Assembly: GCF_001457795.1 (NCBI RefSeq) | Contig: NZ_LN898209.1 | Span: forward strand, 1-64,000 | Reading direction: 5' to 3' | Source: Olsenella massiliensis | Lineage (GTDB): Bacteria; Actinomycetota; Coriobacteriia; Coriobacteriales; Atopobiaceae | DNA: 64,000 nt | Shown: positions 1 to 64,000 of the stretch, piece by piece | Layout of the letters: each line of letters begins with the position of its first letter | How positions within the stretch are numbered: the stretch's first letter is position 1 | Program-made: the position numbers and the translations under genes | Notes under the pieces: model-generated | The model's database searches: none | Told to the model about the DNA's origin: nothing | Seen by the model: only the letters and a program-made list of their open reading frames with translations

Positions 1-131
1 GCCCAGGCGTCGCCGCCGTCACCGGGGCCGCGGCAGGGGAGGAAGCGACGGCGCGGGGACGCAGGGCGGCGGCCCGGCCTTGCGGGGCGACGAGTGACGC
101 CTCTCTGCCCGTGCCGTCACGCACGGTTTGA
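1..131. other. 5' window edge, probable tail of an upstream gene, unresolved
   Basis: Two plus-strand frames are open from the first base. One ends at a TGA at 95-97 and the other at a TGA at 129-131. Either could be the last codons of a gene that begins outside the window, but both translations are low-complexity Arg/Ala/Gly-rich and match nothing I recognise. Other queuosine genes often sit next to queD, so a partner is possible but not shown. Confidence 0.25.
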
Positions 132-158
132 GGCGCCCATGCGCCCAGGGAGGCCATG

Positions 159-581
159 ATGTACGAGCTCTCCACGGAATACTGGTTTGACAGCGCCCAC
201 TTTCTGACCGACTATCATGGCGCATGCGAGAATCTCCATGGCCATCAGTGGCGCGTGACGGCCTACGTGCGCGCCGACGCGCTGGGGTCTTCTGGCACGG
301 AGAAGGACATGGTCGTTGACTTCGCACGGCTCAAGCGCGTCGTGCGCGAGGAATGCGACGCTCTGGACCACACCTTCCTCGTCGAGGAGGGGTCCCTGAG
401 GCCCAGCACCCTCGACGCCCTGCGCGAGGAGGGCTTCTCGCTCACGATCCTCCCCTTCAGGACCACGGCGGAGAACCTCGCGCGCCACCTTGCCGAGCGC
501 CTTGCGGCACGTGGGCTTCCCGTGAGCCGCGTCGACTGCAACGAGACCCCCAACAATCGCGCAACATATCTCGTGGGCTAG
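159..581 (+). CDS. queD: 6-carboxytetrahydropterin synthase QueD
   Basis: The 140-aa product is a normal-length QueD/PTPS-fold enzyme that makes 6-carboxy-5,6,7,8-tetrahydropterin for the queuosine (preQ0) pathway in the cytoplasm. The zinc ligands are visible as His14 in FDSAHF and His27/His29 in LHGHQW, and the catalytic Cys23 lies four residues before that HGH. The C-terminal CNETPNNRA supplies the conserved pterin-binding Glu. Two ATGs are adjacent (156 and 159); the second is chosen because AGGGAGG at 147-153 is then 5 nt away, and it gives the usual MYELSTE start. No other queuosine gene is inside the window. Confidence 0.9.
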   Translation: MYELSTEYWFDSAHFLTDYHGACENLHGHQWRVTAYVRADALGSSGTEKDMVVDFARLKRVVREECDALDHTFLVEEGSLRPSTLDALREEGFSLTILPFRTTAENLARHLAERLAARGLPVSRVDCNETPNNRATYLVG

Positions 582-739
582 GAGGCGCAAGCGCCCCGCC
601 TCCCGCGTCCGGCGTCGAGGGGCCGCCATGAGGCGTCGTGCGGGCCCGGGCCGCTCACGCCCGCCCGCCGGCCTGAAAAAAGTATGAGAAAGTGCCCGTC
701 ATGGCGCCCTTTGACGCCGTGCGCGCCCGGCCGTGCACC

Positions 740-745
740 TATACT
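740..745 (+). promoter_or_regulatory. possible -10 element upstream of the GH5-like gene
   Basis: The 221-bp gap after queD contains a TATACT hexamer. A TTGACG lies at 711-716, but the 23-bp spacing is too long for a normal sigma-70 promoter. It is therefore only a candidate -10. An A-rich run (GAAAAAAG) just upstream is the only other AT-rich stretch. Confidence 0.2.
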
Positions 746-802
746 TGACCCAGTCGGCAGGGGACGGCCTGTGAAAGGACGCCCCGCGAGAGAGGGGGCA
801 AG

Positions 803-1843
803 ATGCCGTCACGGGCACTTCATGGCGTGAACCTCACGGGTTGGCTCACGCTTGAGCCATGGGTGACTCCGAGCCTCTTCGCCGACTCCGGCGCCCTCGA
901 CGAGGACGCCCTCATCGCCTCCATCGGCAGTCGTCGCTACCATGAGCTGGTGCGCGCGCATCGCGCGAGCTTCCTGGGCCAGGATGACTTCACGCGCATC
1001 GCCGGCCGTGGCTTCAACGCCGTGCGCCTTGCCGTGCCGTGGTACGTCTTTGGCGCCGTGGGCCCCCACACCGGCCCCTATCTGGGTTGCCTTGACTACG
1101 TTGACCAGGCGTTTGACTGGGCCGAGGAGATAGACCTCAAGATCGTGCTCGTGCTCGCCATCACCCCCGGAGCCCCCGCGCCTGACGTGCCTCTCGTCCG
1201 CAACCATGACGACTTTCAGCACTATCGCGACGACATGCTCGTGGTCGTGGGCGCCCTCGCCAAGCGTTACGCCTATCGCATGGCCTTCGCCGGCATCGAG
1301 CCGGCCGACGACGTCATCGCCCAGGTGCGCAGGGGCCTCTCGCTCACGGACGGCGTGCCGCTGCACGTCATGCGCAACTACTACCGCGACGCCTACGAGA
1401 CCATCCGGGCCAACGCCCCCGACGCCACCATCATCCTTCCGGACGCCGGCCAGCCGGGCGCCTGGCGGCACTTCATGGCGCCGAGGCGCTACCACGACGT
1501 CTGGCTGGACTGCCATCTCTATCACTACCTGGACAGGGCCGGCGGCTCGGGCCCCACGGGCATCCGTCGCCTCTCGGACGCCTCCAGAAGGTCGCTCGCG
1601 CTCGCACGGAAGAGCGGCCTTCCCGTCATGGTGGGCAAGTGGTCTGCGTCCCTGCCGTTCTCTGACTCCTCCACCACGCCCGAGGGTCGCATCGCCCTCG
1701 AGCGCGTCTTCGTCTCGGAGCAGATCGGCGCCTTCGAGGACTGCCCCGCGTGGTTCTTCAACACCTGGAAGACCGAGGGGCGTCTGACGAGCTGGGATGC
1801 GCGTGCGGCCCTCTCGTCCTTTGAGCGGGCGATGCTCTCGTGA
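803..1843 (+). CDS. GH5-like (exo-1,3-beta-glucanase-type) protein, probably catalytically inactive
   Basis: The 346-aa protein opens with GVNLTGWLTLEPWVTPSLF, the hallmark start of the exo-beta-1,3-glucanase branch of glycoside hydrolase family 5. It keeps the GFNAVRLAVPW strand and an HLYHY segment typical of the fold. The acid/base motif NEP appears as I-E-P (Glu166). At the position of the nucleophile motif GEWS the sequence reads GKWS, so the catalytic Glu is Lys279 (codon AAG at 1637-1639). By family knowledge this should abolish retaining hydrolysis, which suggests a binding or structural role. There is no signal peptide, so it looks cytoplasmic. Its stop overlaps the rsmI start (GTGA). 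Confidence 0.8.
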   Translation: MPSRALHGVNLTGWLTLEPWVTPSLFADSGALDEDALIASIGSRRYHELVRAHRASFLGQDDFTRIAGRGFNAVRLAVPWYVFGAVGPHTGPYLGCLDYVDQAFDWAEEIDLKIVLVLAITPGAPAPDVPLVRNHDDFQHYRDDMLVVVGALAKRYAYRMAFAGIEPADDVIAQVRRGLSLTDGVPLHVMRNYYRDAYETIRANAPDATIILPDAGQPGAWRHFMAPRRYHDVWLDCHLYHYLDRAGGSGPTGIRRLSDASRRSLALARKSGLPVMVGKWSASLPFSDSSTTPEGRIALERVFVSEQIGAFEDCPAWFFNTWKTEGRLTSWDARAALSSFERAMLS

Positions 1844-2745
1844 GCCCCGCCGCTCGCGCGGGACGCCCCGCCGTCCCGGACGCCCGTCTTGGCGTGCTCT
1901 CGATGGTGGGGACGCCCATCGGCAACCTGGAGGACGTCTCGCCCCGGGTCAGAAGGACCCTGGGCGAGGCCCAGATCGTCCTGTGCGAGGACACGCGGGT
2001 CACGGCCAGGCTGCTCACCTGCCTGGGCCTCAAGGCGCAGCTCGTGCGCGCGGACGAAAACACCCTTGAGGAGCGCGTTGGCCTCGTGCTCGAGCGCGTC
2101 GCGGCGGGATGCCGGGTGGCGTTCGTCTCGGACGCCGGGATGCCGGGCGTCTCCGACCCGGGCCAGCGCCTGGTGGACGCCGTCCTCGACGCCGGCCTTC
2201 CCGTGGAGGTCATCCCCGGGCCCTCGGCCGTCACCTGCGCCCTCGTGGCCTCGGGGCTGCCCATGGACCACTTCTTCTTCGAGGGGTTCCTCCCGCGCAA
2301 GCAGGGCGCTCTCAAGGCCCGTCTGACCGAGCTCGCCACGATTCCCGGCGCCCTCGTGGTGTACGAGTCGCCCCGGCGGGTGAGCGCCACGCTCTGTGCC
2401 ATCGCGCAGCTGCTCCCCCAGCGAAGGGTCGCCCTCGTCCGCGAGCTCACCAAGCTCCACGAGGAGTGTGCCCGGGGCCTGGCCCCTGAGCTTGCCGCCG
2501 GCATCGCCGAGCGCCCGACGCTGCGCGGGGAGTGCGTCATCGTGATCGCCGGCCCCAGCCCGGACGAGCTTTCCGCCCGTTGTGCGGCGGCACGCCAGGA
2601 GGCGCTTCCCCTTGAGGAGGCGCTGCGGGCGGGCGTCGCGGCCGGCGAGCCCAAGAGCTCCCTGGCGCGGCGCCTGGCGAAGACCTACGGCATGTCGCGC
2701 GGCGCTGCCTACGACCTGGTGATCGCCGCCGCGTCAAAACGCTGA
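1840..2745 (+). CDS. rsmI: 16S rRNA (cytidine1402-2'-O)-methyltransferase RsmI
   Basis: This 301-aa tetrapyrrole-methylase-fold protein 2'-O-methylates C1402 of 16S rRNA using S-adenosylmethionine. Diagnostic segments are VGTPIGNLEDVSPR near residue 22, the SAM-site run SDAGMPGVSDPG, and GPSAVTCALVASGLP followed by FFEGFLPRK. The GTG start overlaps the stop of the previous gene, which fits translational coupling. An internal ATG at 1903 just before GTPIGNLED would give a form closer to the minimal family length, so the first ~20 residues are less certain. Confidence 0.93.
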   Translation: MSPAARAGRPAVPDARLGVLSMVGTPIGNLEDVSPRVRRTLGEAQIVLCEDTRVTARLLTCLGLKAQLVRADENTLEERVGLVLERVAAGCRVAFVSDAGMPGVSDPGQRLVDAVLDAGLPVEVIPGPSAVTCALVASGLPMDHFFFEGFLPRKQGALKARLTELATIPGALVVYESPRRVSATLCAIAQLLPQRRVALVRELTKLHEECARGLAPELAAGIAERPTLRGECVIVIAGPSPDELSARCAAARQEALPLEEALRAGVAAGEPKSSLARRLAKTYGMSRGAAYDLVIAAASKR

Positions 2746-2807
2746 GCCCGCGTTGCGCCGGCCTTCGCCCCCCTTGTCATCATCCCCCCCGATAGCGAGG
2801 AGACGTC

Positions 2808-4466
2808 ATGCTCGTGAACGACAAGATCTGGATGGCCCAGGGCGAGGACCCCTGCTTCCTTCTGCTTGGCCAGGCAAACCGACACGGCCTCATCGCCGGC
2901 GCCTCGGGCACGGGCAAGACCGTGACCCTCAAGGTCATGGCCGAGGGCTTCTCGCAGGCGGGGGTTCCCGTCTTCATGGCTGACGTCAAGGGCGACGTCA
3001 CCGGCATGGCCGAGGCCGGCCAGATGACCGACTTCATCCGGAAGCGCTGCCAGGACACCTTCGGGCTCGAGCCCGACCAGGTGAGCTTCGTGGGCTGCCC
3101 CGTGCGCGTGTGGGACATGCTGGGCGACGCGGGCCTGCCCGTGCGCATCACGATCAGCGACATGGGGCCCGTGCTCCTGAGTCGCCTGCTGGGTCTCACG
3201 GACGTGCAGGAGGGCGTCCTCACCATCGTGTTTAGGGTGGCGGACGACAACGGCCTGCTGCTCATAGACCTCAAGGACCTGCGCTCCATGCTCGCGTACG
3301 TGAGCGAGCACGCCAAGGAGTACCAGGCCACCTATGGCAACGTGTCCGCCGCCTCCGTCGGCGCCATCCAACGCGCGCTCATGGTCGTCGAGGACCAGGG
3401 CGGCGACGTCTTCTTTGGCGAGCCCAACCTGGATCTGGCCGACTGGTTCTGTCGCGCTCCCGACGGGCGCGGTTACGTGAACGTCCTCAACGCCGCCAGG
3501 CTCATCCAGACGCCGCAGATCTATGCCATGTTCCTGCTCTGGATGCTCTCGTCCCTCTTTGACGCCCTGCCCGAGGTGGGTGACCCCGACAAGCCCGCGT
3601 TCGTCTTCTTCTTTGACGAGGCGCACCTGCTCTTTGACGGCATGCCCAAGGCGCTCCAGGACAAGCTCGTGCAGGTCGTCAAGCTCATCCGCTCCAAGGG
3701 CGTGGGCGTGTACTTCATCACGCAGAGCCCGTCGGACATCCCCGACGAGGTGCTGGCGCAGCTTTCCAACCGCGTGCAGCACGGCCTGCGCGCCTATACG
3801 CCCGCCGAGCAGCGGGCGGTCAGGGCGGCGGCCGAGAGCTTCCGCGCCAACCCCGCCTTCGACAGCGTGCAGGCGCTTCAGGAGGTCGGCACCGGCGAGG
3901 CGCTCGTCTCGTTCTTGGACGAGGAGGGCGCTCCCTGCGTCGTGCAGAGGGCCAAGGTCCTCTTTCCCCAGTGCTCCATGGCGGCCGCCTCGGACGCCAC
4001 GATGCTGCAGGTGCAGGAGGCCCAGGCCGACCTCATGGGCAAGTACGGCGACGCCGTGGACCGTCAGAGCGCCTTCGAGCAGATTCAGGACCAGAAGGCC
4101 AACGACGAGGCGAGCGCCCGGCTTGCGGCCGAGCGCGAGGCTCTCGAGAGGGAGAAGGCCGAGTTCGAGGCCAAGCGTCAGGCCGAGGCCGACGCCGCCG
4201 CCAAGCAGAAGGAGAAGGACGACGCCAAGGCCGCCGCAGCCGCCCAGAGGGAACTGGAGCGTCAACGGCGTCAGGCCGAGCGCGACGCCCAGGCCGCCCT
4301 CAAGCGCCAGCAGCGTGAGGCGGAGCGCGTCGCCCGCGAGGAGGCGCGCCGCCGCGAGCAGCTAAGCAAGCAGGCGCAGCGCGTCGTCGGCTCCCTTTTG
4401 GGCACCTTCGGGCGCGAGGCCACGCGCCAGCTCACCCGCGGCCTGTTTGGGGCCCTCAGGCGATAG
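2808..4466 (+). CDS. HerA-like / DUF853 family ATPase with C-terminal coiled coil
   Basis: The 552-aa protein has a Walker A motif GASGTGKT (residues 31-38) and a Walker B with Asp270-Glu271 in FFFDEAHLLF, typical of HerA/FtsK-superfamily ATPases of the DUF853 (YjgR) group. ITQSPSDIPDEVLAQLSNRVQH matches the family C-terminal ATPase segment. Residues ~418-525 are Ala/Glu/Arg/Gln-rich heptads, a long charged coiled coil that may drive oligomerisation. No NurA-type nuclease is adjacent, so a role in end resection is not supported; the biological role is unknown. GAGGAG lies ~6 nt before the ATG. Confidence 0.85.
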   Translation: MLVNDKIWMAQGEDPCFLLLGQANRHGLIAGASGTGKTVTLKVMAEGFSQAGVPVFMADVKGDVTGMAEAGQMTDFIRKRCQDTFGLEPDQVSFVGCPVRVWDMLGDAGLPVRITISDMGPVLLSRLLGLTDVQEGVLTIVFRVADDNGLLLIDLKDLRSMLAYVSEHAKEYQATYGNVSAASVGAIQRALMVVEDQGGDVFFGEPNLDLADWFCRAPDGRGYVNVLNAARLIQTPQIYAMFLLWMLSSLFDALPEVGDPDKPAFVFFFDEAHLLFDGMPKALQDKLVQVVKLIRSKGVGVYFITQSPSDIPDEVLAQLSNRVQHGLRAYTPAEQRAVRAAAESFRANPAFDSVQALQEVGTGEALVSFLDEEGAPCVVQRAKVLFPQCSMAAASDATMLQVQEAQADLMGKYGDAVDRQSAFEQIQDQKANDEASARLAAEREALEREKAEFEAKRQAEADAAAKQKEKDDAKAAAAAQRELERQRRQAERDAQAALKRQQREAERVAREEARRREQLSKQAQRVVGSLLGTFGREATRQLTRGLFGALRR

Positions 4467-4735
4467 CCCGTCTCGCCCAAGGAGCCCAGGGAGGCCCCTT
4501 GGGCGCACAACGGCCTTGCCCCGACCCCTGCGGATGACCATGGGCGCGTCGTCTTCGCGGGCCTCTCGTCCTGGTGCCGCCGCGTCCTGGCGACGTCGTG
4601 GGAAAGACGCCCGCGTCCCATGACGCCCGCCCGCCCTGCGTGCCGTGAGGTAGAATGAACAACCGTGCGACGTCCCGCCGCCGGGATGCCGTCGGCACTC
4701 GGCCGCCCCCTTCCTCACACCAGGAGCGCAAAACC

Positions 4736-6358
4736 ATGGCACAGCCCATCGACCACAGCAAGAGGCCCTTCTTCATCACCACGCCCATCTACTACGTCAA
4801 CGCCAGGCCCCACCTTGGCACGGCGTACTCCACGATCCTCGCCGACGTCCAGGCTCGCTATCGCATGTCCATGGGCTATGACGTCAAGTTCCTCACGGGC
4901 ATGGACGAGCACGGCCAGAAGGTCGAGGAGGCGGCCCGCGAGCACGGCATGAGCCCGCAGGAGTGGTGCGACAGCCAGGCCCCCCTCTTCAAGGAGCTCT
5001 GGCATACGCTCGAGATCTCCAACGACGACTTCATCCGCACCACCGAGCCGCGCCAGGTGCGCGCCGTCCAGTACCTCTGGGAGCGCATGAGGGAGTCGGG
5101 CTACATCTACAAGGGCTCCTACGACGGCTGGTACTGCGTGCCCGAGGAGACCTACTTCACCGAGAACCAGGTGCGCAAGGCCGACGAGGGGCGCCACGGC
5201 GAGGGGGAGCACCTCTGCCCCGACTGCGGGCGGCCCCTGGAGCGCGTCCAGGAGGAGTCGTGGTTCTTCAAGCTTTCCGCCTTCCAGGATCGCCTCCTGG
5301 CCCTCTATGACGAGCGGCCCGACTTCGTGATGCCCTCCTTCCGCATGAGGGAGGTCCGCACCTTCGTCGAGGGCGGACTCCAGGACCTCTCCGTGAGCCG
5401 CACGAGCTTTGACTGGGGCATCAGGCTTCCCTTTGACGAGAGGCACGTGACCTACGTGTGGTTTGACGCGCTCCTCAACTACCTGACGGCCGTCGGCTAC
5501 GGGCAGGAGGGCCAGGAGGCGGACCGCGAGCTCGCCTACCGCTGGCCGGCGCAGTTCCACGTGGTGGGCAAGGACATCATCCGCTTCCACTGCGTCATCT
5601 GGCCCGCCATGCTCATGGCCATAGGCGAGGCCCTGCCCGAGCACGTCTTTGCCCACGGCTTCCTCATGGTCAGGAACGACGAGACGGGCCAGGGCGAGAA
5701 GATGAGCAAGTCGCGCGGCAACGCCATCGCCCCCCAGGAGGTCATCGACCTTTTGGGCGTGGAGGGCTATCGCTACTACTTCATGACCGACGTCGTGCCC
5801 GGCGAGGACGGCGCCATCAGCTTCGCGCGCATGGAGCAGGTCTACAACGCCGACCTCGCCAACAGCTGGGGCAACCTCGTGAGCCGCGCCCTCAACATGA
5901 GCGCCAAGTACTTCGACGGCTCCACGCCCGCCTTCGACGAGGGCTGGGCCGCGCGCGAGAGCCCCCTGCGCGCCGTGGCCGAGGGCATCGCCGAGCGCTA
6001 CTGCGCCCACATGGACAAGATCGAGTACGTGGCGGCGAGGGACGTCGTCATGGAGCTCGTCCATGCGGCCAACCACTACGTGGAGGACTCCGCGCCGTGG
6101 ACCGTCGCCAAGGACCCCGCTCGCGCGCGCGAGCTCGCGGACATCATCTGCAATCTGCTGGAGTCCATCCGCGTCTGCTCCCATCTGCTCATGCCCTTCA
6201 TGCCCCAGACCTCGGCGGAGGTGCTGGGCCGCATGGGGCTTGCCGACGAGGCCGCCACCACGGACCTTCGCGCCGCCTGCGCGTGGGGACAGATCAAGGG
6301 CGGCGTGGGCGTCACCAAGGGCAGCGCCCTCTTCCCGCGCCTGGGGGGCAGGGACTAG
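4736..6358 (+). CDS. metG: Methionyl-tRNA synthetase
   Basis: The 540-aa class I synthetase charges tRNA-Met. The HIGH-type signature is HLGT (residues 26-29) and the KMSKS loop is exact at 322-326. A partial zinc knuckle (LCPDCGRPLE) sits in the connective peptide, but only one CxxC pair is present. It ends without the C-terminal dimerisation domain of longer MetRS. An upstream in-frame ATG at 4655 is less likely: the chosen ATG follows CAGGAGCGCAAAACC and gives the normal N-terminus. A TAGAAT hexamer at 4651-4656 may be the -10 box of its promoter in the 269-bp upstream gap. Confidence 0.95.
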   Translation: MAQPIDHSKRPFFITTPIYYVNARPHLGTAYSTILADVQARYRMSMGYDVKFLTGMDEHGQKVEEAAREHGMSPQEWCDSQAPLFKELWHTLEISNDDFIRTTEPRQVRAVQYLWERMRESGYIYKGSYDGWYCVPEETYFTENQVRKADEGRHGEGEHLCPDCGRPLERVQEESWFFKLSAFQDRLLALYDERPDFVMPSFRMREVRTFVEGGLQDLSVSRTSFDWGIRLPFDERHVTYVWFDALLNYLTAVGYGQEGQEADRELAYRWPAQFHVVGKDIIRFHCVIWPAMLMAIGEALPEHVFAHGFLMVRNDETGQGEKMSKSRGNAIAPQEVIDLLGVEGYRYYFMTDVVPGEDGAISFARMEQVYNADLANSWGNLVSRALNMSAKYFDGSTPAFDEGWAARESPLRAVAEGIAERYCAHMDKIEYVAARDVVMELVHAANHYVEDSAPWTVAKDPARARELADIICNLLESIRVCSHLLMPFMPQTSAEVLGRMGLADEAATTDLRAACAWGQIKGGVGVTKGSALFPRLGGRD

Positions 6359-6360
6359 GC

Positions 6361-7245
6361 ATGGCGTACTCGCGTCTGGCCAGCAGGGAGCAGACCATCG
6401 CGGCGCTTCGTCGCCACGGGCTGTACGCCAAGCATCGGCTGGGTCAGAACTTTCTGGTGAACGACGAGGTCATCGGAAAGATCCTGGACCTCGCCCAGCT
6501 GGGGGGCGAGGAGTGCGTCCTTGAGGTGGGGCCGGGCATCGGCACGCTCACGCTGGGACTGCTGCCCCGGGCGGGGAGGGTCATCGCCATCGAGGCGGAC
6601 CGCGCGCTCGAGCCGGCGCTCGGCGAGCTTGCCGACGAGGCGCCGGGTCGGCTCAACCTCGTGTGGGGAGACGCCCTGGCCCAGGTGCCCGACGGCGTCC
6701 TGGCGCGCCTCGGCGAAGACGACGCGCCCCACGCCCTCGTGGCCAACCTGCCCTATCAGGTTGCGGCCACGCTCGTGCTCCAGGTGCTCCAGACCCTTCC
6801 CAGCGTCCGGCGGCTCGTGGTGATGGTGCAGGCCGAGGTCGCCGACCGCATGGCGGCGCGTCCCGGCGGCAGGGCCTACGGCGCCTACACGGCGAAGCTC
6901 GCGCTCTTTGGGCGGGTCACCGGGCGCTTCGAGGTGGGGCCGGGCAACTTCATGCCGCCTCCGCACGTTGACTCCGCCGTGCTGCGCATAGACCGACGTC
7001 CCGCCCGCGATCCGGCCTCGGGCGCGTGCCTTGCGAACGAGCAGGTCGTGGCGGTGACGCGCGTCATCAACGCCGCCTTCGCCCAGCGACGCAAGACCAT
7101 CAGGAACAACCTGGTGGCGGGGGGCTACGACCCCGCCCGCGTCAGCGAGTCCCTTGAGCGCGCGGCCATTCTGCCCTCCGCGCGCGCGGAGACCCTCGCG
7201 CCCGAGGACTTCGTTCGTCTCGCTGCCGCATTGGACCGCCGATGA
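6361..7245 (+). CDS. rsmA: 16S rRNA (adenine1518/1519-N6) dimethyltransferase RsmA/KsgA
   Basis: The 294-aa protein dimethylates A1518 and A1519 of 16S rRNA late in small-subunit assembly. It shows HRLGQNFLVN at the N-terminus, the SAM-binding VLEVGPGIGTLT, and the catalytic NLPYQVAATL corresponding to the NLPYxI motif. The start is two bases after the metG stop, so the genes are almost certainly cotranscribed. An in-frame upstream extension exists but lies entirely within metG and is rejected. A tatD gene follows, the reverse of the common tatD-rsmA order. Confidence 0.95.
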   Translation: MAYSRLASREQTIAALRRHGLYAKHRLGQNFLVNDEVIGKILDLAQLGGEECVLEVGPGIGTLTLGLLPRAGRVIAIEADRALEPALGELADEAPGRLNLVWGDALAQVPDGVLARLGEDDAPHALVANLPYQVAATLVLQVLQTLPSVRRLVVMVQAEVADRMAARPGGRAYGAYTAKLALFGRVTGRFEVGPGNFMPPPHVDSAVLRIDRRPARDPASGACLANEQVVAVTRVINAAFAQRRKTIRNNLVAGGYDPARVSESLERAAILPSARAETLAPEDFVRLAAALDRR

Positions 7246-7259
7246 AGGGTTGGTGAGCC

Positions 7260-8243
7260 ATGTCACGTCTCGCCCTTACCGATGCCAAGGGAAGGTCCGT
7301 CGAGACCCCCCGTCCCCTGGCCCCCCTCGCCGACACTCACGGCCACATAAACTGCCTTCGTGACCATGACGCCGCGGAGGCCCTGGTCAGAGCCGCCCTG
7401 GCGGGGGTCCGCCTTTTCGTGGTGCCCCTCGATGCCGTGGAGGACGTCGGCGGCCCCTGGCCCACGGCCTCTGACCTGCTCACGTGGCTGGACGACCAGG
7501 TCGAGCGTGCGCGGGAGCTGCTGGACGCCCGTGCGCGGGAGGGCGTCGTCCCCCCGACGCCTGACGGCTGGGATGCGCCGGATCTTCTGGACAACGTGCG
7601 CATCGTCGCGGGCGTGCATCCCTATGGGGCGGACCGGCTCGGCGCCGCGCGGCTTGCGACCTTGGACGAGCTGCTGGCGAGCCCCCGCGCCGTGGGCGTG
7701 GGAGAGATCGGCCTTGATTTGGGACCCTACGGCGAGCTTCCCCTGGCGCTGCAGGAAGAGGCCTTTCGCCGCCAGCTGCGCCTGGCCCATGAGCGCGGGC
7801 TTCCCGTGGAGCTCCACATCAGGGACGGACAAGACGACACGCGCGCCCATGATTTGGCGGCGCGGGTGCTCATGGAGGAGGGCGTCCCCGCCGCCGGCTG
7901 CGACCTGCATTGCTTCACGCAGGGGCCCGAGGTCATGGAGCCCTTCGTTCGGCTCGGCTGTTACGTGGCCTTTGGCGGCGCGGCAACGTTCAGGCGCTCG
8001 GACGACGTTCGCGCGGCGCTCGCCGCCTGTCCCGAGGAGCTTCTCATCACCGAGACCGACTGCCCCTACATGGCGCCCGTGCCCCTGCGCGGCCAGGAGT
8101 GCGAGCCTGCCATGGTTGCGTTCACGGCGGCGCTCGCGGCGCAGGTGCGCGCCGAGAGCTGCGGCGTCCCGCCAAAGCAGACCTATGCGGCGCTCTGGCG
8201 CAACGCCTGCGCGCTCTTTGGGCTTGACACGGGCGCGCGCTGA
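7260..8243 (+). CDS. tatD: TatD family metal-dependent hydrolase
   Basis: The 327-aa TIM-barrel amidohydrolase-fold protein belongs to the TatD DNase family. Metal-ligand motifs are visible: DTHGH (His27, His29), GVGEIGLD, ELHIRDG, DLHCF and TETDCPYMAP. The product is ~60 residues longer than typical TatD (~260 aa); the extra sequence lies between the first strand and GVHPYG. The start codon follows GAAGGGTTGGTGAGCC. It forms a processive unit with metG and rsmA. Confidence 0.88.
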   Translation: MSRLALTDAKGRSVETPRPLAPLADTHGHINCLRDHDAAEALVRAALAGVRLFVVPLDAVEDVGGPWPTASDLLTWLDDQVERARELLDARAREGVVPPTPDGWDAPDLLDNVRIVAGVHPYGADRLGAARLATLDELLASPRAVGVGEIGLDLGPYGELPLALQEEAFRRQLRLAHERGLPVELHIRDGQDDTRAHDLAARVLMEEGVPAAGCDLHCFTQGPEVMEPFVRLGCYVAFGGAATFRRSDDVRAALAACPEELLITETDCPYMAPVPLRGQECEPAMVAFTAALAAQVRAESCGVPPKQTYAALWRNACALFGLDTGAR

Positions 8244-8325
8244 CGCGTGACGCCAGCCGGACGCGAGCCTGCGGCACGTCAGGCGCCAGCCGTACCCCCT
8301 AGCCTGGGGATGCCGGGGGCGTCGG

Positions 8326-9102
8326 ATGACCTTCGGCATCGTGGCCGGGGGAGGTGGCGCCGTGCTTCTGGGCCCTTCGGGCGACACGCCGGGCGGGCGG
8401 CTCGCGTCCGTGCTCGCCGAGCTGCTGTGGCCCACGCGCTGCGTGGGCTGCGACCGCCCCGGGGAGCTGCTCTGCGCCGGTTGCCGTCGGTCTCTCGCCT
8501 GGATCGACCAGCGATGGGCCTGCCCGGGCTGCGGCGCGCCCTTCGGTCATATCACCTGCACCGAATGCGACCACGACTGGGCGAGTCGCGCCACCGTCTG
8601 CGCCGTGCGCTTCGGGGGGCTGTCCGCCCGCCTCGTCACGACCTTCAAGGACCACCACGAGCGGAGGCTGGCCCGGGTGCTGGCGGCCGCCATGGTCGTC
8701 TCCCTTGACGAGGCGTCCGCGTGGCCCTCATGGTCGGGGACGCCCCGCTTTGACGTCGCCGAGACGGACGCCGTGTGCTTCGTGCCCGCCACGGGCGTCG
8801 CGTTTGCGCGACGCGGCTTTGACCACATGGAGCTCGTGGCGCGTGAGCTCTGCCGTCAGACGGGCCTGCCCCTGGCCGACGTCCTGGTGCGCGACAGCGC
8901 CCGCGACCAGCGCTCGCTCGGCCGCAGGCAGCGCGCCGTCAACCTTGAGGGCAGCGTGTGCGCCCTGGATGACCTGGACGGGCTCAGGCTCCTGCTTGTG
9001 GACGACGTGATCACGACCGGGGCGAGCATGCGCGCCGCGACTCGGGCGCTGCTCGCCCGCGGGGCCGCGTCGGTGACCTGCTGCGCGTTTGCCCGCGTTT
9101 GA
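8326..9102 (+). CDS. comF: ComF family phosphoribosyltransferase-like protein
   Basis: The 258-aa protein carries a double zinc ribbon with cysteine pairs at 39/42, 50/53, 66/69 and 78/81, then a type I phosphoribosyltransferase domain ending in the PRPP loop LLLVDDVITTGAS. This is the ComFC architecture, associated with DNA uptake in naturally competent bacteria. The start is uncertain because the ATG has no strong ribosome site and other starts lie nearby. No other competence gene is in the window. comF near hpf is a recurrent gene order in Gram-positive bacteria. Confidence 0.88.
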   Translation: MTFGIVAGGGGAVLLGPSGDTPGGRLASVLAELLWPTRCVGCDRPGELLCAGCRRSLAWIDQRWACPGCGAPFGHITCTECDHDWASRATVCAVRFGGLSARLVTTFKDHHERRLARVLAAAMVVSLDEASAWPSWSGTPRFDVAETDAVCFVPATGVAFARRGFDHMELVARELCRQTGLPLADVLVRDSARDQRSLGRRQRAVNLEGSVCALDDLDGLRLLLVDDVITTGASMRAATRALLARGAASVTCCAFARV

Positions 9103-9140
9103 CGCACCCCCCTCCGACCTGCCGTCTGCAAACGGCATGG

Positions 9141-9170
9141 TTCGTGCGCGTCGCGCAAAGCTGGTATAAT
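9141..9170 (+). promoter_or_regulatory. Promoter of the 9.2-kb structured RNA
   Basis: A perfect TATAAT -10 lies at 9165-9170, with a weak TTCGTG -35 at 9141-9146 and an 18-bp spacer. Predicted initiation at about 9177 coincides with the first base of the RNA's closing helix, which supports both calls. Confidence 0.7.
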
Positions 9171-9176
9171 TACAAG

Positions 9177-9447
9177 GCCTTACTCAGGTCTGTGGTTGCG
9201 GGAGAGAGGCGCGCACGGCCGCGTCCTCGCTCCCTAGTCCATGGCAGACGAGGCCAAAAGGATCCACGTAAGCCGGGCGTGAGCGTTCCGGCGAGCATGG
9301 CTCGTCCTAGGGGTAAGCCGCACCGCCCGACACCTTCGGGGCATGGAGCCCCGCGGGCGAGAGGACCTACGGTGGGGGGCCGCAGCCCCGAAGCCAGAGT
9401 CCCGGTGCGCGAGTGTGGGGCCAAATACCAGGTCAGCTGAGTAAGGC
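9177..9447 (+). ncRNA. Structured non-coding RNA, candidate raiA-motif RNA
   Basis: The ends are exactly complementary: GCCTTACTCAG at 9177-9187 pairs with CTGAGTAAGGC at 9437-9447, closing a 271-nt transcript that begins one turn after a TATAAT box. Internal helices include a GGGAG...CTCCC hairpin with a CGCG/CGCG core just inside the 5' arm, a GGGGC...GCCCC hairpin, and a GGGGCTGCGGCCCC-type stem near the 3' end. No frame looks coding. It lies between comF and the hibernation factor gene hpf (raiA), the described setting of the raiA motif RNA in Firmicutes and Actinobacteria. It lacks tmRNA, RNase P, SRP and T-box signatures. RNA identity is strong; the raiA assignment is by context. Confidence 0.72.
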
Positions 9448-9479
9448 GTCGGGACGGCACATCTGACACGGGGGATACG

Positions 9480-10520
9480 ATGACAGCACGCAGCAGGACC
9501 GCGGCAATCGCAGGGGCGATGGCGCTCGCCATGAGCCTCGGCCTGACCGGATGCGACCTTCCCGACCTTTCCGCGGCTCAGGACGTCGCCGGCTCGGTCC
9601 TCTCTGAGGTCGCCAAGGTCCCCGGGGCCGTCATGTCCCTGCTGCCCGGATCGTCGCCCGACGCGGGCACGCCCTCTCGGCCGCAGGTCGAGCAGACGGT
9701 TCCCGATAGCGCGCTGGTCACGCCCGGCACGCTGACGGTGGGTGTCAACCTGCACGGCACCATGGTGCCGCTGTGCTATCAGGCCGACGGCGCGGTGGCC
9801 GGTCTGGACGTGGACCTTGCCTCAGCCCTGGCGGACCAGATGGGCCTCAAGGTCAAGTTCGTCGACGTGAGCGACCCCGCCAGCTCCCTGGGCACGGTAT
9901 GCGACGTGGTCATGGGACAGCAGGCAAGCGACCAGGGCGTCTACACGCTCGTGGGCGCCTATGCCGAGACCGCCTCCGCCTTCTTCCACAAGGGCTCCAT
10001 GGGCGTCGCCCGGGTCGAGGACCTCTCGTCCAAGAAGATCGGCATGCAGGCGGGGTCGGTCTCGTCGTCGGCGCTCGCCGCCACGGGGCTCAACGTGACG
10101 GTCAAGGACGGCTACGCCAACCTCAACGACGCCTTCGCGGCGCTGGATCGCGGCGAGGTCGATTACGTGCTCTGCGAGGCGTACTCGGGCGCCTATCTCG
10201 CGCGCGGCTACGGTGACGTCTCGTTTGCCGGGACGCTCGCCGCGCCCGTCGCGGAGGGCATGGCCTGCGCTAGCTCAAACGCCGAGCTCCAGACGGCCCT
10301 CGGCGCCGCGTTCGACACCATTCAGGGCAACGGTATCTATGACCTCACGCGCACGCGGTGGATGGGCGACTTTGCGAAGCTGACGCCCGGCGATGCCGTC
10401 AAGGACGTTCCCGCCAAGCAGCCGGACGCCGTCACGGAGAGCGAGTCGGTCTCGGCGGCGCAGGCCGCCCTGACGGGCACCCCCACGGCGGGAGCAAACG
10501 CCGTGTCCCTCTCCGACTAG
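9480..10520 (+). CDS. Solute-binding lipoprotein, amino-acid ABC type (SBP_bac_3), orphan
   Basis: The 346-aa product has a lipoprotein signal peptide with lipobox LTGC (Cys25). From about residue 80 it has a periplasmic-binding-protein type 2 domain starting GTLTVGVNLHGTMVPL and including GLDVDLASALADQMGL, typical of amino-acid binding proteins. No permease or ATPase gene is adjacent, so it is an orphan receptor or works with a distant transporter. It starts 33 nt after the structured RNA, preceded by GGGGGAT, so it may be translated from the same transcript. The ligand cannot be predicted. Confidence 0.82.
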   Translation: MTARSRTAAIAGAMALAMSLGLTGCDLPDLSAAQDVAGSVLSEVAKVPGAVMSLLPGSSPDAGTPSRPQVEQTVPDSALVTPGTLTVGVNLHGTMVPLCYQADGAVAGLDVDLASALADQMGLKVKFVDVSDPASSLGTVCDVVMGQQASDQGVYTLVGAYAETASAFFHKGSMGVARVEDLSSKKIGMQAGSVSSSALAATGLNVTVKDGYANLNDAFAALDRGEVDYVLCEAYSGAYLARGYGDVSFAGTLAAPVAEGMACASSNAELQTALGAAFDTIQGNGIYDLTRTRWMGDFAKLTPGDAVKDVPAKQPDAVTESESVSAAQAALTGTPTAGANAVSLSD

Positions 10521-10546
10521 TCGTTGCGACCCATCTAGGCGCAGCT

Positions 10547-10567
10547 CGCCCCCCTCGCTCGGGGGCG
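10547..10567 (+). terminator. GC hairpin after the solute-binding gene
   Basis: CGCCCCC and GGGGGCG form a perfect 7-bp stem with a 7-nt loop 26 nt after the stop codon. No T-tract follows, so it may be a weak terminator or an mRNA 3'-end stabiliser between this gene and hpf. Confidence 0.4.
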
Positions 10568-10680
10568 GCCCGGCGCCGCCCCGCCGCCGGGCGCCTGCGC
10601 AAGAAACCAGCTCACGCGGTTTGGGTAAGAGGAAGGTACGGGCGCTCCCTGCCAGTTCAAACGCACACGAGGAGGTACCG

Positions 10681-11283
10681 ATGGTTGACATCAAGATCTC
10701 GGGACGCAAGGTCTCCGTCTCTGACGGCATGCGCGAGCGCGTCAACGCCAAGGTCGGAGATGCGCTCAAGGTCTTTGACATCAGCCCCATGAGCTGCGAC
10801 GTGGTTCTGCGCGTGGGGAAGAACCGCTCCAACCCCGACCGCGCGTCCTGCGAGGTCACGGTGTTCGTGCGCGACACGGTCGTGCGCGTGGAGGCGAGCC
10901 ACGCCGACATGTACGTCGCCATCGACGAGGCGGCCGACAAGGTCACCAGGCAGTTGCGCAAGTACAAGACGCGCGTCGTCGATCGCAGGCAGCGCAAGGC
11001 GGCCGAGTCCATTCGCACCGCCATGGGGTCGCCCGCCGACCTGGGCAGCCTCATCGAGCCCACCGAGGCCGAGCTGGAGGAGGACGCCCAGCTCGTGCGC
11101 GAGAAGCTGGTCGACCTGCGTCCCATGACCGAGGAGGAGGCGCTCGTCCAGACCGACCTTCTGGGCCATGACTTCTACGTCTTCGAGAATGCCGCCACGG
11201 GCCTCGTCAACGTCATCTACCATCGCGAGAACGGCGGATATGGCATCATCAAGCCCCGGGTCGAAGTTCCCGACGAGGCCTAA
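10681..11283 (+). CDS. hpf: Ribosome hibernation-promoting factor, long form (HPF/RaiA)
   Basis: The 200-aa protein has the N-terminal RaiA/S30AE fold (residues 1-~100: MVDIKISGRKVSVSDGMRE, then ASHADMYVAIDEAADKVTRQL) and the C-terminal dimerisation domain of long HPFs (YVFENAATGLVNVIYHREN...YGIIKPR). It binds 30S subunits and, via the C-terminal domain, dimerises ribosomes to 100S in stationary phase. The ATG is fixed by GAGGAGGT a few bases upstream; an upstream in-frame start at 10621 is rejected. It lies ~1.2 kb downstream of the structured RNA. Confidence 0.95.
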   Translation: MVDIKISGRKVSVSDGMRERVNAKVGDALKVFDISPMSCDVVLRVGKNRSNPDRASCEVTVFVRDTVVRVEASHADMYVAIDEAADKVTRQLRKYKTRVVDRRQRKAAESIRTAMGSPADLGSLIEPTEAELEEDAQLVREKLVDLRPMTEEEALVQTDLLGHDFYVFENAATGLVNVIYHRENGGYGIIKPRVEVPDEA

Positions 11284-11299
11284 GTCAGGAGAGTCTCCT

Positions 11300-12331
11300 A
11301 TGTCCCAGGACGTCAGTCAGACGGACCAGAGCCGCGTGGCCCCCAGCGACAGCCAGCCTGCCGTGGCGGGCCACCGGCGTCGTCACGCTCCCGCGGTGCG
11401 CATCATCGTGGACTCCTCGGCAGACTACGCCCCCGAGGTCGCCCGACGTCTTGGCGTCGAGGTCATCCCCTTTACCTACGTCACGCCCGAGGGCGAGAAG
11501 GTGGACGACCTCTGGACGACGAGCGACCCTCACGAGTTCTATGAGCGCATGCGACAGGATCCCAGCCTGCACTACAGCACCTGCGCCATCACGCCCGGCC
11601 GGTATCTCGAGGTCTTCCGCCGCGCCGCCCAGGAGGGCACGCCCAGCCTGTATCTGGGGCTCGCGGGCGGGCTCTCGTCGTCCATCGAGAACGCCCGTCA
11701 GGCCCAGGAGCTCGTGAGGGAGGAGTTTCCCGACTTTGAGCTCTACGTCCTGGACAATGCCGTTGACTCCGCCTGCGGGGAGCTTCTTGCCATCGAGGTC
11801 TGCCGTCAGGCGTCGCTGGGCCTCACGGCGCGCGAGCTGTACGCCTGGGCGGCCGACGCCCGCTACTTCGTGCACGGTTACTTCACGCTCGACGGCTTTG
11901 AGACCCTTGCCGCGGGAGGCAGGATCCCGCCTGCGGCCGCCAACGTCGGCGGAAAGCTCGACATCAAGCCCGAGCTCTCGTTCGACCTCAACGGGGCGCT
12001 CACGCTCAGGGGCATGTGTCGCGGGCGCAAGAAGGCCCTGCGCGCGATCATCCAGGACTTTCGTGAGAACTACGCGCACGACCCGTCGCTGCCCCTTGCC
12101 ATCGTGTCCACCGACGCCGAGAAGGACGCCGACTGGCTCGAGCGCGAGGTCCGCAAGGAGAAGGGCTGCGAGGACGTCACCATCATCAGGAGCCAGGTGT
12201 CGCCCACCTTGGGCAGCCACGTCGGCCCGGGGATGGTGGCCCTCACGTTCTGGGGTGTCGACCGTCGCGAGAAGCTCTCGCTGACCGACCGCATCACGCG
12301 CAAGGTGCGCAAGGCATCCCTGGGGGCGTGA
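11300..12331 (+). CDS. DegV family fatty-acid-binding protein
   Basis: The 343-aa protein matches the DegV/FakB fold. IIVDSSADYAPEVARRLGVEVIPF starts the first lobe after a ~30-residue polar N-terminal extension, SLYLGLAGGLSSSIENAR follows, and the C-terminal lobe contains GSHVGPGMVALTFWG. Family members bind a fatty acid and some (FakB) present it to the kinase FakA; no fakA is in the window. The ATG follows AGGAGA. It lies 16 bp after hpf and is probably cotranscribed. Confidence 0.9.
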   Translation: MSQDVSQTDQSRVAPSDSQPAVAGHRRRHAPAVRIIVDSSADYAPEVARRLGVEVIPFTYVTPEGEKVDDLWTTSDPHEFYERMRQDPSLHYSTCAITPGRYLEVFRRAAQEGTPSLYLGLAGGLSSSIENARQAQELVREEFPDFELYVLDNAVDSACGELLAIEVCRQASLGLTARELYAWAADARYFVHGYFTLDGFETLAAGGRIPPAAANVGGKLDIKPELSFDLNGALTLRGMCRGRKKALRAIIQDFRENYAHDPSLPLAIVSTDAEKDADWLEREVRKEKGCEDVTIIRSQVSPTLGSHVGPGMVALTFWGVDRREKLSLTDRITRKVRKASLGA

Positions 12332-12404
12332 CGACGGCGGTTCTGCCCCCCGTCCCAGAGGCCGGCGCGGCGACGTCCGGCGACACACATGAAAGGTGGC
12401 TCCC

Positions 12405-13478
12405 ATGCAGGGCACAACCATACGCACGGTCTCCTTCATAGGCACGGGCATCATGGGCGCCCCGATTGCGGCTCATCTGATGGACGCCGGCATCGAGCTC
12501 ACGGTGCACAGCCGCACCAAGTCAAAGGCCGACCCCCTCGTGGCCCGCGGGGCGCGCTGGGCTGCCGACGTGGCATCGGCCGTCCGGGATGCCGACGTCG
12601 TCTTCACCATGCTCGGCTATCCCGAGGAGGTCGAGGAGGTCTACCTCGCTCGAGACGGGCTCATCAGCAGCACCAGGCCCGGGGCCTGGATGGTGGACCT
12701 CACCACCAGCTCCCCAGAGCTTGCGCGTGACATTCACGACGCCGCGGAGGTCGCGGGCAGGCATGCCTTCGACTGTCCGGTCACGGGCGGCGAGCAGGGC
12801 GCCGTTGACGGGACCCTGACCCTCATGGCGGGCGTCTCCCAGCAGGAGGCGGCGGCGGTGCGCCCGCTGCTCGAGAGCTTCTCGGCGCACATCCACTATC
12901 TTGGCGGAGCCGGCAGGGGCCAGGCCGCCAAGCTATGCAACCAGGTGTCCCTGGGCGCGGCCATGGTGGGCTATGCGGACGCCCTCGCCCTCGCGGAGCG
13001 CGAGGGTCTCGACAAGTCCCAGATCATTGACATCGTCTCCCAGGGCATGGGAGGATCCACGGCGCTGCGCGCGCTGGCGCCCAAATCGGTCGCGGGCGAC
13101 TACCGCCCCGGTTTCATGGTCGAGCACCTGCGCAAGGACCTGCGCCTCGCCCTGGCCGAGGCCGATGAGTTCGACGTCGCGTTTCCCAGCGTCCAGACCG
13201 CCGAGAGCCTCTACGACCTGCTCTGCAAGATCGGAGGCGCGCGGCTGGGGACGCAGGCCGTCACCCTGCTGTACGCCGATGACGCCACGGCTGCCGCCGC
13301 CGGGCTTGACTGGTCGGGCCTGGACGAGGAGGCCGAGGGCGAGCTCGATGACGCGGGTCACGGACATGCTCCCCACCAGGGCCATGAGGACGCGTGCGGC
13401 TGCGGCTGCGACGACGGCTGCGACGGCGACTGCGGCTGCGGCCATGAGCACGAGCCACACGAGCCTCGTCATCAGTAA
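12405..13478 (+). CDS. 3-hydroxyisobutyrate/tartronate-semialdehyde-type dehydrogenase with Cys/His-rich tail
   Basis: The 357-aa protein has the NAD(P)-binding GxGxxG (FIGTGIMGAPIA, residues 11-22), the substrate-loop segment CPVTGGEQGAVDGTL, and the catalytic Lys region QAAKLCNQV of beta-hydroxyacid dehydrogenases (GlxR/HIBADH type). The core is complete by ~residue 300. The last 39 residues (319-357) are atypical: six Cys and eight His in GHGHAPHQGHEDACGCGC-like sequence, resembling a metal-binding tail. The ATG is preferred over an in-frame GTG at 12396 because GAAAGGTGG ends 5 nt before it. The exact substrate is unknown. Confidence 0.85.
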   Translation: MQGTTIRTVSFIGTGIMGAPIAAHLMDAGIELTVHSRTKSKADPLVARGARWAADVASAVRDADVVFTMLGYPEEVEEVYLARDGLISSTRPGAWMVDLTTSSPELARDIHDAAEVAGRHAFDCPVTGGEQGAVDGTLTLMAGVSQQEAAAVRPLLESFSAHIHYLGGAGRGQAAKLCNQVSLGAAMVGYADALALAEREGLDKSQIIDIVSQGMGGSTALRALAPKSVAGDYRPGFMVEHLRKDLRLALAEADEFDVAFPSVQTAESLYDLLCKIGGARLGTQAVTLLYADDATAAAAGLDWSGLDEEAEGELDDAGHGHAPHQGHEDACGCGCDDGCDGDCGCGHEHEPHEPRHQ

Positions 13479-13538
13479 GACGACAACGACCGCGGCGCCG
13501 TCCTGGCGCCCGCACGCACGAAAGGAACCGTACGAGGC

Positions 13539-14318
13539 ATGAACGAGAACAACCAGAGCTCCCTCGCAGTCCTCATAGACTACGAGAACCTTGCGCTTGG
13601 GACGGGTAAGCGCAAACGCAACGGCCACCAGGAGCCGGGACCCCGTCCGGACGTCAAGCGCATCCTCGAGCGACTCGTCGACAAGGGCCGCATCGCGGCA
13701 AAGCGCGCCTATTGCGACTGGCAGCGCTTTGACGATGCCATCACCCCCCTCCACGAGCTGGGCATCGAGCTCATCGAGATTCCCGACCGCGCGTTCACGG
13801 GCAAGAACTCGGCGGACATCCGCCTGGCCGTGGACGCCGTCGAGATGTGTCTCACGAAGGAGCATATCGACACCTTTGCGATCCTCTCGGGCGACTCGGA
13901 CTTCTCGCCCCTGGTGGCAAAGCTCAAGGAGTTCGGAAAGACCGTCATCGGCGTCGGCATGAAGGAGTCCACCAGCTCCCTGTTGGCCGAGGTCTGCGAC
14001 GAGTTCCTCTTTTACGAGGACGTCGTGAGCACCAGCGGCATCCCGGACTACGCCCAGAAGGTCCCCAAGGAGAAGCACGGCTGCTACCAGCTGCTCTTTG
14101 AGACCATCGACGCACTTCAGGGCGAGAGCACGGACAGCGCCATCCTCGCCTCGCGGCTCAAGGACACCATGAAGCGCAAGCGCCCGCAGTTCTCGGAGCG
14201 CAGCTACGGGTATCGGTCGTTCTCGAACCTGCTGCGTGAGGCGTCAAAGCTCGGATTCATCGAGATCCACCAGGACCCTCGTTCGGGCACGGTCATGGTG
14301 GACGGTTTTAGCGAATAG
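13539..14318 (+). CDS. NYN-domain (PIN-like) ribonuclease-type protein with LOTUS/OST-HTH domain
   Basis: The 259-aa protein begins with a NYN domain: LIDYENL (Asp14, Asn17), GKNSADIRLAVDA and SGDSDFSPL (Asp119, Asp121) provide the acidic cluster expected of a metal-dependent nuclease (LabA/DUF88 group). Residues ~180-259 (GCYQLLFETIDAL ... SYGYRSFSNLLREASKLGFI) match an OST-HTH/LOTUS RNA-binding domain. A role in RNA processing or decay is likely from the family, but no target is known. GAAAGGAACC precedes the start. The next gene, a HEAT-like protein, starts 8 nt after its stop. Confidence 0.85.
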   Translation: MNENNQSSLAVLIDYENLALGTGKRKRNGHQEPGPRPDVKRILERLVDKGRIAAKRAYCDWQRFDDAITPLHELGIELIEIPDRAFTGKNSADIRLAVDAVEMCLTKEHIDTFAILSGDSDFSPLVAKLKEFGKTVIGVGMKESTSSLLAEVCDEFLFYEDVVSTSGIPDYAQKVPKEKHGCYQLLFETIDALQGESTDSAILASRLKDTMKRKRPQFSERSYGYRSFSNLLREASKLGFIEIHQDPRSGTVMVDGFSE

Positions 14319-14326
14319 GGGACAGC

Positions 14327-14899
14327 ATGTCAGAGGAAACGCAGGAAACGTCCGTCGGCGACCTTGCCGCTGAGCTTGACGGCCCCAACCGCCGCCTGAG
14401 GCAGGAGGCGGCGCATCAGATCGCCCTCCTGGCCAAGGAGGACCCTAACCGGCTGTTTGACTATGCCGGCGAGATCATTGACGGGCTTGACCGTCCCGAG
14501 GCCCAGACCCGCTGGGAGCTGCTTGACGCCCTGAGCGAGATGGTGACCATCGACCCGGGCTGCCTCGAGGAGGCCTTCGAGGGTGCGGAGACCTCGTTGT
14601 TTGACGAGGACTCCTCAATCGTGCGCCTTGCGGCGTTTCGCTTTCTCGCCACCTACGGCTCGACGTCGCCCGAGCGCTCCGACCAGGTGTGGCGCATCCT
14701 GGACGAGGCCGTCCAGTGCTACCACGGGGACCCTGAGTACCGCGACATGCTCCGCAGCCTGGTGAGCCTGGCGGGCGGCAGCATCTCGGACCAGGCGGCG
14801 GAGGTGCTGAGGGCGCGCGTGAGCTTTGACGCCCAGAACGGCCGCGGGTACATCCGCGCGTATTCCAAGGAGATCATCGAGGTGCTGAGCAGGCGCTAG
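14327..14899 (+). CDS. HEAT/armadillo-like repeat protein of unknown function
   Basis: The 190-aa product is acidic and predicted all-helical. Its pattern of paired amphipathic helices (RRLRQEAAHQIALLAKEDP; TRWELLDALSEMVTIDP; SIVRLAAFRFLATYGS) recurs at HEAT-repeat spacing. There is no signal peptide or enzyme motif. It is tightly coupled to the NYN-LOTUS gene and is a plausible protein partner of it. I do not recognise a named family. Confidence 0.65.
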   Translation: MSEETQETSVGDLAAELDGPNRRLRQEAAHQIALLAKEDPNRLFDYAGEIIDGLDRPEAQTRWELLDALSEMVTIDPGCLEEAFEGAETSLFDEDSSIVRLAAFRFLATYGSTSPERSDQVWRILDEAVQCYHGDPEYRDMLRSLVSLAGGSISDQAAEVLRARVSFDAQNGRGYIRAYSKEIIEVLSRR

Positions 14900-15140
14900 G
14901 GAAGGTGCGCCGTCGCCGGGCGGGCGCCGGAAGCTCGATGCCGACCGTCTGGGGCGCTCCATTTTGCCCCACGCCAGCGATGCGGCATTTTCATGCGCGT
15001 TCGCCCCTGGCATGGAGGACAGGCGCGTCTCTGCCGTACCATGTCTGCGTATTTTGCATCTGTGGGGTCTCGTGCGCCCTGGCTCACGTCAGCGCGACGC
15101 GAGGCGACGCGCCCCGTGGGCGTGACAGGAGGTTTGCATC

Positions 15141-16208
15141 GTGGCACACAAGAAGGATAAGGTCGAACTCGACGCCAAGGACGTGCCGATGGAGAGGGAC
15201 TCCAAGGGCGACGTTGCCGATCCGGACGAGACTCCCGGCACGGACGAGGCGCCTGGCGCGGCGGGCAAGGCCAAGCGGGCCAAGAGGTCGGCCATGGTCT
15301 CCCGGACGCACGAGGACGGTGAGCCCGACGAGCTCCGCGAGACGTCGGCTGCGCCCGAGGGGACGCGCCGCGGCCTTGCCACCCCTGCCTGGATCGCCAT
15401 CTGCGTCGCGGCGCTGCTGTTGGGCGCCGGCGTCTGCTATGCCACCCTTCGCCTGGTTCCCGCGGCGTCGGGGGCCTCGGCGCTCAGCGGCAAGACGACC
15501 GTGAGCGAATCCGAGCTTGACGCGCCGCTGGGAAGCTACACCTACAACGGCGTGACCCATGCCGTGACGGTGCGTGACGTCATCACGGCGAGCTCGACGC
15601 TCGACGCCGCAAAGGGGGACGACGGCAGCTACAAGGTGCCCGCCGCCGACGGCGTCCTCTCCGTGGCTCGCAACAACATCCTCATGGACCTCTGCGCCGC
15701 CAAGGGCATCAACGTCTCGGACGACGAGGTCAGCGCCTATGCCCAGCAGTTCACGGGGACCTCTGACTTCTCGCAGCTCGCGTCCACGTACCATCTGGAC
15801 GAGGCGACGGTCAAGGCCCAGATCACCGCGGCGACCAAGATCTCAAAGCTGCGTGACGCCGTGGTGAGCGCCACGGTCCCCGCAAAGCCCACGGCGCCCA
15901 GCGCACCCTCTGACGGCAACAAGGACGCCGAGACGCCCGACTACGCCACCTACATCCTCAACCTGGCCGGCGACGAGTGGGACGCCGACGCCGGCGCCTG
16001 GAAGGACAGCAGCAGCCCCTACGCCACGGCTCTTGCCAACTATAAGGTGACCAGCGACTCCGCGTCCTACGCCGCGGCGCAGGCCGCCTATTACGTGGCC
16101 TTCCAGCAGTATCAGACGGCCCAGAACCAGTACACCTCCGAGTGGACGACTTACGTCAACGCCGAGCTCTCCAAGGCGAACCTGGTGCTCTCGACGCTGG
16201 TCGCCTAG
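15141..16208 (+). CDS. Membrane-anchored SurA-N/chaperone-like extracytoplasmic protein
   Basis: The 355-aa protein has a charged cytoplasmic N-terminus (1-~80), one transmembrane helix (~83-105, PAWIAICVAALLLGAGVCYA) and an extracytoplasmic domain. The segment NILMDLCAAKGINVSDDEVSAYAQ resembles the helical N-terminal domain of SurA/PrsA-type foldases, but no parvulin catalytic domain follows. It ends in a Gln/Tyr-rich helix. The GTG start is fixed by AGGAGGT at 15127-15133. The 241-bp upstream gap shows no gene. A role in secreted-protein folding is inference only. Confidence 0.65.
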   Translation: MAHKKDKVELDAKDVPMERDSKGDVADPDETPGTDEAPGAAGKAKRAKRSAMVSRTHEDGEPDELRETSAAPEGTRRGLATPAWIAICVAALLLGAGVCYATLRLVPAASGASALSGKTTVSESELDAPLGSYTYNGVTHAVTVRDVITASSTLDAAKGDDGSYKVPAADGVLSVARNNILMDLCAAKGINVSDDEVSAYAQQFTGTSDFSQLASTYHLDEATVKAQITAATKISKLRDAVVSATVPAKPTAPSAPSDGNKDAETPDYATYILNLAGDEWDADAGAWKDSSSPYATALANYKVTSDSASYAAAQAAYYVAFQQYQTAQNQYTSEWTTYVNAELSKANLVLSTLVA

Positions 16209-16241
16209 CGTCACGCGAGGCAAAGGTGAGGTGCGTCGCTC

Positions 16242-17441
16242 ATGCGCGTGCTGGTGAGCAGCTGCCTGCGAGGTGTCGCCTGTCGCTATGACGGCTCGGC
16301 AAAGCCCTCGGAGGCGGTGAGGGAGCTCTGCGGGAAGGTCGATGCCCTGGGGGTGTGTCCCGAGAGGGATGCCGGCCTTCCCGTCCCGCGTCCGCCCGCC
16401 GAGCGGCGGGCGGACGGGCGCGTGCTGCTTGCTGACGGCACGGACGTCACGGAGGCGTTCGAGCGGGGCGCGCGCGTGGCGCTGGAGCGGCACCTGCGCC
16501 GCGGGATGAAGGCGCCTCTCGCCGTTCTCAAGGCCAAGAGCCCCTCCTGCGGGTCGGGGCTCGTCTACGATGGAAGTCACACCGGTACGCTCGTCAGGGG
16601 GGACGGCGTGTTCGCGCGCCTCCTCAAGAAGGAGGGGGTCTGCGTGGTCAGCGAGAGGGACGTCGAGCTCTGCAAGCCGTCGGTCGAGCATCCCGTCGCG
16701 CTGGTCATGGGCACCGGCCTGGGACATCTTGCCCAGCTGGTCAAACCCGTGCGCCGCATCGACTACCATGACATCGACGGCTTCCCCGAGGACGCCGTGC
16801 CGGTGCAGGGGCACAGCTTCGAGGCCATCATCGGCACCGTGGACGGGGTGCCCGTGGTGGTCTATCCCGGCCGCATCCACCTGTATCAGGGCTACAGCGC
16901 CACGGAGGTGGCGTCGCTCGTGCGGCACGCCGAGCGCCTGGGATGCAGGGACATCGTGTTTGCCTCCGCGACGGGCGCCGTGCCCGGTAACGCCCAGGTG
17001 GGTCTGGGCATCATCACCGACCAGGTCAACCTCACGGGAAAAAATCCCCTGGCGGAGTGGGACGGCACGCGCGACGTCCAGACGCCCTTCGTGGGCATGA
17101 CGGACGCCTACACCCCCTACCTGCGCACCCTGGCGCGCGGTGTCGCCGATGACCTGGGCATCACGGTCGAGGAGGGGGTGCTCGCCGGCGTGCTGGGACC
17201 CTGCTTCGAAACGCCGGCCGAGGTCGCGGCGATGCGCCTCATGGGTGTGTCGTACGTGGGGATGTCCACCGTCAACGAGGTCATCATGGCGCATGCCCTG
17301 GGCATGAACGTGCTGGGCCTCACGCTGGCGGCCAACCAGTCGGGCGACCCTGACACGTCGCACGAGTCCGTGCTCGCGGAGGCCGAGCGTCATGCCGCTG
17401 ACTTTGAGCGCCTGGTGCGCGGGGTGCTCCGCCTGCTGTAG
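16242..17441 (+). CDS. DUF523 - purine nucleoside phosphorylase fusion protein
   Basis: Residues 1-~145 are a DUF523 domain (VSSCLRGVACRYDG; AVLKAKSPSCGSGLVYDG; GVFARLLKKEGV). Residues ~150-399 are a trimeric PNP/MTAP-type nucleoside phosphorylase: phosphate-loop-like GTGLGHL, GRIHLYQGYS, SATGAVPGNAQVG, GPCFETPAEV and VGMSTVNEVIMA. The PNP half should phosphorolyse purine nucleosides to base and (deoxy)ribose-1-phosphate; the DUF523 function is not established. The two halves read through without a stop, so this is a single polypeptide. It is the last gene before tRNA-Thr. Confidence 0.88.
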   Translation: MRVLVSSCLRGVACRYDGSAKPSEAVRELCGKVDALGVCPERDAGLPVPRPPAERRADGRVLLADGTDVTEAFERGARVALERHLRRGMKAPLAVLKAKSPSCGSGLVYDGSHTGTLVRGDGVFARLLKKEGVCVVSERDVELCKPSVEHPVALVMGTGLGHLAQLVKPVRRIDYHDIDGFPEDAVPVQGHSFEAIIGTVDGVPVVVYPGRIHLYQGYSATEVASLVRHAERLGCRDIVFASATGAVPGNAQVGLGIITDQVNLTGKNPLAEWDGTRDVQTPFVGMTDAYTPYLRTLARGVADDLGITVEEGVLAGVLGPCFETPAEVAAMRLMGVSYVGMSTVNEVIMAHALGMNVLGLTLAANQSGDPDTSHESVLAEAERHAADFERLVRGVLRLL

Positions 17442-17479
17442 CGTAAGGCGCGTGCTGCCGGGCGCGGGAGAATTCCCCC

Positions 17480-17509
17480 TTGCGCAGAGAAGATTGTTTC
17501 GGGTATCAT
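17480..17509 (+). promoter_or_regulatory. Promoter of tRNA-Thr
   Basis: TTGCGC (-35, 17480-17485) and TATCAT (-10, 17504-17509) are separated by 18 bp. Predicted initiation is ~35 nt before the mature tRNA 5' end. Confidence 0.6.
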
Positions 17510-17550
17510 CCTTCTGTTGCGCCGCTGGTTGACGTGACGCCATATGGAAC

Positions 17551-17626
17551 GCCAGCTTAGCTCAGTTGGTAGAGCACCGCTCTCGTAAAGCGGGGGTCAT
17601 CAGTTCAAGTCTGATAGCTGGCTCCA
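17551..17626 (+). tRNA. tRNA-Thr (anticodon CGU)
   Basis: The 76-nt gene folds as a complete cloverleaf. The acceptor stem GCCAGCT pairs with AGCTGGC. The D arm is GCTC-AGTTGGTA-GAGC, the anticodon stem CCGCT/AGCGG encloses the loop CTCGTAA with anticodon CGT at 17584-17586, and the T arm is ATCAG-TTCAAGT-CTGAT. The 3' CCA is encoded. It reads ACG, a frequent codon in this high-GC genome. No other tRNA was seen. Confidence 0.97.
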
Positions 17627-17635
17627 TGCAAACGT

Positions 17636-17670
17636 GCAGGCCGTCGGGGGTGTCCCGGCGGCCTGCTTTT
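17636..17670 (+). terminator. Rho-independent terminator of tRNA-Thr
   Basis: GCAGGCCG ... CGGCCTGC forms an 8-bp outer stem extended by inner GGGG/TCCC pairing and is followed by TTTT. It starts 9 nt after the tRNA CCA. Confidence 0.85.
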
Positions 17671-17729
17671 CATGAAACGGCCTTTTCCCTGGAGCCGCAC
17701 GTCCCGGCATCGTCGTTGCAGCCATGTTC

Positions 17730-17993
17730 CTATAGGTTTGAGAGCGGCGACGGCGCCCATTCCGGGATTCCTATAGGTTTGAGCGCTTGCCTGACGCAGA
17801 ACTATACGTTTGAGAGCCGCCTCGGTGCAGAGTTATACGTTTGAGAGCCCCCCTTGGGACAGAGCTATAAACTTGAGGATTCAAGAAGATTTTTACCTGG
17901 GAAAACGCGCCGCCGATTCCTCAAGCCTATAGGTGTGTCTCCCCGACGCTCGCAAACCTATAGCCGTGTGGCTCGCGGCTCGCAAACCTATAG
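17730..17993. repeat. Phased array of eight CTATAGGTTTGAG motifs in two opposed clusters
   Basis: Five forward copies start at 17730 (CTATAGGTTTGAG), 17771 (identical), 17802 (CTATACGTTTGAG), 17833 (TTATACGTTTGAG) and 17865 (CTATAAACTTGAG). Three inverted copies lie at 17920-17932, 17951-17963 and 17981-17993 (reverse complements CTATAGGCTTGAG, then CTATAGGTTTGCG twice). Start-to-start spacing is 41, 31, 31, 32, then 55 across the inversion, then 31 and 30 bp, about three helical turns. GAGAGC after the core and GCAGA before the next copy are partly conserved. The ~500-bp gap between tRNA-Thr and the ABC exporter otherwise holds no gene. It looks like a multi-site protein-binding region. Confidence 0.8.
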
Positions 17994-18043
17994 CTGCAAA
18001 GCAACAAAGAAACGTGTCGGGTGCGATGAGACGCGCCAGGTAG

Positions 18044-18090
18044 GCAAATGTCACAGTCAAGGCCCTAGGAAGGTCTTCTGTGACATTTGC
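18044..18090. promoter_or_regulatory. Perfect 13-bp inverted repeat before the ABC exporter gene
   Basis: GCAAATGTCACAG (18044-18056) and CTGTGACATTTGC (18078-18090) are exact reverse complements separated by 21 bp. The element lies 87 bp before the exporter start and after the phased array. It has no T-tract, so an operator pair or an mRNA stem-loop is likelier than a terminator. A TACCAT at 18105-18110 could be a -10 with GTGACA (in the right arm) as -35, at a long 19-bp spacing. Confidence 0.6.
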
Positions 18091-18176
18091 GCAGGCAGCT
18101 TGGGTACCATTCTCACCTGAAGAAGAACTGTAGACAGCGCAAGATTTTGTCCGCGCAGCGCGAGAGAGGCCAACCC

Positions 18177-20048
<1,872 letters not shown>

Positions 20049-20077
20049 GCGCGCGGCGGTCTCGCTCCCGCCGCCGC

Positions 20078-20188
20078 TCACCTCCCTGTTGCGACCCTTG
20101 AGAACGGCATCACCTCAAGGCTCCCGTCCACCAGCTCGCCCAGGAAGACCTGTCGCGTCGACGTGTACCCCTGCGCCCTACGCGATGT
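20078..20188 (-). pseudogene. Possible 3' remnant of a lost gene
   Basis: The minus strand has a 36-codon open stretch ending at a TGA (complement 20078-20080), reading GYTSTRQVFLGELVDGSLEV and on to a short tail. Codon third positions are strongly G/C as in real genes here. There is no start codon or ribosome site, and the frame closes upstream in the AT-rich operator region. It looks like the C-terminus of a truncated gene, but I do not recognise the family and chance is not excluded. Confidence 0.22.
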
Positions 20189-20332
20189 TCAATTTTTTAT
20201 GTACCACGCAACAAAAATATTGAACTTCTCAACTGATGACGCCAAGTCGCGTGCTATGCTTTGCCTCAAAATTGAACTATAGGAACCGTAAAATTGAACA
20301 ACGTACTAAATTGAACATCGAGTACATTGAAC
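20187..20332. promoter_or_regulatory. Array of six ATTGAAC motifs, probable operator/promoter region
   Basis: ATTGAAC occurs at 20219, 20271, 20293, 20310 and 20326 on the plus strand and once inverted (GTTCAAT) at 20187-20193. Four copies have an A/T-rich left flank (AAATTGAAC). The last four are spaced 22, 17 and 16 bp and end 14 bp before the start codon. The region is conspicuously AT-rich for this genome. The downstream protein starts with an XRE-type HTH, so autoregulation through these sites is the simplest reading. Confidence 0.7.
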
Positions 20333-20346
20333 TTTGGAGGCACCCG

Positions 20347-21852
20347 ATGACATCGACGACGTTCGCCGAACAGCTCAGGGCCGCGATGGACGTCCAGGGG
20401 CTCAAGCAGGTCGACCTTGTGCAGAGGGCGGCAGACCGGGGCCGCAAGCTGGGAAAGAGCCAGCTCTCGCAGTATCTCAGCGGCAAGACGGAGCCGCGGC
20501 CTGACATGCTCGAGACCCTGGCGGAGCTGCTGGGGATGCCGGTCGATCGCCTCTGCCCCCCGGCAGCGCCCCCCACGCCGGCCGCCGCCACCGCCGCACG
20601 GCCAACGACCACGCAGAAAGGCACGACCATGTCACGTCGCAGCTTCAAGAAGTCGAGCAAGCTCGAGAACGTCCTCTATGACGTGCGTGGGCCCGTCCTC
20701 GACGCGGCCAACCGCATGGAGGACGAGGGAGCCCACATCCTCAAGCTCAACATCGGCAATCCCGCGCCCTTCGGCTTCCGCACGCCTGACGAGGTCGTTC
20801 GCGACATGCAGCGCCAGCTCGTCGACTGCCAGGGCTACTCCTCAAGCCGCGGGCTCTTTTCGGCGCGCAAGGCGATCATGCAGTATGACCAGCTCAAGGG
20901 CATCGCCAACGTGGACGTGGACGACATCTACACGGGCAATGGCGCCTCGGAGCTCATAAACCTGTGCATGTCGGCCTTTCTGGACGACGGCGACGAGATC
21001 CTGATTCCGAGTCCCGACTACCCCTTGTGGACCGCCAGCGCCACGCTCGCGGGCGGCAAGGTCGTCCACTACGTCTGCGACGAGGACCAGGACTGGTACC
21101 CCGACATGGACGACATCCGCGCCAAGGTTACCGACCGCACCAAGGGCATCGTCATCATCAACCCCAACAACCCCACGGGCGCCCTCTACCCGCGCGAGGT
21201 GCTCCAGGAGATCGTCGAGGTCGCCCGTCAGCACCAGCTCGTGATCTTCTCGGACGAGATCTATGACCGCCTCGTGCTCAACGGCCAGGAGCACGTCTCC
21301 ATCGCGAGCCTCGCGCCCGACCTGTTCTGCGTCACGTTCAACGGGCTCTCCAAATCGCACATGATCGCCGGCTACCGCATCGGCTGGATGACGCTCTCGG
21401 GCGACAAGTCGCTGGCCAGAGATTACATCGACGGCATCAACATGCTTTCGAACATGCGGCTCTGCTCCAACGTCCCGGCCCAGTCCATCGTCCAGACCTG
21501 CCTGGGCGGACATCAGCGCGTCAAGGACTACCTGGTGCCGGGCGGCCGCGTGCACGACCAGCGTGATTACGTGTATGAGCGCCTGAGCGCGATGGAGGGC
21601 GTCTCGGTGGTCAAGCCCAGCGCGGCCTTCTACATCTTTCCGCACCTTGATCCCGCACGCTTCAACATCACGGACGATGATCAGTTTGCCCTCGACCTGT
21701 TGAGGGAGAAGCGCGTCCTCGTCGTGGGGGGCAAGGGCTTCAACTGGGCGAAGCCCGGCTACTTTCGCATCGTCTACCTGCCGCGCATGCACACGCTGCA
21801 GGAGGCCATGGACGCCCTCGAGGACTTCCTCGGGCAGTATCGCCAGGGATAG
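20347..21852 (+). CDS. XRE-type HTH - alanine-type aminotransferase fusion
   Basis: The 501-aa protein has an N-terminal helix-turn-helix (residues ~5-68, QVDLVQRAADRGRKLGKSQL then SQYLSGKTEPRPDMLETLAELLG), an Ala/Pro/Thr-rich linker (~70-94) and a complete fold-type I PLP aminotransferase resembling AlaA. The transferase has the NPNNPTG motif and the PLP lysine K336 in GLSKSHMIAGYR. TTTGGAGGCACCCG sets the start. An internal ATG at residue 95 (20629), preceded by AGAAAGG at 20615-20621, coincides with the usual AlaA N-terminus and could yield an enzyme without the HTH. The domain order resembles MocR regulators, but the HTH is XRE-like, not GntR. Likely a PLP- or amino-acid-sensing regulator/enzyme. 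Confidence 0.9.
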   Translation: MTSTTFAEQLRAAMDVQGLKQVDLVQRAADRGRKLGKSQLSQYLSGKTEPRPDMLETLAELLGMPVDRLCPPAAPPTPAAATAARPTTTQKGTTMSRRSFKKSSKLENVLYDVRGPVLDAANRMEDEGAHILKLNIGNPAPFGFRTPDEVVRDMQRQLVDCQGYSSSRGLFSARKAIMQYDQLKGIANVDVDDIYTGNGASELINLCMSAFLDDGDEILIPSPDYPLWTASATLAGGKVVHYVCDEDQDWYPDMDDIRAKVTDRTKGIVIINPNNPTGALYPREVLQEIVEVARQHQLVIFSDEIYDRLVLNGQEHVSIASLAPDLFCVTFNGLSKSHMIAGYRIGWMTLSGDKSLARDYIDGINMLSNMRLCSNVPAQSIVQTCLGGHQRVKDYLVPGGRVHDQRDYVYERLSAMEGVSVVKPSAAFYIFPHLDPARFNITDDDQFALDLLREKRVLVVGGKGFNWAKPGYFRIVYLPRMHTLQEAMDALEDFLGQYRQG

Positions 21853-21894
21853 GCGATAGGTCGCGGGGCACGCGAGCGCGTTCAGGGAGGTCAC

Positions 21895-22716
21895 ATGCTC
21901 AGGGCAAACTATCATACGCACACCGTGCTGTGCGACGGCGCGAACACCGCCGAACAGATGGTGAGAAGGGCCCTTGACCTTGGGTTTGAGCACCTGGGGT
22001 TCTCGGGTCACATGGACCCGGACATTCACATGGACTGGCCCGCCTACGTGAGCGAGATCGACCGGCTCAAGCGCGCCTATGGCGAGCGGATCGACATCCT
22101 GACGGGCGTCGAGCTTGACAACACGTTTGACCGGTCGTGCTGTCCGGGCGCCGAGTACGTCATCGGGTCAACTCACTTCCTGCCGGTCGCGACGGAGACG
22201 CCCATGAGCGTCGATGGCAGCCCTGAGACGCTCCGGCGGCTGTGCGACGAGTTCTACGGCGGAGACTGGTACCGGCTCACGCGCGCCTACTATGAGTTTG
22301 AGGCCCAGGTGCACGAGCGCACCGACTGCACCTTCGTGGGTCACTTCGACCTGGTGACGCGCTTCAACGACCAGATGCGCGCATTTGACGAGGGGGACCC
22401 GCGCTACCTCGCGCCGGCGCTCGAGGCCATGGAGCGGCTCGTGTCCGAGGGGGTCCCCTTCGAGATCAACTGCGGCGCGGTCAACCGCGGTCGCAAGCGC
22501 GAGCTGTATCCGCGCCATGAGCTGCTGCGGGCGCTGAACGACATGGGCGGGCAGATTCTGATCAACGCGGACGCTCACCAGGCGGAGAAGCTCGACGGGG
22601 GCTTTGACGTCGCGGTGCGCACGGCCCTGGCGTGCGGGTTCACGCACGTCAACATCCTGGCGCACGAGCCCGACGGCACGGTGGGCCTCAGGCAGCTGGC
22701 CCTTGACGCGCTGTAG
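21895..22716 (+). CDS. Histidinol-phosphatase, PHP family
   Basis: The 273-aa PHP-superfamily phosphoesterase shows YHTHTVLCDG at the N-terminus (metal ligands His7, His9), GFSGHMD, GVELD, GSTHFLP, VGHFDLVTRF and a C-terminal NADAHQ. This is the HisK/HisJ-type histidinol-phosphate phosphatase layout, which removes phosphate from L-histidinol phosphate in histidine biosynthesis. No other his biosynthetic genes are in the window, so another PHP substrate is possible. GGGAGGTCAC precedes the ATG. It lies 42 bp after the aminotransferase gene. Confidence 0.82.
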   Translation: MLRANYHTHTVLCDGANTAEQMVRRALDLGFEHLGFSGHMDPDIHMDWPAYVSEIDRLKRAYGERIDILTGVELDNTFDRSCCPGAEYVIGSTHFLPVATETPMSVDGSPETLRRLCDEFYGGDWYRLTRAYYEFEAQVHERTDCTFVGHFDLVTRFNDQMRAFDEGDPRYLAPALEAMERLVSEGVPFEINCGAVNRGRKRELYPRHELLRALNDMGGQILINADAHQAEKLDGGFDVAVRTALACGFTHVNILAHEPDGTVGLRQLALDAL

Positions 22717-22977
22717 GCGGCGTCTTGAGCGGGCCTGCGGCGCCGCCCGCGCAGACCTGCGCCGCGACCCGCCGCACCCCTCTCGCCGTCCGGCCTGAAT
22801 AGGGTCCGCGCATCGGGGGCATACAATGGTTCAGGCGTTTTGGCGCCCGGGTGTACGGACGTCCGGGCGCGCACGCGAGCGGGCCCTGCGAGGCCCCTCG
22901 TCCGAGGGCAGGCCCCTCGGCCCAGGGCCGTGCCGCTCAGTGCGGCGCCGCAGGCAACGAACAGGCGGGAGTGCCGC

Positions 22978-23679
22978 GTGACAGGTACGATTGAGCCACA
23001 GAGGGCCGACGAGCGAGGGACGAGCCTGAACCCTGGCGTCCACCCGCAGGTTGAGGGCCCGTCCGAGGACGCCATCTACGGCGGGCGCTACCAGGACCTG
23101 GTCGCCCTGAAGGACCGTCTGCTCGCAGACGTGGACGCCCTGCGCGTCGAGCTCAAGGCCGAGCGGGGCGATGACCCCGTCGCCCATCTTCTCGGCCGCG
23201 TCAAGGGCCCCGCGAGCCTGCGCGAGAAGTGCGGCCGCAAGGAGGTCCCCGCGACGGCCGATGCCGCCTTCGGGCGCATCCATGACATCGTGGGGGTTCG
23301 CGTGGTGTGCACCTTTCTCAACGACGTCTACCTCATGCGCGACCGCATCGCGCGGCTGCCCGGCGTCAAGGTCGTCTGCGAGAAGGACTACATCCGCCAC
23401 GTCAAGCCCAACGGCTATCGGAGCTACCACATGGTGGTCCGCGTGGACGGCGACCTCTGCGCCGAGTTTCAGCTGCGCACCATCTCGCAGGACACCTGGG
23501 CGGCCCTTGAGCATCAGATGAAGTACAAGCATGACCTCACGGGCAATCTCGCGCTCATCACGGCTGAGCTCAAGCGCTGCGCTGACGAGCTCGCCTCCAC
23601 GGACCTCTCGATGCAGACGATCCGAGACATGATTCGCTCCTCTGACCTTTCGGGAGGTGACGTCCGATGCGACTGCTGA
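22978..23679 (+). CDS. Small alarmone synthetase (RelP/RelQ-type (p)ppGpp synthetase)
   Basis: The 233-aa protein contains a RelA/SpoT nucleotidyltransferase domain without hydrolase or regulatory domains. HDIVGVRVVC (Asp103, Gly106, Arg108), DYIRHVKPNGYRSYH and CAEFQLRTISQDTWAALEHQ hold the ATP- and GDP-binding and catalytic residues, so it should be active in making (p)ppGpp. A GTG start at 22978 is chosen because GGCGGGAG lies just upstream; a longer TTG-started form from 22840 is Arg/Pro-rich and unlikely. TACAAT at 22822-22827 may be its -10. Its last 13 bases overlap the response regulator gene. Confidence 0.88.
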   Translation: MTGTIEPQRADERGTSLNPGVHPQVEGPSEDAIYGGRYQDLVALKDRLLADVDALRVELKAERGDDPVAHLLGRVKGPASLREKCGRKEVPATADAAFGRIHDIVGVRVVCTFLNDVYLMRDRIARLPGVKVVCEKDYIRHVKPNGYRSYHMVVRVDGDLCAEFQLRTISQDTWAALEHQMKYKHDLTGNLALITAELKRCADELASTDLSMQTIRDMIRSSDLSGGDVRCDC

Positions 23680-24332
23680 TCGCCGAGGACACGCGTGACC
23701 TCAACCGCGCGCTCCAGGCCATCCTCGAGAACAACGGCTATGAGGTGTGCTGCGCCTTTGACGGCGAGGAGGCGCTCGAGCGGCTTCTGGCCGAGAGCTT
23801 CGACGGCGTCATCCTGGACATCATGATGCCCCGCAAGGACGGCATCGAGGTCCTTGGCGAGCTGCGCTCCCGCGGCGTCACCACCCCCGTCCTGCTCCTC
23901 ACCGCCAAGGCGGAGGTGGATGACCGCGTGGCCGGCCTGGACGCCGGCGCCGACGACTATCTGCCCAAGCCCTTTGCCATGAGGGAGCTTCTCGCGCGGG
24001 TCCGGGCGCTGTGCAAGCGCCGTGACGCCTTTGGCGATGACGTCCTCACGCTGGGCGACGTCACCCTGAGCCCGTCAAGCTCGGAGCTCTCCGCCGAGAA
24101 CGCGGTGCGCCTGTCCGTGAAGGAGTTCGAGCTCATGCAGCTTCTGGTCAAGAACGCGGACCGGCCCCTGACGCACTCCTTCGTCCTGTCCACCGTCTGG
24201 GGGGACGACCCCGACGCGACGAACGAGACGCTCGCCTTGTACCTCTCGTACCTGAGGGCCAAGCTCTCGTCAGTGGGCTCGTCGCTCAGGGTCGTCGAGG
24301 GCGAGGACCAGACCGTGCGTCTTGTCTCGTAA
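23667..24332 (+). CDS. OmpR/PhoB-family response regulator
   Basis: The 221-aa protein has a receiver domain with phospho-acceptor Asp51 (VILDIMMPRKDG) and the switch Lys in LPKPFAMRELLARVRAL, followed by a winged-helix DNA-binding domain (~125-221; LSVKEFELMQLLVKNADRPLTHSFVLSTVWG). GGGAGG within the end of the alarmone synthetase gene serves as ribosome site, so the genes are translationally coupled. It pairs with the histidine kinase that follows. The phosphate transporter and 11-bp-repeat box downstream suggest a PhoP/PhoB-like role, by inference. Confidence 0.94.
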   Translation: MRLLIAEDTRDLNRALQAILENNGYEVCCAFDGEEALERLLAESFDGVILDIMMPRKDGIEVLGELRSRGVTTPVLLLTAKAEVDDRVAGLDAGADDYLPKPFAMRELLARVRALCKRRDAFGDDVLTLGDVTLSPSSSELSAENAVRLSVKEFELMQLLVKNADRPLTHSFVLSTVWGDDPDATNETLALYLSYLRAKLSSVGSSLRVVEGEDQTVRLVS

Positions 24333-24359
24333 GGCTTGATGACTCAGGGAGGGACGACC

Positions 24360-25589
24360 ATGGGAGAGCGATCCATCCAACGGCTGCGCCTCAAGATCAT
24401 CGCCACGATGCTCGGGGCGTTCTTCCTCACCATGCTGCTCATAGCCGTGCTGGTCAACGGCGCCTACATGGGCGTCGCCCAGGCGCGCATGAACAACGTG
24501 CTGCAGTCCATCATCGAGCATGACGGCGTCCTGGTCGCGAGCGTCGCCGACAGCTCGCTCTCGATCGCGCAGCGCACCGCCCGCTACTTCATGGTCACCT
24601 TGGGCCCCGACGGGTCGCTCGTCTCGTATCAGGGCGGCAACGACCAGGACCTTGACCCCTCCCTAGGCGCCGACATGGCGCGTCAGGCGGTCTCCTCGAT
24701 CTTTGAGTCCGGATCCGTCGGCGACTACTACTACAAGGTCGTCCACGCCTCCAACGGCGACGCCGTGGTGGCCTTCGTCGACGGCTCCATCGAGCTGGGG
24801 GAGGGGAGGCAGGTCCTCTCCTACACCCTCATCTTCCTGGGCGGCGGCCTGCTTCTTGCCTTCGTGCTCGTCTGGTTCATGTCCCGCCAGGCCATTCGCC
24901 CCGAGATCGAGGCGGCGCGGCGTCAGGGCGAGTTCATCACGAACGCGAGCCACGAGCTTAAGACCCCGCTCGCCGTCATCCGCGCCAACACCGAGCTTCA
25001 GGAGACGCTTCAGGGCCCCAGCGAGTGGGGGACCTCCACGCTGAGGCAGGTGGAGTATCTGGACGGCCTGGTCAGGCGCCTTGTCGAGTTCTCGCGTGAC
25101 GAGGAGGACGAGTCGGCGCCGCTCGAGGATGTGGACGTGGCCGCCGTGGCGAGCGACGTGGCCGCCGGCTTTGCGTCGGTGGCCCGGCGTCGGGGCATAT
25201 CACTCAGCTGCGCCCCAGAGGACGGCGTCGTCACCCCGGCGCGTCGGGACAAGGTCGAGCAGCTCGTCCGCCTCCTGTTGGACAACGCCACCAAGTACTG
25301 TGACGAGGGCGGGTCCATCGCGGTGAGGGTGTCGGTGCCGCGGCGCTCGAAGGTCTCGCTCAGGCGCCGTGGCGCGCGCCTGGTGGTGTCCAACAGCTAT
25401 GCCAATGGCGGTGGCGTGGACTTCGATCGCCTCTTCGAGCGCTTCTATCGGGGCGATACGTCCCATTCGAACCAGTCGGGCTACGGCATAGGGCTCGCCG
25501 TCGCGCAGCGCATCTGCGAGCAGGCGGGCGGGTCGATTTGCGCCGGCTGGCAGGACGGCGTCGTGAGCTTCAGCTGCCTGCTGCCCTAG
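24360..25589 (+). CDS. Membrane sensor histidine kinase
   Basis: The 409-aa kinase has TM1 (~13-37), an extracytoplasmic sensor loop of ~115 residues, and TM2 (~153-174). The HisKA domain carries the phospho-acceptor His198 in NASHELKTPLAVIRAN, and the HATPase domain has N box LLLDNATKYCDEGG and G box GYGIGLAVAQRI. The ATG is chosen over 24336/24339 because CAGGGAGGGACGACC precedes it. It is the cognate sensor of the preceding response regulator; the signal is unknown, with phosphate limitation the leading guess from context. Confidence 0.92.
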   Translation: MGERSIQRLRLKIIATMLGAFFLTMLLIAVLVNGAYMGVAQARMNNVLQSIIEHDGVLVASVADSSLSIAQRTARYFMVTLGPDGSLVSYQGGNDQDLDPSLGADMARQAVSSIFESGSVGDYYYKVVHASNGDAVVAFVDGSIELGEGRQVLSYTLIFLGGGLLLAFVLVWFMSRQAIRPEIEAARRQGEFITNASHELKTPLAVIRANTELQETLQGPSEWGTSTLRQVEYLDGLVRRLVEFSRDEEDESAPLEDVDVAAVASDVAAGFASVARRRGISLSCAPEDGVVTPARRDKVEQLVRLLLDNATKYCDEGGSIAVRVSVPRRSKVSLRRRGARLVVSNSYANGGGVDFDRLFERFYRGDTSHSNQSGYGIGLAVAQRICEQAGGSICAGWQDGVVSFSCLLP

Positions 25590-25653
25590 GGCCCGTCATG
25601 CGGCCACGGGCGCATCGGTGCGCCGTCTCCTCGTGCGACATGTCGGCTGACAA

Positions 25654-25684
25654 TTGACTTACAATCTGATTACGATTAACTTAC
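25654..25684 (+). promoter_or_regulatory. Pho-box-like 11-bp direct repeats and promoter before pit
   Basis: TTAC recurs at exactly 11-bp intervals at 25659, 25670 and 25681 (TTACAATCTGA, TTACGATTAAC, TTACC), the geometry used by PhoB/PhoP-type OmpR-family regulators. The array overlaps a candidate promoter with TTGACT (25654-25659) and TAACTT (25677-25682), 17 bp apart. It is in the gap between the histidine kinase and the phosphate transporter. Confidence 0.55.
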
Positions 25685-25786
25685 CAAGGACGTATGCCCG
25701 ACGCGTCGCGACCGTCCGTGCGGCTGCGGCGGCCTGGAGGGTGCCCGTCGCCCGAATGACCGGGTTCTCAGGGGGAGGAACGCCGC

Positions 25787-26854
25787 ATGCAGGCCTCACA
25801 GATCGCCATCTCCTTCTCCCAGTTTCTTGACATCCTTGGCCAGAACCCCTTCCTTGCCATCGTCATGGTCCTGATCATGGGGACGATCTTCGTCAACGGG
25901 GCGACTGACGCGGCAAACGCCATCGCCGAGCCGGTGGGGACGCGTTCGATCGGCGTGAACGAGGCCATAGCCATGAGCGTCATTTGCAACTTCGTGGGCC
26001 TCGTGGGCATGACGTTCATCACGACCGCGGTCGCCGACACCATGAGCGTGATGGTGGACTTCGGGGGAGACGCGCACGCCGCGCTCATCGCCCTTGCCGC
26101 CGCGACGGTGGGCATCGTGGCCTGGGGTCTCGTGGCCTGGGCCTTTGGCATTCCCACCTCCGAGAGCCATGCCCTCATAGCGGGCCTGACCGGCGGTGCG
26201 CTGGCGGTCTCGGGCGGTCTGGACGGCGTCAACGTCGCCGAATGGATGAAGGTCGTCTATGGCCTCGTCCTCTCCACGGTGCTCGGGTATGCCGCAGGAT
26301 GGCTGCTCGCCAGGGTCATCCCCCTGGCCTGCCGTCACGCCGACCGTCGTCGGGCCAACGACCTCTTTGGCAGCATGCAGGTGCTGGGAGCGGCCGGGGT
26401 GGCGCTCATGCACGGCGCCCAGGACGGCGAGAAGTTCATGTCCACCGCCATGATGGCCGTCGTCCTCTCCACGGGCAGGACCAGCATGGAGGGCATCCAG
26501 TTTCCTCTGTGGATCATGGTGCTCTGCGCCGGCGTCATGGCCCTGGGCACGGCGGTGGGCGGCAAGAAGATCATCAAGACCGTGGGCATGAACATGGTGC
26601 GCCTTGACAAGTACCAGGGCTTCTCCGCCTCGCTCAGCGCCACCGTCTCGCTGCTCATCGCCACGCTCACGGGACTTCCCGTCTCCACCACCCACACGAA
26701 GACGGCGGCCATCATGGGGGCGGGCGCCGCGGAGAACGTTCGCTCCGTCAACTGGTCTATCGCTCGGGACATGGTCCTCACCTGGGTCTTCACCTTCCCG
26801 GGCTGCGGTCTTATCGGCTATCTTCTGGCGCGGCTCTTCCTGCTGTGGTTCTGA
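25787..26854 (+). CDS. pit: PiT-family low-affinity inorganic phosphate transporter
   Basis: The 355-aa integral membrane protein has ~10 hydrophobic helices and the two inverted PiT signatures: NGATDAANAIAEPVGTR (from residue 37) and, in the second half, LMHGAQDGEKFMSTAMMAVVL. STTHTKTAAIMGAG near the C-terminus is also typical. It imports Pi (usually as metal-phosphate) with proton or sodium symport. AGGGGGAGGAACGCCGC precedes the ATG. A DUF47 protein gene follows closely, the usual partner. Confidence 0.93.
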   Translation: MQASQIAISFSQFLDILGQNPFLAIVMVLIMGTIFVNGATDAANAIAEPVGTRSIGVNEAIAMSVICNFVGLVGMTFITTAVADTMSVMVDFGGDAHAALIALAAATVGIVAWGLVAWAFGIPTSESHALIAGLTGGALAVSGGLDGVNVAEWMKVVYGLVLSTVLGYAAGWLLARVIPLACRHADRRRANDLFGSMQVLGAAGVALMHGAQDGEKFMSTAMMAVVLSTGRTSMEGIQFPLWIMVLCAGVMALGTAVGGKKIIKTVGMNMVRLDKYQGFSASLSATVSLLIATLTGLPVSTTHTKTAAIMGAGAAENVRSVNWSIARDMVLTWVFTFPGCGLIGYLLARLFLLWF

Positions 26855-26929
26855 GCCATGCCGACGACATCCGCCCGGCGCGGCGGCGAGCGCGCCATCA
26901 GCATCGCAGGCTCTCGACGAGGGGGACAC

Positions 26930-27562
26930 ATGGCTCGCATCAAGAAGGAAGACCCGTTCTATGCGCTCTTCAGGGAGTTCTCCCAGGAGATCCTGAACGC
27001 GTCCGAGGATTACGTGAGGCTGGTTGGGGGGTATCCCGAGACCATCTCGATGATTCCTACGATGAAGTTGCATGAGACGCGCTCCGACGCGCACGTCCGC
27101 AAGATCATGAAGGAGCTGTATACCTCGTTCATCACGCCCTTCGACCGCGACGACATCAGCGACCTTGCGCTCAAGATGGACGACATCGTGGACTACATGG
27201 AGAGCGCCTGCACGGGGCTCGACCTGTTCAACATGAGCACGACGCGCGTCGAGGCGCACCAGATGGCCGAGCTCACGCACCAAGCCATCGTGGAGCTCGA
27301 CGTGATGTTCAACCACCTGGCCAACTACAAGCGCGACCCACTCGTGCGCGAGAAGGCCATCGCCGTCGGCGAGATCGAGGACCAGGGCGACGCCGTCTAT
27401 GAGCAGGGCATGCGCCACCTCTTCCACGACGACTCGCTTGACGAGGCGCGCCGCGGGCACGTGGTGGGCTGGCTGAGGGTCTTCGACCGCATGGAGGCCT
27501 CCCTCGACGCCTGCGACGCGGCGGCGGGCGTGGTCAGGTCCATCATCATGAAGAGCGCGTAG
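26930..27562 (+). CDS. DUF47 (PhoU-like) phosphate transport accessory protein
   Basis: The 210-aa cytoplasmic helical protein resembles the PhoU-like DUF47 family: PFYALFREFSQEILNASEDY at the start, SDAHVRKIMKELYTSFITPFDRDDI in the middle and IEDQGDAVYEQGMRHLF later, matching metal-binding helical-bundle motifs. DUF47 genes usually accompany pit and modulate it. The ATG after GAGGGGGACAC is chosen over an upstream in-frame codon at 26858. Confidence 0.9.
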   Translation: MARIKKEDPFYALFREFSQEILNASEDYVRLVGGYPETISMIPTMKLHETRSDAHVRKIMKELYTSFITPFDRDDISDLALKMDDIVDYMESACTGLDLFNMSTTRVEAHQMAELTHQAIVELDVMFNHLANYKRDPLVREKAIAVGEIEDQGDAVYEQGMRHLFHDDSLDEARRGHVVGWLRVFDRMEASLDACDAAAGVVRSIIMKSA

Positions 27563-27644
27563 CGCAGCGGCCCACGCGACCACGCCCCGCGCGGCGGTCC
27601 CTTGCGCGCCCTGCCCTCACGTAGGCCTGTGCCAAGGCCGTGTT

Positions 27645-27672
27645 AACTGTCATGACACCTGTCTTGTCAGTT
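27645..27672. promoter_or_regulatory. 28-bp palindrome, probable NiaR operator of the nad operon
   Basis: The element reads AACTG at one end and CAGTT at the other with GACA..TGTC at the centre; 22 of its 28 positions are symmetric. It lies 64 bp before nadA, whose operon ends in a niaR-type repressor gene. NiaR proteins are known to bind palindromes upstream of NAD genes in response to niacin. A perfect TGTCATGACA palindrome is nested in the left part. Confidence 0.65.
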
Positions 27673-27736
27673 CGGACGACATGAGGCAGTTTCGGGTACC
27701 CTGGTCCCATGGGAAGGCGGCGAGGGAGGAGTTCCC

Positions 27737-28768
27737 ATGGAGCGGCTGGCCGACAGCTATGAATTGTCCGAGCTTGAGAGACAAAGCCTGGACGCGGCCC
27801 TGCGGCGATATCGCGAGCGAGGCGCTTCACCCGCGACACGGGGCGATGCGGAATTTGAGGAGCTGCGCAGGCGGGTGGAGGAACTCAAGCGCCGCCGCAA
27901 CGCCGTGGTGCTCGCGCACTACTACGTGCCGGCCGAGGTCCAGGCCCTCGCCGACCACGTGGGTGACTCCTTCCATCTGGCGCAGCTGGCCAAGACGCTC
28001 GACGCCGAGGTCGTGGTCATGTGCGGCGTGTCCTTCATGGCGCAGAGCGTGAAGCTGCTCAACCCCTACCTGCGCGTGCTGCTCGCCGAGCCCCGGGCCG
28101 ACTGTCCCATGGCGCACATGGTTCTAAAGCGTGACGTGGACCGCGTGCGCCAGGAGTTGGGCGACGTCGCCGTCGTCGCATACGTCAACACCACTGCGGA
28201 AATCAAGAGCTGGGCGGACGTCTGCGTCACCTCGTCGAACGCCGTCAAGGTGGTGCGTGAGCTGCCTCAGGACAACATCCTGTTCATCCCCGACATGAAC
28301 CTCGGCCGCTACGTGGCCCGGCAGGTTCCCGAGAAGAACGTGCTGCTCAACCGAGGCTACTGCCCCACTCACCAGCGCATCGTCCCCTCCGAGGTGGAGG
28401 AGCTCGAGCTGGCATATCCCACGGCCGAGGTGCTCGCGCATCCCGAATGCTCCGAGGAGGTGCTGGCGGAGGCGGACTTCGTGGGCTCCACCAAGCAGAT
28501 CATCGACCACATAGCCGCAAGCGAGGGCAGGGACTTCATCGTCCTGACCGTCGTGGGCATCGCATACGCGATCGAGCGCGCCTGTGCGGGCCAGGGTAAG
28601 CGCGTCCACTTTCCCAGGACGCCGCCCATCTGTCCCAACATGGCCCTCGTCACCGCGGAGCGTCTCGTCTCATGCCTTGAGGACCTGTCGGGCGAGGTGG
28701 GGCTCCCACCCCAGGCCGATGCCGCCAACGCGCCCCTTGAGCGCATGCTCGAGCTGGCGTCCCGATGA
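27737..28768 (+). CDS. nadA: Quinolinate synthase NadA
   Basis: The 343-aa [4Fe-4S] enzyme condenses iminoaspartate with dihydroxyacetone phosphate to quinolinate in de novo NAD synthesis. Family segments are VVLAHYYVPAEVQALADHVGDS, VVMCGVSFMAQSVKLL, NTTAEIKSWADVCVTSSNA, NRGYCPTHQR and PICPNMALVT. The cysteines in the second, fourth and fifth are the cluster ligands. GGGAGGAGTTCCC precedes the ATG. It is the first gene of nadA-nadB-nadC-niaR, joined by three 4-nt ATGA overlaps. Confidence 0.95.
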   Translation: MERLADSYELSELERQSLDAALRRYRERGASPATRGDAEFEELRRRVEELKRRRNAVVLAHYYVPAEVQALADHVGDSFHLAQLAKTLDAEVVVMCGVSFMAQSVKLLNPYLRVLLAEPRADCPMAHMVLKRDVDRVRQELGDVAVVAYVNTTAEIKSWADVCVTSSNAVKVVRELPQDNILFIPDMNLGRYVARQVPEKNVLLNRGYCPTHQRIVPSEVEELELAYPTAEVLAHPECSEEVLAEADFVGSTKQIIDHIAASEGRDFIVLTVVGIAYAIERACAGQGKRVHFPRTPPICPNMALVTAERLVSCLEDLSGEVGLPPQADAANAPLERMLELASR

Positions 28769-29970
28769 GGGGGCGCCAGGCGGCCGGCCGGCCTGAGACC
28801 TCCTGCGACGTCGTGATCGTGGGCTGCGGGGTGGCGGGCCTCTATGCGGCCCTCAACCTGCCCCGCGCGCTCCGGGTCGTCATGCTCTCCAAGGAGGACC
28901 TCGCGAGCTGCGACTCTATGCTGGCGCAGGGGGGCATCTGCGTCATGCGTGACCATGACGACTACGGGCCCTGGTTTGACGACACCATGCGCGCCGGCCA
29001 CAACGCCTGCCGCACCGCGAGCGTGGACACCATGATCTGGGAGAGCCGCGGCATCATCAACGACCTCATCCGCCTGGGCGTCTCATTTGACCGGCTGCCC
29101 GACGGCGGCCTTGACTACACGCGTGAGGGGGCCCACTCCCGGCCGCGCATCGTCCATCACGCGGACGTCACGGGCAAAGAGATCACCACCACGCTGCTGG
29201 CGCGCGTGAGGGAGCTTCCCAACGTGCGCATCCTGGCGTGGCGACGCATGGAGGACCTGGTCGTCGCCGAGGACGGCAGCTGCGCGGGCGTCGTCTGCCA
29301 GGACCCTGACGGGACGCGGGTCACGATTCGCGCCCATGACACGCTGCTCGCCACGGGCGGCGTGGGGGGCCTCTATGAGCGCTCGACCAACTTCGCCTGC
29401 CTCACGGGCGACGGCTGCCGCGTCGCCGCCGCGCACGGCCTTACGCTCGATCACATGAGCTGGGTGCAGGTGCATCCCACGACGCTCTACACGGGTCGTC
29501 CCGGACGCGCCTTCCTCATCAGCGAGGCCTGTCGCGGGGAGGGCGCCATCCTCCTCGACGCTCGTGGCGAACGCTTCGTGCAGGAGCTGCTTCCGCGCGA
29601 CGTCGTGTCCGAGGCGATCAGGCGGCAGATGGAGGCCGACGGCCTGCCCTACGTCCGTCTCTCGTTCGAGCGCGTGGCGCCCGAGGTGGTGCGGGGCCAC
29701 TTTGCCAACATCTACCAGCGCTGCCTCGAGGAGGGGCACGACCTGCTGCGCGAGCCCGTGCCCGTCGTTCCCGCCCAGCATTACCTCATGGGAGGCATCC
29801 GCGTGAACCGACACTCGCGCACGGGCATGGCGCACCTCTATGCCGCGGGTGAGACGAGCTGCAACGGCGTGCACGGCAAGAACCGTCTTGCCAGCAACTC
29901 GCTCCTCGAGAGCCTGGTGTTCTCCCGGCTGGCGGCACGAGACATCATACGAAGGAGGCATCACGCATGA
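28765..29970 (+). CDS. nadB: L-aspartate oxidase / fumarate reductase-like flavoprotein NadB, short form
   Basis: The 401-aa flavoprotein oxidises aspartate to iminoaspartate for NadA. It has the FAD-binding DVVIVGCGVAGLYAAL, SMLAQGGICVM, ATGGVGGLYERSTNF, the catalytic Arg region ACRGEGAILLDARGERF and HYLMGGIRVNRHSRTGM, then ETSCNGVHGKNRLASNSLLE. It stops soon after this, so the C-terminal helical domain (~100-130 aa) of classical NadB (~530 aa) is missing. The operon position makes function likely, with fumarate the probable acceptor in an anaerobe. It starts within the nadA stop (ATGA). Confidence 0.93.
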   Translation: MRGRQAAGRPETSCDVVIVGCGVAGLYAALNLPRALRVVMLSKEDLASCDSMLAQGGICVMRDHDDYGPWFDDTMRAGHNACRTASVDTMIWESRGIINDLIRLGVSFDRLPDGGLDYTREGAHSRPRIVHHADVTGKEITTTLLARVRELPNVRILAWRRMEDLVVAEDGSCAGVVCQDPDGTRVTIRAHDTLLATGGVGGLYERSTNFACLTGDGCRVAAAHGLTLDHMSWVQVHPTTLYTGRPGRAFLISEACRGEGAILLDARGERFVQELLPRDVVSEAIRRQMEADGLPYVRLSFERVAPEVVRGHFANIYQRCLEEGHDLLREPVPVVPAQHYLMGGIRVNRHSRTGMAHLYAAGETSCNGVHGKNRLASNSLLESLVFSRLAARDIIRRRHHA

Positions 29971-30878
29971 ACGACGTCACCCTGAGGCTCCACGCCGAGC
30001 CCCTGATCCTCTCTGCGCTTCGGGAGGACATCAGCTCAGAGGACCTGTCCACGGCGGCGATCGTCGGCGACGACGCACGGGGCGAGGTTCGCCTCATCGC
30101 CAAGCAGGACGGCGTCATCTGCGGGCTGGACGTCTTTGAGCGCACCTTTAGGCTCCTGGACGAGCGTGCCCGCCTGGAGGCGGTCGTGGGGGAGGGCGAC
30201 GAGGTCCACGCCTCCCAGGAGCTGGGCGTCATGCGCGGCCGCGTCGTCGCGCTCCTCGCCGGCGAGCGCGTGGCCCTCAACTTCCTGCAGCGCATGAGCG
30301 GCATCGCCACGCTCACCCGATCGATGGCCCGCATGCTCGACGGCACGCGGACCCGTCTGGCGGACACGCGCAAGACCACGCCTAACCTACGTATCTTTGA
30401 GCGCGAGGCCGTGCGGGTGGGGGGAGGGGCCAACCATCGCTACAACCTCTCGACGGCGGTCATGCTCAAGGACAACCACATCGACGCGGCGGGCGGCATA
30501 GCCCAGGCCGTCGCCGCCGCGCGCCGCCGCGCGCCGTTCGTCTGCGCGGTGGAGGTCGAGGTGGAGACGCTCGGCCAGCTGAAAGAGGCGCTCGCCGCCG
30601 GCGCTGACGTGATCATGCTCGACAACATGGACCTGCCCACCCTGCGCGAGGCGGTGGCCGTCGCAGACGGCAGGGCGACGCTGGAGGTGTCGGGCAACGT
30701 GACGCCCGAGCGCCTGCGCGACCTTGCCGACCTGGGCGTTGACGTCATCTCCTGCGGAGCGCTCACGCACTCGGCGCCCATCCTCGACTTGAGCCTCAAG
30801 CACCTGCGGGTGCTTGGGACCGCCGGCGCGGGGCTCGACGGCGCGGCGACGGGCAGCGTGGGGGGCGCAGGACGATGA
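29967..30878 (+). CDS. nadC: Nicotinate-nucleotide pyrophosphorylase (carboxylating) NadC
   Basis: The 303-aa quinolinate phosphoribosyltransferase converts quinolinate and PRPP to nicotinate mononucleotide. It shows LREDISSEDLSTAAIV, ALNFLQRMSGIATLTR, LADTRKTTPNLRIFEREAV, GGGANHRYNLSTAVMLKDNHI and the barrel end VSGNVTPERL then GVDVISCGALTHSA. A ~20-residue Gly/Ala-rich C-terminal tail follows the domain. It overlaps nadB and niaR by ATGA junctions. Confidence 0.96.
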   Translation: MNDVTLRLHAEPLILSALREDISSEDLSTAAIVGDDARGEVRLIAKQDGVICGLDVFERTFRLLDERARLEAVVGEGDEVHASQELGVMRGRVVALLAGERVALNFLQRMSGIATLTRSMARMLDGTRTRLADTRKTTPNLRIFEREAVRVGGGANHRYNLSTAVMLKDNHIDAAGGIAQAVAAARRRAPFVCAVEVEVETLGQLKEALAAGADVIMLDNMDLPTLREAVAVADGRATLEVSGNVTPERLRDLADLGVDVISCGALTHSAPILDLSLKHLRVLGTAGAGLDGAATGSVGGAGR

Positions 30879-31429
30879 GGGGGCAGCCGGCGGGAGAGCG
30901 ACGCCGCGAGCGTCTCCTCACGCTTTTGGGTGCGTCTCGCTCGGCGCTCACCGGCGCGCAGCTCGCGTGCCAGCTGGGCGTCAGCCGTCAGGTGATCGTG
31001 CAGGACATCGCCCTCATCAAGGCGCAGGGCGCGAAGGTCGTCCCCACCAGCCGAGGCTACCTCCTCGAACGGGAGCCGCCCGCCCGCCCGGTTCGCCTCC
31101 TCAAGCTGCGGCACGGTCTGGACCGGGTGGAGCTGGAGCTCAAGATCATCGTTGATTTGGGCGGCACGGTGGAGGACACGCTTGTGAACCATCGGACCTA
31201 TGGTAGGCTGAGCGCCCCTCTCCATGTGTCCAGCCGCAGCGACGTCGCGCGCTTTTTGGACGACCTTGCGGGGAGTCGCTCCTCGCTGCTCTCCGAAGTC
31301 ACCTCGGGCTATCACTTCCATCATGTGAGCGCACGCGACCAGGAGACGCTCGAGCGCATCGAGCGGGCGCTCGATGAGGCAGGCCTCCTCTGCGAGCCCA
31401 CCGACTGGGAGCGCGCGGAGCTTAGCTGA
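30875..31429 (+). CDS. niaR: NiaR-type transcriptional repressor (HTH_11 + 3H domain)
   Basis: The 184-aa protein has an N-terminal winged helix (LTGAQLACQLGVSRQVIVQDI) and a C-terminal 3H domain whose conserved histidines are visible in LVNHRTYG, PLHVSSR and GYHFHHVSA. This is the architecture of NiaR, the niacin-responsive repressor of NAD synthesis and niacin uptake. Its place as the last gene of the nad operon supports the call, and the palindrome upstream of nadA is its likely site, giving negative autoregulation. Confidence 0.9.
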   Translation: MRGQPAGERRRERLLTLLGASRSALTGAQLACQLGVSRQVIVQDIALIKAQGAKVVPTSRGYLLEREPPARPVRLLKLRHGLDRVELELKIIVDLGGTVEDTLVNHRTYGRLSAPLHVSSRSDVARFLDDLAGSRSSLLSEVTSGYHFHHVSARDQETLERIERALDEAGLLCEPTDWERAELS

Positions 31430-31612
31430 AAAGCGCGCCCGCGTCTGCGCGGGGCGGGCCTCCCGGCGGGCGCTGCCGGCGTGCCGCATGATGTTTCGAG
31501 TGCGTCTCGGCTCCCTGTGGTCGCCCGAGGGTCCCCGTCGAGGCGCGTACACTTTTTGACAAGCGTGCCGCCGTGCGCACGGCGCGTACCCAAGATCCAA
31601 GGAGGACCACGC

Positions 31613-32644
31613 ATGCAGAAGAAGGACCTCGACTGGGGCGGTCTCGGCTTTGCCTACCAGCCCACGGACTACAGCTATGTCTCGCAGTACCGGGACGGGG
31701 CATGGGACGAGGGGACGCTCACGAGCGACCACAGCCTTCGGCTTTCGGAGTGCGCGGGCATCTTCCACTACTGCCAGGAGATCTTCGAGGGACTCAAGGC
31801 CTATGCGACCGAGGGGGGCGACATCGTCTGCTTCCGCCCCGACCAGAACGCCGCGCGCATGTACGACTCGGCCAGGCGCCTGGTCATGCCCCCCTTCCCC
31901 AAGGAGCGCTTCGTGGAGGCCGTCGAGCGGGTCGTGCGCGCCAATGCCGCCTGGGTGCCGCCCTTCGGCTCCGGCGCGACGCTGTACATTCGCCCCTTCA
32001 TGATCGCCACCGGCGACGTCATCGGTGTCAAGCCCGCTGACGAGTATCAGTTCCGCATTCTCGTGACGCCGGTCGGCGCCTACTACAAGGGCGGCGTCAA
32101 GCCCGTCAGGCTGCAGGTGTCCAAGTTTGACCGGGCGGCTCCGCACGGGACGGGCAACATCAAGGCCGGCCTCAACTATGCCATGAGCCTGTATCCCTCC
32201 GTCGAGGCCCATGCCGCGGGCTATGCTGACAACATGTTCCTCGACCCCCAGACGCGCACGTTCGTGGAGGAGTCGGGCGGCGCCAACTTCCTGTTCGTCG
32301 ACAAGGGCGGGACGCTGGTCGTGCCGCAGTCCGCGACCGACTCCATCCTTCCCTCGATCACCCGTCGCTCGCTCGTCGATGTCGCAACGAGGCTCTTGGG
32401 CATGACCGTCGAGCAGCGTCCCGTCACCTTTGCGGAGATCGGCGACTTCGTGGAGTGCGGCATGTGCGGCACCGCCGCGGTCATCTCTCCCGTGGGTCAG
32501 GTTGACTTTGACGGGGGCTCCGTCGTCTACGGCATGGAGGAGGTGGGCCCCGTCATGCGCACGCTGCGCGAGACCCTGACCGGCATCCAGGACGGCTCGA
32601 TCGAGGACACGTTCGGCTGGGTTCACAAGATCGACGTGGCGTAG
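31613..32644 (+). CDS. ilvE: Branched-chain amino-acid aminotransferase IlvE
   Basis: The 343-aa fold-type IV PLP enzyme interconverts Leu/Ile/Val with their 2-keto acids. Evidence includes IFHYCQEIFEGLKAY, SGATLYIRPFMIATGDVIGV, GTGNIKAGLNYAMS with the PLP lysine, FVEESGGANFLFVD, LPSITRRSL and ECGMCGTAAVISPV. It belongs to the long bacterial/eukaryotic-type BCAT group. AAGGAGGACCACGC sets the ATG; upstream in-frame codons are rejected. The 183-bp gap before it shows a TTGACA at 31556 without a convincing -10. Confidence 0.94.
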   Translation: MQKKDLDWGGLGFAYQPTDYSYVSQYRDGAWDEGTLTSDHSLRLSECAGIFHYCQEIFEGLKAYATEGGDIVCFRPDQNAARMYDSARRLVMPPFPKERFVEAVERVVRANAAWVPPFGSGATLYIRPFMIATGDVIGVKPADEYQFRILVTPVGAYYKGGVKPVRLQVSKFDRAAPHGTGNIKAGLNYAMSLYPSVEAHAAGYADNMFLDPQTRTFVEESGGANFLFVDKGGTLVVPQSATDSILPSITRRSLVDVATRLLGMTVEQRPVTFAEIGDFVECGMCGTAAVISPVGQVDFDGGSVVYGMEEVGPVMRTLRETLTGIQDGSIEDTFGWVHKIDVA

Positions 32645-32766
32645 GGACGCGGCGTAGGGCTCGGGGCCTTCTCGCGCGCCTCGGCCGGCTGCGTCGGCGT
32701 GGTCCCCATCGCCCCGGTCGGGGAGGCCTGCCGCAGGCTGGCGAACGGTGCCTCGCGCTCCTGGCG

Positions 32767-32772
32767 TATACT
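32767..32772 (+). promoter_or_regulatory. Possible -10 element upstream of hisS
   Basis: A TATACT hexamer lies ~100 bp before hisS in a 227-bp gap. No good -35 is present at 17 bp, so it is only a candidate. No T-box core or leader peptide was seen here. Confidence 0.3.
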
Positions 32773-32871
32773 GACATGTCTGATGGCCGAGGAAGGCGAC
32801 GTGCGCTCGCATGTCGCTCGTGGCCGCGGCCACGATGTCGCGCAGAGGGCGCGAGGAGGGGGCACGTCGCT

Positions 32872-34185
32872 ATGGCACAGAGGATTCAAGGCACCGAGGA
32901 CCTGGTGGGCGGCTACATGCGTGCCTGGCAGCATATGCAGGACGTGGCGCGCGAGCTTTTTGGCGCCTATGGCTTCGACCAGATCGAGACCCCGGCCATA
33001 GAGCAGGTTGACACCTTCGTCCACGGCATCGGCGCCTCCACGGACGTCGTGCGCAAGGAGATGTTCAGGGTGTTCTCGGGCGCCCTCATGGAGCGCATCC
33101 TGGCCGCCGGCGGCGAAGGCGGCCTCAAGGCAAGGCAGCGCATGGCGCTGAGGCCCGAGGGCACGGCCGGCGTGGTCCGCGCGGCCGTGGAGGGCAACTT
33201 CGTGCCCCAGGGCGCGGCGCCCGCCAAGCTCTGGTACGCGGAGGCCATGTTCCGCGGCGAGAGGCCCCAGAGGGGCCGCCTGCGCCAGTTCCATCAGATC
33301 GGCGTCGAGGTCCTGGGCGCACCCGACGCCGCCGTCGACGCCGAGTGCGTCATCATGCTCATGGAGTTCTACCGGCGTCTGGGCTTTGACGCCACCAAGC
33401 TGCAGCTGCGCGTCAACTCCATGGGCGACGCCAGCTGTCGCACCCGCTATCGTGAGAGGGTGCGCACCTTCATCCTCGCCCATCGCGACGAGATGTGCGA
33501 CGACTGCCTGGAGCGTGCGGACATCAACCCGCTGCGCGCCTTTGACTGCAAGAACGAGCGCTGCCACGAGGTCATGCGAGACGCCCCCCTCGTCACGGAC
33601 AATCTCTGCGACGACTGCGAGGCGCACTACGCGCAGGTGAAGGCCTATCTTGACGAGGCGGGCCTCGCGTACGTGGAGGACCCCACGCTCGTGCGCGGCC
33701 TGGACTACTACACGCGCACCGTCTTCGAGGTGGACGCCCTCGCGTCGGGCGTGGGCGCCATCGGCGGCGGCGGCCGCTACGACGGGCTCATGGAGCTGGA
33801 GGGCGGCAAGCCCACCCCGGGCATCGGCTTTGCCGTCGGCTTTGAGCGCATCGCTCTCGCCCTGGCGGCCCAGGGAGGCACGCTCGAGACCCCTGCGCCC
33901 GGCTGCGTCTACGTGGCCTGCGCCGCTCCCGAGCAACGTCAGGCCGTGTTCTCGGCGACCCTCGCGCTTCGTCAGGCGGGCGTCCGCACGGAAGCGGACT
34001 ACCAGGGACGCTCGCTCAAGTCCCAGTTCAAGCAGGCGGACAGGCTGAGAGCAAGCGTCTGCGTCGTCATCGGCGCGGACGAGGTCGCGACGGCATCCGT
34101 GACCGTTCGCGACATGCGGACGCACGAGCAGCTGCTGGTGCCCGCCGCCGAGTTCGTCGGGAGGGTGAGGGCGCTTCTTGGCTAG
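32872..34185 (+). CDS. hisS: Histidyl-tRNA synthetase
   Basis: The 437-aa class II synthetase charges tRNA-His. Motif 1 region YGFDQIETPAIEQ, motif 2 around WYAEAMFRGERPQRGRLRQFHQIGVE, the histidine-specific RGLDYYTRTVFE and GGGGRYDGLM, and motif 3 TPGIGFAVGFERI are all present, followed by an anticodon-binding domain (VYVACAAPEQRQAVF to the end). A run of GGAGG lies 9-14 nt upstream of the ATG. It is convergent with the adaptor gene that follows. Confidence 0.96.
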   Translation: MAQRIQGTEDLVGGYMRAWQHMQDVARELFGAYGFDQIETPAIEQVDTFVHGIGASTDVVRKEMFRVFSGALMERILAAGGEGGLKARQRMALRPEGTAGVVRAAVEGNFVPQGAAPAKLWYAEAMFRGERPQRGRLRQFHQIGVEVLGAPDAAVDAECVIMLMEFYRRLGFDATKLQLRVNSMGDASCRTRYRERVRTFILAHRDEMCDDCLERADINPLRAFDCKNERCHEVMRDAPLVTDNLCDDCEAHYAQVKAYLDEAGLAYVEDPTLVRGLDYYTRTVFEVDALASGVGAIGGGGRYDGLMELEGGKPTPGIGFAVGFERIALALAAQGGTLETPAPGCVYVACAAPEQRQAVFSATLALRQAGVRTEADYQGRSLKSQFKQADRLRASVCVVIGADEVATASVTVRDMRTHEQLLVPAAEFVGRVRALLG

Positions 34186-34218
34186 CACGCTCGACGGCCC
34201 CTGAGGCCGCCGGCCGCG

Positions 34219-35778
34219 CTAGCGGGCGTCGCCTCCCTCGCCCGTGCCGACGAGCAGCTCGTCTCCCGCGTTGACGCCCTGGACGGCGGCCGATTCGCCG
34301 TCGCGGGCGAGGATGGTGACCTGCCTTCGCTCCCTGCTGGCAAGGTCCTTTCCGTTGCCCGCCAGGGTCACGACCTCCACGTAGCTCGTCTTGGAGGCGT
34401 CCGTCGTTATGGCGGCCAGAGGGATGACGACGGCGCTGGGTACGACCTTGGTGGTGATGGTGGCCGTCACGGCCGACCCCAGCCTGATCGTCGGGTCCGG
34501 GCTGCTCAGCAGCAGCGTGACGGCGTAGCTCGCGCCCTGCGCGTCGCCTTCTTCCGTGACCGGGGCGCTGTCGACGTGCGAGACGGTCGCCTGCGCGCTC
34601 ACGTCCGCGATCTGGGGAAAGCACAGCGTCGCCGTCTGATTGAGTCCCAGCTGCCCGATGTCGTCCTGGCTCACCCGCACCTCTGCGCGCAGCGTGGAGA
34701 GGTCCGATATCTGGGCGAGCTGGCTCACCGCCCCCGCCGTCGCGCGCAGCTCCGCGTCAGACGAGCTGGTGCCCACCACGGCCGTCCCCTCCTTGACGAA
34801 TAGCCTGGTGATTGTGCCGGAGGCGGGTGCGGTGATGGTTCGCCCGTCGGCCTGCGCGACCGCGCTCTCATAGCTGCCCTGGGCACCCTGGACGGCGGTC
34901 TCGGCCGCCTCCACCGCGCTGGCGAGCGAGCTGGGGTCGACGAGCCCGGCAGTTGCCGAGATGCTCGCCGCGCCGCCGACGCCCACGCCGCTTGCCTGGG
35001 CCTCCGCCCTGGCCTTGTCGGCCGCCAGGGCGGCATCCCAGGCCTGCTGCGCGGCCTGGTACTTGCCCTGCGCCTCCGCGAGGGCCGACTTCGCCGCGCC
35101 CAGCTGCGCCTCGGCCCTGCCGACCGCCGCGTCGAGGTTGTCGTTCTTGAGCACGAAGAGGACGTCGCCCTCGGTGACGTCTTGGCCCTCCGTCACCCGC
35201 ATCTCCGCCACCGTGCCGTCGACCTCCGACGCCACGTCGGCGGTCGACCCCGCGACGATGGTGCCCGTCGCGCTGACCGTTGACGTGAAGTCCCTGAGCT
35301 CGGCCGTGACGACGGACGGCGCGGGCCTCCGTGCCTCCTGTTGGGCCGCCATGAAGGCGTCCAGCTGCTTCTTGGCGTACGTTGCCAGCACCAGGGCCAA
35401 AAGTGCGCACAGCGCCGCCCCGACGCCGACGAGCACTCGCGTGCGCCGCTGGCGCCTCGTCCTGCGGCGCGTCTGCGCCATGGCGAGTACCTCGGCGGGC
35501 GCGCGGTTGTCAACGCGGACGCCCCCGATGTCGGCGGTGTCGCCGACGCCCGCATCCGCAGCCGTGGCGTTTTGCGCGGACTCAGACGAGACTGCGTCGT
35601 CCGCGTCGGCGGGCTCGCTCGGCGCGGTTCCGTCGGTCAAGGCGGCATCCCCTTGCGCGCCGCCGGCGTGGCCGGTCGCGCCAACGATGCCTGACGATTC
35701 CGGGGCGTCCTCGCCCGCCTCGGGCAAGACGGGCGACGGTGCCGCGTGCCGTGCGGAGGATTCGTGGGTCTCTGGCAT
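34219..35778 (-). CDS. HlyD/RND-type efflux periplasmic-adaptor-like protein
   Basis: The 519-aa protein has a Glu/Ala/Asp-rich cytoplasmic N-terminus (~1-100), a basic stretch, one transmembrane helix (~115-135), then an adaptor domain with a lipoyl-like half (IVAGSTADVASEVDGTVAEMR, GDVLFVLKNDN), an Ala/Gln-rich helical hairpin and the second half ITAPASGTITRLFVKEGT. This is the MacA/HlyD layout. In a Gram-positive envelope such adaptors usually serve a MacB-type ABC exporter, but no partner gene is adjacent. The ATG has AAGGAGTCCCC upstream on its strand; an upstream in-frame start lacks such a site. Confidence 0.85.
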   Translation of the reverse strand: MPETHESSARHAAPSPVLPEAGEDAPESSGIVGATGHAGGAQGDAALTDGTAPSEPADADDAVSSESAQNATAADAGVGDTADIGGVRVDNRAPAEVLAMAQTRRRTRRQRRTRVLVGVGAALCALLALVLATYAKKQLDAFMAAQQEARRPAPSVVTAELRDFTSTVSATGTIVAGSTADVASEVDGTVAEMRVTEGQDVTEGDVLFVLKNDNLDAAVGRAEAQLGAAKSALAEAQGKYQAAQQAWDAALAADKARAEAQASGVGVGGAASISATAGLVDPSSLASAVEAAETAVQGAQGSYESAVAQADGRTITAPASGTITRLFVKEGTAVVGTSSSDAELRATAGAVSQLAQISDLSTLRAEVRVSQDDIGQLGLNQTATLCFPQIADVSAQATVSHVDSAPVTEEGDAQGASYAVTLLLSSPDPTIRLGSAVTATITTKVVPSAVVIPLAAITTDASKTSYVEVVTLAGNGKDLASRERRQVTILARDGESAAVQGVNAGDELLVGTGEGGDAR

Positions 35779-35833
35779 GGGGACTCCTTGCAAGCTGCGT
35801 GTACGTCGCTTGCCCCTAGCATACGGCATTGGG

Positions 35834-35876
35834 TTTGTCAGCCGAAGCATCCCTGGTAGACGGCTCGCCTGACAAA
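35834..35876. promoter_or_regulatory. Inverted repeat between the divergent adaptor gene and aspS
   Basis: TTTGTCAG (35834-35841) and CTGACAAA (35869-35876) are exact reverse complements 27 bp apart in the divergent intergenic region. They lie 55-100 bp upstream of the adaptor start, so they could be an operator pair for it. TATCAT at 35945-35950 is a candidate -10 for aspS. Confidence 0.35.
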
Positions 35877-36046
35877 GACGGCACGGCTGTGTTTCTCCTG
35901 GGTAAGACCGTTCGCGCGCCGACGCCAGGGGCCATGAGGGCTGCTATCATGATTCGTCGCGTGCGTCGTCGCAGTCTACGCCGACGCATGGTCTGCTGAT
36001 GGGCCGCCCGTACGGCACGGGGCGGCAAGAGACGAGAGGAAGAGCC

Positions 36047-37834
36047 ATGCCCACGACCGACCCCATGCATGTCCACAGCATGCACACCCACACCTGCGGA
36101 GAGCTGCGCCTGGAGGACATCGGCCGCGAGGTCACGCTCACGGGCTGGGTGTGGCATCGCCGCGACCACGGCGGGCTGATCTTTGTTGACCTGCGCGACC
36201 GTGACGGCGTGACGCAGGTCTCCTTTGACCCCGAGCACTCCGGCGGCACGGCCTTCCACGTCGCCGAGACCATTCGCTCCGAATGGCCCGTCAAGGTCAC
36301 GGGCGTGGTGCGCGAGCGCCCCGAGGGCCAGGACAACGAGAAGCTCGCCACCGGGCGGGTCGAGGTGCTCATCTCGGACATCGAGGTCCTGGGCGGCGCC
36401 AGGACGCCCGCCTTCCAGATAGAGGACCGCATCGACGCCGCCGAGGACGTGCGTCTGCGCTACCGCTACCTTGACCTGCGCCGCCCCAAGATGATGGGCA
36501 ACCTCAGGCTGCGCTCCGACTTCACCTTCGCCATGCGCCAGGCGCTGCACGACCGCGCCTTCATGGAGGTCGAGACGCCCGCGCTCTTCAAGTCGACGCC
36601 CGAGGGAGCCCGCGACTTTCTGGTGCCGAGCCGCACGCAGCCGGGTCACTTCTACGCCCTGCCGCAGTCGCCCCAGCTGCTCAAGCAGCTGCTGATGGTG
36701 GGCGGCGTGGAGCGCTACTACCAGGTGGCCAAGTGCTTCCGCGACGAGGACCTGCGCGCCGACCGCCAGCCCGAGTTCACGCAGGTGGACATCGAGATGA
36801 GCTTCGTGTCGCAGGATGACGTCATGGGCGCGCTCGAGGAGGTGCTCGCCTCCGCCTTCGCCTCGATGGGTGTCAGGATGGAGCTGCCCCTGCGTCGCAT
36901 CAGCTACTGGGACGCCATGGACAGCTACGGCACCGACAAGCCCGACACCCGCTATGACATGCGTCTTCATGACGTGACGTCCATCTTCGGCTCGTCCAGG
37001 TTCAAGCTGTTCGCGAGCGCCGCGGCGAACCCCGACCTGTTCGTCAAGGCCATCAACGCCAAGGGCGCCGGCGCCTGGCCCCGTGCCCAGATTGACAAGC
37101 TTGCCGACGTGGCCTCCGGCTTCGGCGCCAAGGGCCTCGCCTACATCGCCTTCCGCGAGGATGGCTCGGTCACGAGCCCCATCGTCAAGTTCTTCTCGGA
37201 CGACGAGATGGCGGCGCTCAGGGCCGAGATGGACGTGGAGCCCGGCGACCTCGTGATGTTCGCGGTCGAGGGCCGTCTTGCCGCCGACGAGATCCTGGGC
37301 GGCATGCGCGCCCACATGGCGCAGGCGCTGAACGTGCCGCGCGAGGGTCACGACTTCCTCTGGGTCGTGGACTTCCCGCTGTTCCACTGGGACGAGGACC
37401 GCAAGGCATACGCCGCCGAGCACCAGCCCTTCACCCAGCCGGTCGAGGACGACGTCGAGCGCCTGGACACCGACCCGCTCTCCGTGGGTTCGCACACCTA
37501 TGACTTCGTGATGGACGGCTTTGAGGCCGGCGGCGGCGGCATGCGCATCCATGACGCCGACCTCCAGATGCGCGTCCTCGAGAAGCTCGGCTTCACCAGG
37601 GAGCGGGCGCAGGAGCAGTTTGGCTTCCTCATGGAGGCGCTCGAGTTCGGCGCTCCTCCGATGGGCGGCTTCGCCCTGGGCCTGGACCGCGTGTGCATGC
37701 TGCTCGCGGGCGCGGACTCCATCCGCGAGGTCATGGCCTTCCCCAAGACCTCGAGCGGCTCCGACCTCATGAGCGCCGCCCCGAGCGAGGTCTCGGGCAA
37801 GCAGCTCAAGGAGGTCTCGCTGCGCCTGCTGTAG
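36047..37834 (+). CDS. aspS: Aspartyl-tRNA synthetase
   Basis: The 595-aa class IIb synthetase has an N-terminal OB-fold (VTLTGWVWHRRDHGGLIFVDLRD), the catalytic core with motif 2 (YYQVAKCFRDEDLRADRQPEFTQ), the bacterial GAD insertion (~290-420) and motif 3 GGFALGLDRVCMLLAG. It charges tRNA-Asp. AGAGGAAGAGCC precedes the ATG; an in-frame start at 35999 is less likely. Whether it is discriminating or also charges tRNA-Asn is not decided here. Confidence 0.97.
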   Translation: MPTTDPMHVHSMHTHTCGELRLEDIGREVTLTGWVWHRRDHGGLIFVDLRDRDGVTQVSFDPEHSGGTAFHVAETIRSEWPVKVTGVVRERPEGQDNEKLATGRVEVLISDIEVLGGARTPAFQIEDRIDAAEDVRLRYRYLDLRRPKMMGNLRLRSDFTFAMRQALHDRAFMEVETPALFKSTPEGARDFLVPSRTQPGHFYALPQSPQLLKQLLMVGGVERYYQVAKCFRDEDLRADRQPEFTQVDIEMSFVSQDDVMGALEEVLASAFASMGVRMELPLRRISYWDAMDSYGTDKPDTRYDMRLHDVTSIFGSSRFKLFASAAANPDLFVKAINAKGAGAWPRAQIDKLADVASGFGAKGLAYIAFREDGSVTSPIVKFFSDDEMAALRAEMDVEPGDLVMFAVEGRLAADEILGGMRAHMAQALNVPREGHDFLWVVDFPLFHWDEDRKAYAAEHQPFTQPVEDDVERLDTDPLSVGSHTYDFVMDGFEAGGGGMRIHDADLQMRVLEKLGFTRERAQEQFGFLMEALEFGAPPMGGFALGLDRVCMLLAGADSIREVMAFPKTSSGSDLMSAAPSEVSGKQLKEVSLRLL

Positions 37835-37875
37835 GGGCAGGTGGCAGGGGGCGTGATGGCCGAGAGAGGTTTGCG

Positions 37876-38433
37876 ATGATGCACGAGACGATCGTCCAGG
37901 CGCTGGCCGTGGGGTTTGGCGGCTTTGCGGGCAGCGTGGGCCGGTGGGGGATAGGGGCGGCCCTTGAGGATCTCGCCCCTGGGCTTCCCGCCGGGACTCT
38001 CGCCGCCAACGCGCTCGCGGGACTCATCATCGGCGTCGTCACGGGCATGGACCTCGCGAGTCCGCTTGACGCGCGTCTGAGGCTGCTTTTGGCAACGGGG
38101 CTCTGCGGGGGCCTATCGACGTTCTCGACCTTCTCGGCGGAGACGCTCGCGCTCGCGGGCGCGGGGAATCTGCGCGCCGCGGCGGCAAACGTGATCGCCA
38201 ACGTCGCGAGCTGCCTGCTGGCCGTGGCCGCGGGCCTGGCGCTTGGCAGGGTGCTCGCGGCGGGGGAGGCGTTGACGAGACGGATGTCGTGCGAGGGGCG
38301 CATGGGCGCCTCGGGCGTGAGCGCGTTGCGAGGGCTAGGGCGCCCGGCGGCGGGGTATACGACACTCGACCCAACAGACCTAGCGCCGCGCCGTCCGTCA
38401 GCGCGGCGCCTCGAGGAAGGCGAGAGCCCATGA
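37876..38433 (+). CDS. crcB: Fluoride channel Fluc/CrcB with long C-terminal tail
   Basis: Residues 1-~130 are a four-helix Fluc channel subunit: GFGGFAGSVGRWGIG, LPAGTLAANALAGLIIGVV and the signature GLCGGLSTFSTFSAETL. Dimers export fluoride. The reading frame continues ~55 residues beyond the fourth helix as a polar Arg/Pro-rich tail, longer than the usual ~125-aa protein. It ends in an ATGA overlap with the glutaredoxin gene, which supports the extended frame. GAGAGAGGT precedes ATGATG; the first ATG is used. No fluoride riboswitch was recognised upstream. Confidence 0.85.
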   Translation: MMHETIVQALAVGFGGFAGSVGRWGIGAALEDLAPGLPAGTLAANALAGLIIGVVTGMDLASPLDARLRLLLATGLCGGLSTFSTFSAETLALAGAGNLRAAAANVIANVASCLLAVAAGLALGRVLAAGEALTRRMSCEGRMGASGVSALRGLGRPAAGYTTLDPTDLAPRRPSARRLEEGESP

Positions 38434-38753
38434 CCACGAAGGACCTCCAGCTATACGTCAAGGACGCCTGCCCCTACTGCCGGCGCGTCGAGTCGTTCAT
38501 GAGCAAGGCGGGCATCGAGCTGCCGCTGCACGACATCGACGAGAGCGACGAGGACAGGGCGTACCTCATCGAGCACGGCGGCAAGCGCCAGGTTCCCTGC
38601 CTGTTCGTCGACGGACGGGCGCTCTATGAGTCCGATGACATCATCGACTTCCTGAGCAGGGAGTTTGACGTCAAGCCCGCCGGTCCCGCCGCCGCCGGCG
38701 AGCCCGCCGCGGGCGGGGCATGCTCGCTGGACGGGAGCGGCTGCAGCTTCTAG
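38430..38753 (+). CDS. Glutaredoxin-family protein
   Basis: The 107-aa protein has a thioredoxin-fold glutaredoxin domain (residues 1-~80) with active site CPYC near residue 14, RQVPCLFVDG containing the cis-Pro, and LYESDDIIDFL. A ~25-residue Ala/Gly-rich tail ends in a Cys-containing CSLDGSGCSF. It likely reduces disulfides or glutathione mixed disulfides. Its start overlaps the crcB stop, and the peroxidase on the opposite strand nearby may be functionally related. Confidence 0.88.
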   Translation: MTTKDLQLYVKDACPYCRRVESFMSKAGIELPLHDIDESDEDRAYLIEHGGKRQVPCLFVDGRALYESDDIIDFLSREFDVKPAGPAAAGEPAAGGACSLDGSGCSF

Positions 38754-38790
38754 GCGCGCCGTCACGCCTGACGTCGCGCGTCTGACATGA

Positions 38791-38822
38791 GGAGGGTCCG
38801 ACCCTTCCGGGCCGGACCCTCC
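38791..38822. terminator. Bidirectional terminator between glutaredoxin and peroxidase genes
   Basis: GGAGGGTCCG pairs perfectly with CGGACCCTCC around a GC-rich loop, followed by CCTTTG on the plus strand. It sits between convergent genes, the usual place for a shared terminator. Confidence 0.7.
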
Positions 38823-38865
38823 CTTTGCCTCCCCGTGAGGCGGCGGTGCCCTGGCCGTGCGGCTT

Positions 38866-39417
38866 CTAGAGCAGCTTCTCCACGGCCGGCTTCACGACGC
38901 CCTCGACGTCGGCGGTGGGCTCAAAGCGTTCGACGACGTTGCCCTCGCGGTCGATGAGGAACTTGGTGAAGTTCCACTTGATGTCCGCGCTCTGCTCCCA
39001 GTTGGGGTCGGCCTTGCCGAGGATGTCTTTCAGAATCGGCGTGATCTTGTGGTTGGGGTCAAAGCCGGCATAGCCCTTCTCGCCCTTGAGCCACACATAG
39101 AGGGGGTCGGCGCCCTCGCCGTTGACCTCGATCTTGCCAAACTGGGGGAAGGTCACGCCAAAGCGACCGGTGCAGAAGGTGTGAATCTCGTCGGCGGTGC
39201 CGGGTGCCTGCTCGCCAAACTGGTTGCAGGGAAAGTCCAGGATCTCAAGGCCCTTCTCGTGCTCCTGCTCGTAGAGCTTCTGAAGGTCGGCGTAGGTGGG
39301 GGTGAAGCCGCACTCGGTGGCCGTGTTCACCACCAAGAGGACCTTGCCCTTGTAGTCGCCCAGGTTGACGTCCTTACCCTCGCGGTCCTTGACGGTGTAG
39401 TCATAGATGCCTGCCAT
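38866..39417 (-). CDS. Glutathione peroxidase (BsaA/GPx family), Cys type
   Basis: The 183-aa thioredoxin-fold peroxidase has the catalytic Cys36 (NTATECGFTPTYADLQ, Cys in place of Sec), Gln in FPCNQFGEQAPGT and Trp in KWNFTKFL, the GPx catalytic triad. It reduces hydroperoxides, often with thioredoxin in bacteria. The ATG has TTTGGAGGCTCGC upstream on its strand; an extension to 39465 is rejected. A peroxidase fits an anaerobe that tolerates oxygen exposure. Confidence 0.94.
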   Translation of the reverse strand: MAGIYDYTVKDREGKDVNLGDYKGKVLLVVNTATECGFTPTYADLQKLYEQEHEKGLEILDFPCNQFGEQAPGTADEIHTFCTGRFGVTFPQFGKIEVNGEGADPLYVWLKGEKGYAGFDPNHKITPILKDILGKADPNWEQSADIKWNFTKFLIDREGNVVERFEPTADVEGVVKPAVEKLL

Positions 39418-39446
39418 GCGAGCCTCCAAAGTCAGTGGTGTGAATA

Positions 39447-39471
39447 AAATGATACTTAGACGCAATCATTT
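39447..39471. promoter_or_regulatory. AT-rich inverted repeat upstream of the peroxidase gene
   Basis: AAATGAT and ATCATTT form 7-bp arms 11 bp apart, 30 bp upstream of the peroxidase start, inside the only AT-rich part of this gap. It could be an operator for an oxidative or metal-responsive repressor, but it does not match a PerR box closely. Confidence 0.35.
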
Positions 39472-39549
39472 ACGCCCTGATGGAGGCATACCCGTTTTGC
39501 GCTGCGGATAGGCCGAACATTCCGCGAATGGTCAGGTGCCGTCGAAGTC

Positions 39550-41031
39550 TTATGACCGCACGCGAACAACGACGTATTGCGATGCCAGCAGCAGGAACAG
39601 GGCCGCCATCGAGAGCGCATAGGCGTAGACCGCCCCCTCGAACCCGATGACTCTCACCAGCGTCATGCTCAGAAGGACGGAGACGCCGAACGCGATGAGA
39701 TAGAGGCGGCTTGCCAGCTCCTGGCGCCGCTGCACGGTTATGATCTGATAGAGGAAGTCGACGACGGCGGAGAGGCCCCCCGCCACGACCATGAGATACA
39801 GCTGGTTGCGCAGAGGCTCAAAGTCGGTGCCGTATAGCAGGTTGAGCAGGGGTATGCCCACGAGCGCGTTGAAGGCGACCATGGCCACGGTGATGCCCAC
39901 GGCCAGCGCGATGACCACGATGACAATCAGGTCAAAGCGCTTGCGGTGCGACGGGTTGGACCAGATGGTGGCAAGACGGACGAGCTGGGGCCTGTAGATG
40001 AGGCTCACGCTCATGGCGATGCCCTGGGCCGGAAAGTAGATGGCGTTGAAGAAGAGCTGGCTGTCGTAGGGCAGGCTTCCCTCCATGGCAAACTTGGGGA
40101 CGGTCTCGATAAGCGAGAAGAGGAACGTCGCCAGGAACGTGGGGGCGCAGTCGACGAAGATCTGCCTGACCTCCACGAGCTCCCAGCCGCGCGAGCGCTC
40201 GGTCTCGAAGTAGGTGAGGGGTATCGTGACGAGCAGAAGGGACGCCGCCGCGACGCCCGCCATGGCCATCGAGGAGGTCGCGACCCCACGGGTCAGCACG
40301 AGGGCAAGGCAGAACGCCACGATGCCGCCCGCGCAGCGCAGCACTTGGGAGAGGCCCGAAAGCCACAGCTTGTCCTGCTGCTGAAGACGACCCTCGTACA
40401 CGTCGGCGATGGAGTCGACGACCCTGAAGGAGAAGGTGCCCAGGCAGATGGTGAGCATCTCGCCCTGCCCATAGCCGCGCAGGGCGCACAGCAGCCATCC
40501 CGCCCCCGCCATGAAAAGGCAGGTCAGGACTCTCTGGAGCTGGTAGGCGCCAAAGGAGTTGGTCTCGTCGACGTCGGACACCTGATATGTCCGCACCCCG
40601 TACATGCCCACGAACTGGATGAGGTTGGCATACACGAAGGCCATGGAGAACATGCCCGCCTGCTCGGTACCCACGAGCTGCGAGGAGACCATCGTGAGCA
40701 GGGGAAAGAGGGCGCCCCAGACGCCCAGGCCGACGCTGTTGAACGCATAGTCGAGCGTCGTGCTATGGCTGGCGTAGCGAGCCGTCTGGTCGGCGAGCGA
40801 GCCCGAGAACACGGCGGCGATCAGGCGGTCCCACCACTGGTTGGCAAGACGCGCCAGCAAGGGCTGGCGCGGGCCCGAACGCTCGCGGTCCCCCTCGCGG
40901 GACTGCGGCATCACGAGGCTGCCGTAGCGAAACGCCCGTTGCGACGCCGCGTCCCGTGCGCCCCCGCGCCCGCCTCGCCCCATGTCCAGATGACGCCGCG
41001 CGGACGTCGGCCGAAAGGGAAGGTGGGGCAT
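39550..41031 (-). CDS. Polysaccharide/oligosaccharide flippase-like membrane protein
   Basis: The 493-aa protein has a ~85-residue polar N-terminus and then about 12 hydrophobic helices of the polysaccharide-synthesis/Wzx (MOP superfamily) type, e.g. LGVWGALFPLLTMVSSQLVG and SMAFVYANLIQFVGMYGVRTYQVSD. Family members translocate lipid-linked glycans. No glycosyltransferases are adjacent. The ATG at the 5' end follows GCGAGGAGCGCGT on its strand; internal ATGs would shorten the tail before the first helix. Confidence 0.8.
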   Translation of the reverse strand: MPHLPFRPTSARRHLDMGRGGRGGARDAASQRAFRYGSLVMPQSREGDRERSGPRQPLLARLANQWWDRLIAAVFSGSLADQTARYASHSTTLDYAFNSVGLGVWGALFPLLTMVSSQLVGTEQAGMFSMAFVYANLIQFVGMYGVRTYQVSDVDETNSFGAYQLQRVLTCLFMAGAGWLLCALRGYGQGEMLTICLGTFSFRVVDSIADVYEGRLQQQDKLWLSGLSQVLRCAGGIVAFCLALVLTRGVATSSMAMAGVAAASLLLVTIPLTYFETERSRGWELVEVRQIFVDCAPTFLATFLFSLIETVPKFAMEGSLPYDSQLFFNAIYFPAQGIAMSVSLIYRPQLVRLATIWSNPSHRKRFDLIVIVVIALAVGITVAMVAFNALVGIPLLNLLYGTDFEPLRNQLYLMVVAGGLSAVVDFLYQIITVQRRQELASRLYLIAFGVSVLLSMTLVRVIGFEGAVYAYALSMAALFLLLASQYVVVRVRS

Positions 41032-41219
41032 ACGCGCTCCTCGCTCGGGTCGGGATGAGGGTCTGAACTGTCATTCTAGCGCGCCGTCGCGGTGCGGGGA
41101 GTTGATGGAAGCGTAAAGATTGGGTTTCGCCCGCCGCCATCGTCGGCGAGGGCGTGACCGAGGGTCTAAGCTACTGTACGGTCTTTTCTCATGCTCGTCC
41201 GACAGCGATGGAGGGTGTA

Positions 41220-43991
41220 GTGACCCAGATACGCCAGCACGCAGAACAGGTGTCCGTCCCGGTTGAGCGGCGGGGGGCGAGCGCACCCGACGCCGAGCAG
41301 GACGCGGCCCGCAGGACCGTCTCCGTGGTGAGCGTGCCCGATGACCTCAAGGAGAACCTCGCGCTCTTCCTGCGCCTCGTGCGCAAGGTCCTCACCGAGT
41401 ACGACCCCTCGATTCGCGCGACCTTCGACCGCCTTCTGGCAGACTCCTTCGACGTGAGCGCCCGCAGGGATGAGGAGACGGGCCCGTCTGCGTCCGACGA
41501 GTCGGTCAGGGACGCCATCAGCGCGCTCGAATCCCTTGACGTCGAGTCGTCCGTCATGCTGACGCGTGCCTTCGCCACCTTCTTTCACCTGGCCAACATC
41601 TGCGAGGAAAACTACCGCGTCTCCACCCTGCGCAAGCGCGAGGGGGCCGTTCCCGTCACGGCCGACATTGACCCCATCAACGACATCACGGTGGCCTATC
41701 GGCGCCTTGTCGACGAGTGCGGCCGCGGCAAGGCGCTGGCCCTGCTCAATCGCCTGGAGTTTCATCCCGTCTTCACGGCGCACCCCACGGAGGCGCGTCG
41801 CAAGGCCGTCGAGGGCAAGATTCGTCGCATCTCGGCCCTGCTTGAGGAGCGCACCCTGCTGGCGGGCGCCGCGCTGCGCGAGAACGAGCGCAAGATGCTC
41901 CAGGAGATCGACGCGCTGCTGCGCACCTCGCCCATAGCCATCAAGAAGCCGACCCCCGTCGAGGAGGCCGACACCGTCATCGACATCTTCGACAACACGC
42001 TCTTTGACATGATCCCCGAGGTGTATCGCCGCTTTGACGACTGGGAGCTTGGCGAGAAGGCCGGCACGGTCAGCCCCATCTGCCCCGCCTTCTTCCATCC
42101 CGGTAGTTGGATCGGCTCCGATCGCGACGGCAACCCCTACGTGACGGCGAGGGTGTCGCGCAAGGTCGCGGAGAAGTACCGCGTGCACGTGCTCGAGACG
42201 CTGGCGGACGCCACGCACGCGGTGGGTCGCAACCTGACCTTGGACGCCGCCTCCACGAAGAGGTCGGACGAGCTGCTCAACCTCTGGAGCCATCAGGTCG
42301 AGATGAGCGAGGCCATCACGGCGCGCGCCCAGGAGGTCTCCGCCTCGGAGCTGCATCGCGCCACCATGATCGTCATGGCGCAGCGCCTGCGTGCCACCAT
42401 CACGCGCACGGCCGACCTCATGTACCGGGACGCCGACGCCTTCATCGAGGACTTGCGCGTGGTGCAGCGCTCCCTTGAGCGGGCCGGCGCCGTCCGCTCC
42501 GCCTACGGGCCGCTCCAGAAGCTCATCTGGCAGGTCCAGACCTTCGGCTTTCATCTCGTCGAGATGGAGTTCCGCCAGCACTCGCTCGTTCACACCCGCG
42601 CGCTCGACGACATTCGCGAGCACGGGCGCTGGGGCGAGCGGGGCGAGCTCGACCCCATGACCCGTGAGGTCCTCGACACCTTCCGCGCCATCGGCTCCAT
42701 CCAGAAGCGCAACGGCGTCAAGGCGGCGCGCCGCTACATCATTTCGTTCACGCAGAGCGTGCAGAACGTCGCCGACGTCTACGAGCTTGCGCGCCTGGCG
42801 TTTGCCCACGAGGAGGACGTCCCCACGCTCGACGTCATCCCCCTCTTCGAGCAGATCGAGGACCTCGAGAACGCGGTGGAAACCTTGGACGGCATCATCA
42901 GGCTTGACGCCGTCCAGAGACGTCTGCGCCAGACGGGCCGCCGGCTCGAGGTCATGCTGGGCTACTCGGACTCCTCCAAGGACGAGGGCCCCACGGCGGC
43001 CACGCTCGTGCTGCATACCGCGCAGGCAAACATCGCCGCCTGGGCCGAGGAGAACAACATCGACCTGGTCCTGATGCACGGCCGCGGCGGCGCGGTGGGC
43101 CGCGGCGGCGGTCCTGCGAACCGCGCGGTCCTCTCGCAGCCCAAGGGTTCCGTCAACTGCCACTTCAAGCTCACCGAGCAGGGTGAGGTCATCTTTGCCC
43201 GCTACGGCAATCCCACCTTGGCCCTGCGCCACGTGGAGTCCGTCGCCGGCGCCACGCTGCTGCAGAGCGCCCCGTCCATCGAATACGTCACCACGGAGTC
43301 CACGGCCAAGTACGCCGACCTCGCGGCCGCTCTGGACAAGGCCTCACGCGCCTGTTACCTGGACCTGCTGAACACGGACGGCTTCGTGAGCTGGTTTGGC
43401 ACCGTCACGCCGCTGTCCGAGATCGGACTCATGCCCATCGGCAGCCGTCCCGCCAAGCGCGGCCTGGGCGCCTCGTCCCTGGACGACCTGCGCACCATCC
43501 CGTGGATCTTCTCCTGGTCGCAGGCGCGCGTGAACCTGGCCGCCTGGTATGGCCTTGGCACGGCCTGCGAGAGCTACGGCAGGATCGACCGTCTCAGGGA
43601 GGCCTACGCCGAGTGGCCGCTGTTCACGACCTTCATCGACAACATCGAGATGTCTCTGGCCAAGACCGACGAGCGTCTGGCCAAGATGTACCTCGCGTTG
43701 GGGGAGCGAGAGGACCTCGCGCGGAAGGTGCTTGACGAGATGGCCCTCACGCGCTCGTGGGTGCTGTCCATCACGGGCAACGAGTGGCCGCTCTCGAGCC
43801 GCCGCATCCTGGGGCCCGTCATTCGCCTGAGGCTGCCGTTCGTCAACGTGCTGTCGCTGACGCAGGTGCTGGCGCTCAAGGTCATGCGCGAGCGGGGGGA
43901 CAAGCTGACGCCCGAGGAGCGCGAGCGGTTCATCTACCTCATTCTCTGCACCGTGAGCGGGGTCTCCGCCGGCCTGCAGAACACCGGCTGA
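41220..43991 (+). CDS. ppc: Phosphoenolpyruvate carboxylase
   Basis: The 923-aa enzyme carboxylates PEP to oxaloacetate. The catalytic His lies in FHPVFTAHPTEARR. GSWIGSDRDGNPYVTARV, MLGYSDSSKDEGPTAA and LMHGRGGAVGRGGGP are canonical, and the invariant C-terminus QNTG is intact. GTG 41220 is preferred because GGAGGG ends a few bases upstream; ATG 41208 or 41154 would add residues. In a fermentative anaerobe it would feed the reductive branch to fumarate/succinate. Confidence 0.94.
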   Translation: MTQIRQHAEQVSVPVERRGASAPDAEQDAARRTVSVVSVPDDLKENLALFLRLVRKVLTEYDPSIRATFDRLLADSFDVSARRDEETGPSASDESVRDAISALESLDVESSVMLTRAFATFFHLANICEENYRVSTLRKREGAVPVTADIDPINDITVAYRRLVDECGRGKALALLNRLEFHPVFTAHPTEARRKAVEGKIRRISALLEERTLLAGAALRENERKMLQEIDALLRTSPIAIKKPTPVEEADTVIDIFDNTLFDMIPEVYRRFDDWELGEKAGTVSPICPAFFHPGSWIGSDRDGNPYVTARVSRKVAEKYRVHVLETLADATHAVGRNLTLDAASTKRSDELLNLWSHQVEMSEAITARAQEVSASELHRATMIVMAQRLRATITRTADLMYRDADAFIEDLRVVQRSLERAGAVRSAYGPLQKLIWQVQTFGFHLVEMEFRQHSLVHTRALDDIREHGRWGERGELDPMTREVLDTFRAIGSIQKRNGVKAARRYIISFTQSVQNVADVYELARLAFAHEEDVPTLDVIPLFEQIEDLENAVETLDGIIRLDAVQRRLRQTGRRLEVMLGYSDSSKDEGPTAATLVLHTAQANIAAWAEENNIDLVLMHGRGGAVGRGGGPANRAVLSQPKGSVNCHFKLTEQGEVIFARYGNPTLALRHVESVAGATLLQSAPSIEYVTTESTAKYADLAAALDKASRACYLDLLNTDGFVSWFGTVTPLSEIGLMPIGSRPAKRGLGASSLDDLRTIPWIFSWSQARVNLAAWYGLGTACESYGRIDRLREAYAEWPLFTTFIDNIEMSLAKTDERLAKMYLALGEREDLARKVLDEMALTRSWVLSITGNEWPLSSRRILGPVIRLRLPFVNVLSLTQVLALKVMRERGDKLTPEERERFIYLILCTVSGVSAGLQNTG

Positions 43992-44027
43992 GGCAGGCAG
44001 GACCACATTATCTTGCGCCGTCACCCG

Positions 44028-44054
44028 TGCGCCCGCGCTGCTGGCGCGGGCGCA
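44028..44054 (+). terminator. Hairpin after ppc
   Basis: TGCGCCCGCGC pairs perfectly over 11 bp with GCGCGGGCGCA around a TGCTG loop, 37 nt after the ppc stop. There is no T-tract, so termination may be inefficient or Rho-assisted. Confidence 0.5.
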
Positions 44055-44103
44055 TTCGGCATGGGGCGCGCGAAAAAAGTTTGCCGCAGATTCCTTTCTA
44101 CCC

Positions 44104-44154
44104 TTGTGTCCGCAGAAGTAAACCGTATAATACTTTTTGATAGGGCTTACTAAC
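44104..44154 (+). promoter_or_regulatory. feoA promoter with candidate DtxR/IdeR-type iron box
   Basis: TTGTGT (44104-44109) and a perfect TATAAT (44126-44131) are 16 bp apart. Just downstream, 44137-44154 contains the imperfect dyad GATAG-GGCTTA-CTAAC, which resembles DtxR/IdeR boxes (TTAGG..CTAA type) and would block transcription when bound. The promoter is clear; the repressor site is tentative. Confidence 0.55.
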
Positions 44155-44192
44155 ACCTGTCGGAGTTCACGTCGGTCACCTGGGGGTGCGTC

Positions 44193-44471
44193 ATGGAAGC
44201 GGTGCGGAGCGGAGCGCGTGTGAGTGCGGTCCAGCAGCGGTGCTCGGCAGGGGAGCAGCTTCCCCTTGCCCTGGTCAGCGAGGGTTCGACGGTGCGCGTC
44301 CTCAAGGTCAGGGGCGCCTTGGAGCTGCGTCAGCACCTTCAGGAGCTGGGATTTGTCCCGGGAGCCAACGTCGACGTCGTGGCACGTGCCGGCCGCGACG
44401 TCCTGGTGAGCGTCAAGGGATCCAGCATCGCCCTCGGGCGCGACATGGCCCTGCGCATCATCACGACATAG
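44193..44471 (+). CDS. feoA: FeoA-domain protein (first copy)
   Basis: The 92-aa protein has a C-terminal SH3-like FeoA domain: LRQHLQELGFVPGANVDVVARAGRDVLVSVKGSSIALGRDMALRIIT. FeoA is a small cytoplasmic partner of the ferrous-iron transporter FeoB. The first ~20 residues precede the domain; a GTG at 44220 would give a more standard 83-aa product. It is the first gene after an iron-box-like promoter. Confidence 0.85.
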   Translation: MEAVRSGARVSAVQQRCSAGEQLPLALVSEGSTVRVLKVRGALELRQHLQELGFVPGANVDVVARAGRDVLVSVKGSSIALGRDMALRIITT

Positions 44472-44601
44472 GTCATCCTCATCGCCCTCGTGCTCCGCGC
44501 GGCCCCCGCGGCCAGTCGCGCGCGGCGTCATGCGGGCGAATCTCATCTTGAATCGGTATCGACGCGACGCCTGCGGGCGGCGTATGACGAAGGGAGCACA
44601 C

Positions 44602-44841
44602 ATGGCGAGTCTGCGGGACGTGAGGGTGGGGGAGGCCGCCACGGTCACCAAGCTGGGTGGCACGGGGGCGGTCAAGCGACGCATCATGGACATGGGCGTC
44701 ACCAAGGGCACGCGGATCCTCGTGCACAAGGTCGCGCCCCTGGGCGACCCCATCGAGGTCACCGTGAGGGGGTTTGAGCTGAGCCTGCGCAAGGACGAGG
44801 CGGGATGCATAGAGGTCGCAGACGTCAGGCGGGGAGCCTGA
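44602..44841 (+). CDS. feoA: FeoA-domain protein (second copy)
   Basis: The 79-aa protein is a minimal FeoA domain (LRDVRVGEAATVTKLGGTGAVKRRIMDMGVTKGTRI, then FELSLRKDEAGCIEV). The ATG is placed by AAGGGAG 5 nt upstream; in-frame starts further upstream are rejected. Two different FeoA proteins before one FeoB are known in several anaerobes. A strong terminator follows, separating it from feoB. Confidence 0.9.
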   Translation: MASLRDVRVGEAATVTKLGGTGAVKRRIMDMGVTKGTRILVHKVAPLGDPIEVTVRGFELSLRKDEAGCIEVADVRRGA

Positions 44842-44868
44842 GGGCGACGTGGCGCACGCCCGCCGGTA

Positions 44869-44909
44869 GAGGGGGCAGCGCGTGACGAGGGCTGCGGCCC
44901 CTCTTTTTT
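44869..44909 (+). terminator. Rho-independent terminator between feoA2 and feoB
   Basis: GAGGGG-GCAGC pairs with GCTGC-(GG)-CCCCTC, leaving a two-base bulge, and is followed by TTTTTT at 44904-44909. It could end the feoA transcript or act as a partial attenuator before feoB. Confidence 0.8.
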
Positions 44910-44915
44910 CGCCGC

Positions 44916-44997
44916 CTAGTTATCCTGAGCTAACAGACGCATGCCCTCGGGCATGTCCTCAGGGAGCAGTTGTGAACGTCTGCGACGACCGTCGCAG
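44916..44997 (+). promoter_or_regulatory. feoB upstream region: iron-box-like dyad and two hairpins
   Basis: GTTA-TCCTGAGC-TAAC at 44919-44934 is a dyad sharing its CTAAC end with the element before feoA, a second tentative DtxR/IdeR site. Downstream, CATGCC-CTCG-GGCATG (44940-44955) and CTGCGAC-GACC-GTCGCAG (44980-44997) are perfect short hairpins in the feoB leader. A clear -10/-35 pair was not found. Confidence 0.4.
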
Positions 44998-45066
44998 GCC
45001 CGTGACATGCGGTCGCCGACCGGGCGCCGTCATCGCAGGGCCACTCACGAATCGATTGGAGATGCA

Positions 45067-47733
45067 ATGCCCGCACCAACGACCATTGCCCTGGCTGGTA
45101 ATCCCAACTGCGGCAAGACGACTCTATTTAATGAGCTCACGGGCTCAAACGGCTACGTGGGCAACTGGCCGGGGGTGACGGTCGAGAAGAAGATGGCCTC
45201 TTGGCGCTCCGACCACGACGTGATCTTCGTAGACCTTCCCGGCATCTATTCGCTGTCGCCCTACTCCCCGGAGGAGGTCGTCTCGCGGGACTATCTCGTG
45301 AAGGAGCGCCCCGACGCCGTCATCAACCTCATCGACGTCACCAACCTCGAGCGCAGCCTCTATCTTGCCACACAGGTGCTCGAGGCCGGTCGTCCCATGG
45401 TCGTGGGACTCAACATGTGCGACCTGCTCAAGGGGCGCAAGGACAAGATTGACGCCGAGCTTCTGTCCGAGCGCCTCGGTGTTCCCGTGCTCGAGGTCTC
45501 GGCGTTGCGCAACACCAACCTTGACGCCCTCGTCAATGCGGCGGTGGATGCCGGGAGGTCCGGCAGGGCGCCAGGCGGCGTCGCGTGCTTCACGCCCGAG
45601 CTCGAGAAGGCGCTCGAGGACATCCAGTCCATTCTGGGGGATGCCTGCGCGCCCGAGCTCGCCCGCTGGTATGCCATCAAGGTCTTCGAGCGCGATGCCG
45701 AGGTCCTGCAGGAGCTGGGGCTCGACGAGGCAAGGCGCGCGCGAGCCGAGGCCGTCATCGCGGCCGTCGAGAAGGACCGCGACGACGACGCGGAGTCCAT
45801 CGTCACCTCGGAGCGCTATGAGTGGATCGCCACGGTCGTAGACGACTGCGTGAAGAAGGCCCCCAAGCAGCTCACCACCTCGCAGAAGATTGACCGCGTG
45901 GTCACCAACCGCGTCCTGGGCCTGCCCATCTTCGCGGCCGTCATGATCGCCGTGTACTGGTTTGCCCTGGTCGCCGTGGGAACTCCCGCCACGGACTGGG
46001 TCAACGACAATCTCTTCTCGGACGGCTTCTTCATAAGCGCGCAGGGGTCGGCGGACTACACGCAGGCCAAGGAGGCGTGGGACGAGCATCATTACGCCGA
46101 CCAGATCGGCGGCTATCTTGACGCCGCCAAGGAGGCGGGCGTCGATGTCGATGGCGTCCAGGAGGCCATCGACGCGGAGGAGAGAGGCGACGAGGACGTC
46201 GCCACCATCTCCGCGTTCATGAAGGCGGCAAAGGACGCCGGCGTGACCGCCGAGGACGTGCCCATAACCGACGAGGACGGCAACTTCGTGGACGACGAGG
46301 GGGAGGCCATCACCAAGGAGGACGCCGACGGCAACCCCATCCTCGACGAGGGCCAAAGGCAGGGGCTCATTCCCTCGGTGAGCCTCGACCAGTTCAAGGA
46401 GGCCGTCGAGACCCCCGAGCCCGACCAGCATGACTACCCGGGGTTCGTGGACTCCCTGCCCAACGCGGCGAGCGGCCTGCTCGACGGCGCCGGCGCGTCC
46501 GACCTCGTGAAGTCGCTGGTCATTGACGGCATCATCGGCGGCGTCGGCTCCGTGCTCGGCTTCATTCCCCAGATCTTCTTTCTCTTTGTGGCGCTCTGCT
46601 TCCTTGAGGACTGCGGCTACATGAGTCGCGTCGCCTTCGTCATGGACCGCGTGTTCCGTCGCTTCGGCCTGTCGGGCAAGTCGTTCATCCCCATGATCGT
46701 CTCCTCCGGCTGCGGCGTCCCCGGCGTGCTCGCCACCAAGACCATCGAGAACGAGCGTGACCGTCGCATGACCGCCATGCTCACCACCATGATTCCCTGC
46801 TCGGCCAAGCTTCCCATCATCGCCCTGGTCATGGGCGTCCTCGCCGGGGGCTCCAACATGTGGTGGGTGGCGCCCCTGTTCTATCTTATGGGCATCGTAG
46901 CCATCGTGGTCTCGGCCGTCATGCTCAAGAAGACCAGACCTTTTGAGGGCGAGCCCCTGCCCTTTGTCATGGAGCTGCCCGCGTACCACTTCCCAGCCGT
47001 CCGCTCGTGGTTCCTGCACGTCTGGGAGCGCGTCGGCGCCTACGTCAAGAAGGCGGGCACGATCATCTTCGCGGCGGCCGTGGGCATCTGGTTCCTCTCC
47101 AACTTTGGCGTCGCGGGCTGGGAGGGCGGCGACGGCGGCTTTGGCTTTTTGCCCGGCATGGAAGGCGTGCCCGACAGCTTCATGGACTACTCCATCCTCG
47201 CCGGCTTCGGCGGCGCCCTGAGCTTCCTCTTCGTTCCCCTGGGCTTTGGCAACTGGCAGGCGGCGGCATCCTCGATCTCGGCCCTCATCGCCAAGGAGAA
47301 CCTTGTGTCCACCTTTGGCGTCCTGTACGGCCTTGGCGGCGCCACCGAGAACTCCGTGGGCATGTGGCAGGGCTTTGCGAACATGTTCACCATTGGAGGG
47401 ACGCTCCACGTGGGTGCCATGTGCGCGTTCGTCGCCTTCAACATGCTCTGCGCTCCGTGCTTCGCGGCCATGGGCACCATCCGCAGGCAGATGGAGTCGG
47501 CGCGCTGGACGGCGTTCGCCATCGCCTATGAGTGCATCTTCGGCTGGGTCATCGGCCTGTTCATCAACCAGTTCTACGAGCTGGTGGCGTTCGGTCAGTT
47601 CGGCTTCTGGACGGTCGTCGCGTTTGTCCTGCTTGCCGCGATGCTCTTCCAGATCTTCCGTCCCGCGCCCGTCTGGGACAAGCCGGACGAGAAGGTGCTC
47701 TCAAGCCTCACCGACCCGGGAGAGGCGGCGTAG
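45067..47733 (+). CDS. feoB: Ferrous iron transporter FeoB with large acidic insertion
   Basis: The 888-aa protein starts with a G domain (GNPNCGKTT, then DLPGIYSLSPYSPEE), followed by the guanine-dissociation-inhibitor helices and the polytopic Gate-domain membrane region (IIGGVGSVLGFIPQIFFLF, EDCGYMSRVAFVMDR, SSGCGVPGVLATKTI). It imports Fe2+. Between the first and second transmembrane helices (~residues 316-478) is an Asp/Glu-rich, largely hydrophilic ~160-residue insertion absent from E. coli FeoB, predicted extracytoplasmic. ATG 45067 follows GATTGGAGATGCA. Confidence 0.94.
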   Translation: MPAPTTIALAGNPNCGKTTLFNELTGSNGYVGNWPGVTVEKKMASWRSDHDVIFVDLPGIYSLSPYSPEEVVSRDYLVKERPDAVINLIDVTNLERSLYLATQVLEAGRPMVVGLNMCDLLKGRKDKIDAELLSERLGVPVLEVSALRNTNLDALVNAAVDAGRSGRAPGGVACFTPELEKALEDIQSILGDACAPELARWYAIKVFERDAEVLQELGLDEARRARAEAVIAAVEKDRDDDAESIVTSERYEWIATVVDDCVKKAPKQLTTSQKIDRVVTNRVLGLPIFAAVMIAVYWFALVAVGTPATDWVNDNLFSDGFFISAQGSADYTQAKEAWDEHHYADQIGGYLDAAKEAGVDVDGVQEAIDAEERGDEDVATISAFMKAAKDAGVTAEDVPITDEDGNFVDDEGEAITKEDADGNPILDEGQRQGLIPSVSLDQFKEAVETPEPDQHDYPGFVDSLPNAASGLLDGAGASDLVKSLVIDGIIGGVGSVLGFIPQIFFLFVALCFLEDCGYMSRVAFVMDRVFRRFGLSGKSFIPMIVSSGCGVPGVLATKTIENERDRRMTAMLTTMIPCSAKLPIIALVMGVLAGGSNMWWVAPLFYLMGIVAIVVSAVMLKKTRPFEGEPLPFVMELPAYHFPAVRSWFLHVWERVGAYVKKAGTIIFAAAVGIWFLSNFGVAGWEGGDGGFGFLPGMEGVPDSFMDYSILAGFGGALSFLFVPLGFGNWQAAASSISALIAKENLVSTFGVLYGLGGATENSVGMWQGFANMFTIGGTLHVGAMCAFVAFNMLCAPCFAAMGTIRRQMESARWTAFAIAYECIFGWVIGLFINQFYELVAFGQFGFWTVVAFVLLAAMLFQIFRPAPVWDKPDEKVLSSLTDPGEAA

Positions 47734-47797
47734 CCTCTCGGCGCCGTGCGGGCCCGGCGAGCCTGGGCCCGTGCGCGCCCGGAGGGAAGCACGAGAC

Positions 47798-47835
47798 ACG
47801 AAGGCCCCCGGCGCATCGTCGCCGGGGGCCTTCGT
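47798..47835. terminator. Bidirectional terminator between feoB and the ABC importer
   Basis: A perfect 16-bp stem (ACGAAGGCCCCCGGCG against its reverse complement) with a CATCGT loop lies between the convergent genes. It has no long T-tract but is very stable. Confidence 0.8.
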
Positions 47836-47853
47836 ACGTGGGCGAAGGGACGC

Positions 47854-48648
47854 CTACGAGAGGAGCATGCGGTCGTTGGCAAGCTCGCCGCCCGAGACCT
47901 CCTCGAACTTCTGAAGCAGGTCGGCCACCGTGAGGGCGGCCTTCTCGGCGCCGGCGACGTCGTAGATGACGTTGCCCTCGTGCATCATGATCAGACGGTT
48001 GCCCAGCCTGATGGCGTCGTTCATGTTGTGAGTGACCATCAGGGTGGTCAGGCGGTCCTCGTCCACCACGCGCCGCGTGAGGCTGAGCACCTTGGCGGCG
48101 GTCTTGGGGTCAAGGGCGGCGGTGTGCTCGTCCAGCAGCAGGAGGCGCGGCTTCTGGATGGTCGCCATGAGCAGCGTCACGGCCTGTCGCTGCCCGCCGG
48201 AGAGCAGCCCCACCTTGGAGCTCAGACGGTCCTCAAGGCCCAGGTCGAGGGATGCAAGGCGCCTGGCGTAGTCCTCGCGCTCCTCGCGGGTGATGCCCCA
48301 GGCCAGGCCGCGCGGCCTGCCGCGCCGCTTGGCGAGGGCGAGGTTCTCCTCGATCTGCATGTCGGCGGCGGTGCCGCGCATCGGGTCCTGGAACACGCGA
48401 CCCAAATATCGAGCGCGGCGGTGCTCCGAGAGCAGGCTGACGTCCACGCCGTCCAGCTCGACCGTGCCGCCGTCCAGCGGGTAGACGCCCGCGATCATGT
48501 TCAGGAGCGTGGACTTGCCCGCGCCGTTGCCACCGATGACGGTGACGAAGTCCCCGTCATCGAGCGTGAGGCTCACGCCGGTGAGCGCGGGCTTCTCGTT
48601 GACGGTGCCCCTGTTGAACGTCTTGGTGACATCCGTGAGCCTGAGCAT
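47854..48648 (-). CDS. ABC transporter ATP-binding protein (TrpXYZ-like importer)
   Basis: The 264-aa ATPase has Walker A GGNGAGKST, Q-loop VFQDPMRGTA, signature LSGGQRQAVTL and Walker B LLLLDEHTAALDP. The His after Asp-Glu (DEH) and the DPMRGTA segment are typical of the ATPases that accompany ABC_sub_bind-family receptors (TrpXYZ-like). Its ATG overlaps the stop of the permease gene (ATGA). It is the last gene of a receptor-permease-ATPase operon on the minus strand. Confidence 0.9.
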   Translation of the reverse strand: MLRLTDVTKTFNRGTVNEKPALTGVSLTLDDGDFVTVIGGNGAGKSTLLNMIAGVYPLDGGTVELDGVDVSLLSEHRRARYLGRVFQDPMRGTAADMQIEENLALAKRRGRPRGLAWGITREEREDYARRLASLDLGLEDRLSSKVGLLSGGQRQAVTLLMATIQKPRLLLLDEHTAALDPKTAAKVLSLTRRVVDEDRLTTLMVTHNMNDAIRLGNRLIMMHEGNVIYDVAGAEKAALTVADLLQKFEEVSGGELANDRMLLS

Positions 48649-49640
48649 CAGCGCTCGCCCCCCTTCTCCTGTCGAGCAGGCGCGCCATCGCGACCGTCCC
48701 TGCCGCGCGCCCCGGCGTCGCCCATGGCGGGCGTGCCCCTGCGATACGCGCGCCTGCGCTGCTGCCTCTCGAGGACCACGGGCACGGCGAGCGCCAGCGC
48801 CACGATGACGGCGGACAGCAGCTTCATGTCATTGGCGTCGAGGCCCATCTGCAGGACCACGGCGCGGATGATGAAGTACACGATGGAGCCCATGACCACG
48901 GCGGTGAGCCTGCTGCCGAACGAGATGAGCCGGCCGGGCGCGAAGCGGCCCAACACCTCGCCGATCACGATGGCGGCCAGGCCGATGACGATGGCGCCCG
49001 TGCCCATGCCGACGTCGGCATACTTCTGGCTCTGGCAGATGAGCGCGCCGGAGAGGCCCACGAGCCCGTTGGAGAAGGCCAGCGCGATGACCTTGGTCAC
49101 GCGCACGTCGATGCCCAGGGCGCGGCACATGTCCTCGTTGTTGCCCGTGGCCCGAAGCGCGCTGCCGACCTCGGTGCCAAAGAACCAGTACATGAGGACG
49201 ATCGTGGCCGCGGCGATGACGACGCCCACGACGAGCGTGGCCGCGGCCTGCGTCACGCCCAGGAGGGCGGCCAGCCGCGTGAAGACGGTGTCCACGTTGA
49301 GCAGGGGAACGTTCGACTTGCCCATGACGTGCAGGTTCACGGACCAGAGCGCGATCTGGGTGAGGATGCCCGCGAGGATGGCGGGGATGTCAAAGAGGGC
49401 ATGCAGAAGGCCCGTCACCAGGCCTGCCATGAGGCCCGCGACGACGCCCAGCAGCACGCCCACCACGGGGTCGAGCCCCAGGGCGACGGCCGCGACGGCC
49501 GCGACGCTGCCGCCGAGCGCGAAGCTGCCGTCCACGGTCAGGTCAGGGATGTCGAGCATCCTGAAGGTGATGAAGACGCCGAGGACCATGATACCCCAGA
49601 GTATTCCTTGGGAGAGGGCCCCCATCAGGGCGAGCTGCAT
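48648..49640 (-). CDS. ABC transporter permease (BPD_transp_2 type)
   Basis: The 330-aa membrane protein has ~8-9 hydrophobic helices and family segments FRMLDIPDLTVDGSFALGG, ALRATGNNEDMCRALGID and VIGLAAIVIGEVLG, as in branched-chain-type importer permeases paired with ABC_sub_bind receptors. The last ~40 residues are a polar Arg-rich tail. The ATG is fixed by TTGGAGGAACCAT on its strand; a longer frame to 49727 is rejected. Confidence 0.9.
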   Translation of the reverse strand: MQLALMGALSQGILWGIMVLGVFITFRMLDIPDLTVDGSFALGGSVAAVAAVALGLDPVVGVLLGVVAGLMAGLVTGLLHALFDIPAILAGILTQIALWSVNLHVMGKSNVPLLNVDTVFTRLAALLGVTQAAATLVVGVVIAAATIVLMYWFFGTEVGSALRATGNNEDMCRALGIDVRVTKVIALAFSNGLVGLSGALICQSQKYADVGMGTGAIVIGLAAIVIGEVLGRFAPGRLISFGSRLTAVVMGSIVYFIIRAVVLQMGLDANDMKLLSAVIVALALAVPVVLERQQRRRAYRRGTPAMGDAGARGRDGRDGAPARQEKGGER

Positions 49641-49740
49641 ATGGTTCCTCCAATGGCTTGTTACCGCGACCCGTTCGCACAGGGAGGGCGCCGGCGGTCG
49701 TGCGGACCACAGGCGCCCCCTGGCCAACTTTACGTGTTCA

Positions 49741-50739
49741 CTATACCTGTGTCTGGCTGTCGCCGAGCACGGAAAGGTCCACGTCGAGCTTCTCGGCGAC
49801 CTTCTTGTTGGAGACGAGCGCGCACTTGCTCACGTCAAGGTGCTGGATGGGCATGTCGGCCGGCTTGCTCTCGCCCTTGAGGACCTTGACGGCCATCTGG
49901 CCGGCGAGCTTGCCCAGCTCCTCGTAATTGATGCCATAGGTGGCCAGGCCGCCGTTTTCGACCATGCCCACGTCGCCCACGATGACGGGGAGCCCGTTGT
50001 CATTGGCGACCATGGCGACGGTGGTCATGCCTGCGGCGATGGTGTTGTCGGTGGGGGCGTACGCCACGTCCACCTTGCCCACCATGGACTCGACCACCTG
50101 CTGGATCTCGTTGGAGCTCGAGACCGAGAAGTGCGTGACGGCCAGGCCGTGGGAGGCCGCCGCCTCGTCGGCGAGCTTCACCTGCACGTCTGAGTTGGAC
50201 TCCGCGGTGCAGTAGAGGACGCCCACGGTCCTCGCCGCAGGGAACAGCTTTGCCAGCAGGTCGAACTGCTCGGCGACGGGCGTGAGGTCGGAGCTGCCGG
50301 TGACGTTGTTGCCAGGCTTTTCGTTGGAGGCCACGAGCCCCGAGGCGGCAAAGTCGGTGATCGCCGTGCCGATGATGGGAATGTCGGTGGTGGCGCCCGC
50401 GACCGCCTGCGCCGCAGGGGTGGCGATGGCGAGGATGAGGTCCTCGCCGGCGTTCACGAGCTTGGTGGCGATGGTCTGGCAGGCGGACTGGTCGTTCTGC
50501 GCGTTGTTGTCGTCCACCTGGTACGCGATGCCCGACGCGTCCAGCGCCTTAAAGAAGCCCTTGTGCGCCGCGTCGAGGGCGGCGTGCTCGGTCAGCTGCA
50601 GCACGCCGATCTTATACCCGTCCGCGCCGGCCGAGGGGGCCGCTCCCGAGCAGGCGGAGAGGGCGGGGAGGGCGACGCCGAGGGCGCCGAGGCCTCCCAT
50701 GAGCCTGAGGGCGTCGCGACGGGTGAGCTTGTTGTCCAT
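49741..50739 (-). CDS. ABC transporter substrate-binding lipoprotein (ABC_sub_bind family)
   Basis: The 332-aa receptor has twin Arg (residues 7-8, TRRDALRLMGG) and a lipobox LSAC (Cys30), suggesting a Tat- or Sec-exported lipoprotein. Then comes an ABC_sub_bind domain (YKIGVLQLTEHAALDAAHKG, IIGTAITDFAASGLV, VAYAPTDNTIAAGM). Such proteins are predicted aromatic amino-acid (TrpX) or nucleoside receptors, but the ligand is not evident here. It is the first gene of the operon; AAGGAGTGACTC lies before its ATG. No T-box leader was found upstream. Confidence 0.9.
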   Translation of the reverse strand: MDNKLTRRDALRLMGGLGALGVALPALSACSGAAPSAGADGYKIGVLQLTEHAALDAAHKGFFKALDASGIAYQVDDNNAQNDQSACQTIATKLVNAGEDLILAIATPAAQAVAGATTDIPIIGTAITDFAASGLVASNEKPGNNVTGSSDLTPVAEQFDLLAKLFPAARTVGVLYCTAESNSDVQVKLADEAAASHGLAVTHFSVSSSNEIQQVVESMVGKVDVAYAPTDNTIAAGMTTVAMVANDNGLPVIVGDVGMVENGGLATYGINYEELGKLAGQMAVKVLKGESKPADMPIQHLDVSKCALVSNKKVAEKLDVDLSVLGDSQTQV

Positions 50740-51103
50740 GAGTCACTCCTTGCTGTGTGCCGCCAAGACGCGTGCCCGCGCCAGACGAGCCCGGGATCGA
50801 CCGGATGGGGCCGGGGCTGCGGGCGTCGCGGGACGCGCCTCATTGATGAGTTGCATCCTATGCCCTGACTGCCGTCGGCGGCACGGGTGAGAGGCATCTA
50901 CTAACAGAGTTGTAACTGCCGCGCAAACCGCCGCGCCCGCCTCGCGCCGCCCGCCAGCCTCGACGTCGTCATGTTCGATCTGCCCGCGCCCGTGACGCGG
51001 GATGCCGGCAGGGGAGGCCACTGTCCGAAGGCGGGGCGTTTTCCACAAATACCTGTGTTTGGGTGGGAATATATCCGCCCCGTCGGTCGCAAGATGGCTC
51101 CGA
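50740..51103. other. Divergent intergenic region, no gene seen
   Basis: This stretch separates the minus-strand receptor gene from nifJ. Frames within it are short, Arg/Pro-rich and lack ribosome sites. On the minus strand TTGCGC and TAGTAG 17 bp apart (about 50900-50930) may form a weak promoter for the ABC operon. The half nearest nifJ becomes AT-rich (GGGAATATATCC). Confidence 0.4.
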
Positions 51104-51210
51104 TTATCAAAAAAGATTGCGCTATAGTAAATATGTCTGGGACGCGTCTGCGTCTAGGGGTAGGGGCACGTGCCGGGCGTCAGTGGAAACCCCACCAGAA
51201 AGACTGGTGG
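51104..51210 (+). promoter_or_regulatory. nifJ promoter and leader hairpin
   Basis: An AT-rich stretch holds TTATCA (51104-51109), TATAGT (51123-51128) and TAAATA (51128-51133); TTATCA and TAAATA are 18 bp apart. The ~105-nt leader contains a perfect hairpin CCACCAG-AAAGA-CTGGTGG (51192-51210), 18 nt before the AAGGAGAGG ribosome site, which could stabilise the mRNA or regulate translation. Confidence 0.5.
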
Positions 51211-51237
51211 ACCGTATCGCTTTTCTAAGGAGAGGAT

Positions 51238-54777
<3,540 letters not shown>

Positions 54778-54784
54778 GCAAGAC

Positions 54785-54892
54785 GTCCCGACGGCGTGCG
54801 TCGCATAGGCGCCGTCGTCGGGACCACCCTCACGGACACGGCCCGAGACTGATTGCATGAGAGGGGCCGGAGGCGCACGCCTCCGGCCCCTC
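54785..54892. terminator. Tandem terminator hairpins between nifJ and helD
   Basis: An imperfect hairpin (GTCCCGA...TCGGGAC arms, 54785-54824) is followed by a perfect 14-bp stem GAGGGGCCGGAGGC / GCCTCCGGCCCCTC (54861-54892). They lie between convergent genes and can serve both strands. Confidence 0.7.
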
Positions 54893-54969
54893 CTCGTCAG
54901 AGGCGCGTCAGCTGCGCCCCTTCGCGCCCCGCCCTCGCCGGGGTTCTGGACGTGCCTTTCCGACGCGCC

Positions 54970-57138
54970 CTAGGCCTCCCGCCCGGACAGCAGCGGTGTC
55001 ATGGCCCCCTGGGAGAGGATGACCACCTGATGCATGGCGCGGCTGATGGCCGTATAGAGCCTCCTGCGCGCCAGCTCGGTGGCAGGGTATGTCTCGGCCT
55101 GGGCGTCAGGGATGATGACCTGGTCAAACTCAAGACCCTTGGCCAGCGCGAGGTCAAGGACGACCACGCCCGTGGCAGGAAGCCCCTCGCCCGGCCTGAT
55201 GGCGCGCACCGCAGGCCCAAGCTGCTTGCGCAGCCAGTTGGCCCGGGGCTTGTCCGCCGCGACGACGGCGGTGAGGAAGTTCTCGCCGGCGTCTTGTGCC
55301 TCGGCGGCCTTCTGGTGGGCCAGCTCCACCTGGGCGCCCAGCTCGCGCAGGTATCCCTCCCTGTCCTGGGGGCAGGCGCGAATCACGGGCGGCACGCCCT
55401 CCCTCTGCACGGAGTTCAGGTTCTGTCGCTCGTCGGGGCGCAGCAGGCTCGTGAAGAGCTCCGTTATCTCGGGGCTCGAACGATAGCTCGTGAGCAGGCG
55501 GCACTCCTCGACGGGGCCCCGCGCGGCGCCAAAGATGGCGCGGACCTCATCAAAGCTCGCGCTGTTCTCCTTGATGGCCTGGTGCTCGTCACCCAGCAGC
55601 AGGAAGTGCGCGTTGCCAAAGTAGCGGGCGAGCAGCATGAGCTGCGTCGCCGTATAGTCCTGGACTTCATCCACCATCACGAAGCGGGCGTCTCGGGCGT
55701 GCCCGCCCGTCAGGAGCATCTGGGTGTACAGCCATTGGGCCGCGTTGAGGTTGCCGACGCCAAGGATGCGCCGGCCCAGGTGGTCAACGTCCAGCCAGGC
55801 GGCCCGCTCTATGTCCTCGTGGACCTGCCCGTAGCGCTCGTCGACGTAGCGTCGGGCCCAGGCGTCAAGCTCCTCCTTGTCGGAGGGGTCAAGGTCGAGC
55901 GTCGTGCCAAAGATGCGCATCTGCTCGTCGAGGTCAAGCGAGAGGAGCTCGTCTCGCAGCTCCTCCTTGCGGGAGAGTGCCGCCAGCTTGCGGTCGAGCC
56001 TCTCGTGCAGATCCTCGATCGCCAGGGCGCAGCGACGTGCGCCCAGCGGGACGCGGGGAAACTTCTCGAGCGCGTCCTTGCACTGCGCGGCCTTGAGGAG
56101 GGTCTCCTCGCCGACGCGCAGGTCCTTGAAGTTCTGCGGCTCGAGCTCAAGGGAGGGGAGGGCCGCCTCGAGCCGGGCGAAGTCATCGGCATCGCCGTCC
56201 CCGCCCAGGGCCCTGCCCGCAAGGCCCAAGGACGCCACGAACTCCCTCCAGGTGAGGATGTGGGGATTGCGCTCGCCCAGGGAGGGCAGCACGGTGTCGA
56301 TGTAGCTCTCGAACACCGCGTTGGGGGTGAAGAGGTAGACCTGGCTGGCGTCCAGGGTGTCCTTCTGCTGGTACAGGAGGAAGGCGATGCGCTGGAGGAG
56401 GACGGAGGTCTTGCCCGAGCCGGCGATGCCGCTCACGAGCAGCACCGGCACGTCCTTATGCCGCACGACCTCGTTCTGCTCGCGTTGGATGGTCGCCGTG
56501 ACGGCCTTGAGCTTGGGGGAGTGATTATGCTTGAGGGCGGACAGGAGCAGGGAGTCCTGGATGGCGACGGTGGTGTCGAAGTAGGCGTTGAGCCTGTCGC
56601 CGCGGATGTCAAACTGGCGCCTGAGCCTGACGTCGCAGGCTATGTCACGGCCCTTGACCTCATAGGTGCAGGGGCCCATCTTCTGGTTGTAGTAGGTCTC
56701 GGCGATGGGGCTGCGCCAGTCAACGACCAAAGACTCGTAGCGGTCGTTGATCACGCCCGCCGCGCCCAGGTAGACGTCCTTGTCGCGGCCGTCGGGATAG
56801 CGCAGCGACACCTTGGCGAAATAGGGCTGGCCCAGCAGCAGCAGAACCTTGGTCAGGCGCTCGACGTCAAAGTCATGGGCCTGGTTGTATGCGTCGATGA
56901 CGGCGTTGAGGGTCTCGATGGCGGCGAGGGTCTCCATGGTCTCGTCGTCGCCGCTGAAGTCGCGCCTGACCTCCTCGGACATGTCCCTGAGGTCCTGCGC
57001 GGCGCGCCGATGGCTCACCTCGAGCTCGCGATTGAGACGGTCTCGTATGGCGACGAGCTGGGCATAGACGTCAGAAAGGTGCGCCTGCTCACGCGCCAGC
57101 TCAAGGTCCGCGCCCGATGCTGCCGACAGGTCCTGCAT
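54970..57138 (-). CDS. HelD-like UvrD-superfamily helicase / RNA polymerase-associated protein
   Basis: The 722-aa protein has an N-terminal coiled coil (~1-60; EQAHLSDVYAQLVAIRDRLN), VDWRSPIAETYYN typical of HelD, Walker A GIAGSGKTSVLLQR, Walker B-like MVDEVQDYTATQLMLLARYF, LLGDEHQAI, and a C-terminal superfamily 1A motif LYTAISRAMHQVVIL. HelD proteins remove RNA polymerase from stalled complexes, and some actinobacterial members protect against rifampicin. The ATG has GGGAGG just upstream; a GTG four codons earlier is less likely. A TACACT/TATCAT pair ~45 bp upstream may be its -10. Confidence 0.88.
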   Translation of the reverse strand: MQDLSAASGADLELAREQAHLSDVYAQLVAIRDRLNRELEVSHRRAAQDLRDMSEEVRRDFSGDDETMETLAAIETLNAVIDAYNQAHDFDVERLTKVLLLLGQPYFAKVSLRYPDGRDKDVYLGAAGVINDRYESLVVDWRSPIAETYYNQKMGPCTYEVKGRDIACDVRLRRQFDIRGDRLNAYFDTTVAIQDSLLLSALKHNHSPKLKAVTATIQREQNEVVRHKDVPVLLVSGIAGSGKTSVLLQRIAFLLYQQKDTLDASQVYLFTPNAVFESYIDTVLPSLGERNPHILTWREFVASLGLAGRALGGDGDADDFARLEAALPSLELEPQNFKDLRVGEETLLKAAQCKDALEKFPRVPLGARRCALAIEDLHERLDRKLAALSRKEELRDELLSLDLDEQMRIFGTTLDLDPSDKEELDAWARRYVDERYGQVHEDIERAAWLDVDHLGRRILGVGNLNAAQWLYTQMLLTGGHARDARFVMVDEVQDYTATQLMLLARYFGNAHFLLLGDEHQAIKENSASFDEVRAIFGAARGPVEECRLLTSYRSSPEITELFTSLLRPDERQNLNSVQREGVPPVIRACPQDREGYLRELGAQVELAHQKAAEAQDAGENFLTAVVAADKPRANWLRKQLGPAVRAIRPGEGLPATGVVVLDLALAKGLEFDQVIIPDAQAETYPATELARRRLYTAISRAMHQVVILSQGAMTPLLSGREA

Positions 57139-57411
57139 GCTGCCTCCCACGCTGCGTGTCTCTGATGAAACGACGATATGATAGTGTACCCGTCGCGCGC
57201 GACGTCCTGTCGGTCGCGTGACCCGCGTCCCCTCGTCCGCGGCGTACGTGCCGTATCGCGGCCGCCACCTGCGGATCGTCTCCGCCTGCGGCTCAAACTG
57301 ACCGTTCGCGGAGGACGTGCGAGGATGGGTGTACGGCCCGGCGTCGGAGGGTAGTATGAGAGTACCAGCAGGAGCCGCAACGTAGCGCGGCCTACCAGGG
57401 AGGTGATGCCA

Positions 57412-57480
57412 ATGTACAGCGAGGATTCGGATTCATCGGCTTGCGTGTCTGGTGTCATCAGTCCCGTCCCTTTTGCTTAG
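57412..57480 (+). CDS. Candidate 22-codon small ORF with good ribosome site
   Basis: ATG is preceded by GGGAGGTG with a 6-nt spacer and reads MYSEDSDSSACVSGVISPVP plus FA before TAG. It is Ser/Asp-rich (six Ser) and not hydrophobic. It resembles a leader peptide in size and place, directly followed by a series of stem-loops, but no plus-strand gene lies downstream (engB is on the other strand). A minus-strand frame starting at 57458 competes with it. Confidence 0.35.
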   Translation: MYSEDSDSSACVSGVISPVPFA

Positions 57481-57717
57481 GCCATAGTTTTTACGGCCTT
57501 GTCTAGCGGTACGAGCACCGCACTATTCTCACAAGAGATGGACGGCAGGCGAAACACCAGCACGCACGGCCAGAGCGCCACCCGCTAAGGCGCTGGTTGC
57601 GTGCTCCATGTCCTATCAACGTCATCGCACTTCGATAGAAGGTGATGGATCGTAAGGAGTTGAGTCCAAAGGGCCAAACAGTGCTCTAAGTGGCGTTACG
57701 TTTCAAAGAGGATCAAG
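57481..57717. ncRNA. Structured intergenic region, candidate non-coding RNA (strand uncertain)
   Basis: Within the 638-bp gap between helD and engB there are consecutive stem-loops: AGGCC...GGCCT (57479-57498), GCGGT...ACCGC (about 57507-57522), and a long hairpin at 57559-57605 with AGCACGCA/TGCGTGCT outer and CCAG-GCGCC/GGCGC-TGG inner stems. A CATCGCACTTC-GATA-GAAGGTGATG stem follows at about 57625. Base composition is lower in GC than neighbouring genes. A 14-codon ORF starting at 57643 lies in the last part. I could not match it to tmRNA, RNase P RNA, SRP RNA, T-box or a known riboswitch. Confidence 0.5.
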
Positions 57718-57745
57718 GGGAGGGCAGCAATGGGGCTGCCCTCCC
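57718..57745. terminator. Hairpin at the engB 3' end
   Basis: GGGAGGGCAGC pairs perfectly over 11 bp with GCTGCCCTCCC around an AATGGG loop. It could terminate engB (minus strand) or the structured plus-strand region; neither side has a strong T-tract. Confidence 0.55.
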
Positions 57746-57776
57746 TCATATATGTCCTGTCGCTATCGTCGCGCTC

Positions 57777-58367
57777 TTACAGACAGGCCTCCTCGATGCG
57801 GCGCCTGAGCTCGGGAATGCCCGTGCCCGCCTGGGAGGAGGTGAGCACCATCTGGCTGCGCTCGATGCCGAACTGCCTTGCCAGCGTCTGGGCCTGGGAC
57901 TCCTGTCTGGTGCGACTGAGCTTGTCCGCCTTGGTGAGGGCCACCACAAAGGGCAGGGCGCTCTCTCGGAGGAAGCCGAGGGTCTCAAGGTCGATCCTCT
58001 GGGCGTCGTGGCGGATGTCCACGAGCGCGACCACCAGGTTGAAGCTGCGCTCCTGGTCAAAGTAACCGGCGATGAGGTTGGCCCAGCGCCTCTTCTCGGC
58101 CTGGCTCACCTTGGCAAAGCCATAGCCGGGAAGGTCCACGAACATGACGCCGTCCACGTCGTAGAAGTTGATGTTGGCCGTCTTGCCGGGCTGCGACGAC
58201 ACGCGCGCGAGCGAGGCGCGGCCGATGAGCCTGTTGAGAAGGGACGACTTGCCCACGTTTGAGCGCCCCACGAAGACGACCTCGGGCGTCGTGGGTGCCG
58301 GAAGCTGCTCGGGCGTCCCGTAGGAGGCCGCATAGCGGGCCGTCTCGTAGCGGAGCTTGTGTGCCAT
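57777..58367 (-). CDS. engB: Ribosome-biogenesis GTPase EngB (YsxC/YihA)
   Basis: The 196-aa GTPase shows G1 GRSNVGKSS, G2 region GKTANINFY, G3 DLPGYGFA, G4 TKADKL and G5 TSSQAGTG, the complete EngB/YihA set, and the usual length. It assists late assembly of the 50S subunit. GAAAGGACC on its strand lies before the ATG. It is followed on the same strand by the structured intergenic region and helD. Confidence 0.95.
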   Translation of the reverse strand: MAHKLRYETARYAASYGTPEQLPAPTTPEVVFVGRSNVGKSSLLNRLIGRASLARVSSQPGKTANINFYDVDGVMFVDLPGYGFAKVSQAEKRRWANLIAGYFDQERSFNLVVALVDIRHDAQRIDLETLGFLRESALPFVVALTKADKLSRTRQESQAQTLARQFGIERSQMVLTSSQAGTGIPELRRRIEEACL

Positions 58368-58513
58368 GCGTTTTGGTCCTTTCGCAGAAGACGACGAGGC
58401 GCCGCCCGTCGGGTGTGGCTATCGTAGCCCAAGGAAGGCCGCGCGGCCAGGCGGGCCGCCTGCGAGCTGCCGCGCGCCTCGTTCGGCGCGGACCCCTCAT
58501 CGCGCGAGGGCCC

Positions 58514-61117
58514 CTAGGGGGCGGCGAGGATGTCCTCGGCAAAGCCCACCCTGTAGGAGGAGAAGACCACGGCACCCTCGTCCTGGGTGGCGTCAAGGTC
58601 CACGTCGGCGGCGATGCCAAAGTCGCGATCGCCGTCGCTGTCGCTGAGCATCTGGCGCACGTGCCACACACGTAACGTCGCCTCGTCGCCCTCGTCGATG
58701 CTCAGAAAGTCTCGGCTTCGGGCGTCGCCGTCAAGCAGGATGTACTCGTGCTCCTCGTAGAGGCTGTCGATCGCCTGGCGCCAGCGGTCGCGTCGCCAGC
58801 CCCAGTCGGCGTCAAGCTCCCCCAGCGCCGTGGCGTCACGCCGGGCAACGAGGAGTACGCGGGCAAAGAGGGCGTTGCGCACGAGCAGGGTCAGGCCACG
58901 GCGGTCGCGCACCACCGCGTCGGCCGCCTGGGGCGCCGCGCCGGCGTCGGACGTTGCCTCGTCGGTCCCGGCCCAGGCGTCCACGAGGCTCGAATCCACC
59001 GTGCGCACGACCATGCCGAGCCACGAGACCACTTCAAGCAGGCGCTCGTCGAGCTTGTCCGTCGGCACGGTGCGGGAGAGCACCCGGTAGGCGTCGGAGA
59101 GGTAGCGCAGCAGCGTCCCCTCGCTGCGGGCTATGCCCAGGCGCTGGACGTAGCCCTTGAAGTCCGCGGCGGTCTCGACCATGTCGCGTAGCACCGACTT
59201 GCAGGAGAGGGCGTAGTCCGCAGCCCAGGGAACCTCCTTTACGTAGCGCCCGTAGGCCTCAAGGAGCATGTCCTCGAGCGGCTTGTCGTAGCTCACCTCC
59301 TGGATGCGCTCGACGCGCTCGTCATAGTCCACGCCGTCGGCCTTCATCTGCGCCATGGCACGGTCGCGCGCCTCGCGCTCCAGCGCCCTCAGGATCTGCG
59401 GGGGGTCTTCGAGCGTGGCCTCGACCATGCTGATGAGGTCGAGCGCATAGCGTTCGTCCTCGGGGTCGAGCAGCTCCAAGGCCGCGAGCAAAAAGGGCGA
59501 GAGGGGCTGGTCGAGCGCAAAGTCGTCGGGGAGGTCGACGGTGAGGGCGTATCCCTCGCCTCCCGTCGCATCGGGCTCTATGACGCCGGCGTCAAGCAGC
59601 GTCGCCAGCACCTCGTCGGCGCGGGCGTGGAGGCGGAGCTTCTCCTCGGCGTCCTGGAGGGAGTCATCGATGAGGCGTCGGATGCGCCCGCGGGCGTCAC
59701 CGCCCTGCGAGACCTCCGCCAGGACCATCGCGTGGGTGACCCTCAGGCGGGGCCGCAGCGTCTCGGGCGCGGCCAGGATGAGCTTCTGGAAGGTCTGGTC
59801 GTTCCAGCCCACGAAGCCCTCGGGGGGCTTCTTCGTCCTGACCTTGCGCGCCCGCCTGGGGTCCCCGCCGGCCTTTGCCAGGGCGCGGGCGTTCTCGATG
59901 TCGTACTCGGTGGCCTGCGCGATCACGACGCCCTCGCTGTCAAAGCCCGCCCTGCCTGCCCGTCCCGCCACCTGATGGAACTCCCGGGCGTTGAGCCTGC
60001 GCATGCGCCTGCCGTCAAACTTGGTGAGCTGGGTCAGAAGGACGGTGTGAATGGGCACGTTGATGCCCACGCCCAGGGTGTCCGTGCCGCAGATGACGGG
60101 AAGCAGGCCCTGCTGCGCCAGCCGCTCGACCAGCAGGCGATATCGCGGCAGCATGCCCGCATGATGCACGCCCACGCCCGTGAGCAGGAGCCTCCTGAGC
60201 GTCTTGCCGAAGCCGGTGGTAAAGCGCGTGCCGGCGACGGCCCTCTTGACCTGCTCGCGCTGCCCCTTGGTCGACACGCCGAAGCTCGCCAGGCCCTGGG
60301 CGGACTTGAGGGCGCTGTCCTGGGAAAAGTGCACGACGTACAGAGGCGCCTCGCCGGCGTCCAGGGCGACCTTCACCGTCGCCTCGAGGGTGGTGTCGAC
60401 GAAGCGATAGGAGAGGGGCACGGGCCTGGGGGCGTCCACGACGACGTCCACGGTACCGCCCGTCTGCTCCTCAAGCTTCGCCGCGATGGTGGACGTGTCG
60501 CCCAGCGTGGCGCTCATGAGCAGGAACTGCGCCTGGGGCAGCGTCAGCAGGGGAACCTGCCAGGCCCAGCCGCGCTCGCGGTCGTCAAAGAAGTGGAACT
60601 CGTCCATCGCGACGGCGCCGACGTCCGCCTGCGCCCCCTTTGACAAGGCGATGTTGGCGAGGATCTCGGCCGTGCAGCAGACGATGGGCGCCGTGGGGTT
60701 GATCGTGACGTCGCCCGTGATCATGCCTACGTTGTCGCGGCCCAATAGGCCCACCATGTCAAAGAACTTCTCGCTCACGAGCGCCTTTATGGGTGCCGTG
60801 TAGTAGCTGCGCCGGTCAGTGCAGCACGCCATGAAGCAGAGTCCCGTCGCGACGAGGCTCTTGCCCGACCCGGTCGGCGTGCCCAAGATCACATGGTCGC
60901 CCGCTGCCAAATCAAGCAGGGCCTCCTCCTGGTGCCCCCAGAGCTCGACGCCCCGCGAGGCCACCCAGCCCAGGTAGAGATCGAGCGCCTCGTCGGCGGG
61001 GATGTTCGGGAAGTGCTCGTCGTCCGGCCAGGGAATAAGCTGGCCGAGCCCCGCCTCATTCCGTGCCGTCGGGGCGTCCGAGCCGTCGTCATGCGTGCTG
61101 GGGGCGTACGTCGTCAT
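58514..61117 (-). CDS. Ski2/MTR4-like DEAD/DEAH RNA helicase with DUF3516 C-terminus
   Basis: The 867-aa protein has Walker A GTPTGSGKS, motif Ia APIKALVSEKF, DEFHFFDD (motif II), LLMSATLGD (motif III) and QVAGRAGRAGFDSEG (motif VI), a superfamily 2 helicase core. A long C-terminal region (~500-867) fits the DUF3516 domain of actinobacterial and clostridial Ski2-like helicases. RNA turnover is likely from the family. The ATG has GGAAGGGGCAGC upstream; a 58-codon in-frame extension is Arg-rich and rejected. Confidence 0.87.
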   Translation of the reverse strand: MTTYAPSTHDDGSDAPTARNEAGLGQLIPWPDDEHFPNIPADEALDLYLGWVASRGVELWGHQEEALLDLAAGDHVILGTPTGSGKSLVATGLCFMACCTDRRSYYTAPIKALVSEKFFDMVGLLGRDNVGMITGDVTINPTAPIVCCTAEILANIALSKGAQADVGAVAMDEFHFFDDRERGWAWQVPLLTLPQAQFLLMSATLGDTSTIAAKLEEQTGGTVDVVVDAPRPVPLSYRFVDTTLEATVKVALDAGEAPLYVVHFSQDSALKSAQGLASFGVSTKGQREQVKRAVAGTRFTTGFGKTLRRLLLTGVGVHHAGMLPRYRLLVERLAQQGLLPVICGTDTLGVGINVPIHTVLLTQLTKFDGRRMRRLNAREFHQVAGRAGRAGFDSEGVVIAQATEYDIENARALAKAGGDPRRARKVRTKKPPEGFVGWNDQTFQKLILAAPETLRPRLRVTHAMVLAEVSQGGDARGRIRRLIDDSLQDAEEKLRLHARADEVLATLLDAGVIEPDATGGEGYALTVDLPDDFALDQPLSPFLLAALELLDPEDERYALDLISMVEATLEDPPQILRALEREARDRAMAQMKADGVDYDERVERIQEVSYDKPLEDMLLEAYGRYVKEVPWAADYALSCKSVLRDMVETAADFKGYVQRLGIARSEGTLLRYLSDAYRVLSRTVPTDKLDERLLEVVSWLGMVVRTVDSSLVDAWAGTDEATSDAGAAPQAADAVVRDRRGLTLLVRNALFARVLLVARRDATALGELDADWGWRRDRWRQAIDSLYEEHEYILLDGDARSRDFLSIDEGDEATLRVWHVRQMLSDSDGDRDFGIAADVDLDATQDEGAVVFSSYRVGFAEDILAAP

Positions 61118-61214
61118 GCTGCCCCTTCCGTGAGGCTGCGGCCATGGCCCTCCCATGGTACGCCATGCGACGCGCGCCCCCCTCGCGTCATCGTCCGTCG
61201 TGCGGGCCTTCGCC

Positions 61215-62189
61215 TCATGCGTCAGGGCCGTCCTTCGTGTCCTCGACGCGCCGGAGTCGGCGCGAGGGAACGATGGGCGAGCTGCCCTCAAAGCTCACGA
61301 TGCGCTCGGACAGGCGTGCGATGTACTCCTCGGCGAGCGCGCTCGGCCGTCGTTGGCCGTGAACCACGTAACCCACGTTCATGACCTCGTCGGTCTCCAG
61401 GGGCACCGAGGTGATGCCCGAGTACATCTCGTCCGAGCGCACGCCCGTCGAGATGAGGTAGCCGTCGTAGCCCTTGAGCAGGCTCGTCATGGTCGCGCGG
61501 TCGCTGGCGACGATCTGCCGGTCATGGGGCAGCGTCGAGAGCGGCTCCTCGGAGAAGTACAGCGAGCTCTCGGGCCCCTGCTCGAAGGTGTAGCGCGGAA
61601 ACTCGGCGAGGTCCTTGACGCGCACGGTGCCCCGCGCCGCCAGGGGATGCCCGTCTCGAACGAAGACATGGGGCTTTGCCCTGAACAGTGAGGTAAAGAC
61701 GAGGTTTGACTCATCCAGCCTGCGACGCAGCGCCCGCTCGGTCGAGGTGGCCAGATAAAGGATCCCCAGGTCGCTCCTGAAGCTGCGGACGTCGTCGATG
61801 ATGCTGGCCGTGCGCGTCTCGCGCAGCGTGAACTGGCAGCTGCGCGACTCGTGGGCGGACACGAAGTCGATGAAGGCCTGGACGGCGAAGGCGTAGTGCT
61901 GCGACGAGACGGACAGCGTGCGCTGCGGAGAGCCGCCGCGGCTGTATCTGCTCATCAGCAGGTCGGCCTGCTCGACGACCTGCCGCGCGTAACCGAGGAA
62001 CTCGGCGCCGTCGCTGGTGAGCGCGATGCCCCGCGAGGAGCGGTCGAAGATCCTGATGCCCAGCTCCTGCTCAAGGTCGCGCACGGCTACGGACAGGCTC
62101 GACTGCGAGACGAACATGCCGTGCGCCACCGCGTTGATGGAGCCGTTCTCTGCTATGGCGATAATGTAACGGAGCTGCTGGAGCCGCAT
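61215..62189 (-). CDS. LysR-family transcriptional regulator
   Basis: The 324-aa regulator begins with the LysR winged helix (MRLQQLRYIIAIAENGSINA, VSQSSLSVAVRDLEQELGIRIFDRS) and has a two-lobed effector domain (~90-300). LysR proteins usually control a divergent or adjacent gene; the nearest upstream gene on this strand is the small acidic protein. No target or effector can be deduced. GAGAGAGGGCGCC precedes the ATG. Confidence 0.93.
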   Translation of the reverse strand: MRLQQLRYIIAIAENGSINAVAHGMFVSQSSLSVAVRDLEQELGIRIFDRSSRGIALTSDGAEFLGYARQVVEQADLLMSRYSRGGSPQRTLSVSSQHYAFAVQAFIDFVSAHESRSCQFTLRETRTASIIDDVRSFRSDLGILYLATSTERALRRRLDESNLVFTSLFRAKPHVFVRDGHPLAARGTVRVKDLAEFPRYTFEQGPESSLYFSEEPLSTLPHDRQIVASDRATMTSLLKGYDGYLISTGVRSDEMYSGITSVPLETDEVMNVGYVVHGQRRPSALAEEYIARLSERIVSFEGSSPIVPSRRLRRVEDTKDGPDA

Positions 62190-62218
62190 GGGCGCCCTCT
62201 CTCGTGCTCAGGATGCGG

Positions 62219-62434
62219 CTATCCTATCCTCACGGCTCCCATGATGTCAAGAAAGCGCTGGTAGTCATCCTCACAGTGAGGCAGGAACGCTGCGTCGACG
62301 CCGTCACAGAGCTCCCCGTAGGTTATGGCCCTTCCCGAATCCAGCGTAAGATACAGCTCCGTCGCGGGAGGCTCCCGCCAGCTCTCGTCGGCAGGGGGTT
62401 CGGGAAGGGGGCGTTCGTGCGCACCATGCTCCAT
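62219..62434 (-). CDS. Small acidic protein of unknown function
   Basis: The 71-aa product is acidic and Pro-rich at the N-terminus (EHGAHERPLPEPPADESW), then reads TELYLTLDSGRAITYGELCD and CEDDYQRFLDIMGAV, with a balanced composition and high GC3 like real genes here. GAAGGGCAG lies ~9 nt upstream of the ATG. The opposite-strand frame over the same bases is Arg-rich and less protein-like. It begins 13 bp from a strong inverted repeat and is divergent from an XRE regulator. I do not recognise the family. Confidence 0.6.
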   Translation of the reverse strand: MEHGAHERPLPEPPADESWREPPATELYLTLDSGRAITYGELCDGVDAAFLPHCEDDYQRFLDIMGAVRIG

Positions 62435-62446
62435 GTGAGGCTGCCC

Positions 62447-62485
62447 TTCGTCGTAGACTCTACCTTACAGAGAGTCTACGACGAA
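62447..62485. promoter_or_regulatory. 15-bp-arm perfect inverted repeat between divergent genes
   Basis: TTCGTCGTAGACTCT (62447-62461) and its exact reverse complement (62471-62485) flank ACCTTACAG. It lies between the small acidic protein and the XRE regulator. With no T-tract and a divergent context, an operator for the XRE protein is likelier than a terminator. Confidence 0.65.
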
Positions 62486-62567
62486 TTAGCGACATAGCCT
62501 ACGGAGGCAAGACACAGGGACCGCGCCACTGTTCACAATGGGACCTCGCGTGTGGACGGGAGGTGCG

Positions 62568-62939
62568 ATGGCTGACGAGGTTCTCGGCGCGCGTCTGAAG
62601 AGGCTGCGAGACCGTGCCGGCAAGACCCAGGAGCAGGTCTCTGCCGAGATTGGCGTCTCGAGCAAGGCATACAGCTCGTGGGAGACGGGTCGCCATGACG
62701 TGCGGGGCAGGTATGTTCCCCCGCTGTGCCGGAGCCTGGGCTGCACGCCCAATGACATCTTTGGCTGCGATGTTGCCGACGGACGCTCGCCCGTCGCTCC
62801 GGCGTCGCCGCTGCTGGACGAGAAGGTCATGGAGTTCATAGAGCTCTATGACAGGACGCCGGCCAACGTTCGCGGCGCCATTCACGTGATCATGGAGAGC
62901 GCGATCAAGACGCGCAGGCCCCGTCGCCCCCGATTGTGA
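62568..62939 (+). CDS. XRE-family transcriptional regulator
   Basis: The 123-aa protein has an N-terminal Cro/CI helix-turn-helix (LGARLKRLRDRAGKTQEQVS, then SSKAYSSWETGRHDV) followed by a Pro-containing linker and a short helical C-terminus (LLDEKVMEFIELYDRTPANV) and a basic end. GGGAGGTG precedes the chosen ATG; an in-frame start at 62538 is rejected. Divergent to the small acidic protein across a 39-bp palindrome, it probably controls that promoter and its own. Confidence 0.88.
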   Translation: MADEVLGARLKRLRDRAGKTQEQVSAEIGVSSKAYSSWETGRHDVRGRYVPPLCRSLGCTPNDIFGCDVADGRSPVAPASPLLDEKVMEFIELYDRTPANVRGAIHVIMESAIKTRRPRRPRL

Positions 62940-63035
62940 GCTGGCGCGGCGGCGGGACGGCGCCATGCGCCTGGGTTCTGGGCTACCATGGTGGCGAGAG
63001 ACGAAGGCCGTCCCGTTGGAAGGTGCGTGCGACCG

Positions 63036-63638
63036 ATGCAGGTGGACTCCCTGGTGCATATTCCCGCCGCGGGCGGGTATGGCAGCGTCATGGGGCTGGG
63101 CGAGGACGGCAGCGTGGAGGTCGAGCTCATCGACCCTGGTGCGGATGACTTCTCCCTCCGGCTTCCGCTCGCCAACGTGGGCGAGCTGGAGCACGCCCGT
63201 GACGCCGACCTCGAAGCCCTCGCGCGCTCGCTGGCTCTCCTCCATCTGCGGGTCAGCAGGGCGCTTGACCTGGACAGGTCGTTTGACCTGTACGTGGGGC
63301 GCACGGAGGACGCCGCCCTCGACCTTTGGTTTGGCGGCGGCCGCAGGCGGCCGCGCAGGCTCAGGACGCTGTCTGCGGCCGAGGGGGAGGCGCTCGCGAG
63401 CACCCTGGCGAAGCTCGCCCTTGACGCCTGGAGGCACGGCGGGCCTCGGGAGGATACGCGCACGCTCGACGGCTGGGGCTGGTCGTGCGAGGTCATCGGC
63501 GGCGGCAGGGGCGCCTCGGGGTTCGGGCGCCAGCGCCCCTTTGAGGGCATGGAGGGGCTCTGCGACGTCCTCATGCGACTGGGGGCGCCCATCGGGTGGG
63601 AAGACGACGCCCCCGGCGCCGTCCCGTGCGCCCTATGA
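63036..63638 (+). CDS. Hypothetical protein
   Basis: The 200-aa product has no signal peptide or membrane helix. It opens with a beta-rich segment (MQVDSLVHIPAAGGYGSVMG), followed by charged helices (ARDADLEALARSLALLHLRV) and SFDLYVGRTEDAALDLWFGG. TTGGAAGG upstream supports the ATG, though a GTG/ATG at 62988 is possible. It overlaps the GIY-YIG gene by ATGA, so the pair is translationally coupled. I do not recognise the family. Confidence 0.6.
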   Translation: MQVDSLVHIPAAGGYGSVMGLGEDGSVEVELIDPGADDFSLRLPLANVGELEHARDADLEALARSLALLHLRVSRALDLDRSFDLYVGRTEDAALDLWFGGGRRRPRRLRTLSAAEGEALASTLAKLALDAWRHGGPREDTRTLDGWGWSCEVIGGGRGASGFGRQRPFEGMEGLCDVLMRLGAPIGWEDDAPGAVPCAL

Positions 63639-64000
63639 GCCCACGAGAGGGCGCCACCCTCGCCGCGGCGACGCGGGGAGAGGGCCGGGGCTACCTGGTC
63701 TACGTGCTGCGTTGCCGTGACGGCACGCTCTACAGCGGCATCACCACGGACATAGTGCGGCGCCTGGGCGAGCATCGCCTCGGGGGTCCCAGGGCGGCGG
63801 CCTATACGAGGTCGCACGGCGTCGAGGCGCTCGTCGCGCTCTGGGAGGCGCCGGACCGCTCGTGGGCGAGCAGGCTGGAATGGCGCCTGCATCACCTGAC
63901 ACGGGGGCGGAAGCTGTGGCTGGTCGCGCATCCCGCGCAGGCAGGGGAGCCGTTCAGGCCGCTGGGGCCTGACGCGCTCGAGCGGGCGTGGCGCTCCGTC
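63635..64000 (+). CDS. GIY-YIG nuclease-superfamily protein (UPF0213/YhbQ-like), cut by window end
   Basis: The frame runs 122 codons from an ATGA overlap to the window edge without a stop, so the gene is partial. Residues ~20-60 show YLVYVLRCRDGTLYSGITTD then VRRLGEH, a GIY-YIG domain with the motif as LVY...YSG, followed by AAYTRSHG and LEWRLHHLTRGRK. This matches the small single-domain YhbQ group; their cellular role is poorly defined. Confidence 0.85.
   Translation, partial: MSPREGATLAAATRGEGRGYLVYVLRCRDGTLYSGITTDIVRRLGEHRLGGPRAAAYTRSHGVEALVALWEAPDRSWASRLEWRLHHLTRGRKLWLVAHPAQAGEPFRPLGPDALERAWRSV

Follow-up and report, generated by a model that had tools for sequence, protein, structure and literature searches.

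A helically phased, opposed repeat array of Olsenella massiliensis as a putative solitary copy of a nuclease-associated intergenic element

The array between tRNA-Thr and an ABC exporter

The window analysed here, a 64-kb stretch of the genome of Olsenella massiliensis, contains an array of eight copies of the motif CTATAGGTTTGAG, of which five are forward and the following three are inverted (Table 1). Both direct reading and a script gave this arrangement, and the first-pass annotation was therefore right to describe an opposed, two-cluster array. The spacings it reported, 31, 31 and 32 bp in one arm and 31 and 30 bp in the other, also hold, while it left out the first forward spacing of four turns and gave a range of 0 to 4 for the low divergence of the copies, which actually carry 0 to 3 mismatches. 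In the whole window the motif matches 11 times with at most 3 mismatches, against a mean of 3.26 in shuffled sequences, none of which (0/100) reached 11. The three matches outside the eight copies comprise one at 17927, which overlaps an inverted copy, and two stray ones at 21978 and 22290.

Upstream of the array lies a tRNA-Thr gene (17551-17626) with its own terminator (17636-17666), and downstream a gene (18177-20048) that was named by eye from its sequence as an ABC exporter. Gene calling by script placed no gene in the array, in agreement with the earlier description, and neither of the two mechanical ORFs found there (92 and 88 aa) was picked. A search of 17600-18200 for a sigma-70-like promoter found none. 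A conserved core, absent from the first-pass annotation, lies between the two arms, and cores of its type are common to arrays with other arms in this and related genomes. Directly past the array, at 18044-18090, is a perfect 13-bp inverted repeat, GCAAATGTCACAG / CTGTGACATTTGC, around 21 bp, and this exact pair occurs only once in the genome. A tRNA-Pro call by ARAGORN at 18034-18123 overlaps the repeat and is probably false because Rfam, at E values up to 1, gives no tRNA there.

Table 1. Features of the repeat array in the window (distances between motif copies are from start to start)
Feature	Position	Strand	Remark
Arm motif copy 1, CTATAGGTTTGAG	17730-17742	+	0 mismatches
Arm motif copy 2	17771-17783	+	0 mismatches; 41 bp (four turns) from copy 1
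Arm motif copy 3	17802-17814	+	1 mismatch; 31 bp from copy 2
Arm motif copy 4	17833-17845	+	2 mismatches; 31 bp from copy 3
Arm motif copy 5, inner forward	17865-17877	+	3 mismatches; 32 bp from copy 4
Conserved core, TACCTGGGAAAACG	17894-17907	+	16 bp past the inner forward motif
Arm motif copy 6, inner inverted	17920-17932	-	1 mismatch; 55 bp from copy 5
Arm motif copy 7	17951-17963	-	1 mismatch; 31 bp from copy 6
Arm motif copy 8	17981-17993	-	1 mismatch; 30 bp from copy 7
Whole array	17730-17993		Solitary element without an adjoining nuclease gene

Dispersed arrays with a common core and exchangeable arms

The search was extended to the whole genome (G000; 1.82 Mb in 13 contigs, 97% complete), where CTATAGGTTTGAG with at most one mismatch gave 90 matches, compared with 2 for the reversed control pattern. 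As counted from the match list, 85 of the 90 sit in 13 arrays of one design, and the random scatter that the first-pass annotation had named as speaking against its reading was not seen. The start of the inner forward copy and that of the inner inverted copy are 55 bp apart in all 13 arrays, and each array carries the ACCTGGG core, in the form ACCTGGG[C/A]AAA[C/T]G, at a constant place in the 42-bp interval that separates these two copies. The outer copies of both arms follow mostly in steps of 31 bp, while steps of 41 and 10 bp are also present and distances of 29-34 and 43 bp are seen in a few cases. Seven arrays are similar over much of their length, while the window array is among the six that have drifted; when these six are compared with the consensus of the seven, identity is 84% in the motif and 98% in the core against 53% in the spacer. 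The number of arm units varies at both ends of the arrays; it is their centre, not their ends, that is conserved. At the arms of the 13-array consensus, inspection by eye found no short palindrome with an adjoining GTAG (or CGTC) tag, and CTATAGGTTTGAG is not a tagged hairpin of the REP type. Two further features were noted around arrays. At L012 4086-9513, two arrays of this family enclose the gene of a 1370-aa protein with a Cna_B domain, and at L017 a 309-bp duplication (982-1290 and 3570-3878, 99.7% identical) ends about 75 bp before an array, one base just past it reading N.

None of the 13 arrays lies inside a called gene, and these dispersed extragenic copies adjoin unrelated genes. A fixed partner gene was rejected as an explanation because array neighbours scarcely match between genomes: a comparison of the two genes on each side between the arrays here and those of eleven other genomes yielded only two matches. 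The idea that arrays avoid divergent gene pairs was also rejected, given that 8 of 35 core sites in the related genome G002 lie between divergent genes. The position of the window array between tRNA-Thr and the exporter had suggested a control region of the latter, and the first-pass annotation had proposed a search of related loci for arrays preceding the exporter. The core pattern [ACGT]CCTGGG[AC]AAA[CT]G was found at 0 of 80 exporter-relative loci, and one of the 80, L091 of Olsenella phocaeensis, holds in the corresponding tRNA-Thr/exporter interval a different array with arms TTGTATGCGG and core ACCTGCGCAAATG. With the sister copies beside unrelated genes, a tRNA that has its own terminator and no promoter-like site, we reject an exporter operator and regard control of the exporter as extremely improbable.

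Cores of the same type are also found between other arms. Fourteen further core sites in this genome have opposed arms of two other families, F2 (10 sites) and F3 (4 sites), so that three arm families exist in this genome including that of CTATAGGTTTGAG. Among 60 genomes including this one, HCCTGGGCAAACGY was found in 27, with 57 hits in G002, 21 here, 8 in G028 and 1-4 in the rest, counts that include hits in coding sequences such as the L065 core inside a nuclease gene; the reversed control gave 4 hits over all 60 genomes. The exact CTATAGGTTTGAG motif, on the other hand, is absent or stray in the 59 relatives, eight of which have one or two isolated matches. The arms around intergenic cores differ by species, being AGAATGCGCTTTTCCGTGAGG in G002, of the CGTGGCTTTTGRC type in G031 and others elsewhere at the sites read. 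The core itself varies to ACCTGCG and AACTGGG, and visual inspection served to derive its general pattern. Spacings of 31 and 62 bp dominate among the arms in G000, G002 and G028, and those of 41 and 31 bp in G031, even though the motifs are unrelated. Because unrelated motifs keep the same whole-turn spacing, assembly of a protein on one face of the DNA is indicated rather than an RNA, and the earlier prediction of helically phased, opposed sites with the appearance of being bound by protein gains support.

Action as RNA, in the form of a small RNA, a terminator or a hairpin whose loop contains the core, should nevertheless be considered because the opposed arms can pair. The window array does fold better than shuffled sequences (z -3.5, with 0/200 shuffles as low), as opposed arms must. 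Against this reading, covariation of the inner arms is 0.086 compared with 0.069 in shuffles, 66 of 500 of which scored as high, and the spacings change in steps of about 10 bp, like DNA turns. Rfam at its curated thresholds reported nothing but one tRNA at twelve array loci, and at E values up to 1 the only hit above its threshold in 17400-18400 was the tRNA. Structured RNA was rejected on the grounds that no Rfam family matches and that the changes in the inner arms do not compensate one another more often than expected by chance, and we judge an RNA element very improbable.

Comparison of array sites with relatives covered 20 regions at five sites, of which only murB in G002 and the HAD-hydrolase site in G002 and G003 gave clean comparators. 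These two sites are empty in the relatives, where the intervals between the convergent genes are shorter: about 510 bp here versus 110 bp in G002 at murB, and about 600 bp here versus 170 bp in G002 and 140 bp in G003 at the HAD-hydrolase site, with the second flank taken as orthologous on visual inspection and the sequences too diverged to place the ends of the element. G004 has another element at murB, where the neighbour gene differs in G003 and G028, as it does at the HAD-hydrolase site in G004 and G028. At the L010 site five genomes each show a distinct gap in which no core was recognised, and past the left-hand gene of the window other genes are found in G002, G003, G004 and G020. At uvrB, the CTATAGGTTTGAG family occupies the site in this genome, another 31-bp-spaced family, whose copies are direct and not opposed on either side of a core-like site, occupies it in G002, and a nuclease gene flanked by arrays with a 21-bp spacing is present in G004.

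Phased and opposed sites at 13 scattered loci, with motif and core conserved over the spacers, could also be bound by a protein of chromosome organisation or partition with fast-drifting specificity, the association with nucleases described below being secondary. We consider this unlikely in view of the three arm families in one genome, the range of 0 to 57 copies in relatives, the empty sites and the arrays that flank nuclease genes on either side. The first-pass annotation had also proposed a partition or origin-like role, which agrees poorly with the lineage specificity of the motif, with 13-57 copies and with sites that are empty in relatives.

A nuclease family bordered by arrays

In G045, which belongs to another family of the same order, two inverted arrays flank a gene for a 353-aa protein, and a relative of this protein (22% identical) is encoded in the present genome at C11:102324-103469, between two F3 arrays. 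The family containing both genes is found in 46 of the 60 genomes and has, among others, invariant D, H, D, R and G positions. Pfam matches at E values up to 0.01 are weak, with 6 of 25 members matching MTES_1575 and 4 matching DUF559, the matches with displayed scores being under the Pfam cut-off. When the family profile was compared with the PDB, positions 239-297 matched 3r3p, “Mobile intron protein”, with an E value of 7.5e-5; five further matches with E values of up to 1 were weaker and partly unrelated. PDB 3r3p is the Vsr-like homing endonuclease I-Bth0305I, and the profile points to a Vsr-like nuclease domain in the associated gene family only. The two members tested had no match in NCBIfam or PADLOC. 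Viral carriage of the nuclease was rejected since no relative was recovered from viral contigs in two scans, each with a single protein. In a scan of the phylum, at least 53 of 149 genomes had a match to the profile at E 1e-6 or better, and those outside the order were mostly short.

Nuclease genes with inverted, core-bearing arrays on both sides were found in G045, G000 (F3), G019, G002 and G025. The association was measured as inverted arms common to the 500 bp before and the 500 bp after a gene, at 30 nuclease loci (the best per genome, among the matches listed) reduced to 25 by dropping five at contig ends. Arms of at least 12 bp were present at 11 of the 25 loci and of at least 13 bp at 10, compared with 0.6 and 0.3 in shuffles; among 99 controls, which were ordinary genes of the window and the exporter loci, the corresponding numbers were 4 and 0 (Fisher p 2e-6 at 12 bp or more). 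Arms of at least 12 bp within 500 bp were absent from the other 14 loci, one of which, in G002, does have arrays that the test missed and scored as a miss. The positives in G001 and G004 are near-identical and therefore not independent, which lowers the number of independent positives by one.

At 4 of 26 nuclease loci from six genomes, flanking sequence is found again at an array in another part of that genome. The four comprise the F3 locus here, which shares arms and core, a G002 locus, which shares its arms, and two in G032, of which one shares its arms and the other only the core with its flank. The G002 case, L250, is the sole nuclease locus of that genome linked to dispersed copies, and its arms differ from those of the 57-copy family, among whose arrays no nuclease gene was found. 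At four places in G002 (L196, L197, L202 and L206), arrays of the 57-copy family are accompanied, at a distance of about 210-240 bp, by solitary copies of the L250 family with the core ACTGGGCAAAYG.

The present genome encodes two full-length family members, and the one that is not flanked by F3, at C13:792109, has no recognisable array alongside. A connection of the CTATAGGTTTGAG arrays with C13:792109 through shared 12-mers was rejected, the matches being only scattered. No nuclease gene with arms of the CTATAGGTTTGAG family was found, and the link of the window array to a nuclease therefore rests on the common core and architecture.

Other genes were also seen between cores or repeats. F2-type cores (L174 4969 and 17105; C11:104968 and 117103) lie on either side of what by eye appears to be a type I-E CRISPR-Cas locus, and in G004 and G001 cores of the same orientation 5.2 kb apart (L170 2002 and 7207; L171 514 and 5720) enclose Abi_2 and AbiEii genes. 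Outside the order, 5 of 17 nuclease loci had flanking inverted hairpins of at least 13 bp, the controls being from Coriobacteriia, while in G194, inside the order, none of three nuclease loci had flanking inverted arms of at least 12 bp. Short hairpins of the same sequence border both sides of DUF559-type genes at L328, L333, L339, L340 and L343, and such hairpin-bordered genes outside the order possibly form a wider class.

A proposed mobile element and its closest known systems

Taken together, we think it probable that the window array belongs to an element dispersed between genes, of which it is a solitary and non-autonomous copy, and that this element is recognised by a Vsr/DUF559-like nuclease. 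Such a nuclease probably also spread the element in the past; the link to mobile DNA offered in the first-pass annotation is thereby supported. The element consists of an ACCTGGG-type core centred between opposed arms of 13-bp, family-specific sites three, or sometimes four, turns apart. A nuclease of the Vsr/DUF559-like family might bind the inner opposed arms as a dimer, with the core between its active sites, and the outer phased sites might lead to cooperative occupancy. Action of the nuclease at the core, followed by repair of the break, would then copy the element into new intergenic sites. The nuclease of the CTATAGGTTTGAG family may have been lost, may lie in unassembled sequence or may be one of the two members found, acting in trans. 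Where different families occupy the same sites, these might be hot spots, or old arrays might have been converted at the common core.

An alternative explanation of the dispersed, intergenic and opposed copies, similar ones of which border a nuclease gene, is that a known transposase mobilises them, either as REP/RAYT-type elements or as ordinary MITEs. MITEs and transposon ends are non-autonomous and can have several transposase sites and opposed arms, and in this description they resemble the present arrays, which differ in their conserved centre and variable number of outer units. A Y1 transposase was rejected as the mover, PF01797 giving 0 matches in G000; among eight genomes tested, four have a match and G000, G001, G004 and G031 have none. 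With a consensus that lacks a GTAG-tagged hairpin and is conserved at the centre and not at the ends, we hold this explanation to be quite improbable.

The proposed nuclease-recognised element can be compared with several known systems. Homing endonucleases insert a copy of the gene or intron that encodes them into an allele that is uninterrupted, whereas in the present case it is the repeats that have multiplied, and they flank the gene. Predicted endonucleases of the DUF559 and MTES_1575 families in Pfam resemble the present family through the matches of its members, but the displayed matches are below the cut-off and the entry lines that we consulted mention no repeats. A related nuclease domain occurs in the EDxHD (Vsr-like) enzyme I-Bth0305I, which according to a review (PMC3943268) binds in dimeric form to a target of nearly 60 bp; the inner opposed motifs here span 68 bp with the core between them. 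The element would work like the “REPtrons”, in which REP/BIME sequences, dispersed extragenic repeats often in opposed pairs, accompany TnpA-REP (RAYT) and cognate copies border the usually single-copy enzyme gene (PMC8266576). The present arrays share the dispersed, opposed extragenic repeats and the cognate copies bordering an enzyme gene, but the enzyme is Vsr/DUF559-like and not of the HUH type, this genome has no Y1 gene, and helically phased arms surround a common core in place of GTAG-tagged hairpins. None of the Coriobacteriia genera looked for was found in a REP survey (PMC3733652). No description of such arrays, or of repeats beside DUF559 genes, was found in open-licence full-text papers, which cover the literature in part and give weak evidence of absence, and this kind of repeat-and-nuclease system is apparently undescribed.

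We therefore put forward, tentatively and as a possibility somewhat short of likely, a categorically new system of Actinomycetota, in which Vsr/EDxHD-like nucleases would read family-specific phased arms around a near-universal ACCTGSG core and spread solitary intergenic arrays. The specificity for the arms would change quickly while the core was kept, which would account for differing families at the same sites in related species. If this is true, a second, unrelated class of enzymes would be accompanied by REP-like dispersed repeats in Coriobacteriia, a bacterial class of the gut and mouth. The common core with its swappable arms would then offer a natural series on how nucleases change their DNA target, and many actinobacterial DUF559-type proteins that lack a known function would obtain a substrate open to testing, namely the repeats beside their own genes.
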